From: Lycorma delicatula
Lineage: Eukaryota > Arthropoda > Insecta > Hemiptera > Fulgoridae
Reading direction: 5' to 3'
Assembly: GCF_047948215.1 (NCBI RefSeq)
Contig: NC_134455.1
Coordinates: 349,647,991 to 349,711,990 of the forward strand
Length of the DNA stretch: 64,000 bases
Positions 1-64,000 of this stretch are shown here, in pieces. The notes under the pieces were generated by a model. It worked only from the letters and a program-made list of their open reading frames with translations, did no database searches and was not told where the DNA came from. A program made the position numbers and the translations under genes. Position 1 is the first letter of the stretch, and every line of letters begins with the position of its first letter.

Positions 1-694
1 GTCCATTCTCCCACTCTGGACCCTGCCCACTCTTCTTGCCATTCTTGTTCTATAATCCCTTCCATCTCTTCTTTCGACATACCACTCTGTCTGAGGGTTC
101 TGGCTTTTATCTGAAGGTCTATGGGTAGGACCCCGGTCAGTACGCACAGCGCGTAATACGATACCGTACAGTAACTAGCAGCTACACGCAGCAATGCCAG
201 TCTATGGACACTTCTCAACTTCTTTTTATTTCGCTGTATGTTCATTGTCGCCCCCCATATGGGAGCCGCATACAGTAGCGCCGAAGTGATGGCCGCGGTT
301 ATCAATCTTCGAATAACCATTTTAGGTGTGCCGTGGTTTTCAAAAAATCCTCTTAATCCCTTTACAGCAGGAGTAACTCTCCCACAAATCATATCAATAT
401 GCTTGCTGAACCTTAAACTTTTGTCCAGAAGTACCCCCAAGTATTTTGTTTCTTTTACTTCATCAATTCTCTGTCCTCTGATATTTAGTTTCACACTTCT
501 TAATGGTCTTCTACCCGAGAGGACCAGGCAACAGGATTTATTAGGAGCTATTTCTAATTTGTTATCCTCCATCCATTCATCTATTGTTCTAAGCGCTTGG
601 TTTGCCTTGTTCTCCAGTTCATTAATATCTCTGTCTTCTACTAATATTGCGATATCATCCGCGTATCCTACTATCGATACCCCTTCGGGGTAGC
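1..694 (-). pseudogene. LINE reverse transcriptase, downstream part (runs off window)
   Basis: Continuation of the same LINE after a one-base frameshift near 745. On the minus strand it reads GSVLGPTLWN, then a palm motif C with YADD encoded at 655-666, then KYLGVLLDK and the thumb/connection region through LLYAAPIWG. Both catalytic acidic motifs survive, but the frameshift makes the copy inactive. The element continues beyond position 1, so its 3' end and any target duplication are not visible. Open frames on the plus strand here are antisense shadows. Confidence 0.85.
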
Positions 695-1559
695 TCAGCC
701 TGAAGATTTTATCATAGAAAACATTCCATAAGGTTGGGCCAAGGACAGATCCTTCGGCACCCCTCCGAATACCTGAAATATGGCTTTCCTTTCTAGGGTT
801 TTGACCTCTATGAACCTATTTTGCAGATATTGATCTATCTGATTTACTAAGTATTTACTTATTTGCATGGCTTGAAGCGCCTCAATGATGGCTGTCCAGG
901 GGACCGTACCAAATCCGTTTTTAACATCAAGCATTATGATCATGGGGATTTTTCTAGTCCTCCATGTACCGCTTCTGCAATTTAATGCCCAGTTTTTTAC
1001 CTTCTCGACTGCGGTGACCGTGGACCGTCCCTTTCTAAATCCGTATTGTTCCGGATGTAGACATTGTTTTTCCTCTATTTCCTCTCTAAGTCTATTTTCT
1101 AACAACCTTTCAACTACTTTTCCCATATTATTTATGAGCGTAATCGGTCTATATGCTGTGTTCTCTTGAATTTGTCCTGCCTTTGGGAGGAAGACTGTTC
1201 TTGCTTCCTTCCAGCATTCAGGGAAGCTTCTATTTTGTAGGCCGTAGCTGGCTACATCGACTATTTTCCAAGGTACGATCCTAGCTATTATCTTAATGAT
1301 GGCCGCTGGGATGCCATCTGGGCCGGGGCTTTTCTTATGTTTTAATTTATTTATAGCTTCCATGACCTCTTTTTGTGTAAATCTTCCTCCCTGGCATTCT
1401 ATCACCTCTCTATTATATTGCTCCTCCGTTCTGGGGAATAACTTTCTGATCTGCAACGCAGCCGTTTCTTCATTCAGTTTCAGAGCTTGTCTCCCAAGCC
1501 ACTTGGTTACTATTTTGAAATGCTGTTCCCCCGGATCAGCATAATATCTAAAGTGCATA
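695..1559 (-). pseudogene. LINE reverse transcriptase, upstream part
   Basis: This frame reads as the fingers and palm of a non-LTR retrotransposon reverse transcriptase. Counted from the first ATG of the frame, KSPGPDGIPAAIIK lies at residues 81-94, YRPITLINN at 141-149, QYGFRKGRST at 176-185, and the palm motif A LDVKNGFGTVPW, with a catalytic Asp, at 215-226. The 'DVKN-F-(x)-W' form is typical of R1/Jockey-like LINE groups, but I cannot fix the clade. The frame breaks at GGVP (about residue 271), where one base is missing, and continues in another frame in the next entry. There is no endonuclease domain, so the copy is 5' truncated, as most LINE copies are. Immediately beyond its 5' end a short sequence (ATAATATCTAAAGTGCA) occurs twice. 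Confidence 0.88.
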
Positions 1560-1574
1560 ATAAAGATATGCATA

Positions 1575-1990
1575 ATATCTAAAGTGCAACAAGGTAACTC
1601 AGTCTGGCTGGGTCTCGAAATCGATCGCCCGGTTGACTCGGTACATGGTGTGTTAAGCCTCGAGGCTACACCAGTTCGTCGACCGCTGTAGCCTACAAGT
1701 GAAATCTTTTCTATGTAAATTGTGAAATTACATTAGTTTAGTTATTACTGACCGTCACCGCTATTATCGCCACCCCCGCGCGAATTAAATACGGTTTGCG
1801 CACCCGCTTTAGTTACAATCGTTGAATTAATTAAGCAAAAAAATATTATGACTAAATAAAAAGATAATTATTTTAAATTAAGTTGAGTGTGTAAGCCTTG
1901 CATCAGTAACAACTCACAGTTGCAGGACTTTCCCGGAAAGCAGCTTTAGCTGCGTGACGGGAAAGTCTTACAGCTATGTTGTTTGCTTTG
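1575..1990 (-). repeat. Dispersed family A, copy 1 (partial)
   Basis: Homologous to copies at 16.3, 18.5, 20.7, 39.0 and 47.3 kb. In family orientation the element begins with a hairpin of GACTTTCCCG and CGGGAAAGTC arms (here 1930-1970). A core follows that looks like a pol III internal promoter: an A-box-like TGGTGTAGCC and, about 60 bases on, a B-box-like stretch (TTTCGAGACCC in this copy). This copy covers the 5' half only. The short frame at 1903-2094 is not a gene. Confidence 0.75.
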
Positions 1991-3100
1991 TTTATCGTGA
2001 TGGAAATTTTGTAAACAAAATAAAAATTAACAAAAACATTACATTTACTATGAAAATTAAATAAATAAATATGATTAACATTTTGGATGCACACTTAATT
2101 ATAATGGCATTATAAGTGCACTTTTAAATTATTGGTTTAATTATACTGTGATTACCGTTTATCTTCAATATTTTTTATTTCGCTGGTTTTTATAGTTATA
2201 CTGTACAGTTATACAGTATACTATATAAGAGGGAGTAGTATGCTAATCCTGCATGCCGAGGTTTTATGCAGATCTTAGCCGTTTCATCAACCTCTTTTAA
2301 TAAACAATAGAATTTTAGCATTGGAAAACTTCGGAAGTATGTATATGTATGTGTGTATGTTCACCTGAGTTTTTATTTACTGCTTGATATCTCCAGACTG
2401 GACGGACTGATTTAAATGAAATTTCTGTTTATTGAACATTGATACTGATTAATTTTGGGAAAAATTGGTTCATGGAGGAGATACATACCGACCATATTGT
2501 AACCGTTTTCAAAATTATACTTAAAAGGTAGATAAAAGTTTCTTCGGTACCTATTACCGTTCTAAGGGTATTTCAAGATACCTAACATAAAGGTGATTGG
2601 TTGTATTGAAAACTCCCATAAAAGAAAGGGAACAAGAATATCTTTTTTTCGATTTTGGACAGAATTAAAATTCTTGTAATAAATGATTCCATTACATTAA
2701 TATGTCTGGTTTTACATTTGGAGAATTCATTCAAGGGTGGAAGATAACAAGAAAATCTTTTATGGTCATTTTTTGTTTTATTTTTGTTTGATATCTTCAG
2801 ACTGTACTGACAAATTTTCAGGAAACTTTTGTCAAATAACTTCTAAATACGATTTATTGAGGAGAAGAGGAGATACAGTCATCATGATCCTGTATCTAAA
2901 ATTCTTTTTTAAAGAGTAAAATAATCCTGTTTATTTGCACATTTAAATACTTTTTCTACGGCTGTATTGCAACGTTTGAGTAACACGGCTGGAGCCTGTA
3001 ACTTAACTAGGGTCATTATGAAAAAGATTTTCATTATGATACAGGTGTTCAATCGTTCAAAAGCCTACACTTTTCAACCACTTTCTTTTCCTATTTAGCC
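1991..3100. other. No gene seen; diffuse repeat remnants
   Basis: AT-rich. A stretch at about 2370-2480 (TTGATATCTCCAGACTGGAC, then a conserved GATTTAAATGAAAT run) is loosely echoed at 51.6-51.75 kb, so it is probably an old dispersed repeat. No coding frame or RNA gene is supported. Confidence 0.4.
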
Positions 3101-3104
3101 TATT

Positions 3105-3405
3105 TATTTTACCACCGTAAAATATTACTTCACAGGATGATATGTATGAATGTAAATGATGTGTTCTAACATAACTTCAGGTCGACCACTCCTGAGATGT
3201 GTGGTTAATTGAAATCCAACCACCAAAGAACACTGGTATCTACGATCTAGCATTCAATCCGCATAAAAGTATCTGCCTTTATTAGGATTTGAACCTTAGA
3301 AAAGTATCTGCCTTTATTAGGATTTGAACCTTAGAACTCTCGACTTTGAAATCAGCTGATTTGAGATGACTAGTTCACCACTACACCAATCTGGTGGGTT
3401 ACTTT
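3105..3405 (-). mobile_element. SINE-1 copy with duplicated B-box segment
   Basis: Read on the minus strand this is a tRNA-derived SINE. The A box TGGTGTAGTGG is perfect and is followed by a B-box-like GGTTCAAATCC. Next comes a body ending in a hairpin-like GGTTGGATTTCAATTAACC, and a tail CATATCATCC-TGTGAAGTAAT. The same body and tail occur at 10.5 and 27.5 kb. Positions 3265-3300 and 3301-3335 are a 35-36 bp tandem duplication that contains the B box, so this copy carries two B boxes. Confidence 0.82.
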
Positions 3406-3479
3406 TCAACCACTGACCGATCAGAAGTGGGCATTGTTTTTATACTGTATTGTATATAGGTATTGTTATATGCTGTTAT

Positions 3480-4185
3480 TTATTTCCCTGTACGAAGTAT
3501 AGGAAGTATTGTGATCGCGAAAAATGTTGGTTTTCAGATTTCAACGGAAATATCTATTTTACTCATCCCTGAATCTATTTTCATTAGTTTCCGCGTGACG
3601 TCTGTACGTACTTATTTATCTCCCATAACTCAAAAACGATTAGCCGTAGAATGTTGAAATTTTGGATTTAGGACTGTTGTAACATCTAGTTGTGTGTAGA
3701 CCTCCTCTTTTGTTTGCAATCGACTGAACCAACGTGCCCAAAAAAGCCCAAAATACAAAAACGTTTGAATTTCGGACTTATTCTTAAGAGCAAGCCCTCA
3801 TTGAGAGTTTTTCAACGATATAAGTGGTACTTATTTTCACTGGTTCTAGAGTTATAGCCAAATGAAATGTTAATTAATGAAATATTTTGATCTTACAGGG
3901 GGAAGGCACATTGGTTCGAATCAGACTTCATTTCCTTTTTTTAGCTTTATTTAATTTAAATATATTGATTTATTAATAATTGTTAACCTGTTATTGTAAA
4001 AAATTTACGATAAATAATAATTCAATATTAACAATAAAAATAATATAAATGAAAAAATGTCAGAAATTATTAATGAAATAAAATTTTATGTACTTTTCAT
4101 TTTAAAAGATGTGTATATGTAATTTAATAGGCGTACAGTGAGGTCATGTGGTGTCCACATCAGATTTTTTACTTTGATTTAAATC
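3480..4185 (+). repeat. Dispersed family E, copy 1
   Basis: Nearly full copy of a family also seen at 24.8, 29.9 (minus), 42.4 and 55.1 kb (minus), with fragments elsewhere. The 5' end (CCTGTACGAAGTATAGGAAG) is itself palindromic. The 3' end carries the inverted counterpart CGTACAGTGAGGTCATGTGG and a GTGTCCACA hairpin. A B-box-like GGTTCGAATCAGAC lies near 3912. The reading frame at 3463-3657 is a by-product of the repeat. Confidence 0.8.
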
Positions 4186-4189
4186 CAAT

Positions 4190-5520
4190 TTAGTAGTTAC
4201 CATGCACAGGTTAATTTGAAAGAACCTGAATAATATACAAGTTTCTTTATTATATTGTTTATAATTTTTTTAATTATGTCGAATTCTAAGGAAGAAATAT
4301 CTATAACAGATCGATATTAAAGAAAAGGCAGAACTTATGACTAACTAACCTATTTCTGGAGAATCATATTTTTGAATTCAAAAAAAAAAAAATAACCGTA
4401 AACAATTTATTCTATCATTGATTTGAATAATAATGAATAAACCTTTATTTTCCATACAAAATATGACAAAAAAATTACAATATATAATTAAAAAACATAA
4501 TACCTGCAAAGGATAACCTGTGCGCAGGCATGATTCACTTTATATATTATATCTAAAAAAGGAATTTTAAATTTAAAACTATTTTTTTTTTTAAATTAAA
4601 GTTCTTACATAAATAAATAAAAGTTCTTACAAACAAAAATTTAATTGTTAACGATTGAGATCGATTAAAATTAAAGTTTATTATCTTAGTTCGATAAATT
4701 ACGAAAAAAAAAACATTGAACATAATAATATTATAAACAAATGAACACCCGCATCCATGCATTAAAATTCAACATTCTAGATTTAGAAATATCAAGAAGA
4801 TACAAGAATATAAAGATGATGTAAATAATATTTGTATTTTTGTACACTTTTATGCTTAGTATATTGTGTAAACTGTTGGAAAATGAATATTATTATATCT
4901 ATTTTATTGTTAACACTATTTTGTAACGATATAAAATAATACTAAATAATGTTAGTATTAATATTATCACTATAATTATAAATTTATCTTTAATAAGTTT
5001 GCCTTCCTTAGTTTGGATTAGCTCCGTCACAGTATTTATATAAAAAAACCAAAATATTATTACAATTGGCTTAGAAAATTAACTAATTATGCATCATTCA
5101 GACAGAATGGCAAAAACATTATAGTAATTCGTGTATATTATTTGTCATTGTCCACTAATCTATTTCTTTAAGAAGTTTTCTGTTCACTCTGCTGTACATA
5201 AATTTAACAGGAATACGATTTATTAGTTTAGCAGAAATATACATGAATGTCTTGCAAAGTGATAGGTCATTTCGGAGTATTATAACGGTGATACTAGATG
5301 GCCTCAGATAATATGATAAATCACTAGTTTTAAAGAGGTTTACTTTAATATATAAAAGAATGTTTTTGAAGCATTTAAATCAATAATCCTAATATTTTCT
5401 CAGACGTAGAAAAAATACGGTATGAAAATCTCTATAATGGTCAAAATTCGTGTCGTAACTAATTTTGAACTCATGTGTTATGGCTATCATTATTTGCTCA
5501 TCGTATAAAATAATATTAAT
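4190..5520. other. No gene seen
   Basis: Very AT-rich single-copy-looking DNA with homopolymer runs. I see no coding frame, RNA gene or recognisable element. Confidence 0.5.
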
Positions 5521-5524
5521 GTTC

Positions 5525-6295
5525 CTTGCAGATTACTGCGAAAACAATAGTGTGCTCTTGGAAAAATTTGGAGCCAACTCATTCTCTAATACATTTATAC
5601 AAAAAACCAGTGGAAAATGAAAAAATACCGACGACATCCGAAAGTAGTGATGTCAGTTCTGATGCTAAAATAAACGACATTAGGGAGTCGGTAGCGTAAC
5701 TGTCCGTCAGGACGACTCAAAAGGACTGACACAAGACGACGTAAATGAATGACTGACCGGAATTGAAGATGAAAATTATCAATCAATGACCGACCTGGAG
5801 ATAATTGTAGATGTGCTGGATCAAGACAAAGACGATAATGACAGGGAAAACGTGACACCTTCGCCTCCGATTCGTACGGTACGTCACGAAACTACTTTGA
5901 GTGCGTTTAACGTGTGTATTAAGTGAGATAAAGAAAATGAAGTAGCCGTTGCTGATATTTTAACATTAAAAAGTTTGCGAGAAAATAATTTTAAACTGTC
6001 CATTAAAGCAAAAACACAAAAGACTATTGACCAGTATTTTTGCATGTTATTATTAGACTTTTGAAAGTTACTTGTATGTACTCGTATTATTAGTTATTTG
6101 TTATTTGATTAAGAAAGCAATACTTTTCTTAATCAAATTCCATCAGTTATTCAAATTAATAAATTCATATGAAAGTACGTAAAATTATCTGTTGTTTATT
6201 CATTTGAAATTAGGGTAATCCCAGAAAATCCGACAAATTCCGGTAATCCGACACCAGGGCTGCCCGATATATGTCGGATTATCGAGAGCCAGCTG
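5525..6295 (+). mobile_element. pogo/Tigger element, 3' part with transposase C-terminus
   Basis: The left half encodes, with stops and frame changes, the end of a pogo/Tigger-type DDE transposase. It reads KTIVCSWKNLEPTH, then an acidic linker, then VTPSPP, ETTLSAFNV, VAVADILTLK, and a C-terminus QKTIDQYF before a TGA at 6061-6063. The segment 6215-6295 matches a Tigger-style terminal repeat; its outer end on the minus strand is CAGCTGGCTCTCGATAATCC, and it is followed by TA, the usual target dinucleotide. The catalytic domain and the 5' end are missing. QKTIDQYF fits the QxxI/LxxYF/FF PCNA-binding (PIP) box known from pogo transposase. Confidence 0.72.
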
Positions 6296-6578
6296 TATAT
6301 CTAATTCTAAACTCGCACAACGTGTCGATTTACCTAGATTTCTTTGAAAAGTTTCTCTTACTCGATGAAGAACTTCCTCAGAGGTCTTCCAGCACCTATT
6401 TTGTCTACTGCTCTTCCTGAATTCTTAAACTGGTGATACTAACGTTTAATAGAGTCTTTATTAGGAATATCACGGCTGTACTCTAAACGAAAACGTCTAC
6501 AAAACAGTAATAAAAATCCTTTTTCATGAAATAATAGTATGTACATTGTTTTCTCATCGGCTGCAGTGGATGAAAAAG

Positions 6579-6667
6579 CATGTTCAACTGAGCATGGTAA
6601 CATGCTCAAACTGAGTTGATGAGTTGACTACCATGCTCAGTTGAGCATGGCACTGAGCATGGTAGTC
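6579..6667. repeat. Cluster of inverted repeats of TGAGCATGGTA
   Basis: The 11-mer TGAGCATGGTA or its complement TACCATGCTCA appears four times, some copies partial, within 90 bases in both orientations. Several competing hairpins could form. No coding role is evident. Confidence 0.7.
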
Positions 6668-6669
6668 AT

Positions 6670-8590
6670 TGCTTACCTGACGATTTCCCCTGTCGTTACA
6701 TCGCACCGGTGTGTTCATTCAAAGCCATCAGTAACTCTAGTATCCATACTAATATTTGAAAAAAATTATTGCTTTGTTCATTTTTTTGTTAACCCGTAAT
6801 ATGCGCAGAAAAATTTATGTTCATCCTGTATTTGTAATTTTTTTTATATGAAAAAACAAATTTTTGATAAGCATAAATTTTCAAATAATAGGGAAAAGAG
6901 TTGTAAAAGTGGAAAATAAAATATTCAATTGTTTTAATTCAATGCACAGCAATTTTTAAAACCAAAATTTACATAAATCATGAAATTAGCTTCTTTAGTG
7001 AGCACAAGGAGGATTTCATATTTGGGTCAAATATATACATATATATTCTTCTCTTTGTGTTCAGCATTTTACGTCTTTATAATTACTTTGGAAACAAATT
7101 AGATATCTTTAGTAAATTAACTTCGTTCATCGATTTTACTAACGACTGATGGAATATTTTAACATTTAAATATCCTAAAGAAAAACTTCTAATTAGACTA
7201 AACGGTTCATAGTGGTTTTAATTCCTAAGTGTTACAATACGAATAGATCTCTACTTTTATTATTTTACAAATTTATTATTTACTATTGTTAACATTGTGT
7301 AGAAACCTTTAAATAATTTTTCAACAGTTAAACATAGATAAATTAAATTTAAAAAACTATTGAAACTATATATTTTTCGGTACGTGACGACCATACACCC
7401 AAAGCACCCAGGTGGGGAAAAAAAAAATTTCAATCGAAAAGGTAGGGTTATGAAATAATTCTAAAGGACATTCAAAATCAAATATTCTGTAAAAAAAAAT
7501 TACCACAGCCTGCGTCACAAGTTATCTTTTATGACTAGTTTCAAAATTGTCTTACAGCTCAAGTTTGGTGTTTCATAAAATTTATCAGCATAAATTTTTT
7601 CAGAATTAAATTTTTTACAGAATTTTTTACAAATATTTATTTGTTTATTAGTAATATAAATTCATTTAAGGTAAATTTAAAACTCAAATTTTTTGGAATG
7701 TTTTCGGAAATTACTAGAGATATAACTGTGGATCTATTTTCAATTTTTCTTGTATACAAACATATAACATCATCAAATTTGTCACTTAATTTTGATTCTA
7801 TTTTAAATATTGGTTAATTTTTCTCTTGTAGTGAAATAATTGTAAAATATTTCTCTTATAACTTGAATAAAACTTTCTAGGCATATTTTGTAGGAACTTT
7901 GTTTACCTATACTCATGATCCAAATCAGCTTTCAGAAATTATTTGTATGTATATGTACATATATATAAAAAATAGCAGATGTTGCAACCTCTAATCGATT
8001 TATTTTTTAATATTAAATATCCACTCTAGTACCCAGAAGGCCCCATTTGAGACTACAGAAAAATTTTAAACAGAAAGGATAGGATTGTGGTGCCTCATTT
8101 TATGTCATTCAAAAACAAAAATTTAACGTAGTGTATTGGGGTTCGACAATCTTAACCAAAGCGGGAACTTCTTAGGGTTAAAACATTAATTGAAATATTA
8201 ATGTATGCAAATTTACAAGTGAAGAATCATATGAAAAAATTAATTTACTCCTCGAACAATATTTTTAAATACAGAACCAATGATAAACGTACCTTCCCAT
8301 CCCCTTGTCCGATTGTAACCAAAATTAAATGGCTTCAATTATCCATGTTGTGGTATAAAAATTTAACAAATGCTTTTAACTAAAAACGATATATTTTTCG
8401 GTTTGAAACCATCCACTTCATATAATCAGTCTAGTAATGAAGCGTTATACTACTCCTAGGTGATGGTCCTGCCTTTTTATAGATAATCTACGAGCAAGAT
8501 ACTACGAGAATCTCAAAAATTTGCAATCATCATTTGTCCAGCAGATGGTACCAATTTCCTATTCTTTGAAACAATTTCACTCGCTCTCAT
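6670..8590. other. No gene seen; one family F fragment
   Basis: AT-rich DNA without a supportable gene. Positions 8270-8345 (CCCCTTGTCCGATTGTAACC, then AAATTAAATGGCTTCAAT) resemble family F copies at 20 kb. Confidence 0.4.
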
Positions 8591-8860
8591 TCACTATTTC
8601 GACTGCTGCTTAGCCTTTGGCGCGTAGTGATAAATTCATGGTTTATCTATTATAAAACGTTGAAGACACTCAGTGGAATCGCGTTCAAATCAGCTGAAAC
8701 AGCTTCGAAAAATTATTAATCGAATGTGTTTTCGATCGATGGCTAACATTTCTTAGCCACTCACATCCATCTTCTTAATATCAAAAACATCGTGTAAAAT
8801 GTAAAGAACATTATCTAGCATAATGTTTGTGATGTCTGTAAGCTCGCAAATCTTCATTAG
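8590..8860 (+). repeat. Family D, copy 1
   Basis: Shares a diverged but alignable stretch with 60400-60720. The best-conserved core is TATTATAAAACGTTGAAG followed by ACTCAGTGGAATCGCGTT (here about 8650-8692). The TATAAAA followed by TCAGT looks promoter-like, although the spacing (about 21 bases) is shorter than usual. It may be the end of an uncharacterised element. Confidence 0.5.
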
Positions 8861-9058
8861 GCATTCTTCATAAGCCGTTTTGGCTTTGTAGTGTGACGAT
8901 TCTCACAAAATGACATAGGTGTATCTATATCCGAAGATAATTTAAAACGACTAGGAAATTCTATATTAACAGTAGAAAAAGTTATTACCAATAATAGAAA
9001 AAAGGTCATTCTGGACAACATTGAAATTTGATTTTGATCACGTGAAGATTAGTGAGCT

Positions 9059-9112
9059 TTGACCTTGATTTTTTTACCATTGATCTTTGACCTTGACCTT
9101 AACGATGTCATT
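9059..9112 (-). promoter_or_regulatory. Cluster of TGACCTTGA half-sites
   Basis: Three TGACCTT motifs occur in about 50 bases, two extended to TTTGACCTTGA. On the minus strand these are TCAAGGTCA, the extended half-site recognised by FTZ-F1/ERR-type nuclear receptors. Whether they bind anything is unknown; they may be chance or part of a repeat. Confidence 0.3.
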
Positions 9113-9375
9113 TTTTTCTTTTAAGATTTTTAAACTTATTAGATTTTCTGGATCACGTTACCACCACGTGCTGATCACGATCCTTTTTTTAAAAATCTTT
9201 CTCCGCCATTTTAAGAAAAATTCTATTTCGCAATATTATGCAATTGATTTAATTTTTTATTGATTGCCCAATACTAATATTTTTTTTGCAGTAACCTTGT
9301 TTATTAATCTGAAAGTTATATAGAGATCTACGTCATTTAACGTCTTGTTATTTGAATGATAAGGCCAACGGATTT

Positions 9376-9383
9376 GTATAAAT
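9376..9383 (+). promoter_or_regulatory. Candidate TATA box
   Basis: TATAAATA precedes, by about 28 bases, a TTCTACCACG stretch that could hold a transcription start. Splice-donor-like CAG|GTAAAT and ACAG|GTGAGT follow at about 9431 and 9470. Placed here it could drive the decayed frames downstream. This is suggestive only. Confidence 0.3.
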
Positions 9384-9609
9384 ACTGGAAAATTTTTCAC
9401 TGCAATTCTACCACGTTCTCTCTTATCAGCCAGGTAAATTCTGATCTATGCTATCTTCATTATCGGACAGGTGAGTGAATCGATTTTTTAAGTTGTAAAT
9501 TAAAATTTTACATTTTAATATTAAATTAAAATAATAGTTATAATTAAATAATGATAAATAATAAAATTAATAAATAATAAATATAAATAATAATTATGGT
9601 CATAATCTT

Positions 9610-10230
9610 GTTTTCTTAAAGTGGGAATCTAAGCTAATATGCAATAAATTCTACCACTATTGCAATATCACAGTCGGCGGCAACCAGTCAATAAGGTGAG
9701 AACAGTTTATTAAATCTTATTTTAAATGTACGCATAAAGTACTACTAACACTATTTCAGAAAAATAAAATTTATTGATGAATGATGTATTGAAAAATAAA
9801 TAGTATTTTATTCGTTTTTTTTTTCAGACTAAAATAATACATCAGAAAATAATAGCAGTATGTAAATAATAAATATAATTGAATATCACACTTCATACAT
9901 TTTTATTCCAGCTTAATTACGCATATTAAATGATATTAATTGTAAACTGACAATTAAATTAATGTTTGCTAAAATTGAACTGATTAAATAATATCTTCTT
10001 TACTGCGAAAACAATTTTGTTTTGTTAAAAGGACAGTCTAAGTTATAGTAAAGTTTACTACTATTACAACTAAAACCACACGCATAGCCAGTCAATAAGG
10101 TGTGATCAGTTTCTAAATATTTTTAATGATTGCATAGATTAGTGACACCACTTAAGAAAAATAAAATTTACTAATGTATGACGTAAGCAGTACTGGAAAA
10201 TAAATAGTATTTTATTCGATATTTTCCTTT
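9610..10230 (+). repeat. Direct duplication carrying a splice-donor-like site
   Basis: Positions 9610-9830 and 10010-10230 align over about 210 bases. Shared landmarks are TTGTTTT-TTAAA, a CCAGTCAATAAGGTG site, and the end AAATAAATAGTATTTTATTC. In both units the site AATAAG|GTGAGA or GTGTGA fits a 5' splice donor. This suggests duplicated untranslated exons, or a duplicated repeat. Confidence 0.55.
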
Positions 10231-10329
10231 TCAATTTCATTTTTTCAACGGTAAGCTTAATTTCATTATGAAAGAATTTAAATATAAATTTTAATTTGCT
10301 GTTTTTTAGTTTATTTGATTGTTTTACAG

Positions 10330-10985
10330 ATGTTACAGTACATATTCGATTCTGATAATCGTTTGAGAAATGCTGTCAAGGAAATGTTATATGATGATTG
10401 TACTTTGTATTCCCCTTAAGATTTGTATGAGAAAACCCGTTTGGAGCAGAGACTACCATCAACTTATCAGCCGCTCTCACCTCAGACAGTCCTCCTACTT
10501 AACACACCGGGTTGATCTAATGGTGAACGCGTCTACCCAAATCAGCTGATTTGGAAGTCAAGAGTTCCAGCGTTCAAGTCCTGGTAAAGCCAGTTATTTT
10601 TACACGGATTTGAATAGTAGATCGTGGATACCGGTGTTCTTTGGTGGTTGGGTTTCAATTAACCACACATCTCAGGAATGGTCGAACTGAGACTGTACAA
10701 GACTACACTTCATTTACACTCATACATATCATCCTCATTCATCTTCTGAAGTATTATCTGAACGGTAGTTACCGGAGGCTAAACAGGAAAAAAAGAAAGA
10801 AAGTCCTCCTACATGTCGGACGAGAAGATAAGATTTTGAATCTGGGAGCAACAATAAAACTAGCTTCTTCAGACGGTACAAATACTCAGGTAGAAGTTTT
10901 TATAGAATTAGATCGGATAGGGGATTTTGAATTTACCAGTAATGAAGATTATCCTTGGACTGTTGAGGGATGGGGAATCGGGTGT
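10330..10985 (+). pseudogene. Unknown coding frame split by a SINE
   Basis: A frame opening with ATG at 10330 reads MLQYIFDSDNRLRN and meets one stop (TAA near 10417). It then runs into the SINE target site at 10488. Beyond the SINE the frame resumes from 10802, includes GREDKILNLGATIKLASS and ends EDYPWTVEGWGIGC before TAG at 10986. Removing the SINE plus one target duplication (314 bases) puts both halves in the same frame, which supports a once-continuous protein-coding sequence of about 114 codons. I do not recognise the product. It is one of several decayed plus-strand frames at 10.3-15.3 kb, so it may belong to an integrated virus-like element or a dead gene. Confidence 0.5.
10499..10801 (+). 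mobile_element. SINE-1 copy with target-site duplication
   Basis: tRNA-like head (GGTTGATCTAATGGTGAACG, then B-box-like GCGTTCAAGTCCTGG), central GGTTGGGTTTCAATTAACC, and a tail CATATCATCC-TTCTGAAGTATT-ACGGTAGTTACCGGAGG with an A-rich end. An 11-bp direct repeat, AGTCCTCCTAC, flanks it at 10488-10498 and 10802-10812. The open frame that starts inside it at 10641 is SINE sequence fused to the host frame. Confidence 0.88.
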
Positions 10986-10989
10986 TAGA

Positions 10990-11195
10990 TGCAGTAGCTA
11001 TGTAGATAGAAGCTGAAAAAGCATTAACAGATGCTGTAACTGCTCAGAAGAATCTGCGCTAGCCGAATCTTTGCCACTTTTTGAAAATGAAGCATCATCC
11101 TCTTTCTCGTCGGGTTTGATCAGAGCAGAATCTAGAGTCGAGAACGGCTTAGATCCTACGGTAACTATTTTCCTCAATAGTGTTTAAATACTTAT
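10990..11195 (+). pseudogene. Coding-like continuation, frameshifted
   Basis: Just after the previous frame's stop, another frame reads IEAEKALTDAVTAQKNLR. A third reads LAESLPLFENEASSSFSSG and GLIRAESRVENGLDPT. These look like pieces of one sequence broken by indels. Family unknown. Confidence 0.3.
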
Positions 11196-11748
11196 TCGCG
11201 AATGAAACTCTATAATTAATAAAGTTATTTTTATTATTTTTCAAAATAATAATAGCATTTCCACAATTGCACGCGGATTAAATAACGACATGCGCACTAT
11301 TACGATATGACCCGATAATATATATTACGATATTGGGATATGACGATGGAACTGACCCTAACCCGCCGGCTGTGGTAAAGAAATAAACATATTTATCACT
11401 AACTTAAAAGGAAATGTCGTTTGTTTCTTCGTTGAAAGTTTTTCTTTTAAAACCGAACAAGCATCATTTTTAATTATTTTAGTGAGTGCGGGTTATAAAA
11501 TCAAAATAAAATATGGACCGCATGTAAGAGGGAGATGATGATATGTAGATTTTTTAAAGTAAATTGTATTAAATATTTTCCAAAACCCCTACAGATATCC
11601 TATTTGTAATTCATGTAAGAAAATATGTTCCTACGGTAAGGTGTTCAGTAAAATCTGCGCTGGGATAAAATTTTTATTTTATGTAAATTTTTTTTATAAT
11701 AAAAATGTGTTTTTTATTTTTCCATTTCTATATTTTTTAATTTTTTAG

Positions 11749-11919
11749 CATGATAGCAGAATATCTGATGGTGAATATTACATTCATGTTTGTATAAAGT
11801 ATGATAGTCAGCGAATTGTCTTTATCGATAAGGATGATAGAATGGAAATCGATGAAGACAAAATTCTTGTCGACCTTATCGATGAAAAAATCAAAGAAAA
11901 AATACTACGTAAAATATAA
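11749..11919 (+). pseudogene. Short acidic coding-like segment, possible exon
   Basis: Fifty-six codons open up to a TAA at 11917. The segment reads SDGEYYIHVCIKYDSQ and then a charged VFIDKDDRMEIDEDK. It is preceded by a pyrimidine-rich tract ending in TTTTTTAG, like a 3' splice site. About 100 bases upstream, 11617-11636 encodes CNSCKK with a CxxC pair between CCCCTACAG and CTACG|GTAAGG, which also fit splice signals. This could be a split gene or chance; product not recognised. Confidence 0.3.
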
Positions 11920-12335
11920 TAGAAGATGCTAGGATAGTATTTATGCCATGTCGTAACACCTGTTATTAGAAATCTGCGATTGGGTTATTTATATGCAGGA
12001 TGAGGAGACCGCATAATCGGTGTTTTTTTGTAGGGAGATGGTTTATAGGTTATCTTATTATCTTAACCAAAAAAAATTCAATGAAGGTAAATTTAATTTA
12101 AGTTACAGCAAATATTTTAAGAAGGATAACTAATTTAAAACGGATTATAAATTTTTTTTTCAGCAATTTACATTCAGTTTATGAATTTACAACGTGACAA
12201 CAAAGGTGAGTTAAAAACTGTAACTCAATAGTAACCGCTCATTCATATATATTTAATTCTAATTAATATTTTTTTGTTTCAGTTTAATGTCAATATCGCA
12301 AACGAGGAGAATCACTATATCAGTTGAACAGCTGA

Positions 12336-12869
12336 CTATGTACGTTTAAGAAGGAACTGGAAAAGTTAGAGTTTGATTTAGAACTTAGAAATCTAACTGT
12401 GTTACAAGTCATATCAAAAATATTAATCTAGGAATTGTTGGTCCCGTTTGCGGCGCTAAGTAAAAGGTCGAACGCAATTAAAATTCTGAATGAATGTGGT
12501 TTAAATCGAGATGAAGACAATGGAATCGTATCATGTAAGGAGCGTGATTGGGCTATAATTTCTGAAATTAATTTATTGCAATGGGAAATTGAACATAAAA
12601 TTCACAATCGCACGAGTAAAGTTTCTGATGAATTATATAGTTGTTACAAATTTTTTTAAGACAATATAATCTGTTATGAATTACTGAAGAGTACCTTTCA
12701 TAATTGGGCCCGACCTTTTCCAGTGGTGGATGTAGAATTTTACTTCACTGGCGTGCTGGATTTGGAGGCTTGCACAGAATGTGATGTTGACATTTTGAAG
12801 TGATTGGTTGAGGACGATCCATTTCAGGAGCGAAAGTGCGTCATCGAATTGCGAACTAGTGAAAGCTGA
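12336..12869 (+). pseudogene. Unknown protein, frame kept but with three nonsense codons
   Basis: One frame runs for about 178 codons without an indel but contains TAG at 12429, TAA at 12657 and TGA at about 12798. Segments read KKELEKLEFDLELRNLTVLQ, ILNECGLNRDEDNG, ERDWAIISEINLLQWEIEHK, FHNWARPFPVVDVEFYFTG, LEACTECDVDILK and DPFQERKCVIELRT. The composition is clearly protein-like, and far less AT-biased than the flanks. I do not recognise the family. A polypyrimidine tract and TTTCAG just upstream (about 12282) could be a splice acceptor. It most likely belongs with the neighbouring decayed frames. Confidence 0.5.
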
Positions 12870-13504
12870 GCATAATGTTATACGTTCGAATGTAGCCAAG
12901 GCATATATAAGCAGAGCTCTAATGTTTTTGTTTTACTTAAAATTTTCTTTTAAGTCTTTTATCAAACTTTCTTATCTTTTAAGTCAAAAATTATTATATA
13001 TTTTATTTAATATTATTTTGTTTAACAGTTAAATTAGACAGATGGATAGGTAGACGACTTATAGGCAGTTTAACATGCTGAATTTGATGGTCTGTTTCAG
13101 AATTGAGAAATAATTCCTGTCACAAGAAGAAAATCCTTATAGGGTAGACGGGTGACGTGTATCTGGATAGACACGAGTGAGTTGTTTCAAAATTACGCTA
13201 TATATGAACACGTACGTTTATACATATTCAATAAATATCAAATTTTACCTTTTAGTTCTGCTGTCAGCATGCTTGATTTGAATTACAACAATATTAAACG
13301 ATGATGAATGGACCATCAACATCGTACTTAAAGATTATAAGCAGGAACTTTTTAATTATATAATATAACGTAGGAGTTTTTTTATTTATAATTGACCTTT
13401 CTTTGGTTTTACAGGCTAAAATAAATGCAGAACCTGCTTTCTTTTAATATTATAATTTTGTAGATTTAATAATAAAAGGGGTTGATGTAATTATACTTTT
13501 CAAC

Positions 13505-13873
13505 TTACCTGGTATATAAACAGTCCTCCAATATTTTTGTGTTATTCTGTTCTACAGGCGGGTTACTGATCGTTGGAACATTACAAAGAAATGAGAGTTT
13601 GTCTTCGGCTGAAAGCAAATATCTGTTGACAAAGGGAACGAAAGAGTAGTTTACGAACAAATAGACTGCTTGCGAAACCGAGTCTGGTATTTGCAGCGAT
13701 TCATGGATCATCGATTTCGTTCCAGGAGGAAAAAAAAGATCAATACACCAATTAATGTATATTTTAAAGAAACATATATCTCTCATCGATTGAAGTAAAA
13801 AAAAAAGAAAAATATTTTGGTAAGGAAAATTATATTTCCAAATGTTACTATTATGAAGATTTGCGTACCACAT
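13505..13873 (-). CDS. Unknown 122-codon open frame (doubtful)
   Basis: Open from 13873 to 13505, with HESLQIPDSVSQAVYLFVN and ending LEDCLYTR. The plus strand of the same stretch also reads protein-like (VVYEQIDCLRNRVWYLQRF, MDHRFRSRRKKK), which would match the direction of the neighbouring decayed frames. I cannot decide which strand, if either, was coding. Confidence 0.2.
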   Translation of the reverse strand: MWYANLHNSNIWKYNFPYQNIFLFFLLQSMRDICFFKIYINWCIDLFFPPGTKSMIHESLQIPDSVSQAVYLFVNYSFVPFVNRYLLSAEDKLSFLCNVPTISNPPVEQNNTKILEDCLYTR

Positions 13874-14071
13874 TAGAGGAATGAAATTTTTATTTGGTAT
13901 ATTGTAGTCATATCTATTGTAAATCTAAGAATTGATCAATAAATAATTGAATTAGATAAAATTAGTCGTTTTCATTCATCTTTAATATTTCTTCTAGTAT
14001 ATAAGGGCAAGATAATATCATATAAACCACTTTGTAATTAAACTGTAAGCGTTGAAGAGTGTTTAAAAAAA

Positions 14072-14320
14072 GAGATTCATAAGCAAGTTCGTAGAGATTT
14101 TTTGTCAAGGTGGAGGATGTAAATACGTTCTCTCACTTATAGATTGTTTTTCCAAATATTCATTTGATTTCATTTGATTTACAAAATGAAATGTATTTTC
14201 ACCCACAACTTAAAAGTATCAATCATTATTCCACCCACATATTCCGATAAAAAACTTCAATATTTGATCGAGTGGTTCAACAGAAATCTTAACTCGAAGA
14301 AATTTAACGTAAGTCTACCA
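14072..14320 (+). pseudogene. Retroviral-type (Polinton/Maverick-like) integrase remnant
   Basis: Three pieces in shifting frames match successive parts of an rve-type DDE integrase. EIHKQVRRDFLSR (14072-14110) resembles the segment before the core. KYVLSLIDCFSKYSFDF (14121-14171) matches the strand with the first catalytic Asp and its IDxFSKYxF signature. YLIEWFNRNLNSKKF (about 14256-14300) matches the ERFNRTLKSK signature around the catalytic Glu. The FSKYxF form is closest in memory to Polinton/Maverick integrases rather than gypsy/BEL. The middle of the domain is deleted or scrambled. If correct, the surrounding unknown frames could be other genes of the same large element. Confidence 0.5.
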
Positions 14321-14355
14321 AACAGGGAATTTCGATGGTAGCGAAAAAAAGCTTG

Positions 14356-14450
14356 AAAAAGGGTACAGGTTAGTAAACAGGTAAGCATGAAAAAGCGTAC
14401 AGGCTGGCGTGTAGGCTTTCCAAAAAGGGTAAAGGCTAGCGTAAAGAAAT
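14356..14450 (+). repeat. Three imperfect 33-bp tandem units
   Basis: AAAAAGGGTACAGG, AAAAAGCGTACAGG and AAAAAGGGTAAAGG begin at 14356, 14390 and 14422. Each is followed by a related tail. The open frame on the minus strand here is low-complexity. Confidence 0.55.
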
Positions 14451-14484
14451 TTTCAGGCTTTTTCACGCCTTTAAAAAAAATGCA

Positions 14485-14600
14485 GACTTTGAGATTTTGG
14501 ATTTTGGACTGTTATAACATCTAGTTTTGCACCTCCCCTTTTCATTGCAATCGATTGGACCAAAAGTATATTTGTATGCAGTTAAGAAAAAAGTGCAGAA
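14485..14600 (+). repeat. Family E fragment
   Basis: Matches the middle of family E (GGACTGTTATAACATCTAG, then CCCCTTTTCATTGCAATCGA). Both ends are missing. Confidence 0.65.
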
Positions 14601-14690
14601 GTGCAGACTATTTTTTTTTCAAAAATGGTGTAGACTATTTAAAAGTGCTTTTTAATTAGTGCAGATTATTTAAACTAATTAAAGCCCGTT

Positions 14691-15152
14691 TTGAATAGGT
14701 TTAAAAGCCTATTTAAACCGGGGAAGATGATGATTGTGTTCAGACGAGAGGTAATGGTTGGTTACCTTGGAAGATCGCGAACAGATCACCGTAGAGATAT
14801 AATATCGTATTTTTATCGCGGTCTAGAGCTTGATCATCATGGGTGCGGCGTCTCTCCACAGTTGGCATCTGGAGGATTCAGATCTTATCAGCGGATGAAA
14901 ATAATTATATCGACTCACCTGAAAGAAGGGGTAAAACAAAATGGTTATAACGAATGGGACATTGTCGCTTACGTGGAAATGGGGAAAACGACGTGTTTAG
15001 AAAAGGATGCACAGACGACAATCAAACATGAATACTCATATAGCAAACCTAAGACGCTCAGCGACATCGACAGCCAATTAAAGCTGCGGCGGAATGAAAC
15101 AATAGGCGAGAAAACCGATTACCTGAAGAGGTACTCCCAAAGCGGTAACTGA
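14691..15152 (+). CDS. Unknown protein, 153 codons
   Basis: An open frame with noticeably higher GC than its surroundings. It has VGYLGRSRTDHRRDI at about residues 23-37, a Gly/His-rich LELDHHGCGVSPQLASGG at about 45-62, and a lysine-rich C-terminus. After its TGA (15150-15152) the same frame continues protein-like to about 15262 (NKLIYIKLNMDSS, FQTYRLTGEEFSEG), so the TGA may be a nonsense mutation. No signal peptide or membrane segment is seen. The frame scanner's start (TTT AGG TTT context) is not a convincing ATG, so the true start is unknown. Its position just after an integrase-like remnant, on the same strand, suggests the same element. I do not recognise it. Confidence 0.4.
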   Translation: MNRFKSLFKPGKMMIVFRREVMVGYLGRSRTDHRRDIISYFYRGLELDHHGCGVSPQLASGGFRSYQRMKIIISTHLKEGVKQNGYNEWDIVAYVEMGKTTCLEKDAQTTIKHEYSYSKPKTLSDIDSQLKLRRNETIGEKTDYLKRYSQSGN

Positions 15153-15485
15153 TGGAAAATGAATAAACTCATCTATATAAAGCTAAATATGGACTCGTCT
15201 ATCGCGAGCATGCATATTTTCCAAACATATAGATTAACGGGGGAGGAATTTTCCGAAGGAATGTAGGTGGAGGATATCCTAAAGTATTAATTGAAAGAAT
15301 GATCAATTTGAAATTTAAAAAGTTATTTTTACTGATTATTAGTTTCTTATTTATCATTTCATTAATATTCGTTTGTATGTTTTTTAGAAAAAAATTAAAA
15401 TTAGAACTCAACAAACAGCGTGTTTGTTTATTCACCTTCATCTCTTAAACAATAAAGCGGGTGAATATCTTATTCAATCTCTATT

Positions 15486-15507
15486 AAAAAAAAAAAAAAA
15501 AAAAAAA
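15486..15507 (+). repeat. Poly-A tract of 22 bases
   Basis: Preceded by AACAATAAAGCGGG (an AATAAA about 35 bases upstream), so it could mark the end of a retroposed transcript covering the previous frame. No clear flanking duplication is seen. Confidence 0.5.
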
Positions 15508-15539
15508 TGGAAGGAAAATGAAGAAGTCGTTTTTAACTA

Positions 15540-16290
15540 GAATTAACATTTATTTATCCAATATTAATTAAAAAACATACATAAAATAATTACGTATTGA
15601 GGGGGAACCTGAGGATGGACCTATGCGCGTTTGCTGACTTTTGTTAGCCACTTTTATATGCAGCTGAGATCGTATCGTTGAACATTTTGAATTGTTCGTG
15701 AGGCTCATCAAATACGAACTCAGCCTGTCATCATTTTTTTATAACGTTCTCTGAATGAAAGACCTTCAATTTCTCGGTTTCAAATAGTTTCATTTTCCTC
15801 AGATACTTGCCCTTCTTAGGCAGCGTTCACGCTAGGAACTGTCTATTCTGTTGCTTTATATTCAGCGACTTCGAGTGAGTGATTAGAATTCACTCAGGGG
15901 GTCGCTACTTCGACGAAGATGTCATCAATCATCCTGTATCTCGAAGAGGTTACCATGAAGGTGAATAAGTCATCAACCTCAGCTTTATTAAACTCAGGTT
16001 TGCCAGGCTGATTGTTCTTGCTACAACTAAAATTTCTCCACATGTTAACCTGTTAAAAAGGGATTCTTTATCGCCAATTCATTATCCTCCGCTGCTGCCG
16101 GCTGCAATATCCCGCGTTTCAGATACTGATTGAAGACTTACAAAATCAGTCAGCGACTGATGCGATAGAACTTTTACAGCTCCTCTTCCCAATGGCGCAT
16201 ATCATAAAACCATATGTGTTTTACAATAATATCACATCCAATAAACTCACGTCTGCAAAATTGTCATCAACCTCAGGTAGATGCTGCGGA
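15540..16290. other. No gene assigned; moderately GC-rich stretch
   Basis: Less AT-rich than its neighbours, with short protein-like minus-strand frames (for example VSLQSVSETRDIAAGSSGG near 16090-16150), but no sustained frame. It could be more debris of the 10-15 kb region. Confidence 0.3.
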
Positions 16291-16294
16291 TTAC

Positions 16295-17085
16295 ACACAA
16301 AAGTTAATTCAAAATATTTATCATTTTATTTAAATATAATATTTTTTCGTTTATTTAATTCAATGATTCTAACTAAAGTGCGCGCACATACCGTATTTAA
16401 TTTGCACTTGCAGCGACGGTCGGCACTAATGTAATTTAACAACTTACATAGTACAAATTTCACTGGTAGGGTCAGCAGGTGGTGTAGCCGCGAGGCTTAA
16501 CGCACCAGGAATCGAGTCAACCGAGAGCGATCAATTTTGAGACCCAGTCAGATCGAGTTACTTTTTTGCACTTTAAATATTATTCATTTATTTAATTCTA
16601 CCGTTCACCTGTGACGTCCCATCATAGCAGACATCTGCAAAAGCATTTTTTGGAGTCGGGGTGCGATTTAGATAAATCTTTTTTGCGTATATTGTTATTT
16701 TTTAATTGTTAACAAATATACCTAAGAAAAATATGACCTTAATTTGGCGAAATGTCGAGATACTGAGAGTTATCTTACTCTGTAGCCTCATCCCATTCAT
16801 CTTTTAAGTTGAAAATTTAATGGCATCAATGCCCCACATATATACAAGTAATCTGACTGAGTTTTATCGAAATTGGTCCAGTAGTTCTGAAGATATAAGG
16901 TAATTTAGGTGCCAACATCGAATTCACACACGTATATACAAACATGAACATCTGGAAAATTTCCATCCGGTTTTTTGGGTTCCTTAGGTGTCGAAACGTC
17001 AAAATCCGGTGAAAACAGCATGTGCCCAAATTGGACCGATTACAATACCCTCCCTTCTATAGCGCTATCTAGACGGGAAAGTAAA
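16295..17085 (+). repeat. Dispersed family A, copy 2
   Basis: Long copy. The A-box-like GGTGGTGTAGCCGCGAGG is near 16480 and the B-box-like TTTGAGACCC near 16537. The 3' half has TTTTGGGTTCCTTAGGTGTC and ends CTAGACGGGAAAGTAA at about 17084. The last bases are the inverse of the ACTTTCCCGTC at the family's 5' end. Frames at 16192-16434 and 16826-17029 are not genes. Confidence 0.8.
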
Positions 17086-17154
17086 TATTATGGATATTAA
17101 ACGATTAACAGGTTATTTATAATTTTTTTTGATAATATATTCCAGGAAGTTATT

Positions 17155-17480
17155 TAAATCAGGTGGGTGGATAAAGTGACAAATGAAGAGATGTTGCGGC
17201 AAATTGATGAAGATTGAAGCATTTGGAAAAATATAGTTAAAAGAAGAGAAAGATTTATAGGCCATATATTAAGGCATCCTGGAATAGTCGCTTTAATATT
17301 GGAGGGACAGGTAGAAGAAAACTTTTTGCAGGCAGGCAACGCTTGGAATATGTAAAAAAAATTGTTAGGAATGTAAGATGCAGGGAGTATACCGATATGA
17401 AATGACTGGCACTAGATAGGAAATCTTGGAGAGCTGCATAAAACTAGTCAAATGACTGAAAACAAAAAAAAAGAAAAAAA
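17155..17480 (+). mobile_element. LINE 3' end with A-rich tail
   Basis: Encodes, with stops, the last part of a LINE ORF2: RWVDKVTNEEMLRQIDED, IVKRRERFIGHILRHPG and ALILEGQVE. An A-rich tail TGACTGAAAACAAAAAAAAA follows. The same tail and frame occur inverted at 61130-61545. Strongly 5' truncated. Confidence 0.82.
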
Positions 17481-17484
17481 TTAT

Positions 17485-18460
17485 TTAATACGGAATTAAT
17501 AACTAAAGTATATCTTAAATATTTTAAAATTCAAATCACGATAAATATAATTTAAAATGTTTTGATTTTCTGATCTTTCTAAACTAGTTATTAGAATTAC
17601 TTAACATTTTTAAATAATCTTTATGTATTTTATATGATCCAATTATTTGGTTTCTTTTAATAATCATACTCATGTGTAACAATAAATAAATTTTTAACGA
17701 TTGAATGACTAATATTGCTCCGTATATTATGTGGTGAGAAGGGTGCAATGGTACAATGCTCGTGACGGGTTAACAGAAGTGTAAAAAGAATACCACAAGA
17801 ATAACGAGAGTGATTAAAAGCTCATTTTGTTTCTGCTTTTCTCTTACGTTTTTAATAGAAAGATGGACATTATAACATCATCATTATTGTTAGTAGACTA
17901 CTTTATTAATATCATTTCATTTAGTAATAGTAATTTATAAAGCAATATTAATTTCTTTTATTTTCATCAGCGTCTAGAATAAAATAATATTACACACCGT
18001 TTTATTTATTTCTTTTTTTCAGAGGAAATGAATATAAGATATAAATCTTACGGATTTTTTTAAAAACTTTTATTTTATAATTAAGAGGGTAGTCAATCCA
18101 GTTTTTTTTTTTAATTTTTTGGGATTCTTTTCCTGTTCTGGTCTGAAAATTAACTACTATCTAAATAGAAATTATGCTACAAAGAATCATATCCTTATTT
18201 GATTTACAACCCCTAAAATTGATGGTGGGGGTAAATAATCGTCATTTACGAGAAACGCTTTATTTCAGATATGATTTATCTTAGAAACCTAACTCTAACC
18301 AAAATAAACAGAAAGTTTTGCTCTATGATGTGTACAGACAGTTTTTGTTTACCAGTTTTCACTATGTCAAAAATAACTTTTTTCTGAAAATTAACAAAAA
18401 TGATAATGTTTCCTTGATATTTTACTACTTTGCCGTCTAACGCTATAGCTTTAGAAGTGA
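17485..18460. other. No gene seen
   Basis: AT-rich, with poly-T runs at 18100 and a CCCCTAAAATTGATGGTGGG stretch near 18210. No coding frame or recognised repeat. Confidence 0.45.
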
Positions 18461-18464
18461 AAGT

Positions 18465-19225
18465 ATGGTAATCAGACCAATATGGGTATATGCGGTTTTC
18501 ACTGGATCTTTACATTTTGACATAAAGGAACTCAAGATACCCAAAAATTATTGAATGCACTTATGTGTGTTCGGTGTTGCATCCAAAATCAACTTTTATC
18601 TCCAGAACTACTCGACTGATTATGACCCAACTTGGTCAGATTATCTCTATATATGAGGCATTGATGCCATTAAATTTTCAACTTAAAAGTTCAAGGGGGT
18701 GAGGCTATAGAACAAGGTTACCCTCAGTTATTTCAAGATTTCGCCTAATTAAAGTCATATTTTCTTAGCCACATTTGTTGACAATTAGTAAATGTTTCTA
18801 AAAAAAATTTCAAAATCCCATTCCCACCCCAAAAAATTCTCTAAATAAACTAGTGACTAAGTGGGTAAACTGCGTCATTAGTACTCCCTTTCATCACAAG
18901 GAGCACTAATGTATCACTGACGTACAGTTGTTGTAGTCGACTGCTATGTTGGGACGTCACAGGTGAGCGATAGAATTAAATAAACGAATAATATTTAAAG
19001 GGTAAAAAAGTATTAAAATGGCCACTACTATCTCTACACCTGCGCGAATAAAATACGGTATGCGCGCGCGCTTTAGTTAGAATTATTGAATTAAATAGAC
19101 GAAAAAAATATTATATTAACATAAAATGATAAATATTTTAAGTTGAATTGTGTGTGTGTGTATGTGTGCGTAAGCCGTGCATCAGAAAAAAGCCATGACG
19201 GGAAAGTCCTACAACAGTGTTTTCA
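18465..19225 (-). repeat. Dispersed family A, copy 3
   Basis: Inverted copy from GAAAGTATGGTAATCAGACC (3' end) to a 5' end with GACGGGAAAGTCCTACAAC at about 19198-19216. The pol III-box core is replaced by an unrelated or deleted segment around 18850-18950. A (TG)n tract sits at 19150. Confidence 0.72.
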
Positions 19226-19914
19226 GTTTTTTAAATTTAATTTCGTGTGAATTATTTTAAGATAACCTTTCTATTCATCATAGATCAAAAATCTATTTCC
19301 AATTGAAAAAAAAGTTCTTAAAATATTATGCATACAAGTTTAGTTATAATGTTTCTAGCGCTTTAAAAGTTTGGAAAAAAATCTTCGGAAATATACATTT
19401 TTAGTACATAATTAATTGATTAATTTCGGTCCAACATTATGGATTTCTAAAGTTCTGATTTTTGAAAACCAGACAGCCGTAGACTATTTCTGTGCTAATG
19501 ACACCTGCACTTAAATGAGAAGGACCAACTACTGTTTGTTTTTCTTTTAGTCAAAATTTGGGTTGACTAATTCTTTAATTTGAATAATAATTATATAACG
19601 AAATAATATTTTTAATTTAGGAAAATTTTCAAAATAACCAGAAAAAAGGCCAGAAAGCAACTACTTTACTGGTTTTTTACGAAAATGTTATGCCGAAAAA
19701 AGTTATCCAATTATAAATGGTCTCAGTGTCCCCTACTTAGAAGTCTTTGTATAAAATATTTCATAAAGATCAGTTAATTCAATCTAAAAGTTACCAAACA
19801 AAACAATAACAGAGGAAAATAAAGCAAAAATTTGGGTTATCTTCCGGTCCTAAATGAAATTAACCAAATAACTAAAGTGACATTTAAAAGTAATGGAATT
19901 ATCAAATTAGTGTA

Positions 19915-20650
19915 TAAATGTTGTGACTTTAAGTCCAGAAACGACAAAAAAACTCCTTTTATCCTTTCAATAAGACCAATCATTATCAAAAATTATCTCA
20001 GCTACCTAAGGGGCATTCAATTATGTAAAAAAACAAAAAAATTACTCTATTCTATGAATAAATTTTTAGATATGGAACCACAAGATCTATCTCTCCGCCC
20101 CCTCGACTGATTGCGTCCAAATTTAAATGGCACCAACGTACATTAGTCAGAAGCAATCGTATGAAATTTTATAAAAATCTATTAATACAAGCTGAAGATA
20201 TCAAGTAAAACGATAACTGATGAAAAAAATGTAATAATATTAAGCTTACAATTTATTACCCCTGAATAAAATCACCCGAATACAAAAACAAAGTGACATA
20301 CTAATATAATGAAATCATTTAAATAGTATAAGAATGTGACTTTGAGTACAGAGAGAAACGAAAAAAAAAATAAATAAGAATTTTTTTACAGGGGTTACGA
20401 AGTTACAAGTGTTTGAATAAGATCCAGAATCCTGAGAAAGTATTTTTATTTTATCTGATGATAATTTAAAACCCCTTAGGTAGCTAAGAAGCTGCATAAA
20501 GAGCATTAAATTTATGTGAAAACATTAACTTAACCTATGAATAAAATGTTTAGATATTTCTTACCTAAGGGAAGAAACAACTTTCATTCCCTTAAACCGA
20601 TTGTTAAAACAAATGGCATTAATGCTCCTTATACAGAAATCATCATACCA
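19915..20650 (+). repeat. Family F, two diverged copies in tandem
   Basis: 19915-20155 and 20320-20650 share an ordered series of blocks: TGTGACTTTAAGTCCAGAAA, CTCAGCTACCTAAGGGGCAT, and CTCGACTGATTGCGTCC with AAATGGCACCAAC. They are about 400 bases apart and well diverged. No coding capacity. Confidence 0.55.
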
Positions 20651-20664
20651 ACCAAAATCATCAT

Positions 20665-21552
20665 ACTGTCACGCGACTAAAGTCGCGTTGGGGGAAACTC
20701 CTACAACTGTGGGTTATTTCTGATGCACGATTTTAAATATTTATCATTTTATTTAAATATAATATTTATTAGTTTATTTAATTCAATGATTTTAACTAAA
20801 GCGTGTGCGCATACTATGTATTTAATTCGCGCGAGTGTGGCAGTACTAGCGGCGAAAGTCGGCACTAACTAAACTAATGTAATTTCACAACTTATTACAT
20901 AGAACAAATTTCGCTTGTACGGTCGGGAGACCGGTGTAGCCGCAAGGCTTAACGTACTAGGTACAGAGTCAACCGGGTGATAGAGTTTGAGATTCGACCG
21001 GACCGAGTTACTTTTTTACACTTTAAATATTATTATTCATTTATTTAATTCTACCACTCACCTGTGACGTCACAAGATGGCAGACGCTACAACAGCACTT
21101 TTTTCGGGTAAGGGTGCAATTTTTCAAATATTTTTTGTACATATTGTTAAAAAAATAATTTTTAAAAAATGTGTCTAAGAAAAATATGACCTTAATAGGC
21201 GAAATTTGGAGATACTGAAGATGACTTTGCTCTACAGCCTCATCCTCTTGATCTTTTAAGTTGAAAATCTAATAGTATCAATGTTTCATATATAAAAGTA
21301 ATCTGATCAAGTTTGGTCTAAATCGGTCCAGTAGTTCTGGAGATATAATATGATTTAGAGGGGAACGCCGAACACAGATGTAAATACGAACATTTATATC
21401 CAGAAAATTTCTATCTGATTTTTTGGGTTCCTTTGGTGTGTAAACGTCAAGTTGCGGTGAAAACTGAATACGCCCGAATTGAACCGATTACAGTACTTTC
21501 CCTTCTAGAGCTATAGCTCTGTTGTAGCGCTATCTACACGGGAAAGTAAAAT
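20665..21552 (+). repeat. Dispersed family A, copy 4 (longest)
   Basis: Begins with a stem CACGCGACT-AAAGTCGCGTT and CTCCTACAACTGTGGG. It continues through the A-box-like CCGGTGTAGCCGCAAGG and the B-box-like TTTGAGATTCGACC, then TTTTGGGTTCCTTTGGTGTG, and ends CTACACGGGAAAGTAAA. It is the best copy here for deriving the family's structure. Confidence 0.8.
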
Positions 21553-21784
21553 AAATAAATCGGAGTTATAAAAAAAAAAAGGAAAAAATAGGAGCAAAAT
21601 TTTTTCGGAAATTTTCATTATTAAATTTGTTACTGAGTTAGTGGAAATAATGAAACGTTAGGGTAAAAAAATCCCGACAGCAAAATTGAATTAAATTACC
21701 ATACTTTCTTTATTTATATTTGCAAAATGAGATTAAGTAGATTGAAAACTTATACGTCAGAATATGGAATAAAAGTTTTTTAGT

Positions 21785-21875
21785 GTCTAAAAAATCCGTA
21801 GCTTGAGTGAGATTCGAACTCAGAACCTTTCGGACGAGAAGATAAACGTTACCATTTTGCTACGGAGGTCAGCCA
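21785..21875 (-). mobile_element. tRNA-like SINE head (SINE-2 related)
   Basis: On the minus strand a 7-bp acceptor-like stem TCCGTAG/CTACGGA encloses a perfect A box TAGCAAAATGG and a perfect B box GTTCGAATC. It is followed directly by TTTTTT, a pol III terminator. The T arm is 5 bases too far from the acceptor, so it is not a functional tRNA. GGCTGACCTCCGTAG upstream matches the start of SINE-2 copies. Confidence 0.6.
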
Positions 21876-21879
21876 CTTA

Positions 21880-22550
21880 TGAAAATTTTGTGCTACATGA
21901 AAAACGTCACACTTCACCAATATTCAAATCTTGATTTTCAGAATGCAAAGATTAAGGAATGAAGTTCATAAATTTATTTTAAAATGTTACCACATTTTTA
22001 ACGGTCCTAACACTGCAATATAAAAAGCTTGTGTGTTCTTTTCGTATCTATATTTTTATTATGTAAATTTTACTACTTAGCCAAAACATTTCTTGAATTA
22101 AAGTTTTTTACGTTCCAATCTCTAACTTTAGTCAATAATAAGGAGAATTTTATTTTTTACGTGGAACTTGTTATCGTAATCTATTTCTGGTATTCTTATT
22201 TTAAATACGTTTTTATTTTATTCTAAAATAAAGCGATTTATCTGTAGCAAATCCTCTATCTTACGTTTTACACTATTACATGGCATGGTTGATTTTGGTT
22301 ATTAAAGTAACCAAAAATTTTCTTTTGAAGATATGTTTAAAAATCCTTTGTTTTAGAGTCATGACAAGTGATACACAAGGTCATGATCATATCTCAAAGA
22401 GAACAACGAAGCCATACTGCATGTTTTACATTATTTTAAGGGGGAATTTATTAATCTATAAGTTTATTGACATTAAAAACTGAATAAAACATTTCCAGAA
22501 CGGTATTTATTGTTCTATTATTAAAAAAAAAAAACAAAAAACTAAAGTAG
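21880..22550. other. No gene seen
   Basis: AT-rich. The open frames at 22029 and 22280 have no recognisable features. Confidence 0.45.
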
Positions 22551-22554
22551 CATC

Positions 22555-22690
22555 ATATTAAAGCCATCGTCTCTGAAAAGGAAGCCATCAGATCAAGAAT
22601 CAATAAAATAGAAGAACTACAATTAACTAAGAACACATACAATAAGAAATCAATATCAATAAACGCTAAACTAAGACACTCATCATCTTT
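22555..22690 (+). pseudogene. LINE ORF2 fragment
   Basis: Reads KAIVSEKEAIRSRINKIEEL and TKNTYNKKSISINAKLRH. The second part matches the region TKNTYNKNSLSIKTKIRH of the LINE at 58.2-59.5 kb, so both come from related elements. It is broken off abruptly at about 22690. Confidence 0.7.
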
Positions 22691-22789
22691 TGGTGCTCTG
22701 CCTGTTGGCAAGTCCATGGCACCACTGTTGTCTCTAACTATTTCTGTCCCATTCCTTTTTTTCCTCTTCACAATCTTTATTATCCTTTA

Positions 22790-23900
22790 TTAACTTTTTT
22801 TACACTTCAAGAAGTGTATTGTTATTCCTTTTCACCTAATTATGTGCCCAATTCAGTTTTCTTTCCTTCTTCTGATAGTCGCCAATATTGTTCTATCTTC
22901 ATTTATTCTTCTTACGTCAGTTACTCTTTCTACCGATTTTTTCTTTTCCATCTTCCTCCAGACTCACATCTCAAAAGCCTCAATGTTATCTTTATCCTAT
23001 TTACCCCTCCAGTCTTCAGTTAGTACTGTCCCAAGATATCTGTATCTTTTTACTTTTGTTCAAGTTTTCCTTCTGTTACACCATCCATATCTTTTCTCTC
23101 ATTCACTTTCATAACTTTTGTTTTCCTCATATTAATTTTCATCCCGTATTTCTTTATCCCTACTTCCAATGTTTTTATAATTCTTTGTAATGCTTGAGTG
23201 TCTTTAGCTACAACTAGCAGATCATCAGGAAATATAACACAATTTATATTTCTTCCACTTACGCTTACTTCTTTTTGACCATCTAATATTTCTTTTCATC
23301 GACATTAATGGTGAACATGTAGATGATAAACAGCAGCCTTGCCTCTCTTATTTGCCTAATTCTAACCGATTTTTAAGGTTTTCATTTATTTTGACAGTTG
23401 TGTTTTACTTCATTCACAAGTCTCTGACAGTCTCCTATCTTTTCAGTCATCTCTTCTTTCTTTAAGAACCTCAAATAACTTTTCCCAATTATTCTGTTGA
23501 ATACCTTTTCCATATCTATAATAAACAAGCTCATCCTTTTTCTCTTTCAAAACATTTTTCTCCAGTCATTCTGATTAGTCTTACAGCTTCTCTTGTTCCT
23601 TTTCCTTTTCTGAATTCACACTGTTCTTCCCCAGCACTCTCCTCTGTTTTTTTAATTAACCTTCTATTCATAACTCTTGGCACTATTTTTGCAGCATGTG
23701 ATATTTAGCTGATAGTTCTATGTTCTTCACATTTTTTTGGTTCTAACCTTTTTAGGTAGATATCATTACTATTTTAACAAAATCTTCTGGCCATACTCCA
23801 GTATCATAAATTGCATTGCAATGTTTAAAACGTTTAAAGAGTTTTAATGAAAATTAATCTTTTCCTGTTGTTTTCCTGTTCATGTCTTTAATAGGTTGTA
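22790..23900 (-). pseudogene. LINE reverse transcriptase, degenerate
   Basis: On the minus strand, with many stops and shifts: EFRKGKGTREAVRLI (about 23630-23580), ERQGCCLSST (about 23345), and then the motif C region INCVIFPDDLLVVAKDTQA (about 23250-23200). There FADD has become FPDD (Asp pair at 23221-23226). KRYRYLGTVLTEDWRG follows near 23030. The clade is uncertain. Overlapping plus-strand frames at 22814-23190 are antisense artefacts. Confidence 0.75.
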
Positions 23901-23981
23901 CAATTTCAGATCTCAAGATTGGTGGGCCTTTAACCTCCTTTTCCAGCTCACCTTCCCGTGTTTTATATTTCCTTCATCCTA

Positions 23982-24101
23982 CACAAAGGTCCTCTTGTTA
24001 GAGGACCTTTGTGACCTTGTTAGAGGACCTTTGTGCAAGAAAGGTCTTCTTGTTAGAGGACCTTTCTTGCCTTTTTCAAGGCAAGAAATTCTTGCCTTGA
24101 T
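23982..24101. repeat. Three adjacent perfect hairpins
   Basis: Hairpin 1 has 13-bp arms CACAAAGGTCCTC/GAGGACCTTTGTG around TTGTTA (23982-24013). Hairpin 2 has 14-bp arms around the same TTGTTA, with one mismatch (24036-24069). Hairpin 3 is TCAAGGCAAGAA/TTCTTGCCTTGA around one base (24077-24101). A partial fourth unit lies between the first two. The plus frame through it is an artefact. Confidence 0.85.
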
Positions 24102-24244
24102 GTTTCAAGGCAAGAATTTCTTTACAGTAAGCAGAAATATTGAAGGAGATTATGCTAAAAAGTGAAAAAAATTCATACTGATTAAATAAACCATTTTAGC
24201 TCAAAGCAATTTGTGTCTAATTATTATATGGCCTAATGAATTCA

Positions 24245-24478
24245 CTGAAACAATATTACAAAAATAAGAGAATCACTAATTTGACATTTACTGAAACATG
24301 TTGTGGTCCTGAAGACGATTTTTTAGAGGATAATTGAAGGAAAATCTGCAAAGGAAGATGTAGGCTGGAATACATAAGACAAATCAATGAGTAATATAAA
24401 TTGCTCATGCTATGAACAACTAAAGAGAATGGATCAAGAAGGTGCTGGAAACTCATTGTAATCTGAGGATTGATAACA
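24245..24478 (+). mobile_element. LINE 3' end fragment
   Basis: Encodes remnants of the LINE C-terminus (IIEGKSAKEDVGWNT, NCSCYEQLKRMDQEGAGNS), comparable to the segments at 17.2 and 61.3 kb. It leads into a purine-rich tail and then a GA microsatellite. Confidence 0.6.
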
Positions 24479-24494
24479 ACAGGAAGACAGAGAG

Positions 24495-24496
<2 letters not shown>

Positions 24497-24534
<38 letters not shown>

Positions 24535-24545
24535 AGAGAGAAGAG
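24497..24545 (+). repeat. (GA)n microsatellite
   Basis: About 45 bases of GA repeats with one interruption. Confidence 0.9.
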
Positions 24546-24754
24546 ATCATAAACAGGTTATATAATTTATTATGCATCAGACTGAAAAGTTTCTTGTAGG
24601 AAAGAATTCAAAATATTTCTGAAACATGGACTAAGTGTATAAAAATAGGAGGCAGTATACTGAAAAATAATGATACTTCATTTATGTAAGTGTAAATAAA
24701 AATAATTTTTTTTAAATTTATTTTTTGAATTTTACTTTCCTTTGTGAGTTACTT

Positions 24755-25512
24755 TCAAAATTTAACTTTTTTAATTTTTACTTCCTTGTACTGTAATCAC
24801 GAAAAATGTTTTCAGATTTCAACGGAAATATCCATTTTGACCAACCCTGAATCCATTTTCACTAGTTTCCGCGTGATGTCTGAACGTACGTACGTAGTAT
24901 GTGTGTGTGTATGGTATCCTTGCATAACTCAAAAATGATTAGCCGAGTATGTTGAGATTTCGGATTTTGGACTGTTGTAACATCTAGTTTTGCACCTCCC
25001 CTTTTCACTGCAATCGATTGGACCAAAATTATATTTGTATTATATATTATATTATATTTGTATATAAAAAAAAATTATATTTGTATTATATATTATATTA
25101 TATTTGTAAATTATATTATATTTTCCTAACTGCAGTAAAAAGCCCTCATTGAGTGCTTCTCAACGACATACCATGGTACTTATTTTCATTGGTTCCAAAG
25201 TTATAGGCAAATAAAATTTTAATTAATGACATATTTGGATCTTACAAAGGGAAGGCTCATCGGTTTGAATCCCACTTCATTTTATTTTTATTTTTTATTT
25301 TTTGTAATTTCTATATATTGATTTATTAATTATTAACCTCTGATTGTAAAAAACGTTTTACAATAAATAATAATTCAATAATAACAATAAAAATAATTAT
25401 GAAAAAAAATCATAAGTTATTAGTGAAATAAAATTTTATGTACTTTTGTGTACCTGTAATTTTATTTTTGTACAAGGAAGTCATGTGTTGACCACATGGA
25501 TTATTTTTTTCA
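24755..25512 (+). repeat. Dispersed family E, copy with internal expansion
   Basis: From TTTTTACTTCCTTGTACTG to TGTACAAGGAAGTCATGTG. The B-box-like segment is GGTTTGAATCCCAC near 25264. A TTATATTTGTATTATATATT unit is duplicated at 25027-25110. Confidence 0.8.
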
Positions 25513-25960
25513 GTCTCGTTGGAATATCGTTGGTTATCATGTTATCTTATTTACATCATTTAAATCCGTTTTCTTGTAAAAAGATGAAAATAAGGTTATA
25601 AATATAAAATAATCTTAAGTATTTAGCTTAACAGAATATGATATCAAAGGAGAGAAAAAAAAAAGTTATTTTAAAAGAAAATTTATATTATTTAAATCTA
25701 ATTTCCATCATTTTTATCTCTTTGGTTTCATGAAGTATTTTATTTATCTTTGTATATAAAGAATTTTGTTGACAATCTTTTCAATTCTATCCTCACGGTC
25801 ACATTTATTACTCGGACTTTTTGATATTATAAAACCTTCAAGAGAAAACTATATAATTTCTAATTTAAATATCCTTTTTAGATAATTTACCAATAAAATT
25901 TTATTATCATCGTAGGGTTATTAATACATGCATGTGTGCGTGTATTAACACATACATAAA

Positions 25961-25965
25961 CACAC

Positions 25966-26059
<94 letters not shown>

Positions 26060-26066
26060 ACACACA
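25961..26066 (+). repeat. (CA)n microsatellite
   Basis: About 105 bases of nearly pure CA with a few TA or CG interruptions. The 70-residue frame on the minus strand is simply this repeat translated. Confidence 0.95.
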
Positions 26067-26555
26067 TTTTATACTAGATAAAACTGGGGCGTGGTGCAAA
26101 CTTCATAATATACTGAACAATGCAGTAATAATAAAAAAAAAGATAAAAATAATTAAATTTAGAAACGCGATAATATAAGTGAATAGTAAATTACTATTTA
26201 GCACGCATACAAAGACAAATAAAAAAAAATTCCAAGTTTTTACAACCGGTAACAAAAGATTTGTAAATCAGATAGAATCTATTATTTTTATAGCTATGAT
26301 GGTACATTAGTGCATGAAATGTAATTTGGCGGCTGAGTTTAGCGTGTTACAAAGCATTCATAAAAAAATCATGCCATTAATATTACTACATATTTAAAAA
26401 ATAAATCACTATTAAAAAAAGGGTCTCGCTATTAAAAAACAAATCGCAATCTATTATCCATAAAAAAAAAACATTCAAGTAACATCTGTATATTAGCCTT
26501 CGTTTGCGTTTTCATTGAAGGAAAGGAAAAACTATCGATGTTAAATTATACTAAA

Positions 26556-27330
26556 CAGCGTTGATTCTCAAACTTTTTCGCCCACCACCCACATTGAGAA
26601 TAAAAAATTTTCTAGCACCCCCAAAATTTTTTAATTTACCATCAGTTAAAAATAATAATTGCAATTGCTGTTTTTAAAATCCGCTCTTGAAAACAGTATT
26701 TAAAAAACCTTTAGTTTCCATATTTATTTGTATCAATACGTTGCTTAAATCGGGAGATATGCACAATTAAAGACAAAGCCTTTTCTCTTTAAATTGGAAT
26801 ATTTTGGTTCAGAAAAATCATGGAGAGACATATAAAAAAAAATATTAAAGCGAAAGTCTTAAGCTTTTAAACGTTTTTAATGCAGTTTACTGAACAGATT
26901 TCGTTTCCTCCATGAGCTTGACCAAACACAGAAAAACTTTCAAATTTTTAAAATGTTTCTTCTCATTGATTTTTTTTTTAATTTGATGATTTTTGAAACC
27001 CGAAGTATACTGTCAAAAAGTAAGTACTTAAATATTAATTTTTTTTTTTGATTCGTCTCTACGCCTCTTGGTTGCTAGGTTAAAGTAGTTGAATACAATC
27101 ACTTTTTATTACAAAATATAGGTGTCCCTTTAATTTTTTATACTAGTATAATAGGTATTTAATTATAGTTTGAAATATCAGGAAAACTCAATTTTTGCCT
27201 TTTTTTTAATCACCCATCACCTTCCTAGACCACCTGAACACCACCAAATTTCTGTGGGTTTTCTACCGTACCCGTTAAGGCCTTCAGCACCCACAAGGGG
27301 GCATTATCGCCCACTTTGAGAACGAATGCT
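26556..27330. mobile_element. Nonautonomous hAT-like element
   Basis: The left end CAGCGTTGATTCTCAAACTT, followed by a CCCACCACCCAC stretch, and the right end CCCACTTTGAGAACGAATGCT form imperfect inverted termini of the Charlie/hAT type (CAGnG..TTCTCAAA). The interior is noncoding. I do not see a clean 8-bp duplication, so the edges may be off by a few bases. Confidence 0.6.
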
Positions 27331-27344
27331 ATATAGCTATTATT

Positions 27345-27458
27345 TATAAGGGAAAGTATGGTAATCAGTTTTTTCTATATCGGGTTTTCTGCAGATCTTG
27401 ATATTTCAAATCCTGCTCAAACAACATATACAATTTTAGTATTCAAAAATTCCAAATA

Positions 27459-27494
<36 letters not shown>
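27345..27494 (-). repeat. Family A end fragment plus (TA)n
   Basis: GGGAAAGTATGGTAATCAG followed by a CGGGTTTTCTGCAGATC stretch matches the inverted 3' end of family A seen at 18465. A (TA)n tract occupies 27461-27494. Confidence 0.6.
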
Positions 27495-27514
27495 GTGTGT
27501 GTTCGCTTATTTGT

Positions 27515-27765
27515 TTTGCTTACCAACCGGGTTGGTCTATTAAAAAAAAAATGTTATCGCAAATCAGCTGTTTAACAGCTGATTTTTGAATTGGAAGATT
27601 CTGAGATTTAATCCTAGTAATTTCTATATTGAGTACTGTTTATCTTTCTTATGGTCGAACTGAGAATGTACAAGACTACACTTCATTCATACTCATACAT
27701 ATCATCCTCTGAAGTATTATCTAAACGGTAGTTACCGGAGGCTAAACAGGAAAAAGAAAGCTTCA
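27515..27765 (+). mobile_element. SINE-1 copy, internally deleted
   Basis: Head CCAACCGGGTTGGTCTATT, the AATCAGCTG/CAGCTGATT palindrome and a TCTGAGATTTAATCCTAG box. It then jumps to the tail ATGGTCGAACTGAGAATG, CATATCATCCTCTGAAGT and GTAGTTACCGGAGGCTAAAC. The middle found in the 10.5 kb copy is missing. Confidence 0.8.
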
Positions 27766-27776
27766 TTCATTTTATT

Positions 27777-28221
27777 ATATGTTGACGCGTTTCGGAACCA
27801 CTCCATTATGAAAACGTTTTGTACTGGTACTTTAAAATTTCTGTTAATCTAACGTTTGGTCAACGCCCCTCTCTATATTTGACGTCAAGCCTTATCTGGA
27901 CTTCTTCTTGTTTATTTTGTGTTTTCTTCTATTCTTTCTTATTTTTTATTGTTACTTTTGTTATCATAAACGAACAGATCAACAATCAAGCTGATGTCCT
28001 TTTCAAGAACCGCAATATATTGAAAACAGGAAATAGATAAATAAAATTAAAAGATAAGTATAACCATTAATAAAAAATAAACAATAAGAAGGCTAGATAA
28101 GGCATGACGACAAATAAATGGAGGGGTGCTGACTAAATGCTTTATAAAGATTAACAAAAATTTAAAAGTAGCAAATCAATAAGTTTTAACAATGGAGTGG
28201 TTCCAAAACAAGTCAACATAT
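27777..28221. mobile_element. Foldback element with long inverted arms
   Basis: The first about 160 bases and the last about 160 bases are inverted copies of each other. The outermost 31 bp match at most positions (ATATGTTGAC ... GGAACCACTCCATT against its complement). Inner arms share GTTAATCT and CCTTATCTGGACTTCTTCTT-like blocks. The 73-codon frame inside has no recognisable features. The right end abuts the LTR start at 28222. Confidence 0.75.
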
Positions 28222-29060
28222 TGTAACAAGACCGGTATAACGGAACTGAGTAGCGGATTACTGTCAATTAAGAAGAAAGTACTAGAAAATATAATAATGA
28301 GAGGAATCCATAAAGGGGTAAAAAAAACCTTTTAGTAAAGGTAATAGGTTCGTTTAAAAATCGTCTTTTGTAATACTACCCACTAACACACAATAAACAC
28401 ATGTCGTATCGTGAGAAGAGTTACCGGATCAAGGTTAGGAATGCATAGGAACGAAAGGACTCCGTCGATCGTTCTCACGCTTTGAATTGGGTTCTGTCCG
28501 GCAGGTAATGAAGATAGGAGTATAAATACTCCTATCCTAGGAAGACCAGTTAAAAATCAGTTCTGCGAGGAGTTCTGCGATGTGAATTCTGCGAACCAGT
28601 CTAGCGAGACATTAGGACGTCAGTTCCGCGAGGAGAGTCTGCGATGCGTTGAATGTCTGCGGATGTGAGACTGCGAGATGAAGTCTGCGATGTTAGTTTT
28701 GCGAATCGGTCTGCGAGAGTATTCTGCGGGGAGATCAGTGAAGGGGCGAATTTCAAAGTAAACTAAGGTAAGGTCACAAGTACTGGTTCGGTGAGTTACT
28801 GTAAGACTATAACTGAAAGAGATAATGGACTAAATTTCATTCATAAACTGTTAGGGTAGTTTTATTTGTGAAGAGCAAAGGTATTTGCAGTAAAAGAACT
28901 TCACACTTGTTTTATATATTGTACTACTGTTGTTAACACAAAACTAGTGATTAAAAGTGTTAAGGCTAGCGGTCATGAATATGTTTTGTCAATGGGACTG
29001 AATCTGGTTTTCATTATTTATCTGCCTGTGAATAAATCCTGATGAAAAATTTAAATGCTA
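28222..29060 (+). mobile_element. Solo LTR-like copy 1
   Basis: Begins TGTAACAAGACCGGTATAAC and aligns with inverted copies at 31.7-32.5 and 32.7-33.5 kb. Shared features are a GTAACGGATT-type block, ACACACAATAAACAC, a TATA box (TATAAATA at 28521), many TCTGCGA-like repeats after it (28560-28740), and AATAAA at about 29030. This layout (promoter, R-like region, polyadenylation signal) fits a retroviral-type LTR. No internal coding region is adjacent. The 3' edge is approximate. Confidence 0.6.
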
Positions 29061-29654
29061 TTTTGTAAGTAATCTCTGTTTATTATCATTATTATTGAAA
29101 TTAATGATTATTTGTTGTTATTATTGTTATTTAATATTGCTATTATTATTATTTACTGTTGCTATTATTGTCATTATTCGAATTATTATCATGTGGTTTT
29201 TTATTGTCTGTTATTATTACTACATTATTATTGATTTGTCTTGTTTTACTTATGTATATAAGATTTAATTCTAGACTATTAAAATTTAAATGAAAAATGA
29301 AGAAATTAAGTGTTAAGGTTAGATTATATGAAAACGGATTTTTATTGCGTTTATATATTCTGTGGAATATACACAGTACACGATAATACATAATACACAG
29401 TATTATCGTCTTGTTTAAATTATGTTTCAACATTATTTAGATTCAGTTTGTTTATAATTCGAATTTTCTGAAAGTTTTATCAAATACTACCAAGTGTTTT
29501 TTTTTAATTCTATGTAAATATTGACGTAAATAAATTTCCGGAAACCAAAGTTTTTGTCATCTTTGGATAAATACGAGTATTAACTAAATAATAAATAAAT
29601 AAAATGAAAATATATTAATAAAAATTAGTAAAATATTAAATAAAGAAATAATTG
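29061..29654. other. No gene seen; ATT-rich
   Basis: Dominated by TTATTATTATT-like sequence. The minus-strand 94-codon frame is low-complexity. Confidence 0.5.
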
Positions 29655-29673
29655 ATTTATATATATATATATA

Positions 29674-29736
<63 letters not shown>

Positions 29737-29740
29737 TTAA
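29655..29740 (+). repeat. Compound (TA)n(CA)n(TA)n microsatellite
   Basis: Alternating purine-pyrimidine throughout, with a CA core of about 40 bases. Confidence 0.9.
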
Positions 29741-29849
29741 AATATTAATTAATGTTACAAAATAAATATTATTTTATCATATAACCATCTTTAAAAATTT
29801 CAGTTTATTATAAAATCGGTTTTAATTCTAATGGTGAATATGTTATAAT

Positions 29850-30365
29850 AAAATCTAATGTGTACACCACATGGCTTCCTTTTACGCCTGTTAAATTTCA
29901 TATACACATTTTTTTAAATGAAAAATACATAACATTTTATTTTATAACTTCTGATATTTTTCACTTATTTTTTTTTGTTATTATTGAATAATTATTCATC
30001 ATAAATTATTTTTACCATCGGAGGGTCATAATTATTAATAAATCAATATATATAAATTTAAAAAAAAATTTAAAAAAGGGAGATGAAGTCAGATTCGAAC
30101 CTATGCGACATCCCCTAAGATCCAAATACTTCATTAATTAAAATTTTATTTGGCTATAAGTCTGGAACCAATGAAAATAAGTACCACGTGTGATATATCG
30201 TTGAAAAGCTCTGAATGAGAGCTTATTACTGCAGTTAAGAGAAAGTCCAAAATCCAAGTTTTTTAGGATTTTGGGCTTCTTTGGACACTTTTGGTTCAGT
30301 CGATTGCATTCAGAGATTTTTCACGATCAGAATATTTCCGTTACTTCGTACAAGGAAGTAAAAAG
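29850..30365 (-). repeat. Dispersed family E, inverted copy
   Basis: On the minus strand it runs from ACTTCCTTGTACGAAGTAAC to a GCCATGTGGTGTACACAT hairpin end. The B-box-like AGGTTCGAATCTGAC is at about 30090-30104. Confidence 0.8.
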
Positions 30366-30931
30366 TAAATGCGTCTAAAAGAAGTTTTTAATAAGACAGA
30401 ATTTAATCATTTGCATTGTATTCGGATTGTTTACTTAATAAAAAAAGCATTTTATATTTTAAAATTACAGAATTTTTTTTCTTTCATTAAAAATTAATAT
30501 GGATACCAATTTCAATTCTGAAGAATAACATATTACACTAGATGTAATTTCAAACTTTATAAATTTAAATTTACTTTCCCCATCGATTTTCTACTTTTAT
30601 GTTTTATTTTATTGCTGCAATAAAATGCACGTTATTTACTTAGCTGACTGTCTGTAAGGTAAAATAGCCAATTTACATGCGTATATACAGTGTTAATAAA
30701 GTACAGAAATAGTTAAATAACTTTTAAACAGTTAAACCTGGAAAAGTGGAATTTTGCAAATGCTGCCTTCTCAAAAATTATCTGTTTTTCAGTATGAAAC
30801 CACCTACCCGCAAGCAATCAGTGGGCCCTTATGACGGATAATTCAAAACATAAATGGAAAAAATAAGATTGTAGAAAAATATTGATTTTTCACGTAAGAA
30901 ATACTGGAGTACAACAAATATATTTTTTTTA

Positions 30932-31084
30932 ACATCGGAGGCCACCTGTAGGTATTACTTCAGAGGATGAGATGAATGAAAATTTTTGTAACGTGTGAAA
31001 ATGCCATGCCTGACCGGGATTCGAACCCGGAACCTCCATATGAAAGGCCGAAACGCTAGCACTCGCACCACGGAGGCCGGCATG
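30932..31084 (-). mobile_element. SINE-2 copy
   Basis: The minus-strand head is GCCGGCCTCCGTGGTGCGAG, with a perfect B box GGTTCGAATCCCGGTC, a CAGGCATGGCATTTTCACAC body, and the tail TCATCCTCTGAAGTAATACC followed by an A-rich end. It closely resembles the copy at 61742-61897. Confidence 0.88.
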
Positions 31085-31089
31085 CTAAA

Positions 31090-31734
31090 ACAAAACTAAC
31101 CAAAATGATCGCCATTTTTTATTTTTTACAGCTAGTTTAAAAAAAAAAATATATTGTATCAAAAGCAGTTACCTGAAATCAAAAAGTGAGTTATTTTGAG
31201 GTGAAAGAATTTGCTAAATTTATTTTTCCTAAAATAACCACTTTCCTAGTGTTTTATTGATGAGCTGTTATTTACAGAAATATCATGTTATTTAACGAAT
31301 TTTGGAACTAATTTTGAAAAAATGTTGTCGCGTGCGTGATTCCGCGTGGCTCGATCAGGATACTGAGCGGTTGTTGACAATTTATAATGTTTATATAATT
31401 ATAGTTTATTGATATAAAATGTTAAAATTACACCCCAGGCAAATCAATAATAATAACAATGGTGATAAATACAATAAAAATAATAATAATAATAATAAAA
31501 CAATTAATGAATACAAATATTAATATAACTAAATAAATATTAATATAGTAATTACAACAACAATAATAGTTAGGATAATAATAGTAAAAGATTATTACAT
31601 GACATGAAACATAACATAATAAAAACAGTAAGCATGCCATAAAAACGGACAAAAATACGTAACGTAATCAACAAATCAAAATTATTACACATCAAATAGT
31701 GATAGTAATGTCAATAGATTACACGTAAGACAGA
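31090..31734. other. No gene seen; AAT-rich
   Basis: Includes an (AAT)n-like stretch at 31440-31500 that yields a meaningless 74-codon minus frame. The (AAT)-rich part may be the far end of LTR copy 2. Confidence 0.45.
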
Positions 31735-32540
31735 GTCCAAAAAAACTATCGTTCGGCATTTATTCGAGGTATATAAACAAAAAACTAGTATTCAGACCCA
31801 ATAATAAAAGAAATGAAACGCTAGTTTTAACACTTCTTAACTACTAATCTTACATTAACAAACAATCTTATAAAAATCACTTGCAAATCCCTTTTGTTGT
31901 CTATCTTAACAGTTTATGAATGAAATCTATTGCATTATTTCTTTCATTTATACACTTATAGTTTAACTGTAACTCACCCATAGTGCTTTCTTGGTTACTG
32001 AATTACTCGTGGCATCACCTTATTCGTATCGTACTGGATACTCTCCTTATGTCTCGTAGACTCACACCTGTGACTCTCCACGCTGGACTGTGGTCGTACG
32101 TCTCGCTAGACTGGATCACAGAACTCTGCTGAATTCACACAACGTACAGACTCTCCTCGCTGAACTCCTTGCAGAACTGCTTTTGCTGGGCCTCGCAGAC
32201 TGGTTCAGGGAACTCCGCCGAACTGATTTTTAGCTGGTGTTACTGGGCTATTTATACTGTTAGACTCTTTACCTGTAGGATCAGACCCAAGTCGAAGCGT
32301 GAGAAGAGTTGACCAAGGCTTTGTTCCTATGAATTCCAAGCCTGGTCTTTTCTCACCGTACAACAGGTATGCATTGTGTGTTAGCGGGCAATATAACAAA
32401 GATAATTGTAAAACTGACCTATTCTTTACAAAAAGGATTCTCCTTTTTGTCCCTTTCTGGTTTCTCCCAATTATTAATTTCATAATAATTGGTAGGAATC
32501 CGTTACTCAGGCTCGCTATACCGGTCTTGTTATAATAAAA
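31735..32540 (-). mobile_element. Solo LTR-like copy 2 (inverted)
   Basis: On the minus strand: TATAACAAGACCGGTATAGC, ACACACAATGCATACC, TATAAATAG (32249-32256), AAAAATCAGTTCGGCGGAGT, many CAGTCTGCGAG/CAGTCCAGCG units, GTGAGTTACAGTTAAACTAT, and AATAAA near 31760. It aligns block by block with 28222-29060. Frames at 32205 and 32299 are LTR sequence. Confidence 0.62.
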
Positions 32541-32719
32541 TTGGCCGTTGTTTTAGTTAGAATGGTCTAAGCCTGGCGTCTTGTAAGTCAAAATATTAGT
32601 TTTCAAATATCAGACGTAAAAATTTCTTACCAATACAATTCATTTTATTTCCTTAAAGAAATACAAACAAATAAATAATAAAAAAATAGTAATAAAAATT
32701 AAATAATATTATTAATAAT

Positions 32720-33545
32720 AATACTAAAATAATATTAACAATGACAATACGTATATATAACATACACAAAAGGACAAGGTTTGTTTAATGACAATTAGAT
32801 TATAAAAACCAGAATATAGTCCAATTTATTAAAAACCTTATAATGACCACTAGAACATAATATTGCATTAACAAGATAACACTTGAAAAGTCTAAAGTTC
32901 ATACAATTCAATTTTCTGCAAATATTATTACTTTACTGTTTGTAATAGAACTATCCTACACTTTATACATGAGTAGAATACTGTCACTTTCACAACTGTT
33001 AACCAGTAACTCACGGAACAACTTCCTGCACTCACCCACTGTCCACAACCGAATGCTTGTGACGTGCTTTTCACTCGCTGTTACCGCACGTTTACTGATA
33101 ACGCCGTCGCCGCCACTACATCGAACTCGCATTGTGACAGTACTCTGTTATTGCTTGTTATCACGACTACACCGAACACGGCCTCGAAGGACTACTGACA
33201 ATCTCCGCTGGACCCCGGCACTATTTATATCCTCTTGTCTGCATAACCATTATCCGCCTCATCCCTTTAATTGCTGAAGCATAATAATTTTCATCGCCCG
33301 CATTCTCACGTTTTTCTATAAATTCTTATTCCAGTCCGGTAACCGCTTTGTTCGAACAACAGCTTTTAGAGGTGCAATTGTTTGTATTACAAAGAACAGA
33401 TTATAAACGGACCTGCTTCTCTGAGAAAAGAATTCCTTTTTGTTCTTTCTGGATTCTTCTTTTCATCATTATTATTATTATCTCATTCTTTCTTCTTAAT
33501 TAAAAGAAATCCGTTACTCTTGTCCGTTATACTGATCCTGTTGCA
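32720..33545 (-). mobile_element. Solo LTR-like copy 3 (inverted, diverged)
   Basis: On the minus strand it begins TGCAACAGGATCAGTATAAC, followed by GAGTAACGGATTTCTTTTAA, TATAAATAG (33221-33229) and TGAGTTACTGGTTAACAGTT. It is more diverged than the other two. Its 3' end and copy 2's 5' end are only about 200 bases apart. The 102-codon plus frame at 32969 is antisense to it. Confidence 0.5.
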
Positions 33546-33939
33546 GTATCTTATAATCCTACACTTCCATTAGTACTCCCATTGGGATATACTGGAAGCG
33601 TGGAGGATGGTGGTTATAACCGAAACATAAATCGTTTTTGAAATGGTAAAGACTGAAAAAATGCTTAAAAAATACGTAGGAGTTATATATATTTAAAATT
33701 TAATAATCTTGTCCAACGGATGTCAACTGAGGGTGATACAATAAAAATAACGTTGAACGATGAATTAAGTTTGGGTGGCAGGCATTGGAGAGACATAACT
33801 GCATCTTCAAGAACAAATTCCCTTTTTGCCTTAAAAAGAAAATTTTCGATCAATGTATCCTGCAAGTCCTTAATATTGAAGCGAAACATGGACATTAAAT
33901 TTTCAATCATTACAGAAATTGCGGGTAGCATATAGAAAT

Positions 33940-34315
33940 ATGTAACTATGTATGCTTGAAGTTAACAGACGGGATAGGAAGACCTGTAAGCAGATCAGAG
34001 AATAGACTAAAGTACATGATATTATCATGAAAGTTAAAGAATTAAAATGGCGGTGGGCAGACGATATAGAAAGAACTATAGCAAACTAAGAACTAGACTA
34101 GTAAGAACTAATTGCAGATGTATTAAATTAGCATTTCATGGATACTACTACATGTCAAACGCCCACGAAAAAGACCAAAGGCTCGTTGGATTGATAGTCT
34201 TATGAAATACATTGGACCGAATTGGCAGAAAATTGCGCAAGGCCGTATTAGTTGGCAATGTGCTGAAGACGCCTTTATCCACCATAGTAGATAGAAAACG
34301 CTGAAATGATTCTAC
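33940..34315 (+). mobile_element. LINE (RTE-like) 3' fragment
   Basis: Broken frames give IIMKVKELKWRWADDIERT, KRPRKRPKARWIDSLMKYIG and WQKIAQGRISWQCAEDAF. These fit the common RTE-like ending (KWxWAGHxxR, GRPxxRWxDDI, WxxxAQDRxxWxxxxEAF). No poly-A or target duplication is clear. Confidence 0.6.
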
Positions 34316-34490
34316 GAGGAATATCTCTAAAGTAAAGATCGCTGGGAAATTTCTCTCCTTAAGGTTGGCAAACCTGTGTTGTTTATGACCACGCTAGTAA
34401 TGTACACGCTACATTGTTGTCTGCAAGTTGTCACGTAGCAGTATTCTTGATTACGTGTAAGTTCAATTAATACATTAATTACGTTATAAA

Positions 34491-35558
34491 ATGAATAGGA
34501 AAATCGATGATGCCGCCGACTGTGAAATAAGTGGAGTCATGGTTTTTTAAACCATCAAAACGTTAAGCCGGTTGAATTTCATAGACAGTTGGTTGCTGTG
34601 TACGATGATATTGTAATGAATGAAAGAAATGTCCAAAAATGGTGTGAAAGGTTTAGAAATAACAGAAGTAATGTTCATTATGAAGAACGTTCGGGAAGGC
34701 CCTCGATAATCACTGAGGATTTGTTGAAACGCGTCGATGATGAAATCAGAAAAGATCGTTGCTCAAGAATTTCCGACCTGGCTGTCTTTTTCCTGATGTT
34801 TCAAGAACTGTTATCGGTCACATTGTTCATGACCGTTTGAGCTTCAGAAAGGTCTGTGCATGTTGGGTGCCGCACGTCTTAACGGAACGTCACAAAATAA
34901 TCCGAATGAGATCTGCTTTAGAATTTTTGATGCGCTACACAGCAAAAGATGATGAGATCCTTAATTAGATTTTTACCGGCGATGAAACATGGATTTCGTA
35001 TTACACGCCAGAGAGAAAACGGCAGTCAAATGAATGGCATCATCCTTAATCACCAATCAGACCGACAAAGATCAAGCCACAGCGATTTGGACGGAAACTG
35101 ATGGCCACAGTTTTTTGGGATCGGTTTGGTATACTGCTGATTGATTTTTATGCCTTGTGGAACGACTATAAATGCAGAAGCCTACTGCAAAACTGTACGT
35201 AAGTTACGGTGCGCCATTCAAAATTGGCGACTGACCGACGTCGACGTCCTGCAGCACGATAATTCCCATCCACATGTTATGGGTCCGACACGTGTTTTAC
35301 TGAGAATATTTTGATGGGAAATTTAGGATCACTCATTATATAGTCCTGACTTGGCTCCTCCTGCTGATTATCATTTGTTTGGGAAATTGGAAAAAACTTT
35401 TGATTGATAAGCAATTCGCGGGTGACAATGAACTTAAAATTGCTGCTAATCAGTGACTAAATGGACTGGCGGCAGAAGAATGCGACAGGGATATATTGAA
35501 GCTGGTGTATCGTTACGATAAATGTCTTAATTCATTTGGCGATTATATAGAGAAGTAG
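34491..35558 (+). pseudogene. mariner transposase, degenerate
   Basis: Spans the full length of a mariner transposase but is broken by stops and shifts. The helix-turn-helix half reads MNERNVQKWCERFRNNRSNV and EERSGRPSIITEDLL. Later segments are VCACWVPHVLTERHK, FTGDETWISYYTPERKRQS (first catalytic Asp in GDETW, about 34981), LMATVFWDRFG, and the end LVYRYDKCLNSFGDYIEK with TAG at 35556-35558. The HDNA region is distorted but visible (LQHDNSH near 35253). The start at 34491 is the family-typical position. Terminal repeats were not identified with confidence. Confidence 0.88.
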
Positions 35559-35692
35559 AGTAAGGTATGTAGTTTAAGAAAAATAAAAAAATATTTCTAA
35601 ATTTCCAGAATAAATTTCTTTATAATGAAACGGTCTTTACCTCTCGTATATATATATATATATATATATATCAATCTCATGAATATATATAG

Positions 35693-35738
35693 ATCAATCC
35701 TCTTGTATGTGTATGTATATATACACAAGAGGATTGAT
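35693..35738. repeat. Hairpin
   Basis: ATCAATCCTCTTGTAT at 35693-35708 and its inverse ending GAGGATTGAT at 35738 form a stem of 13-14 bp around a TATATA-rich loop. A (TA)n tract precedes it at 35648-35672. Confidence 0.8.
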
Positions 35739-35769
35739 AAAAAATTAGAGACAAGTAACTGTAGAGAAT

Positions 35770-36650
35770 TATTCTTATTCCAGTATAAAAATTGTTCACC
35801 TTGGTGTCTGAGCTATTTCTGCATCGCATTTTTGTTTTATGAAAGAGTTTCATAAAAACTCTTTCAGAAGACCGAACGAAAAATAATTTGGGTGCGACAT
35901 AGCACCACTGTAAGGTAGATGAGGCACCACAGCCAAACCCGACCTTTTACTAGATTCTACTATCTTTTGAGCGGTATGGGGTGTGGTAGTTATGCAGAAG
36001 AATCAAAGCTTTTGTGAGAAATCCGGGAGGTTTCCTTCTTTTTGGGGGTTTCACTTGATTTTTTTAGCATATCACAATAGTACTCAATGTTGATTGTAGG
36101 TTGTTCATGAAAATAGTATTTTGGTTATAATCCCAAAACATCGTTACCGGGTATTACCGCGTAAGTTTAAAATTGTTTTCTGGTAGGCCAACTCGGTCGT
36201 CTCCAATCCGTACTCTAACATTTGAATTCCGGCTGTAAATGATGAATCCAACTTTTATCCAAAGTTATTAAGCTATAGAAAAAGCTTTAATTAAATCTAA
36301 AAACAGTTGTTAAAATTCCGTACAAATGTAAATTCGGGTGTCAGTAATTTTTATTCATTTTTTTCGGAACCCACCTCGAACATGTTATGCGGTATTTTGG
36401 GTTATCATTGATAATGGAATGGACAGTGCAAATTCTCAGATTACAAATTTCAGTAATTTCCTAAATTTTTATTCGTTATATCCTTGCAAATTAGATCATT
36501 AATACGATTTTGCAAAGCTACAGTCGAAACTTCTACCGGTCTTCCAGTACGATGAAAATCGTACAACCCGATTTAAAATGTTCGATCGAGTTATAAAAAT
36601 TTGCACTGGTAATATTCATTTTACTGTAATGTTTTAACCTTGTTAGTAAA
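35770..36650 (-). pseudogene. mariner transposase, second lineage, degenerate
   Basis: On the minus strand: HRTGRPVEVSTVALQNRIND (about 36540-36480), SRWVPKKMNKNY, ITLDKSWIHHLQPEFK (the GDESW motif with the first Asp, about 36270), TINIEYYCDMLKK, KALILLHNYHTPY (for the usual VILLHDNARPH), FFVRSSERVF and NNFYTGI. It differs in sequence from the neighbour at 34.5 kb and points toward it. Multiple stops make it inactive. Confidence 0.78.
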
Positions 36651-36659
36651 TTTCAGCTG

Positions 36660-37430
36660 GTTTTACATCTCCAGAAAATAAAATTATTGTCATATCATGC
36701 TGTTCATCTACGATTCACGTTTTAAGTGGAGCAGATGTTTTAAAAAAATATAAAATATGTTTAATAATGAAAATTCCTTTCGAATAGCTTCTATTTTGTG
36801 TCACTTGTGCCGTCTTGAATGTCAGAAGTTTCAATTTATTTTATTAAATAGTTTTTCTGTTGCTGTTATTTTTCTCAACTACTGGATGACTCTCTTAATT
36901 ATACATGTATATGTATTATACATTATAGGGTAATTCTACATTTCTCGGAAACCTTAGGAATTTTAGTTAAAACATTAATATTAGCAAAAAAATCATATAA
37001 AAATATTACGGAAATATTTTACCCTGATTTTTGTTGTTAAAATGAAAATGCATTGAAATTCACTCTTAGAACACAAATTGAGAGATTTGTTTGGTGGTTA
37101 TTGGCCTGAAAAATTGAATAAAATATGTTCCACAAATATCTCTACTAGTTTCTAATGATGTTGTCTGCAAAAAACAAAAAAATCGAGTCAATTTTTTTAT
37201 AGATATTTCGTATTCGAATCTATTAAATTGCCAATAAATAAAAACTTTAATGAATTTCTTTGGAATTTAATTTTGAGAAAAAATATATAAATAAAGTCAA
37301 AACCAATACGAGTATCAGAAATTCCATTTTAATTCATAACAGTACATAACAAAATTTGTCTAAAAAACTTTATTATTTTATACAAAACTGAAATTTTCTT
37401 CGAAAAGTTAAAATAAAATAATTCTGACTC
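36660..37430. other. No gene seen
   Basis: AT-rich, no recognisable repeat. Confidence 0.45.
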
Positions 37431-37434
37431 GGAG

Positions 37435-37560
37435 GTCAGCCGACATCCGTGGCTGAGTAGGTAGCGTCTCGACATTTCGAGCGGAGGTCCCGAGTTCGAA
37501 TACCGGTCAAGCATGGCGTTTTCATACGCTACAAATTTCCATCGGGCCAATGAGCACAGG
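37435..37560 (+). mobile_element. SINE-2 head with a different tail
   Basis: Head GTCAGCCGACATCCGTGGC, A box TGGCTGAGTAGG, B box GAGTTCGAATACCGGTC and AAGCATGGCGTTTTCATACG. Then ACAAATTTCCATCGGGCC is found instead of the TCATCCTCTGAAG tail. Confidence 0.8.
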
Positions 37561-37589
37561 TGTTAATGCCGGTTCTTTTATAAAAAAAA

Positions 37590-37652
37590 CAATCTGAAGT
37601 GGACACCACATGATTTCCTTGTACGCCTAATAAATTACACGTACACATTTTT
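37590..37652 (-). repeat. Family E 3'-end fragment
   Basis: The minus strand reads AGGCGTACAAGGAAATCATG then GTGGTGTCCACTTCAGATT, the family E terminus. Confidence 0.7.
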
Positions 37653-37659
37653 TACTACA

Positions 37660-39030
37660 GTTTATTTAAACTTATTTCATTTGAAAGTGAGATACGATTC
37701 TCCAGTTCTTGAAAGTGACAGTTACACAGTTTCTGAAATATTCATTTTTATTAAAATAAAATATTTATACTACGAGTATTATTGATCTAACAATCTTACA
37801 TGAAATATTAGGATACAGTAAAAGTCCGTTTATTATTCGTATTAGATTTAAGTCTACTTTTTTCTTTTTGATGTGGAAGGGGCAATGGCCTTAGCAGTCG
37901 ATGCCCTTAAAACTTCAAAGAAAAAAATAATAATAATGATCGGTCAGTAAATTATAAACCGACCTTTTATTTTTAGCATTAATTAGTGAGAATAGAATAC
38001 GAAACGTATTTATTTTGGTTTTCTACTTAGTTTCCCTGAAGTTCTACACCGTTATTCCCAAGCTTGTGGGGAACTTATGAATAACTTATTATTAAAAAGT
38101 TTAAGGGCCTGTTAAGAGCCAATTCCGCACGAACCCCGTTACTTAGTTGTTACTCTGAAATCGGAGTCCTCTCGGAGCCTCCTCCTTCAGTGGACCAAAT
38201 AAAAGAAATCGTTGGGGATAAATCATAAATGTACGGGGAATTTTCTAAGAATATTCAGTAAATTTAGTCTAATTTATTTCGAGTGTCTTATTGCTATGTG
38301 AAACCTAGCGTTATCATGAAGGAGAATGATATCTCTAATTGGCTGATGGTGACTTGTTCCTGCAGGCGGCTTTCACTTTGTTCAAGAGAAGGCAGTGGTA
38401 TGCAGCATTCACAGTGCGACATTTAGAAAGTCGACGAATAAAACCCTTTACCACTCCCAATAGACGGTTGCAAGGTCTTTTCCGGGTGATAGACGCGTAT
38501 CGCCTTTTCAGAGGAAGGTTTTTATTCTTACGCTATACGTACTTGCTGATTTTCACTAGGAAATGTAGCATTATAATCATATCTTTCTATTGACTTCACT
38601 TACCTGGGTTTTTTCAAAAGTAAAGTCTGAACAAATTTTTTTTTTAGAATATTTGAATTGTTTCTTCCAGCCAATTAAAAATAATAAAGATAATGAAGTC
38701 AAACCTACAAAAAGGTTTTTACTCCATTTTTTATTTAGTTAAGAATATAACAGAATATTTATTAATATAAAAACATATAAAACTATCAAATTTGAACCTT
38801 AATTTTGGTTTTAGAAAAAAAAAAATGTTTTTGAATATATGTTTATAGATCTTTTTGCTCATACTAATGTCCTAAAATCAGTTCACGAGCAATGTTATGC
38901 AATTTTAAATCTCCTATAATTTCTTTTTTAAGAAAATTTATATTTCAAGATCGGATTGAGAGACATTATTATACTTGGTACACATGTTTACAACGAATAT
39001 CTCTAATAAAATAAAAAAAAGCTGACAACA
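37660..39030. other. No gene assigned
   Basis: Includes a somewhat GC-richer patch at 38290-38560 with an 84-codon frame (QAAFTLFKRRQWYAAF). I could not connect it to a family, and antisense transposase sequence is possible. Confidence 0.3.
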
Positions 39031-39035
39031 CAGTT

Positions 39036-39665
39036 GTAGGACTTTCCTGTCACTTGGTTAAAGTGCTCGGTGAACTGGTGTAGCCACGGGGCTTAACACA
39101 CCAGGTGCAGGGTCAACCAATCGGGGTCGAGACCCAGACCGAGTTATTTTTTTACACTTTAAATATTATTATTTATTTAATTCTACCACTCACCTGTGAC
39201 GTCACAACATAGCGGACGACTACAAAAGCAGTTTTTTGAGGGGAATGCAGTTTTCAAAAATTTTTTTTCAAATATTATTTATTATCTTTTAATTGTTAAA
39301 TAATGTGCCTGAGAAACATATGACATTAATTAGGTGAAATTTCGAGAGGGTGACCTTGCGCCTCATTCCCTTGACCTTTTAAGTTGAAAATTTAATGGCA
39401 TCAATGAGCCATGTATTAAAGTAATCTGACCAAATTTGGTAAACATCGGTCCAGTAGTTCTGTAAATATAAGGTGATTTAGAAGAAAACTCCGGACATAC
39501 ACACACATACGTACATACGAACATCCGGATATCCGGAAAATGTCCATCCGTTTTTTGGGTTCCTTAGGTGTCAAAATATCCGATTAAAACCGCATATGCT
39601 CAAAATTGGACCGAATACAATACTTTCCCAACTCTGTTGTAGCATTGTCTAGACGGGAAAGTAAT
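39036..39665 (+). repeat. Dispersed family A, copy 5 (5' part deleted)
   Basis: Starts ACAGTTGTAGGACTTTCCTG, then jumps to the core with AACTGGTGTAGCCACGGG and GGGTCGAGACCCAGACCG. It runs through TTTTGGGTTCCTTAGGTGTC to CTAGACGGGAAAGTAA. The two ends show the ACTTTCC.GTC/GACGGGAAAGT inverted termini well. Confidence 0.8.
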
Positions 39666-39782
39666 ACAGTGTACAAATGTTCCCAAATCTCAAAATCGCA
39701 GCCACATAGATTTAAAAAAAAAACATTTATATCAGTAATCGTTAGTTTTATCAGAGAAAATTTTATTATCAAAAATTTTAAT

Positions 39783-39870
39783 GTCTGTGGTGCAGTGGTA
39801 ACGTCTCGGCCTTTAATTTGGTGGTCTTGGGATAGATCAAGCATGGTATTTTTTTCATACGCTACTTAAT
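39783..39870 (+). mobile_element. SINE-2 head fragment
   Basis: Perfect A box TGGTGCAGTGG with GTAACGTCTCGGCCTTTAAT. The B box is degraded to TTGGGATAGATCAAGCATGG, so it is an old copy. Confidence 0.7.
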
Positions 39871-39959
39871 GACATTCTCATATTCCCAGGTACAAGCTTT
39901 TTCAATAGCTTCTGAGGTGAATTAATAAAAAAAAAAACAAAAAATTAATTAATATATTG

Positions 39960-41900
39960 GGCGAACCTTTTTTTAATTATTATTCATTTAATATAAAAAA
40001 TATTTTTGTTAAAATCTTTTATTATTTTTTAATATTATAAAAATGACAACGAAATAAAACTATTAATATAATAATATATTTTATCATTAAAACTCAACAT
40101 CTAGAGAAACGTAAACTAAAATAGCCTATCTCACTGTATGAAATTTACTACTTGATTCTCTCTTTCCCACTCTTTCTCCCTCTCACTCTCTCTCTCTCTC
40201 TCTCATTTATGAGCTTGGGCTATCAAACTAACAAACAGTGAAAATCAATATTTTCATTGTAAAGTTTCTGAGGAGATTGTAGTGGAATATAAAGAGATAT
40301 CTCCCACAAAACTGTTCAAATGATAAGAAAATTGGCGTAAAAAATATATACTAAGTTAATATCCAAACCCACAAATTCAAATAGTTGAGTATTTTAAAGA
40401 AAAATTGAAAAAAAAAATTCTTAATTTTATCTGAGTGCAAAACATAAATTTGTATTATTTAAAACATTTATATATATTTATGGCTGTTGTCTTTATGCGC
40501 AGATGAGCCAAAAAAAACAAAAAAGTTAATCGCAACCTTGGCTGTAAATTTTAAGTTGGTAGGAAGGGAATGCGTATCAGCGTTACCAGACAACACGATT
40601 ATTTTTAATTTATATTTCTATTCGTAAATGGTTTGGTTTTAATAAAATAAAAATAAAATGTTTTTTCCTATTTTTAATCGACATAACGTTTAGTTATTTA
40701 AAAATCATTAAGAACATTTAATATAAAACAAATACTATTGCTACTAAACGCTCATCATTCGATAAAATATCCAAATAGTTGTGTCGTTATCGAACTCGAT
40801 ATTGTAAACTACCTTTTATCTAAAAATTTATAATACATAATTAATGTATTTGTAATATCCACTTGGTCACAAGGCAATTACATTATTATTATTATCAGAA
40901 GCTTTTAGTTATAACAGAAATGTCAATTAGAGAGAATTATTATTAAACTCTACCGTAGAATTTATGACTCTACGGTATGACTAAAGTATATAAATATAAA
41001 TATTTGGGCAGTCGAAACAGCTTGATTAAATTTTTAATTGCTCTACTACAGTATATTTGAGTAATTTAAAAACATACCTGTTCTTCAAAAGACAACGATT
41101 CTATTTTGAAAGAATATTCTTATGCCTTCTATAACTTTGTAAGTAAGATTTAAAAGTCTTTTCCGACATTTATAATGAGTTGAAGAGCTTTAAAAACTTA
41201 GAATTTAAAGGTAAAAGAAGACTTGGTTACATAGATTTGTTCTTAATAAGATATTTTATTTTATTTGACTTTAGATATCTAGATAAATAAACTGAATAAA
41301 AAGTGCTTCACTAATTAGCAATTTAAATAAATAATTTGTAAATTATAATTGTAAACAAAACAAAATAATAACTAATTAATTAAATGAGTGAGTATATTTA
41401 ATATTTAAAGCGATAATTCAGCTATTTAAAAAAAAATTTCTCGATATCGTAGGGAATTGAAATTTTACAGTTACTTTGATCATGGTGTAAAAAAAAAACT
41501 ATCTTGGGTCATAATTTCAACTGGTTGTGGACAAAATAAGAGATCCAGATTAGAAGTGCTAAAATTGAACTTAATGTTGGATTAAAAAAAAAAAAAAATA
41601 ATAAATAATAAAGGACAAATTAAAATAGAACAAGTATCACACAAAAAAGTCTAATTTGAAAACAGATACGCATTTCTATCTTTACCCAATTATTATCAGT
41701 AATTATGAAGGAATTGTTAGTATAAGAATAAATAATCGTAAGAGTTGTAAGCGACCTGTTGTGAATCACAAAAATTCACTTCTAAAAATTACATAGCCAT
41801 TTTAAACAACAGCAAGACCTCATAACAGGCTTTCTACGGTAATGAGGAATGAAGTAGTTTCCAGTTACCGTCTTCATTTAAGCAAACTCTTAGTGCATGC
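39960..41900. other. No gene seen; (CT)n at 40180-40204
   Basis: AT-rich with only a short CT microsatellite. No coding frame. Confidence 0.5.
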
Positions 41901-41904
41901 TATT

Positions 41905-42135
41905 TCACCGATATTCTGCACTTAAACTATCACCTTTATTCTGTTCATCATACGGACTGAATATAGAATGAGAAACGTTACTCTTAAAGAGAGAAACTCT
42001 GATTAGTGCTTCTTGCACCTGTTTTACATTTGTCACAGCCATAAGAAAGAGTGGAATAATTAATATAAAGCTAAAAGTTAGAAAGATACCCTTTCTATCT
42101 TGAAGTAATGGAGTATATATACTTTTTTTATTCAC
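41905..42135 (-). CDS. Unknown 76-codon frame with a hydrophobic segment
   Basis: Begins MNKKSIYTPLLQDRKG and then has a membrane-like stretch FLTFSFILIIPLFLMAV (residues about 18-34). An ordinary-looking polar C-terminus ends DSLSAEYR. The end, AATATCG|GTGAAAT, could also be a splice donor, making this a first exon. No family is recognised and it stands alone; chance is quite possible. Confidence 0.22.
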   Translation of the reverse strand: MNKKSIYTPLLQDRKGIFLTFSFILIIPLFLMAVTNVKQVQEALIRVSLFKSNVSHSIFSPYDEQNKGDSLSAEYR

Positions 42136-42139
42136 CAGG

Positions 42140-42375
42140 AGAATTTGAAGGATTTAGTAAAAATAAATATAAGTTCATAACGAAATATTGAAAAGCAGCT
42201 TAATAAAGTAATCTACGCATATGAGCAACAAATTGTATTTATAAAATAAAATAGAAACTAGATATAAAAAAAAGAATAATAACTTCCTTGTGTACGGTCC
42301 AAGATGAAAGCAAAATATTATGTTATATAGAAATCTCAAACTGGACTGAATTGTGATACCGTTTAAAACAAAATT
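42140..42375. other. No feature seen
   Basis: Short AT-rich spacer. Confidence 0.4.
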
Positions 42376-42379
42376 TTTT

Positions 42380-43072
42380 TACTTCCTTGTACGAAGTAAA
42401 GGAAGTACTATGATGGCGAAAAATTTCGGTTTTCAGATTTCAACGAAAATATCCATTTTCCATCCCTGAATCCATTTTCACTAGTTTCGGCGGGACCTCT
42501 GTACGTATGTACGTACGTATTTATGTATCTCGTATAACACATAAACGATTAGCCGTAGGATGTTGAAATCTTGGATTTAGGACTGTTGTAACACCTAGTT
42601 GTGTATTTCTCCTTTTGATTGCAATTGACTTGACCAAAAATATCCAAAAAACCCCAAAATCCAAAATATTTGGGTTTTAGACCTTTTCTTAACTAGAGTA
42701 ATAAGCCTTCATTGCGAACTTTTCAACGATGTATCATAAGCGGTACTTATTTTTATTGGTTCCTGAGTTACAGCCAAATAAAATTTTAGTTAATGAAATG
42801 TTTGGATCTTACAAAAGGAAAGAACATCGGTTCCAATTCGACTTCATTTCCTTTTTTTTAAACTTTTGTTTGTTATTTTAAATATATTGCAATATTAAAA
42901 AGGTTTTGTAAAAAGGTTTTAAAATAAATAATTCATTAATAAGAATAAAAAAAAAATGAAAAAAAAATCAGAAGTTATTAATGAAATAAAATTTTATGTA
43001 CTTTTAAAAAGGTGTATATGTAATTTAATAAACATACAAGGAATACATGTGGTGTCCACATCAGATTTCTTT
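42380..43072 (+). repeat. Dispersed family E, copy with best 5' end
   Basis: TTACTTCCTTGTACGAAGTA starts the copy, and AAACATACAAGGAATACATG plus TGGTGTCCACATC ends it. The B-box-like GGTTCCAATTCGACTTC is at about 42830. The 93-codon frame at 42956 overlaps its 3' end and is not a gene. Confidence 0.82.
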
Positions 43073-43079
43073 GAAAAGC

Positions 43080-43770
43080 AGAGCGATATGGGTAGATCCA
43101 TCCACACAGAAAGGTTTTTATTATTACTATTTCTAATTCAAATTTATTCCAATAATAATTTTACAAATATATATTCAAAAAAGCCCCGTTTTCTGGAATA
43201 CCTAGATTCTGACTCTGGCAAAATTAAGTTTCGGTAAAATTTTTGGATCCAAATTAAGGGTAAATTTATTGACTTTATGTGAAATCCGATCTGAAAAATT
43301 AGAAAAAAATAGCAGAACTGTATGTTTAGTAATTTTTGAAAAATCTGCGGTAAAAAACAAAAGATTGGGGTCATAAAACTCTATTTGGCGTAAAATAACC
43401 TTGTGGATACCTAATGGATAATAAATATATAAACATTTTAAACAAAACTTGTAAAAATTTCGATTTTAAATAAAATGATATGACAGTTATTAAATATAAA
43501 CTTAAGAATATCGAAGTTTATTAAAAACAAAAGATTTTAACTACGTATCAAAGAAAATAAAATTTTCAAAATTACAAAACAAAATAACGAAATATTTTAT
43601 AAAAATAAACAATAAAAATTAAAACAAATATCAAATAATACAATATAATAAGAATGAATTTATTACACATTTTTAGACCAAATTAAAAATTATTTTTTTC
43701 TAAATCTGTTAGAAATATTTTATAGGTTGGTTAAGTGATTCGAACAGTTAAGGTTTTTTATTGCATTTGA
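43080..43770. other. No gene seen
   Basis: AT-rich. Frames at 43144-43374 are uninformative. Confidence 0.4.
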
Positions 43771-43774
43771 ACAT

Positions 43775-44090
43775 CCTTACTCCCTAAGGAGAAGACACCC
43801 ACCTTGTGACGATTTCGGTCGCCGCACTACCCTCTCCGTTCGTAGCCCTAATGGCCTTTACCGGAGGTCGTTTTATTGATCTTCAACTAGTGATTACACA
43901 ACACAGCTATCAACTAGGCCAGAATGCCACCGATCCAAATGCCTCAGTAGAGACTTCCATTCGTGATTTATTTCTCAGCTTATACTTTTGCTGTCGGCTC
44001 CTTCGGATATCTTTACTCAGATGTTCTACTTTTATAGCTCTCACAAATATTTAACCGAGTCCCCGCGCCACTCTCTAACATCTAAGAATA
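43775..44090 (+). repeat. Family C, copy 1
   Basis: Shares GGCCTTTACCGGAGGTCGT, CAAATGCCTC and CATTCGTGATTTA-like blocks, in the same order, with 56220-56620 and the inverted copy at 61680-62245. It is GC-richer than its flanks. The 82-codon frame is repeat sequence. Confidence 0.7.
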
Positions 44091-44182
44091 CTAATTAATT
44101 ATTCATCACACAAATTTTAAAAAAGCTGGACTGCAGTGACAGACACTATAAATTAATTTTAATCCGATTCTCTCAAATGCAG

Positions 44183-44898
44183 CAGTGGCGGCTCGTAGCT
44201 AAAATTAGTGGGGGTGCTGCTCCAGAAAATATTTTTCTGGGCCTTTTCAAAGTCATGGCTAAAGTTTCTGTAAAATAAAAGAACCGAAAAAAATGAATCA
44301 AATTGAATAGCTGGAAGCAGGATAACAATATAATTCTATACTTTATCGCATTCAAGAATGTGGTACACGGTTTTTAAGCACAATATGCTTAAAAACCGTA
44401 TTCGGTTTTTAATCATAAGACAAATACATAATTAGTTTTTACTAATTACCTTTTCTTTCGCTCTTCCAGCGTGTTTTCGAACAGATTTGGCAATCAAAGA
44501 CTCCTTGTTTTCCGTCATCTTCTGATAACTACTGAAATACAACTAAACCACTTTCATATTCTTTCCACCGATTAAACAAGAAAAAGAGAACGAACAAGAA
44601 ACGTTCCATACACACGCGGAGTAAAAAAAAAACTATCTTCCAACAGCACATCAGGGTTGGCAGTGCGGAAGCGACAGTTCTCTCTCTCCCTCGCGTTCAG
44701 CTTCCTATGTGCGCATGGGGACAACAACGAATCACCACGCCGCTGGAACTGTGAAGCCCACAGTTCCATATTAAGATTTTTCTATGTTTTTCATAAATTG
44801 ATAGCTATTGATATTAAGCTTAAGGATTATATATTGTACAATTCAAGTGGAAATGGGGGTGCTGCAGTTCCACAGTGCCTATACGCGAGCCGCCACTG
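44183..44898. mobile_element. hAT-type element carrying a host gene fragment
   Basis: Inverted ends CAGTGGCGGCTCG (44183) and CGAGCCGCCACTG (ending 44898) are perfect over 13 bp. The flanking 8-mers AAATGCAG (44175-44182) and AAACGCAG (44899-44906) form an 8-bp target duplication with one mismatch, typical of hAT. The left about 190 bases match the second copy at 63575. The interior holds no transposase but contains, on the minus strand, a 5'-UTR-like GC-rich stretch (about 44519-44760), a coding exon (44450-44518) and a splice donor. The interior also has a 14-bp perfect hairpin (44367-44399). A 716-bp element with captured exon sequence is a Pack-type transposon. Confidence 0.85.
44450..44518 (-). 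pseudogene. Amph: Captured first coding exon of amphiphysin
   Basis: ATG at 44518 opens 23 codons reading MTENKESLIAKSV and ending KHAGRAKEK. A good splice donor AAG|GTAATTAG follows. From memory, insect amphiphysin (N-BAR-domain membrane-curvature protein) begins MTENK, continues AKSVQKHAGRAKEK, and then enters the BAR domain. The first coding exon of its vertebrate homologue BIN1 also ends at the equivalent QEK. Only this exon is present; the next exon is not in the window. The GC-rich leader upstream looks like a real 5' UTR. Because it lies wholly inside a transposon with intact ends and target duplication, I infer a captured copy rather than the native gene. The alternative is that the element's ends happen to bracket the true exon. 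Confidence 0.72.
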
Positions 44899-44961
44899 AA
44901 ACGCAGCAAGAAACATTTAAATAAGTGAATGGATTGGTGAGCGTATATGTATTATCTGACA

Positions 44962-45275
44962 ATGTCTCATAAATTTTTGGATGAAGAATACGCATATGTC
45001 ATTTTTGTTTTGGGTTCTGCAATAGAAACGAACGAGCTGCACGGCCAGAATATCACCAATGATTTCCGAATAGGAGGATTACAGGCAACAGAATCTTTGA
45101 TTCAGTAGTTCGGTTCTCACTGGATCATTGCTTCATATACAACAGAACAGCAAGAACAACATCATTTTGGGAAGAAGAAAATATAATTCAGCACATGAAC
45201 GTAGCTCAGGCATCAGTGACAAGAAGAATTTCTTATCACTATATACCATCCGTTAAGAAAACACGCGGGTAAGTT
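44962..45275 (+). pseudogene. N-terminal HTH fragment of a mariner/Tc-related transposase
   Basis: With shifts, MSHKFLDEEYAYVIFVLG, NERAARPEYHQ, FPNRRITGNRIFDSVVRF, EEENIIQHMNVAQASVTRRI and SYHYIPS. This order (MSxxFxxEEYADMxFxYG, then FPNRR, then STRRIS) fits the DUF4817-type helix-turn-helix region of many insect Tc-like proteins. The catalytic half is absent. It begins 56 bases after the hAT element's target duplication. Confidence 0.6.
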
Positions 45276-45279
45276 ATTT

Positions 45280-46390
45280 TTAAAATACGTTTGTATAAAC
45301 TTTATTTAATCCAATCATGTTACTTAGAAATAAATTCTTTACAAATTCTGTTTGCAGCTTTTACTTGCCATTATTTATTCAACACTATTATTTTACGTCA
45401 AACGTAATATACTGTGTTTTTCGACCCCAATGTTTTGTTTTTTACCTCAGATTCCTCGAAAACTACTGAAAATACTATCGTTCGGCCTTTTTTTTTCAGT
45501 TTTTCAAGCCAGGTTTAACTTAAAACCATTAAAATTATTCCTTAATTTGGTCCCAAGAATTCACAGTCTAGCTTGACCCACGCTAACGAAGCATCTCCTA
45601 ATACATGTGAACTGTCTTTACTTTCCCTTGTAGAACATATTTTGATGGTTTGTTATATTCTTCGTGAATTACTCTATGTATCATTTACTTCATTCTTTTA
45701 TAAACTTTTTATTATTTGTTTTCAGTTAGGAGGATATTGTGTAATTTCTATTACCAACAATTGGTAAGAAAAATAAACAGTTTTAATTTTTGATTTTCAA
45801 GTATATTTTTGCTCTGATTCATTCATCCAAAATTTCTCAAATAAAATTTTTCTTGTATTTGTCAGTCAGATGTATCATATTAGGAAATAATTCTCGTTTT
45901 TAAAAATTTAGCACAATTAGTTATACAAGTGATAAACTGGTCTTTGTTAAATATTAAATATAATAGGAGATAAATATTAAAAATTAAAAAAACGTGACTG
46001 CTAAAAAAACAAATTGCTGACAAACATTGCTCTTTAATAAAATTAAATTAAAGAGCGTGCGAGTGACAGTTTCTTATGTAATAACATTTTTTCCAGTTAT
46101 TTAAATCACGGAATTCGTTAGAACATCGTCGGTAAGAGGCGACGAAGTCAACAAACTAAGTTTACAGTTCTAAACATGACCTAACCTAACAGTGAAATGA
46201 AAATGGGGGGAAAAAATAAGCGTGAAAACATTATATTTCAGTTCAATTAGATTAGTAATAAAGAATACTTTCAAAAAATACCTTGAATTTTATTAGACAA
46301 AAGTTTTTTCTATTTGATGAACCGCGGGACTCGAATATATAATTTTATTCATTTTTTCTAATGTACCTTTACGAATCGCACCGCTAGATA
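45280..46390. other. No gene seen
   Basis: AT-rich. Frames at 45352 and 45573 are unremarkable. Confidence 0.4.
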
Positions 46391-46397
46391 GCAGTAC

Positions 46398-46770
46398 TTG
46401 AAAGTTCTAGGTAGCGTACAAAAACTTGATAATGTACTTGAAATAATAAAATTTAAAAGAAAATATACTACAGCTTGTTTTAATAGAAAATGCTGTTATG
46501 TAAATGAAAGTACTGAACATGAAACAATTTCTTTAATTCCCATCACTTCTTTAAAAAAAAATAAAAGTATTAGTTTACAAGAGATTATACAATTTTTATT
46601 AATAAAGGAATAAATAAAACAGCAATAAATTATATTAGTAAAATCGAATTTAATGATAAAAATCGAAGGTTATACTTACAAAGTATAAGTGCAATATTAC
46701 ACCACGGATTTTCGATTCGCAAAGGTTAGTTTTTTTAAAAAAGGAAAAATATGGTATGAAGTGAATGATA
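46398..46770 (+). pseudogene. Unknown coding-like frames with a shift
   Basis: The first frame reads VLGSVQKLDNVLEIIKFKRK and ACFNRKCCYVNE, and stops at 46613. After a one-base shift the next reads INKTAINYISKIEFNDK, RRLYLQSISAILHHGFSIRK, and then FFKKGKIWYEVNDM in a third frame. Together they look like one decayed protein, but I do not recognise it, and AT-rich chance frames remain possible. Confidence 0.28.
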
Positions 46771-47170
46771 TGACTATAAAAAAAAGTATATATATATATA
46801 TATATAAAGTGGAGGTGAATTTAATTTTTTTTTGTTCTAGAAAGGCAATAAATTTTAATTATAAATCCATAAGATAACAATCAGTAATTCATAAAAAAAA
46901 AAAAAATAAATAAAAGAATAATCTAACAAAACGGAGTGATATCCAAAAAAATTATAATGAAATTGTAAACCATACCGTAAGAGTCTCGCAGATATCATTT
47001 CTTCCGCTCAAAAAGCAAAACTTTCTATAATATAAATAAAACTGTTTGTTATAATATAAAATTTTCTTTAAAAAAAAATACATCTTAAATATATGTAATA
47101 GACTATAGATATATAATAATAGATAATAAACAATGTTTAAGCGTTCCATATAACAAGCAAAAAAAAGAAA

Positions 47171-47306
47171 CATTTGTTACAAAACTCTTATCAGCCCGAT
47201 TTCATTTATATGTAATACATATCAAATTTACAGAAATAATAGAATTCTTAAGATTATTCGTTGTTTAATAAATGAAATCGGGCCGATAAGAATTTTTAAC
47301 AAATTT
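47171..47306. mobile_element. Short foldback MITE
   Basis: Left arm 47171-47209 and right arm 47268-47306 are inverted copies. The core CTTATCAGCCCGATTTCATT is matched with one mismatch. The total is about 136 bp with a 58-base loop. Confidence 0.78.
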
Positions 47307-47334
47307 TTCTTTTTCTCTGGCTAAGTTTGTTCAA

Positions 47335-47760
47335 AATCGGTAGAATTAAATAAATGAATAATATTTAAAGTGTGAAAAAGTTACTCGGTCTGGCCGGGTC
47401 TCGTTCACCCGGTTGATTCGGTGCCTGGTGCGTTAAGCCTCACCGCTATACCAGTCTGTCAAGCGTACAAGCGAAATTTATTTTGTGCAAGTTGTGATAT
47501 TACATGAGTTTAGTTAGTACCAACCGTCGTCGCTAGTACCACCTCACCCACGCTAATTAATTACTGTACGCGCTAGCGCTTTAGTTACAATCATTTGATT
47601 AAATTAACGAAAAAATATTATATATAAATAAAATGATAAATATTTTAAATCAAGTTTTGTGTGTGTGTGAGTGTGTGTGTGTGTATGTAAGCCGTACATC
47701 AGAAACAACCTACCCGGCTAAAGACACGTTCCGGGAAAGTCATACAACTGTCACCTTTTT
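47335..47760 (-). repeat. Dispersed family A, copy 6 (5' half)
   Basis: Inverted. B-box-like GTGAACGAGACCCGGCC on the minus strand, A-box-like TGGTATAGCGGTGAGG, and the 5' end TTTCCCGGAACGTG. It includes a (TG)n tract at 47655-47690. Confidence 0.78.
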
Positions 47761-47769
47761 TTTGTCCTT

Positions 47770-48500
47770 GCTAAGGATCATATATTTGCCTCAGTAAAAA
47801 TTCCATTGTGCTTGAACTATACCTGTTTATTTAGCATATAGTCGGTGTGTGTGCACGTAAAATGAGTGTTATCTGTATTAGTAGATTCGTCCTTTTGTTT
47901 GCCGTAATTATTTCATTTCATTATTTATGTTTAAAACCTTAAAAAATTGGCAAGATTACGTTATGAAATACAAAAAACAAATTCCTCATAATATTACATT
48001 TTATTGATAAATTAATGAAAATATTTTTATTTATTTCTGTAGAATTCATAAAATAATATTTACAAACAAACAGATCTATATTGAATTAGTTTATATTTTG
48101 CATTGCGACAGTATGACTTTTATATAACAAATATAAAAAAAATTCTTATTAACAGAATTGAATTTTTCTCGGGTAAATATGATATCCATTAAACAGATTA
48201 TAAAGCCGTACTCTTCGATTCCAATTCCAATTAAATATAAACAAGCCATATAAATAGATAGGATATAAATGTAGGTCGTATAGCGATCAAACATTTTTGT
48301 AAAGAAAATTTAAATATCGAAAAACTGTTAGCGTTAATAAAAAAATATATATGAATTTCAAGGCTTCTTAAACCATGTAACCTGACGATTTTTAAAATAA
48401 AAAAAAAAAATTAAAAAAAAATTGGTGACACATTTATTACTTATTATGCAGTTACAATAAATGTGATGCCATTTGAGGTCGTAGATTCATTTTTTATCTA
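47770..48500. other. No gene seen
   Basis: AT-rich. The minus frame at 48091-48294 is not supported. Confidence 0.4.
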
Positions 48501-48518
48501 TTTAATAACCTGTATTAT

Positions 48519-48650
48519 GTTACTCTAGCCGGTCCGGCAAGCGAAGCGAGCCTGACCGGCTAGAGTAACATAGCCGGTCATAGCCGGGGGGAGTAACATA
48601 GCCGGTCTAGCCGGGGCTTTGTCCCCTGGACCCCCGACGCGTTTGTATCC
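48519..48650. repeat. GC-rich palindrome and CATAGCCGG repeats
   Basis: Arms 48519-48538 (GTTACTCTAGCCGGTCCGGC) and 48550-48569 pair with one mismatch around the loop AAGCGAAGCGA. Two further TAGCCGG units follow (48571-48620) and then GGGGCTTTGTCCCCTGGACC, itself a hairpin. It stands out sharply from the AT-rich surroundings. Confidence 0.85.
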
Positions 48651-48839
48651 TCATGTTTGTGACAATATTAAGTATTTTACAACAATATTTTAAGACAAGA
48701 AATATTAGTGTGTAGATAATATTTTTGTAAACACTTTGGTGTAAATTTGTTTGGATTATATTTAAAATAGGCTTAAGGAGTGAATAGATATTTAATTTTA
48801 TCGTTTTTAATAGGAATATAATGTTTAACGCTAGCTATA

Positions 48840-49280
48840 TTGATAACAAGGAGTTAGCTTAGGAACGCCGCCTTGTTCGTTTAGTCCTATGTCTGTTCGT
48901 GAGAGGTTGTGATAGTTGTCAGTCCAGTTGCTGCTTTTGGTGCAGAGCGGACCATGAGACTGGTGAAGAGTGGACAGTATGATACCCCGGGTGGCTGCGC
49001 ATAAACTACTCTCTCCCGGTAAATAAAAAAATATTTTTTTTTTACTTCTAAATTTTAACTAAATCCTTTACTTTTATTAATGAAATAACATGAATGAAAT
49101 TAATAAATAATAATAATTATAATAAAAAAATAACATAAAATATAAATAAAAATAATCTACGATTACAAATTAAATAAAATATAATCTGTAAATTAATTGA
49201 CAACGGACTGCTTCTAACGGGGAGACTCATGGAGGGAGCCGTGTGAAGCCGGCCGGCGCATCACCATTGGTGCGTTCTAC
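48840..49280. other. GC-rich patches of unknown role
   Basis: 48860-49020 and 49205-49285 are GC-rich and noncoding in all frames. They could be parts of an unidentified element whose terminus is the palindrome above, or an untranslated exon (CTCCCG|GTAAAT fits a donor at about 49018). Confidence 0.3.
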
Positions 49281-49658
49281 GCCAAAAGAAGCTAAAATAA
49301 AAATGTGGGCATATGCGATTAACAAAACAAACAAAAAAAAACCACGAACCATAATTTTTTATAGAAAGTAAATCTATCCTAAACGATTCGCATCGTTGCT
49401 AGCGAATACCATGTTGTTTGATGTCACTATGATTTCTTCTTATATGAAGACTTAAAGTTTGTTAATTTGTCCAGGTTTATTAATATAGATTCTGCTACAA
49501 AGTCCTTTTCCATTTAAAGAAATAATCATGGACTGTCATTAGTTTATTTAACATTTTTATACATAACCGAACGATATATACAAACACTTGTAATTAAAGT
49601 TACTTCAGTATTTGGTCCTCTATTGTCCGCACACAGTTATATCAGTCACCAAGTGCGT

Positions 49659-49859
49659 TTAGACGTACCCTTCTATGTTGAAGGATGAAAACCCTAAAAA
49701 CAGTTTCTGACAGTAGTAACCATCGTACCGCGCAAACTCTCTGATGGCTCCCCGCAAGCTGAAGTTTGAGCCTATTCTGCATCCGTCGTACTCCCGGATT
49801 TGGTTTCGCACCACTTCCACTTCTTCCCTCATTTCAAGAGGGATCTCAAAGGTAATCAT
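49659..49859 (-). CDS. Unknown 66-codon frame
   Basis: MITFEIPLEMREEVEVVRNQ is followed by IREYDGCRIGSNFSLRGAI and FARYDGYYCQKLF. Composition is protein-like and less AT-biased than its flanks. Upstream, the same frame stays open and reads NSGVILGSKSPQFLHLIVGG, so the real start may be earlier. No family is recognised. Confidence 0.3.
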   Translation of the reverse strand: MITFEIPLEMREEVEVVRNQIREYDGCRIGSNFSLRGAIREFARYDGYYCQKLFLGFSSFNIEGYV

Positions 49860-49989
49860 TACACCACCGACGATGAGGTGAAGAAACTGTGGACTCTTGG
49901 ATCCGAGAATGACCCCAGAATTTCTCAGCGACGGATTGTTACACGTTGGGAATAGTGTATCACTGTAAATGAGGGATTATATTGAAAAA

Positions 49990-50880
49990 TAAATACTACA
50001 TTTTGTAGCTTAGGTATTATACTTTTGTTCATTTTTATCTCATTCCAATATCTCTTTTTATTCCCATGCTACACATATATGTGCAAAATTTATTAGCTGA
50101 GCCTCGTATATTTTTATACGCTGTTCAATGTATAGGATTTACTTTTATTTAGTATTAAAATTCTCCTCTATAAAAAAAACCAGAAAAAAACGTAGTCAGA
50201 TTTATTAAAATTTTCTTTTATTAAGAGCATGTGTATTTTAATTTTAAAAAATATTCAATTTAAAAATTAAATAGCCATAATTGATACGTCAATAGAGCCA
50301 GTAAAATTATTTAAAATGGGGTAACGGTTTCCTTATCCTTTACAACGATATAACAATTTTAATTATGAAAGACATATTAAATGTAATGCTAACATTGAAG
50401 ATGAAACACCTGCGGGCAGTTAGATTATCATCCGATCTAATCCTGGTTGAATACCAGCTGCGTCTTCTGATTGCTTTCCATGTAATACCGTACTTTCTAT
50501 CAGTTTTTAATTAACAAAAATAATTGAAATGCTTTATTGAATTATACTATTTTCCTGTAAGATTATCTAAAAGAGGTAAGACTCATTCAAACTGGTTAAA
50601 ATAACCATTTTACTTTCAATGTAGTAAAATATATAGGCTTACATAAAACAAAATAAAATTATGTTTTTAATAAAATTATAATTAATGCATTTGAATTATT
50701 ATTTCTGTGAATATTCATTTACTGACGGATATAACTCTTTCTTTAACTTGTCGTCTGTATACTGTAAGTATATGAAAGTGATAATATGCTAATCGAATCA
50801 AGTTTTGAATGTCGGGATATTTTTAGATCTTAACTTTTCATAATCTCTCTCTCAATAGCCTGACTGCCGTGAGATCCCGT
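49990..50880. other. No gene seen
   Basis: AT-rich, no recognisable repeat. Confidence 0.4.
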
Positions 50881-50884
50881 AAAG

Positions 50885-51120
50885 AGTCTCAACTAGTGTT
50901 AGTAATAGGCCACAGAAAAAAAATCTAATTGTTCCGTTGGGAACAATTAGCCACTGTAAAAATTTCTGAATTAAAATGAAAGGTGCATACAATTTTATTT
51001 CACTAATAACTTAAGAATTTTTCATATTCTATTATTATTATTATTTATTGTAAATTTATTTTACAATCAGAGGTTAATAATTTATTAATAAATCAATATA
51101 TTAAAATTCAAATATCAAAT
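50885..51120. repeat. Duplicated segment, partner of 54985-55225
   Basis: 50885-50938 is the reverse complement of about 54985-55040. 50950-51120 is a near-identical direct copy of 55065-55225. A CTAATTGTTCC/GGAACAATTAG hairpin (50926-50951) sits at the switch point. The latter half includes an inverted family E 3' region. Confidence 0.82.
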
Positions 51121-51354
51121 CGGATTCTAACCGATATGTGCATGGTTACGGACCCGACACGTTTTCTTACACCACATAACTACTTAAGCGCCGTGAAACA
51201 AAATTTATATATAAACTAATATAAAGTGCTGATACGGACACCATAAAACAATGTGATGTCCACCACAATGCAATTGTGTAACTGTTCACTTTATTAAAGA
51301 ATTGGAGGATCGTATCACTCTTTCAAATGAAATAAGTTTAAATGAAGTGAAGCA

Positions 51355-51420
51355 AAAAATGTGTATATGTAATTTAATAGGCGTACAAGGAAGTCATGTG
51401 GTATCCACATCAGATTTTTT
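51355..51420 (+). repeat. Family E 3'-end fragment
   Basis: GGCGTACAAGGAAGTCATGT followed by the GTATCCACA hairpin. Confidence 0.75.
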
Positions 51421-51554
51421 TCATTTACAATATACCCTTAATTTTTTTTTGTTTATCCGGAACAAAAAAAACCCTCTTCCTCTATATAATAGTATTAATA
51501 TAGATATAGACGTAGATTTTATTTAATAGATTATAGATTTAATTATTATAGATA

Positions 51555-51558
<4 letters not shown>

Positions 51559-51600
<42 letters not shown>
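51559..51600 (+). repeat. (TA)n microsatellite
   Basis: About 40 bases of TA. Confidence 0.95.
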
Positions 51601-51603
<3 letters not shown>

Positions 51604-51609
51604 TATGTT

Positions 51610-52300
51610 GGCCTATTTTTTGCTTAATAACTCCAGGCTGTGGATAGATTTGAATGAAATTTGGCTCGATGATTTCTGTTCATGGTGGTTCACTGGTTTA
51701 ACTTTTGTAATAATCGGTCAAGGGAGTCTTATGGAAGCCAGAAATTTTTCATAAAATAGAAATAGTCGAAATGCATGTTACAAACAATATCAATCAAATT
51801 CCGAAAAAAGTATGGTGAGTGAAAATCAATAAGTGCATTCTTAATACTTATAATGTTCAGTTTTCTGTTCTAAACACTGATTTAGTATGAAACAAATTAA
51901 AAATTATATTTTTTTGGCTTCAGTCTTATTTATTAATCCGCAGTAATTATTGTTGCATAGCCTATCTCAATACATTTTATATTTTTCATATATATAATTT
52001 TTATCTTTGGTGTACAATAGTAATTTTAGTTTTACAAAAAAAAATTTTTTAATAATTATTTTGTTCTGAAAATTAGTCAATAAGACTTACGGTATTTTTA
52101 TCAAGAAATTTATTTACTCAAAGATTAAGCAGTTACATATTTTATCGAACAAGAATCGGAACAAAAATAAGTAAAAATCAATCCCGTAGCAACTAACCAG
52201 CAAGAAATTCATAGTAATAGGAAAGGTTTAACAAATTTTAAGTTAGAAACCATACAAATAAGTTCAGTTATATCAAAAATATTTGCAATTTATACCATAT
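51610..52300. other. No gene seen
   Basis: 51610-51760 loosely resembles 2370-2480. The rest is AT-rich. Confidence 0.35.
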
Positions 52301-52314
52301 TTTATATGATACTA

Positions 52315-53010
52315 GCATTCCCGTCGCGGCTTTGCCTGCACTGATAAATTTTGCCGAAAATCTCCAGGCAAAGACGAAACTAATGACTTTCATCAATTTA
52401 TCACATGACCTAAAATCTCTGAGAGTATGGTCAATCGTTTCAATATGAGCTCGATGAATCATGGTCCATTCATCCGATATAATAAGTTTTTTATCTTGGA
52501 AAATTTTAATACAGGAAACATTTTTATGCATAGAACAAACTGACTCTTGTACACATGATAAATTTAACGGCAATTTAAAAGTTGAAAGCAGTCCTACCAC
52601 CAGTGAGGAGCGTCACAGAGATGTCTGACGAGCTACAACGAGAGCCAAGCTACCTGTCGATCGAATATATGCGGAAAGTAGAGTAATCAAAAACGTTTCC
52701 CCAATGACTCCAGGAGTATCTAAAAAAATGATTTTTTCTGTCATTATGGATATTATGAGTGTAGGAATCATATGCTTCGCGGTGATTTGGTATTAATTTA
52801 GAAACATTATTAATATTTATGTACTCTTTAATTTCATCGATATTAAAGGAATTTGGGAACATTGTATCATAGAGGTTTTTATTATCTTCTTCATCTCGAT
52901 TTGGTATTGTTAAACCAGAATCACATAAATATTTTTCACAAAGACTGACAATCTCGTCTTCAATTTCAGTAAGACCTCTATCGAAAATATCTGTATTAAA
53001 AATATCTTAG
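52315..53010 (-). pseudogene. Helitron helicase fragment
   Basis: On the minus strand, pieces of the PIF1-like helicase of a Helitron Rep/Hel protein: the leader NSFNIDEIKEYININN, a decayed Walker A (DTPGVIGETFLITLLSAYIR for the usual APGGTGKT), STFKLPLNLSCVQESVCSMH, a decayed Walker B (IISDEWTM for IIWDECTM), HRAHIETIDHTLRD, and after a shift GDFRQNLSV. Lys of Walker A is Glu, so ATP binding would be lost. The Rep domain is absent. The frame then runs into GCAAAGCCGCGACGGGAATG, which on the plus strand (52315-52336) looks like the terminus of another element. Confidence 0.82.
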
Positions 53011-53019
53011 AAGCGGCTC

Positions 53020-53730
53020 GCCACCTAGCGGCCTGAATGAGAATTGTAGCACCGTAACGGATTATTTATAAGTTTTAATCAATATTTTTTATCTCAATAC
53101 AAACCTGTGTTACTCCGGATTATATAATGAATTTATAATCGATTCACCGTGATCTGATAGATCGAGAGTGTATCAGAAACATGCAAATATTAGCCTTCAA
53201 CCTACTTACAAATATCCCGTTTAATTTTTGAAAATCGGACGATTGTTTACTGAGATATATAAGAGCACCCAAATGCATATACCAAAACAGCGCCCCAGGA
53301 GCACACTGTTTGATACCGGTTGATGGTGATGATTGGTCTAGCCTCCACGAGGTTCTCGCATACCTCACCACTCTAGCCTCACACGAAGTCCTCAAGGGAA
53401 GCCCATTATTATTACAAGTACTTTTTTTAAATTTAATATTATATTTTATTTTGTTTAATAAATTTAATTATATTATTTTTGTAATATTATTCATTAGATT
53501 GATTCAAATCATTCAGTTCAAACCCAGTTAATACAGTGATAGAGACTTGCGGTTCACATTCATTAAAGTTTGTGGTTCAACCGGTAAATCTAAACTACGT
53601 GATAAATATATATTTTTTTCTAAATATATCTAAAAACTCTCAGTTATGCTAAGAAGTACGAGTAAAAATTTGGTTGAGATTAATCGAGTAGTTTGTTTGT
53701 TTATCCCGAGCAAACAGAAACCCTCTTCCT
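53020..53730. other. No gene assigned
   Basis: A GC-richer patch at 53285-53400 gives VDGDDWSSLHEVLAYL but no family match. Confidence 0.3.
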
Positions 53731-53735
53731 CTTTA

Positions 53736-54789
53736 TACAGCGTCCGGCATATAAATCTGACAATTTTGTAGTATGTTATGTTGGCACTACTGTCAATGAG
53801 AAGGCGGGAGTGTTGTACATCGACATGTCTATTCATGCTATTTCAGTAGCCAGTATGTCGTGGTCTGATGAACAACGAGCGTTTGTGAGTGAAGCCTATT
53901 TAAAAAATAATGACTCGGTTGTTGTAATACAATAACCGAATTACACAATTTGGCAGAAATTTCAATTTAAATCGACACGCGTCTGTTCCTAGTAGGAATA
54001 CGATATTGTTGTGGGTAAAAAATTTAGGAACACATCGTCTGCTTTGAAAATGAAACCAACAGGACGGAAAACAGGACGAGAACGCCTGAAAACATTAACG
54101 CTGTAAGGTTAGCTGTTACGCGGTCTCCACGATGTTCAGCAGCGAGACATGCTGCTGCGCTAGCAATTTCTGATCGAAGTGTACGACGAATTCTTCATGC
54201 CTACCTGAAATTCCATTCGACTAAGATGATGTTAGTGCAGCAACTTAATGCAAATGATTGGGCGTCTCGCAAAGCAGCTTGCGAGATCATCCTCGAAAAT
54301 GTCCACAGGATGCTATTATTCTTTTAAGTGAGGAGGCACATTTTTATCTGTCAGGATTTGTGAATAAACAAAATTACCATTTTTGGGCTTCGCATAATCT
54401 ACGGAAAATTCTTGAAAAACCACTTCACTGTCAATATGTTACAGTGTGGTGTGCGGTTTCAAAGTTCGGCATAATTCGCCCGTATTTTTTTGAGGAGTTA
54501 AATCGCAGAGTAACAGTAACATCTCATCGATACTTAAACATGTTGAATGAATTTCTGCGACCGAAACTGAATAAATTTCAAGGACATGAAATTTGGTTTA
54601 TACAGGATGGTGCCACCGCCCATACGGCGAGAATCGCAATGGATGCATAAAAAAAAAATATATGTAAGTAATTCATTATAAATTGCAAAAATTGATCTTT
54701 AATTTGATATATTAAATGTTTTAATAGTACGAAACACAGTTTAATTATTATCCCTCAAAAATCGTCAGGTTTATATGCCGAACCTAGTA
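53736..54789 (+). mobile_element. Tc1/mariner-type element with both termini, internally deleted
   Basis: Inverted ends, imperfect over about 24 bp (5' TATACAGCGTCCGGCATATA; 3' end inverse TATACTAGGTTCGGCATATA), with TA on each side. The transposase starts at 53855 (MSWSDEQRAFVSEAYLKNND) and is broken by stops. It then reads RTPENINAVRLAVTRSPR, RHAAALAISDRSVRRILH, and QQLNANDWASRKAACEIILE. From 54258 it is nearly continuous: SEEAHFYLSGFVNKQNYHFW, HCQYVTVWCAVSKFG, and HEIWFIQDGATAHTARIAMD with catalytic Asp residues in SEEAHF (D replaced by E) and QDGATAHT. It stops at IAMDA; the last third, including the D(34)D/E region, is deleted. Confidence 0.9.
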
Positions 54790-54984
54790 TAATAGCATAG
54801 ATATTTGATTCCTGTTGTATGGAACTAATAAAGTAAAATATCTGCTCCAGTGTGAGGCCTTGAAATGCACCGTAGTACCATTGGTACAACCTAGTACCAA
54901 AAACCAATTATTGTTCTTTCTTAAAATTGTAAAAAGAACTACTTAAAATATTGAGTTCGTATTTGCGGGAAGAATGTGTAGTAA

Positions 54985-55225
54985 CAGTTGGGAACAATTA
55001 GATTTTTTCTGTGGCCTATTACTAACACTAGTTGAGACTCTTTACGCCACTGCAAAGCTTTCTTTAAGCCACTGTAAAAATTTCTGAATTAAAATGAAAG
55101 GTGCATACAATTTTGTTTCACTAATAACTTAAGAATTTTTCATATTCTATTATTATTATTTATTGTAAATTTATTTTACAATCAGAGGTTAATAATTTAT
55201 TAATAAATCAATATATTAAAATTTA
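54985..55225. repeat. Duplicated segment, partner of 50885-51120
   Basis: See the partner entry. Here the two parts lie in the reverse-complement/direct arrangement without the central hairpin. Confidence 0.8.
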
Positions 55226-55440
55226 AAAAATAAAATAAAAGGAAGTGAAGTCTAAAATTTTAACATTCTACGGCTAATCATTTATGAGTTATGCGAGATA
55301 ATATGTACAGACGTCACGCCGAAACTAGTCAAAATGTTTTCAGGGATGGTCAAAATGGATATTTCCGTTGAAATCTGAAAACCAACATTTTTCCCGATCA
55401 CAAAATTTCCTTTACTTTGCACAAGGAAGTAAAAAGGTTC
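55100..55440 (-). repeat. Dispersed family E, inverted, internally deleted
   Basis: The minus strand begins TACTTCCTTGTGCAAAGTAA and has the TTCGGCGTGACGTCTGTACA block. It jumps at about 55250 past the B-box region to the family's 3' part. Confidence 0.75.
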
Positions 55441-55444
55441 ATAC

Positions 55445-56215
55445 ATCAAAAATAATGTACTGGACTTACTAAATGTTTAATTTATTTAATTATTTTTTTC
55501 AACAAATTTTTTTTTATGTGTATGTAATAATTATTCATAGAAAGACTAACGAAGAAAAAAAAAAACCTCCCGACTGTTCACATAAGACTTTATTAGATTG
55601 TATAAAGTTGATATTAATTATACGTTAAAATAATATATGTAAACGTAACTATTTAAGATTTTACTGCCGATGACAGGATGTATAAAATTTTCAATTTGTT
55701 CTATTAACGTTACGAGCAAAAACAAGAGCAACTATTTCTTCCTTTGACGTTTACATCTTCCGACTTGTTTATGTAACCTTTCTCTAGTAAATATGTGTGT
55801 TACTCTTATAATATCTTGTCAAGACCATATGATGGAGAAGAAAAAAATACATTATTTTTATTCTGTATTCAATGACAGTCTTTGTTATTTTACTTTACTT
55901 TTTCATACTGAAGATTTATCCTCTGTTCTTTATTATTAGTTAATTTTAACTTCTATGGTGTTATTTACCTAAGATAAATAAATGACCCACGTGTTGAGTT
56001 GATAGCATAAATAAATATTTTATTCCGATCGGTAAATAATAATACAGTATATAAATCATAACAAGATTGATTTGACCAACTTAGTCAAATAATTTTTTAC
56101 CTTAAAAAATTCTGCAGTATTAAAAGTATAATTGAGAAAAAAATTAAAATTTTTCGTAGAATTTATGGATTTATGACCCACTTAAACAAATGATATTTTA
56201 ATCATAATACTTGTA
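55445..56215. other. No gene seen
   Basis: AT-rich. Confidence 0.4.
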
Positions 56216-56219
56216 ATCT

Positions 56220-56620
56220 TGACCTCCAAAGGGGAAGACAGCGGCCTTCCTAACGATCACAGCGCCACACCACCGCTTCCGTTTTTAGCCGTGATGGGCT
56301 TTACCGGAGGTCGTCTTTTAGAACCTCTAAACTTAATAACATAACACAATTATCAGTTTGGCCTCTGTCAGTATGCCACTGATGCAAATGCCTCGGCAGA
56401 TATTTCCATCAGTGTATATACACAACTTATTATCGCCCTCATATAGTCTTTTCCAGTAGTAACTTACAACCCTCAACTATAAAATTAACCGATTCGCGGA
56501 AGCGCGATCCCCTCGCCTTCCTCTCACACCGACGTTTTCACACAAAAGCTCTTCCTACATCTAATTTCAATTAGACTGTGCACTCATATCATTATTTGAT
56601 CGGGTTTTTAAAACACCAGT
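56220..56620 (+). repeat. Family C, copy 2
   Basis: GACCTCCAAAGGGGAAGACA to ATGGGCTTTACCGGAGGTCG, then TGCAAATGCCTCGGCAG and ACCGATTCGCGGAAGCGCGA. It aligns with copies 1 and 3. Confidence 0.72.
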
Positions 56621-56629
56621 AGAACTATT

Positions 56630-57035
56630 CTCATACTAACAAAACAAGTGTTGATCGCAACAAATAAATTTTGTCCTACAATTCAATTTAATTCTGATTT
56701 ACTTAAAAATCACGAACTTATCTCTCTTTGCTCTAGACCGCTTTCGGGAGCGAGGTCAATGCCTACACCCTCCCACACCGCAGCTCCATCACAGAGTTCT
56801 CAACATATCTATTTCATCCTAACAGCAAATATTCCCATCAAACTCTGTCAAACACCTTTTATAGGTCGACAAATGAAACATACATTCTCCGCCTCCTTTC
56901 TATGTATCTATCATCTGTTACACTTAGCAGTCCTATAGCATCCATTGTTTCAATACCTCTTCTAAACCCATAATACGATTAGATCTTAATTTTCTAAGAA
57001 TATACCGGGGCCAAAAATCACTAGAAAAAAAAATC
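56630..57035. other. No gene assigned
   Basis: A 96-codon frame at 56648-56938 (Pro/Ser-rich centre) has no recognisable features. Confidence 0.3.
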
Positions 57036-57039
57036 ACTT

Positions 57040-58015
57040 TAGTAAGAGTGTATTAAATATTTTTATTAGTGAATCGAACAGCTTAATTCTGGTAGAACAA
57101 GTGTTTTGCGATGTTCGTAGCCATAAAGGAATTTCATGATTTCCAGATGACCAACGGAGGTTTCGCTGACGGTTTGTAAATTGTATTAATGATCGTACTG
57201 GCAATGAGAGAAAAATGTAAATTTGGGAAGTTGCTGAAATATTTAGTTCGTCCTACAGCAGTGTCAATAAGCTGAATTACGGCAAAATACATTCGAGATG
57301 CATTGTTAGAAGTTCAGTTCAAAATCATAAAGATATACATTCACGAATTCACACGTTTCTACGAAACTTAAATGACGGTTTTTAGAGAGAAGTAGGAATT
57401 TTGGATCGCATAATAATGTGCGAAGAAATTTGGATTTCAAAGTGCGTCAAAGTTCGCACGTTAGAGAATGCTAACGAACGCACTCGTTAGAGAGCGGAAT
57501 GGAAACATTAAGCAGAGTTCACTCAATAGAAAAAAAAATTAAAAAACTACGCTTCAGCAAGTAATGGTGGTTTACAACGATATAGGACCAATTTATTGCA
57601 ATTATTTTGAAGAAAAAAATACAATCAACAACGAGTTCTATTATGATATGCTAACAAAAAAAGTGAATCCAGTAAAAACGAGAAAATATCTCGCTTTTCT
57701 GTAAAAAATCGTAATTCTTCTGTATGAAAACTCCCGTTCCCTACGGTTCTTAAAGGACACGAGAAGCTATTAAAAATTATGATCAGGAGATGCTGATAAG
57801 TCTACCTTACAGTACCGATCTCACACTACCAAAAGTTTTTTTATTTAGTCTTCTGAAAGAGTTTTTAAGTGATACCGAGTTCGGTGTCACTTAAAAACAG
57901 ATCAAGAATGCTGTACAAGAATGGTTAAGACAGCAAGATGAACAATTCTTTAGTACTGGATTATAAAAGATGGGACATATAAGCAAATGTAGCCGAAGAT
58001 TATGCTGAAAACTAG
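57040..58015 (+). pseudogene. mariner transposase, highly degenerate
   Basis: Fragments in order: EVAEIFSSSYSSV, FLRNLNDGF, ILDRIIMCEEIWISKCV (catalytic Asp region, DEKW-like), a long decayed middle, GHEKLLKIM (for ARPH-type), and then in several frames FLSDTEFGVT, NAVQEWLRQQDEQFFSTG and the end KRWDI with VAEDYAEN. The endings match mariner transposases such as those with 'FYxTGIxxLxxRWxKC'. No intact frame longer than about 40 codons. Confidence 0.7.
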
Positions 58016-58209
58016 CGTTAGTTTCATTGTCATTGAATTAAAAATAATTCTTCTATAATCGTCGTTTAAGTTTCAGTTAAATTTTAAATTTTTAATAAAT
58101 CCTTGTTCTTCATTAAGAGTTATACATTTTCTTAATTCTTAAATACAAATAAATATAAGAACAATAACAATAATAAAACTAAATTTTATTATTAATAAAA
58201 GTGGTGATA

Positions 58210-59499
58210 TAGATATTTATAATAGAAAGCAAAAACAGATGATTATTTCTTTTATTAAAAAAAGCATATAATTGCATACATAGTAGGCCTTCGATGTTAA
58301 AAATTCTGAGAAATCTCGGATTGGATCCTAAATTGGTAAATATGATCGGTTTAACATTGACAAATACAAAATCTAAAGTGAAGTTTCGTGGCGAATTTTC
58401 CGAAACTTTTTACATAAAATCCGGAATGAGACAAGGCGACGGACTTTCGCCTTTATTATTTAATCGTGCACTAGAATTTCTGATGCGCGAATGGTTTAAA
58501 ATTAATTCAAAAAATATTCATATAGGATACAAAAGAGATAACTTAAATTTAAATTGCCTAGGATTTGCCGACGACTTAGCTTTATTAGCTAATAGTATTG
58601 CAGAAGCCAGAATACAAATAACAAGTGTAGAAGAACTTGCGAATAAAATTGGATTTAAAATTTCTTACGAAAATACTAAAATGATGGCTATAGATCCTTT
58701 AGTTATTAATTCTGTGAATATTAATGGAAACAAAGTAGAACTTGTAGACAAATTTAAATATCTTGGAGAGATCATTACTTGTGATTGTAACGAAAAACAA
58801 AATTGAACTGAAAGACTTAATAAATTATTTAAAGTGCTACAAGTAACCAAAAATACTTACAACAAAAATTCGCTCTCGATTAAGACTAAAATTAGACATT
58901 ACAAAACTGTGGTTAAACCAGTAATTACTTATGCGAGCGAGACTTTATTTAGATTAAATCAGAAAAATAGGACTGAAACTTTGCTTAAAGTTGAACGCAG
59001 GATTATTAGAACCTATATAAACAAAAAATAAACACGAAAATCAGTACAGATTATTGCCTAATAGATTTCTGTACGAAAACTTGGAATCCTTAGTTGATAC
59101 TGTGAAAAAGAAGCGAATTTCTTTTTGTGCACTCTTGTTAAGATTACCGCAGGATAGGATTACTAAGAGAATTATCGATCAAATTTGGTCTTTAAAAAAT
59201 CCGCCATTATGGATCAAAGAAATTAAAGAAGACATGCAAGAATTAAATTTGACTTACGAAGATTTACTTAATAAATCCGAAAAATTAAAATTTTTTATTA
59301 AAGATCCGAATACCAACTTTAAAGTAAGAACTTTCAATTATACAAAAAGGGTTTATTCAGAAGAGGATCGTAAAACAAGATCATTAAGAATGACTAAATA
59401 TTGGGAGAAAGTAAAAGCTAAGAAAAAGGCCAAAAGATCGGCAAAAAAAACTTGAATTATTCTGACTAAAGTGGTCCTTTGCGGCCTTAAAAGTAAAAA
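58210..59499 (+). mobile_element. LINE reverse transcriptase with target-site duplication
   Basis: A 5'-truncated LINE flanked by a 13-bp duplication AAAAGTGGTGATA (58197-58209 and 59500-59512), ending in a short A tract. The frame from 58294 has MLKILRNLGLDPKLVNMIGL, SGMRQGDGLSPLLFNRALEF, the catalytic LGFADDLALLANSIAEARIQ, and VDKFKYLGEIITC. There is a TGA at 58804-58806, after which the same frame continues (TERLNKLFKVLQVTKNTYNK) to 59031. After a one-base shift in an A run the C-terminus reads RLLPNRFLYENLESLVDTVK and ends in a lysine-rich KAKKKAKRSAKKT (stop 59453-59455). Motif A upstream is decayed (KKAYNCIH kept). The clade is uncertain; the RT has the RQGDxLSPxLFN form. Confidence 0.88.
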
Positions 59500-59514
59500 A
59501 AAAGTGGTGATAAC

Positions 59515-59880
59515 GATGATTCATGTAGTGTTAACAGCGCTTTCTGAGCTCATGATACTAGTGAAAATAATGAAAAAATTCATAGAAAACATGGGTCTGA
59601 AAACGCTCCGATAGCGAGTTACGACTAGCGAAAGATTTCGTCCTGATTCTTGGGTAAAGAGTGCAAAAAACCATGCGGAAACTCTAGAAACCCAAATTAA
59701 AGTGTAAACTTGATTGTTTTTTATGGTTTTTAAACCTGACATATATTAAAAACAGGTTCAAGAATCATATCTTCTGTAGTTTTCATAATATTCGACGTAA
59801 AACAGAAAACCTTTTGTCTAAAAACACAAAACGATATTATTTGTATTACAAAAAATTTGTTAAATGCTAATAAATGCGTA
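59515..59880. other. No gene seen
   Basis: A 73-codon minus frame here is not supported by any motif. Confidence 0.35.
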
Positions 59881-59886
59881 AAATTT

Positions 59887-60082
59887 AGGGATTACTGATT
59901 AATTATGAATTTTAAAGTTGTGCATATCAATTTTTATAAATGGGAATTAAAATGAAAATAAAATTTAAAATTATTATGTTCATAACAGTTAAAATAAGTC
60001 AACGTTAAAAGAAAAACGTCTTGTAATGTTTACAAGACGTAAACATAACAAGACTTAAATTCATAATTAATCAGTAATCCCT
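59887..60082. mobile_element. MITE with 26-bp perfect inverted repeats
   Basis: Arms AGGGATTACTGATTAATT... (59887-59912) and their exact inverse (60057-60082) enclose an AT-rich 144-base core containing a smaller CGTCTTGTAA/TTACAAGACG hairpin at 60017-60040. No target duplication is clear. Confidence 0.85.
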
Positions 60083-60399
60083 GATGGTTGAAGAATAATC
60101 CAAAAGCGCTTGGATAGTCAATACTCACCATTGTTGGTCAGCGGATGCTCTATTTTTATAAAAATGGATGTAAAATAACCCAATAAAAAACAAATATAAG
60201 TTCAAGAAATTTGATTTTATTACTAACTTTTACTGTGTGAAAACGAATGGATTACGCATACAAAGCAGGTTTGTGTTCCTACAAAATGCAATAGTATAAA
60301 AAATAGTGTTGTATTAAGATAACATCTTAAAATACTACCGGACGACGATTCTGACTTTTTACAGTCAGTCTACGGCACCATAAGAGAATTCAAAACGCA

Positions 60400-60720
60400 G
60401 TAGCCATGACTTTTCCCGTAGATGGCTAGTTTTTGCTCTCTTTGGGTCACTCACCTGCTCACACAGACTGTTTGGCTTCTGGAATGCAATGGTTAATCAA
60501 AGTCTTATCTACTATTATAAAACGTTGAAGAAACTCAGTGGAATCGCGTTTGAATATAATTGCGCGTAAATATTCTTTTAAAGTGTTTAGTTGAATGCGC
60601 TTTTGTTTTACTGTAATGTAAGCTCAGAAAGCTTTTCCGTATTCTAAAAATCTTGTAAAATGTAGGGGAAACGGTCTATCGAGATGTTTGAGATGTTAGA
60701 AAACTCGCGTACTTTCAGCC
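60400..60720 (+). repeat. Family D, copy 2
   Basis: Aligns with 8590-8860 around TACTATTATAAAACGTTGAA and AAACTCAGTGGAATCGCGTT. It then diverges, but returns at CTTGTAAAATGTAGGGG and CTCGCGTACTTTCAGCC. Confidence 0.5.
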
Positions 60721-61129
60721 ATTTATCATTTAACACAGCATTGTGAACGAAGAGGAAGAATACTTTAAAGTGGAACGTAGCTATTTTTTTTTTTATGTCC
60801 GTCGAATATAAAACAAACAAACAAACTCTGTAAAAACAAACTTTCAAAACAAACTACTCTGCTAACAGCTCGAACATTAGTTTTCATCATTTTTAGATAA
60901 TGCCAAATTTTGTTTGCTTATTCAATCTCCATAAACAAGCAACTAATCTCACGCGTTTGAAACACTTCACGGCACGTCATCTAAAAGATAATACTTGACA
61001 AAAATCATAGTAATACAAACAATATTTCTATGTCAGGCCGAGACTTTTCGAACGACTCTATAATTTTAGTATATAAAAGGCATACAGTGGTTTTTTTTTA
61101 AAAATATTTGTATTTTTATTTTTATTTTT

Positions 61130-61545
61130 TTGTCTTCAGTCATTTGACTGGTTTGATGGAGCTCTCCAAGATTCCCTATCTAGTGCTAGTCGTTTCATTT
61201 CAGTATACGCCCTACATCCTACATCCGTAACAATTTGTTTTACATATTCCAAACGTGGCCTGCCTACACAATTTTTTCCTTCTACCTGTCCTTCCAATAT
61301 TAAAGCGACTATTCCAGGATGCCTTAGTATGTGGCCTATAAGTCTGTCTCTTCTTTTAACTATATTTTTCAAAATGCTTCTTCTTCATCTATTTGCCGCA
61401 ATACCTCTTCATTTGTCACTTTATCCACCCATCTGATTTTTAACATTCTCCTATAGCACCACATTTCAAAAGCTTCTAATATTTTCTTCTCAGATAGTCC
61501 GATTGTCCAAGCTTCACTTCCATATATATTTGAATATATGTTTGA
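61130..61545 (-). mobile_element. LINE 3' end with A-rich tail (inverted)
   Basis: The minus strand has a clean frame IVKRRDRLIGHILRHPGIVA, LILEGQVEGKNCVGRPRLEY, VKQIVTDVGCRAYTEMKRLA, and LDRESWRAPSNQSND with a stop. The tail is TGACTGAAGACAAAAAAATA. It is the same family as 17155-17480 but better preserved. Upstream, RWVDKVTNEEVLRQ is in another frame. Confidence 0.85.
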
Positions 61546-61679
61546 TTTCTATATAAAATTAGTCTTATTGAATAATTAAAATATGCATTTCTTTATACCA
61601 GTAAGAATGAAGGAAATATGTGAAAATATATACATTTTTTAAAGCTATTAAATATAATGAACGCTTATGTTTTGTGTGA

Positions 61680-62245
61680 AACCTTCGGTGTTAGAGGAAG
61701 GTGCGGGATCACGCTTCCGCGAATCGGTTAGTTTGATACTTTTTTTTTAACCACCGGGACCACCGTTAAGTATTGCTTCAGAGGATGAGATGGATGATTT
61801 ATAGCGTGTGAAAATTCCATGCCTGACCGGGATTCGAACCCGGGACCTCCAGATGAAAGACCGAGACGCTACCACTCCTGCCACGGAGGTCGGCTAATTT
61901 GATACTTGTGAGTTGTAAATGGTAGGTGGTCGTGGTTGGAAGAGTCCATGTGCAGGCGATAGTAGGTTGTGTAAATACACTAATGAAAATGTCTGCTGAG
62001 ATATTTGCATCGGTGACATCCTGACAAAGCCCAAACTGATGATTGTGTTGTGTTATTAGAATCTAAAAGATGAACTTCGGTAAAGCCCATCATGGCTGGA
62101 AACGAAGGGGATGGTGTGGCTACCGGGATATAGATTTCTTGTCACCATAGATTCATTCTGACTCCCGTAGGCGAAGACATCCACCTGTGTTTCCCTAGGG
62201 GAATCAGGATGAATCGATGGTGACAAAAAAGTGATTTCGGTTTAC
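61680..62245 (-). repeat. Family C, copy 3, interrupted by a SINE
   Basis: Inverted relative to copies 1 and 2. GATCACGCTTCCGCGAATCG at the left matches the end of copy 2, and GTAAAGCCCATCATGG matches its beginning. The right edge carries an additional hairpin (62139-62171 with 62193-62226, TTGTCACCAT...ATGGTGACAA) not seen in the other copies. Confidence 0.72.
61742..61897 (-). mobile_element. SINE-2 copy with 10-bp target duplication
   Basis: The minus strand starts GCCGACCTCCGTGGCAGGAG, with TCCCGGGTTCGAATCCCGG (B box), CAGGCATGGAATTTTCACAC, and the tail TCATCCTCTGAAGCAATACT. It ends GGTGGTCCCGGTGGTTAAAA plus an A run. TTTGATACTT occurs on both sides (61732-61741 and 61898-61907). Inserted into family C. 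Confidence 0.93.
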
Positions 62246-62482
62246 ATTGTTTTTTAAACCATGTATTAACAAATATTACTTAATTGAAGACTGCCCAAAA
62301 ATAGTTAATTTCACACCAGGATAACAAGATGTTAAAGTTATTTCCATTAGCGAGACATTTTCTGTGATGTAAATTTTTTGTCTAGGGAAAACTGATAGAA
62401 TAATGACAAGAATAAGAAGATAAACAACACGATATTTTTCAGTAAATGAAACAACTACAGTTACGTCATAACAAAAATATAA

Positions 62483-62484
<2 letters not shown>

Positions 62485-62512
<28 letters not shown>
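62485..62512 (+). repeat. (TG)n microsatellite
   Basis: Fourteen TG units. The minus-strand frame across it is not a gene. Confidence 0.95.
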
Positions 62513-62516
<4 letters not shown>

Positions 62517-62639
62517 AACTTAAAACATTTATAAAACAAAAAGAAATATTCGACTGGGAGTCGAATTAAGCAGTTAGTAAAATATAGAAAAGGCAATTGA
62601 CATATAAATAAAGCAAAAAATTTCATTACAGTATGTTAT

Positions 62640-63570
62640 GTACGACCTGCGTGTCAATATTCTTTGTTTTGTCTGTCGAATGCAGTAGAGGTTTCTGTTG
62701 TTTTGTGTCAGTTATTTTTAAATAAAACATGAAAACTGCAATGCTTGTAAGATATTTTGTTCAAAATTTTCTCTTGTGATATAGGTTGACTATATCCAGA
62801 TAGTTTACTTTTTTATTAAAATTATTATAAAAATCTCATGTTTTTATAAATAGTTTAAAAGAGAAGGTTCTGATTTTTTTATTAAAATGCTTTTTATTAA
62901 AAAGCTTTTTTTTTATTTCGTTTTTATATATTTTAGCATTATGAATAAAATTATTATTCTGTTAAAAATTGTCAAGTTTTTCAATTTTTTATTTTATTTT
63001 TCAAGTTAAAAAAAAGATTTCTGAAATTATTATTTATTTTCAAATGATTTTATTTACATAAATTTTCTCAGAATTAAATTCCATGAAATTTTAAATCTTA
63101 GAAATATTTTCCTTTTATTTATTTTAATTTTTTAACTCAACTTTAATTTTTAGGGCTTTGCAATAATTTTCTCAATTACTATTAAAGAAAATAACTCGTT
63201 TAACGAGTTTTTTCATTTTTCAGGTCATATAATTTATAAAAACATCAACTTTGTTCCTTGACTTTGTATCTCAAGATTTACTGAAGATTTCATTTTATCC
63301 TTCGAACAAAGATCAGGATGAATTATTTCGCTAGCCGTAACTCGAAACCAAAGCATATTTAAACATATTTTTAATGAAAAATTTTGCTCACGTTAATGTT
63401 TCAAATTACCTTTCTTCGGACTTCGAGATGGGGAGTCAATTGATAAAAAACGAGCATCACGAAAAAGCGTCACGCGCTATCTGAAAACACAGTTCATTCA
63501 AGAATCATGTTTAAAGAATGATACTGTTATTCTTTTGTGAACGGTTTTTGATCCCGCTCTTATTTTCATA
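62640..63570. other. No gene seen
   Basis: AT-rich with long T/A runs. Confidence 0.45.
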
Positions 63571-63574
63571 TTAC

Positions 63575-63947
63575 CAGTGGCGGCTCGTTACTAAAATTAG
63601 TTGGGGTGCTGCTCCAAAAATTTTTTTTGGGTCTTTTCAAGGCCATGGTTAAAGTTTTCTATAAAATAAAAGAATCTAAAAAAAATAAATCAAATAGAAT
63701 AGCTGGAAGCAGGATAATAATATAATTCTACACTTTATCGCATTCAAGAATATGGTACACGGTTTCATTCTTTCTAATAACGTTTTCCTTGATTTTCAGA
63801 AAGTTCAGTTTCGTTGTTGCGTTTTTGCACTTCTTGGAACCTTTTATTTTCATCTTTTAATATTGTCTTTAAAATTTCTCTTTCTTTTATAATTTCTTCA
63901 GTTCTTTTAGTTAGATCTTCTTGGACTCGTGTAAACCATTTGCCTTT

Positions 63948-63984
<37 letters not shown>

Positions 63985-64000
63985 GGAAGAAATAAAAACA
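63575..64000. mobile_element. hAT-type element, second copy (right end outside window)
   Basis: Starts CAGTGGCGGCTCGTTACT and matches 44183-44375 closely for about 190 bases (GGGGTGCTGCTCC, AATAGCTGGAAGCAGGATAA, CTTTATCGCATTCAAGAAT). It then carries different internal sequence. The other terminus lies beyond the window. Confidence 0.82.
63774..63977 (-). pseudogene. Coding-like fragment inside the second hAT copy
   Basis: Open on the minus strand from just after a TAA at 63978-63980 (a poly-A run gives Lys residues) to TAG at 63774-63776. It reads KGKWFTRVQEDLTKRTEEII, KEREILKTILKDENKRFQEV and QKRNNETELSENQGKRY. Highly charged, helical and coiled-coil-like. Not amphiphysin and not recognised. 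It may be a last exon of another captured gene or part of a transposon protein. Confidence 0.4.

What the first reader, a model, noticed from the sequence alone, without database searches (positions are those of the whole stretch)
44183..44898. hAT element that has captured the promoter-proximal exon of amphiphysin
Seen: perfect 13-bp inverted ends, an 8-bp target duplication with one mismatch, and inside it a 23-codon ATG exon ending at a good splice donor. The exon's start (MTENK) and end (KHAGRAKEK) match the remembered N-terminus of insect amphiphysin, and the exon boundary matches that of BIN1. A GC-rich leader precedes the ATG. Inferred: a Pack-hAT carrying the host 5' UTR, first coding exon and start of intron 1, which could spread an alternative promoter or a decoy transcript. 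Such transduplication is well known in plants (Pack-MULEs) but less described in insects.
Basis: partly seen in the sequence, partly recalled or inferred. Interest (0 to 1): 0.85.

Follow-up and report, generated by a model that had tools for sequence, protein, structure and literature searches.

The report
Jumping gene spreading amphiphysin's first exon
A small, non-self-sufficient "hAT" jumping gene picked up the first coding exon of the animal's own amphiphysin gene and spread it to more than two thousand places in the genome, which makes it an unusually well-resolved case of a transposon capturing and multiplying a piece of a host gene.

Summary
44183-44898 is a non-autonomous hAT: 13/13-bp TIRs and a 7/8-bp TSD. 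On its minus strand it carries amphiphysin exon 1, MTENKESLIAKSVRKHAGRAKEK|GT. A 35-nt exon-plus-donor probe matches 2,250 places in the genome with up to 3 mismatches; the reversed control gives 0. The native gene lies on contig C9: exons 2-4 at 22.683-22.696 Mb, exon 1 319 kb upstream. Element consensus and native locus are identical at 319 of 323 bp, with sharp ends and no hAT sequence around the native copy: 94 bp leader, 69 bp exon, 160 bp intron. Three of 16 elements sampled by left end alone lack the captured segment plus a 26-nt filler. The filler consists of inverted copies of its two flanks, a template-switching mark. Correction: the GC-rich leader is not from amphiphysin; the exon-less elements have it too. 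Copies decay, with at most weak constraint on the exon. Promoter or decoy activity is untested. Pack-hATs are known in animals and fungi, but the survey read reported none in insect reference genomes and only four multicopy cases.

The parts
44175..44182 (+). left target-site duplication AAATGCAG
   Evidence: 7/8 match to the right octamer
44183..44195 (+). left terminal inverted repeat CAGTGGCGGCTCG
   Evidence: 13/13 inverted match; left-end 35-mer 1,735 times in the genome with up to 3 mismatches, reversed control 0
44183..44382 (+). left arm of the hAT
   Evidence: mapped to consensus; shared with the exon-less elements L071, L080, L082
44383..44408 (-). capture-junction filler: inverted copies of the captured end (ATTCGGTT) and of the hAT side (TGTGCTTAAAAACCGT)
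   Evidence: consensus rc 679-704, absent from the exon-less elements and from the native gene (read by eye); inverted repeats I1/I2
44418..44612 (-). captured amphiphysin segment as kept in this copy (leader, exon 1, start of intron 1; consensus rc 551-678 mostly deleted here)
   Evidence: consensus rc 356-678 is 319/323 identical to the native locus C9:22363857-22364179
44450..44518 (-). captured coding exon 1, MTENKESLIAKSVRKHAGRAKEK
   Evidence: phmmer to PDB 1URU E 7.4e-5; same phase as the native gene
44448..44449 (-). splice donor GT of captured intron 1
   Evidence: GTAATTAG, identical in the native gene; use not tested
44519..44612 (-). captured host sequence before the ATG (94 bp)
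   Evidence: 94/94 identical between consensus and native locus
44613..44770 (-). GC-rich segment of the hAT itself (consensus has an NRF1-like GCGCATGCGC; degraded in this copy), bounded by the palindrome 44744-44768
   Evidence: present in exon-less elements; absent from 3.4 kb upstream of native exon 1
44771..44898 (+). right arm of the hAT with right TIR 44886-44898
   Evidence: mapped to consensus; right-end 36-mer 2,241 times genome-wide with up to 3 mismatches, reversed control 0
44899..44906 (+). right target-site duplication AAACGCAG
63575..63765 (+). left end of a second copy of the family, cut off by LINE-like sequence (not a second capture)
   Evidence: 193-column alignment, 90% to this element and 93% to the consensus; LINE reading of what follows is by eye

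Best explanation
A resident non-autonomous hAT with a GC-rich interior suffered a break or stalled replication inside itself. Repair switched template to the host's own amphiphysin gene, copied 323 bp (94 bp leader, exon 1, 160 bp of intron 1), snapped back on both ends to leave a 26-nt filler of inverted repeats, and returned to the element. The filled element still had intact ends. hAT transposase made elsewhere then moved it in trans to more than two thousand sites. The copies have since decayed, with at most weak constraint on the exon. Shown: element, donor locus, exon-less form, junction structure, probe counts, decay. Inferred: that the exon-less form is the pre-capture state, the template-switch route, trans-mobilisation by a resident transposase, and the lack of any lasting function of most copies.
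For: TIR and TSD; 10 of 40 copies have perfect 8-bp TSDs and 19 of 40 at least 7/8, with different octamers. Amphiphysin identity. Native exons 2-4 and native exon 1 with sharp 323-bp identity, no hAT sequence beside it. Probe counts 513 with no mismatch and 2,250 with up to 3 mismatches, reversed controls 0. Exon-less form in 3 of 16 left-end-sampled elements, and the filler. At the four sites where consensus and native differ, the consensus base is in 38, 32, 38 and 29 of 40 copies and the native base in 0, 1, 1 and 4, pointing to one founding capture. Synonymous share of exon changes not raised, p 0.15. hAT dimerisation domains (PF05699): 150 scored of 1,975 candidates, all matching, many without stops inside.
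Against: The native leader and intron piece differ from the consensus at only 2 of 254 sites, while copies average 5.8% and 7.0% there; about 17-19 differences would be expected. So the native stretch is constrained or was converted, or copies mutate faster; this is unexplained. Exon substitutions are fewer than expected from the rest of the element (179 against about 224; codon position 1, 43 against 72; stops 5 against 10), so weak or past constraint on the exon is not excluded. The transposase partner was not identified. Only the fetched copies were checked for ends; the other probe places were not.
Confidence: 0.95

Rival explanations
1. 44183-44898 is the native first exon of amphiphysin with an incidental pair of TIR-like sequences.
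For: The frame is intact and has a good donor.
Against: No other amphiphysin exon in the window; exons 1-4 of the gene are on C9; the same unit recurs with TIRs and TSDs in the fetched copies and the exon probe matches over two thousand places.
Confidence: 0.01
2. The exon-bearing copies are functional: they spread a promoter plus first exon that makes chimeric transcripts, or decoy transcripts or small RNAs acting on amphiphysin.
For: 24 of 40 copies keep ATG, open frame and GT together; exon substitutions are about 20% fewer than expected; the capture lies just downstream of a GC-rich segment with an NRF1-like site, intact in 11 of 40 copies.
Against: Synonymous share of exon changes is not raised (p 0.15); mean exon mismatch 6.5% is like the rest, 5.8-8.4%; only 3 of 40 keep the native peptide; no expression data.
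Confidence: 0.08
3. The element brought the exon into the amphiphysin gene (exonisation), not the other way round.
For: The 98.8% identity is symmetrical.
Against: The exon matches Drosophila amphiphysin, the native copy has no hAT sequence at either side, and exon-less elements exist.
Confidence: 0.01
4. The capture happened in another species and the filled element arrived by horizontal transfer.
For: hAT elements are known (recalled) to move between species.
Against: The consensus matches this genome's own gene at 319 of 323 bp including intron and leader, and the exon-less form is resident.
Confidence: 0.03

Closest known systems
Pack-TIRs / Pack-hATs of animals (Tan et al. 2021, PMC8277862; abstract and sections 7, 9, 14 read)
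   Same: A hAT with host sequence between its ends, including a multicopy case (5' UTR of CAPSL in hAT-N8_XT of a frog); template switching proposed as origin of multicopy cases.
   Different: That survey found 370 Pack-TIRs in 100 genomes, none in insect reference genomes and only four multicopy, the frog case with three copies. Here the exon probe matches more than 2,000 places, and donor, exon-less and filled forms are all present. Its method required a unique best parental hit and annotated flanking TEs, which could miss such a family (my inference).
Histone H3-carrying hAT of Pseudocercospora fijiensis (Dhillon et al. 2019, PMC6710886; abstract and section 7 read)
   Same: A hAT that captured a host housekeeping gene and amplified it to hundreds of copies, all inactivated except the original.
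   Different: There a transcript or retrocopy without introns was probably captured and RIP destroyed the copies. Here genomic DNA with leader, exon and intron start was captured; many copies keep an open exon.
Ssk-FB4 of Drosophila populations (in PMC8277862, section 9 read)
   Same: Host gene captured by a TIR element and re-transposed in flies.
   Different: Three loci, one of them tandemly duplicated; nearly the whole gene; element with long TIRs, more like a MULE.
Pack-MULEs / Pack-TYPE elements of plants (PMC8903248, search listing and start of abstract only; otherwise recalled)
   Same: Non-autonomous TIR elements that carry gene fragments.
   Different: Plant elements with many different captures (recalled); here one capture, very many copies.

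Membership tests
hAT superfamily (non-autonomous) | short TIRs beginning CAG | tested here: met
   13/13 bp, CAGTGGCGGCTCG; that hAT ends begin CAG is recalled
hAT superfamily (non-autonomous) | 8-bp target-site duplication | tested here: met
   7/8 here; 8/8 in 10 of 40 copies, at least 7/8 in 19 of 40; in the other 21 degenerate, not seen, or an end is missing
hAT superfamily (non-autonomous) | mobilised by a hAT transposase with the same ends | tested here: inconclusive
   150 hAT dimerisation domains scored in the genome; none tied to these ends; their flanks were not fetched
Pack-TIR / Pack-hAT | host gene sequence between the ends of one element | tested here: met
Pack-TIR / Pack-hAT | identified parental copy outside the element, not flanked by ends of the element | tested here: met
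   C9:22363857-22364179, one match only in L086
Pack-TIR / Pack-hAT | related element without the insert | tested here: met
   3 of 16 left-end-sampled elements lack the captured part, gaps beginning and ending within about 15 bp of each other; pre-capture status is inferred
Pack-TIR / Pack-hAT | transcription or chimeric transcripts (seen in some, not defining) | not testable with these tools
   no RNA data
Retrocopy capture (as histone H3 in P. fijiensis) | exon-exon junctions, no introns | tested here: not met
   intron 1 sequence follows the exon

The most novel reading that the evidence does not exclude
The thousands of dispersed exon-1 copies act back on amphiphysin or on other genes. 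Small RNAs or antisense transcripts from them could target the native first exon, or the portable unit (GC-rich NRF1-like segment, leader, ATG, exon for the membrane-binding H0 helix, splice donor) could tag other proteins with an H0 helix. The unusual conservation of the native leader and intron start (2 of 254 sites against 6-7% in copies) and the mild shortage of exon substitutions would then be traces of constraint or conversion linked to the copies.
Probability: 0.08. Interest if true: 0.85.

Novelty: new member of a known kind. Interest (0 to 1): 0.6.

Why it matters
In the animal survey read, gene capture by cut-and-paste elements was nearly always single-copy. Here one capture can be read in every stage inside one genome: parental gene, exon-less element, filled element with a diagnostic fold-back junction, and over two thousand probe matches. 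That makes the capture mechanism, and whether multiplied host promoter-proximal exons are silenced, spliced in or turned against their parent gene, directly testable. It also warns gene annotators: such a family can seed false amphiphysin first exons genome-wide.

Tried and rejected
Native gene with chance TIRs: rejected. Retrocopy capture: rejected, intron present. The copy at 63575 as a second capture: rejected; the end of about 192 bp is cut by LINE-like sequence (by eye; the weak ARGLU match was below cut-off). GC-rich leader as amphiphysin promoter: rejected; I held it as a possible second capture until one search showed it in exon-less elements (the 40 scored places of each are full-length or nearly so and element-like; the two best were fetched and are element copies). 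Strong purifying selection on the exon: not supported, though substitutions are somewhat few. Native exon 1 near exon 2: not in the 140 kb upstream; found 319 kb upstream. One viral and one prokaryote contig scan and a plasmid search gave nothing. First pattern wrongly demanded G at donor +5 and found two places, both element copies. Autonomous partner not found. Papers: ten searches list no high-copy Pack-hAT in an insect and no amphiphysin capture; one search showed 15 of 23 and 5 of 26 papers, and the library lacks most subscription journals and all bioRxiv preprints.

Full report
Observation. The 13-bp inverted ends at 44183-44195 and 44886-44898 are exact, the flanking octamers agree at 7 of 8 positions, and among 88 perfect 13-bp inverted pairs 100-2000 bp apart in the window this is the only pair with such flanks. 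On the minus strand, 44518 to 44450 reads MTENKESLIAKSVRKHAGRAKEK followed by GTAATTAG. phmmer against all PDB chains up to E 10 returns one sequence, Drosophila amphiphysin 1URU, residues 1-22, E 7.4e-5. tblastn of the whole BAR domain finds this exon at E 4.8e-5 and nothing else below E 0.07 in the window.

The family. The window lies in a 2.2-Gb, 14-contig genome. The element's DNA gave 5,777 first-look candidates; the 40 that the tool scored all matched. I took these 40 (chosen by similarity to the window copy, so biased) and built a consensus of 905 bp between the TIRs. 10 of 40 have perfect 8-bp target duplications and 19 of 40 at least 7/8; in the other 21 they are degenerate, not seen or an end is missing. 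Whole-genome pattern counts: peptide KHAGRAKEK plus GT, no mismatch, 513; exon end plus donor, 35 nt with up to 3 mismatches, 2,250; left end 35-mer with up to 3 mismatches, 1,735; right end 36-mer likewise, 2,241; reversed-pattern controls 0 in all four. In the 40 copies the exon probe finds 33, the left probe 18, the right probe 24, so a rough corrected number of exon-bearing copies is about 2,700; this is an estimate from a biased sample, and most probe places were not looked at singly.

The donor. A BAR-domain search of the genome gave three matches, which I take as exons 2, 3 and 4, on C9 + strand at 22683307, 22688935 and 22695854; the last match has one TAG flagged inside it, possibly where it runs past the exon (not looked into). 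Exon 2 begins ILQNLGKVDRTADD after TTTTTAG. Exon 1 was not in the 140 kb upstream. A search with the Drosophila exon-1 peptide (150 scored of 2,873 candidates) listed a frame at C9:22363951-22364019, same strand, 319 kb upstream of exon 2. The fetched stretch matches the element consensus at 319 of 323 bp, over rc-consensus 356-678 only, with no hAT ends, and encodes MAESKGSLIAKSVQKHAGRAKEK. Joined to exon 2 the peptide matches 1URU over residues 1-68, E 3.3e-32. That this exon 1 is spliced to exon 2 is inferred from order, strand, phase and sequence; no transcript was seen.

The exon-less form. Of 16 elements picked by an exact left end without regard to the exon, 10 have the exon. Three (L071, L080, L082) have the left arm joined to the GC-rich segment and right arm without the captured part; L080 also lacks the last 17 bp or so of the right end and has an insertion in its left arm. 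One (L076) is a 104-bp miniature, one (L079) breaks off into other sequence just before the exon but has captured intron, and one (L081) is a relative sharing only the left arm up to about consensus 187. By BLAST the gaps of the three run from consensus 199 to 552, 201 to 561 and 187 to 548, against 202 to 550 for capture plus filler; in the alignment the junctions agree within a few bases, L071 being the most altered. Independent deletions to nearly the same ends in three copies are unlikely, so I read them as the pre-capture form; this is inference. The GC-rich stretch with its NRF1-like GCGCATGCGC is therefore the element's own and not the amphiphysin leader; it also has no counterpart in 3.4 kb upstream of native exon 1.

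Mechanism. The filled form has 26 nt more than the 323 bp: AAACCGAATACGGTTTTTAAGCACAA, which holds an inverted copy of the captured end ATTCGGTT followed by an inverted copy of the element side TGTGCTTAAAAACCGT (read by eye). The upstream junction shares TGT between element and gene (by eye). Such fold-back fillers fit template switching during repair or replication, as proposed for animal multicopy Pack-TIRs (PMC8277862, sections 7 and 9 read). At the four sites where consensus and native differ, the consensus base is in 38, 32, 38 and 29 of 40 copies and the native base in 0, 1, 1 and 4, so one capture founded the family, unless the native gene itself changed at those sites. Transposition in trans by a resident hAT transposase is inferred; 150 hAT dimerisation domains were scored but none was tied to these ends.

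Fate of the copies. Median K2P distance to consensus is 0.078, range 0.046-0.123, in the 40. Among the 16 blind elements three were left out of the distance run (L076, L079, L081); of the 13 measured, 11 give 0.068-0.107 and two (L083, L080) give 0.225 and 0.412, probably because sequence from outside the element was forced into the alignment. In the exon there are 58 synonymous and 121 nonsynonymous changes (5 to stops) against 61.6, 162.3 and 10.3 expected from the rest of the element; the synonymous share does not differ (p 0.15), but the total is about 20% low and codon position 1 is low (43 against 72.1), so weak or past constraint, or bias in how the copies were chosen, is possible. 24 of 40 keep ATG, open frame and GT together, 3 of 40 the native peptide. 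The exon encodes the start of the N-BAR domain, the membrane-inserting H0 helix region (PMC4614383, passages seen; exact residue limits recalled). Nothing here shows that any copy is transcribed.

Unexplained: the native leader and intron piece carry 2 differences in 254 noncoding sites from the consensus, while the copies average 5.8% and 7.0% there, which would give about 17. A simple clock would give the native locus many more. Constraint on the native stretch, conversion between copies and gene, or faster decay of copies could each explain it; I cannot decide.

Prior work. Tan et al. list 370 Pack-TIRs in 100 animal genomes, 208 of them hAT, none in insect reference genomes, four multicopy. 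Dhillon et al. report histone H3 multiplied to hundreds of copies by a hAT in a fungus. My ten paper searches list nothing on an insect Pack-hAT of this size or on an amphiphysin capture. The host is taken to be an arthropod, probably an insect, from 78% identity of exon 2 to Drosophila; the record is unnamed.

Noticed in passing
63575-63765 and L048: Second copy of the family's left end inside the window, cut by LINE-like sequence with a T-run and an antisense reverse-transcriptase-like frame (by eye).
   Followed up: partly
695-1729 (-) and 58243-58803 (+): Reverse-transcriptase fragments (Pfam RVT_1, E 2.2e-18 and 4.6e-16), LINE remains.
   Followed up: no
34526-34837 (+): Mariner-like transposase start (Pfam HTH_48, E 4.3e-7).
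   Followed up: no
C9:22363857-22364179 (L086): Native amphiphysin leader and intron start are almost unchanged from the element consensus (2 of 254 noncoding sites) while copies differ by 6-7%: constraint, conversion or faster decay of copies.
   Followed up: partly
C9:22364019-22683307: Amphiphysin intron 1 is about 319 kb long in this genome, if exon 1 is spliced to exon 2.
   Followed up: no
L081: A relative sharing the left arm (consensus 1-58 and 45-187) but with unrelated interior: perhaps a sister non-autonomous family.
   Followed up: no
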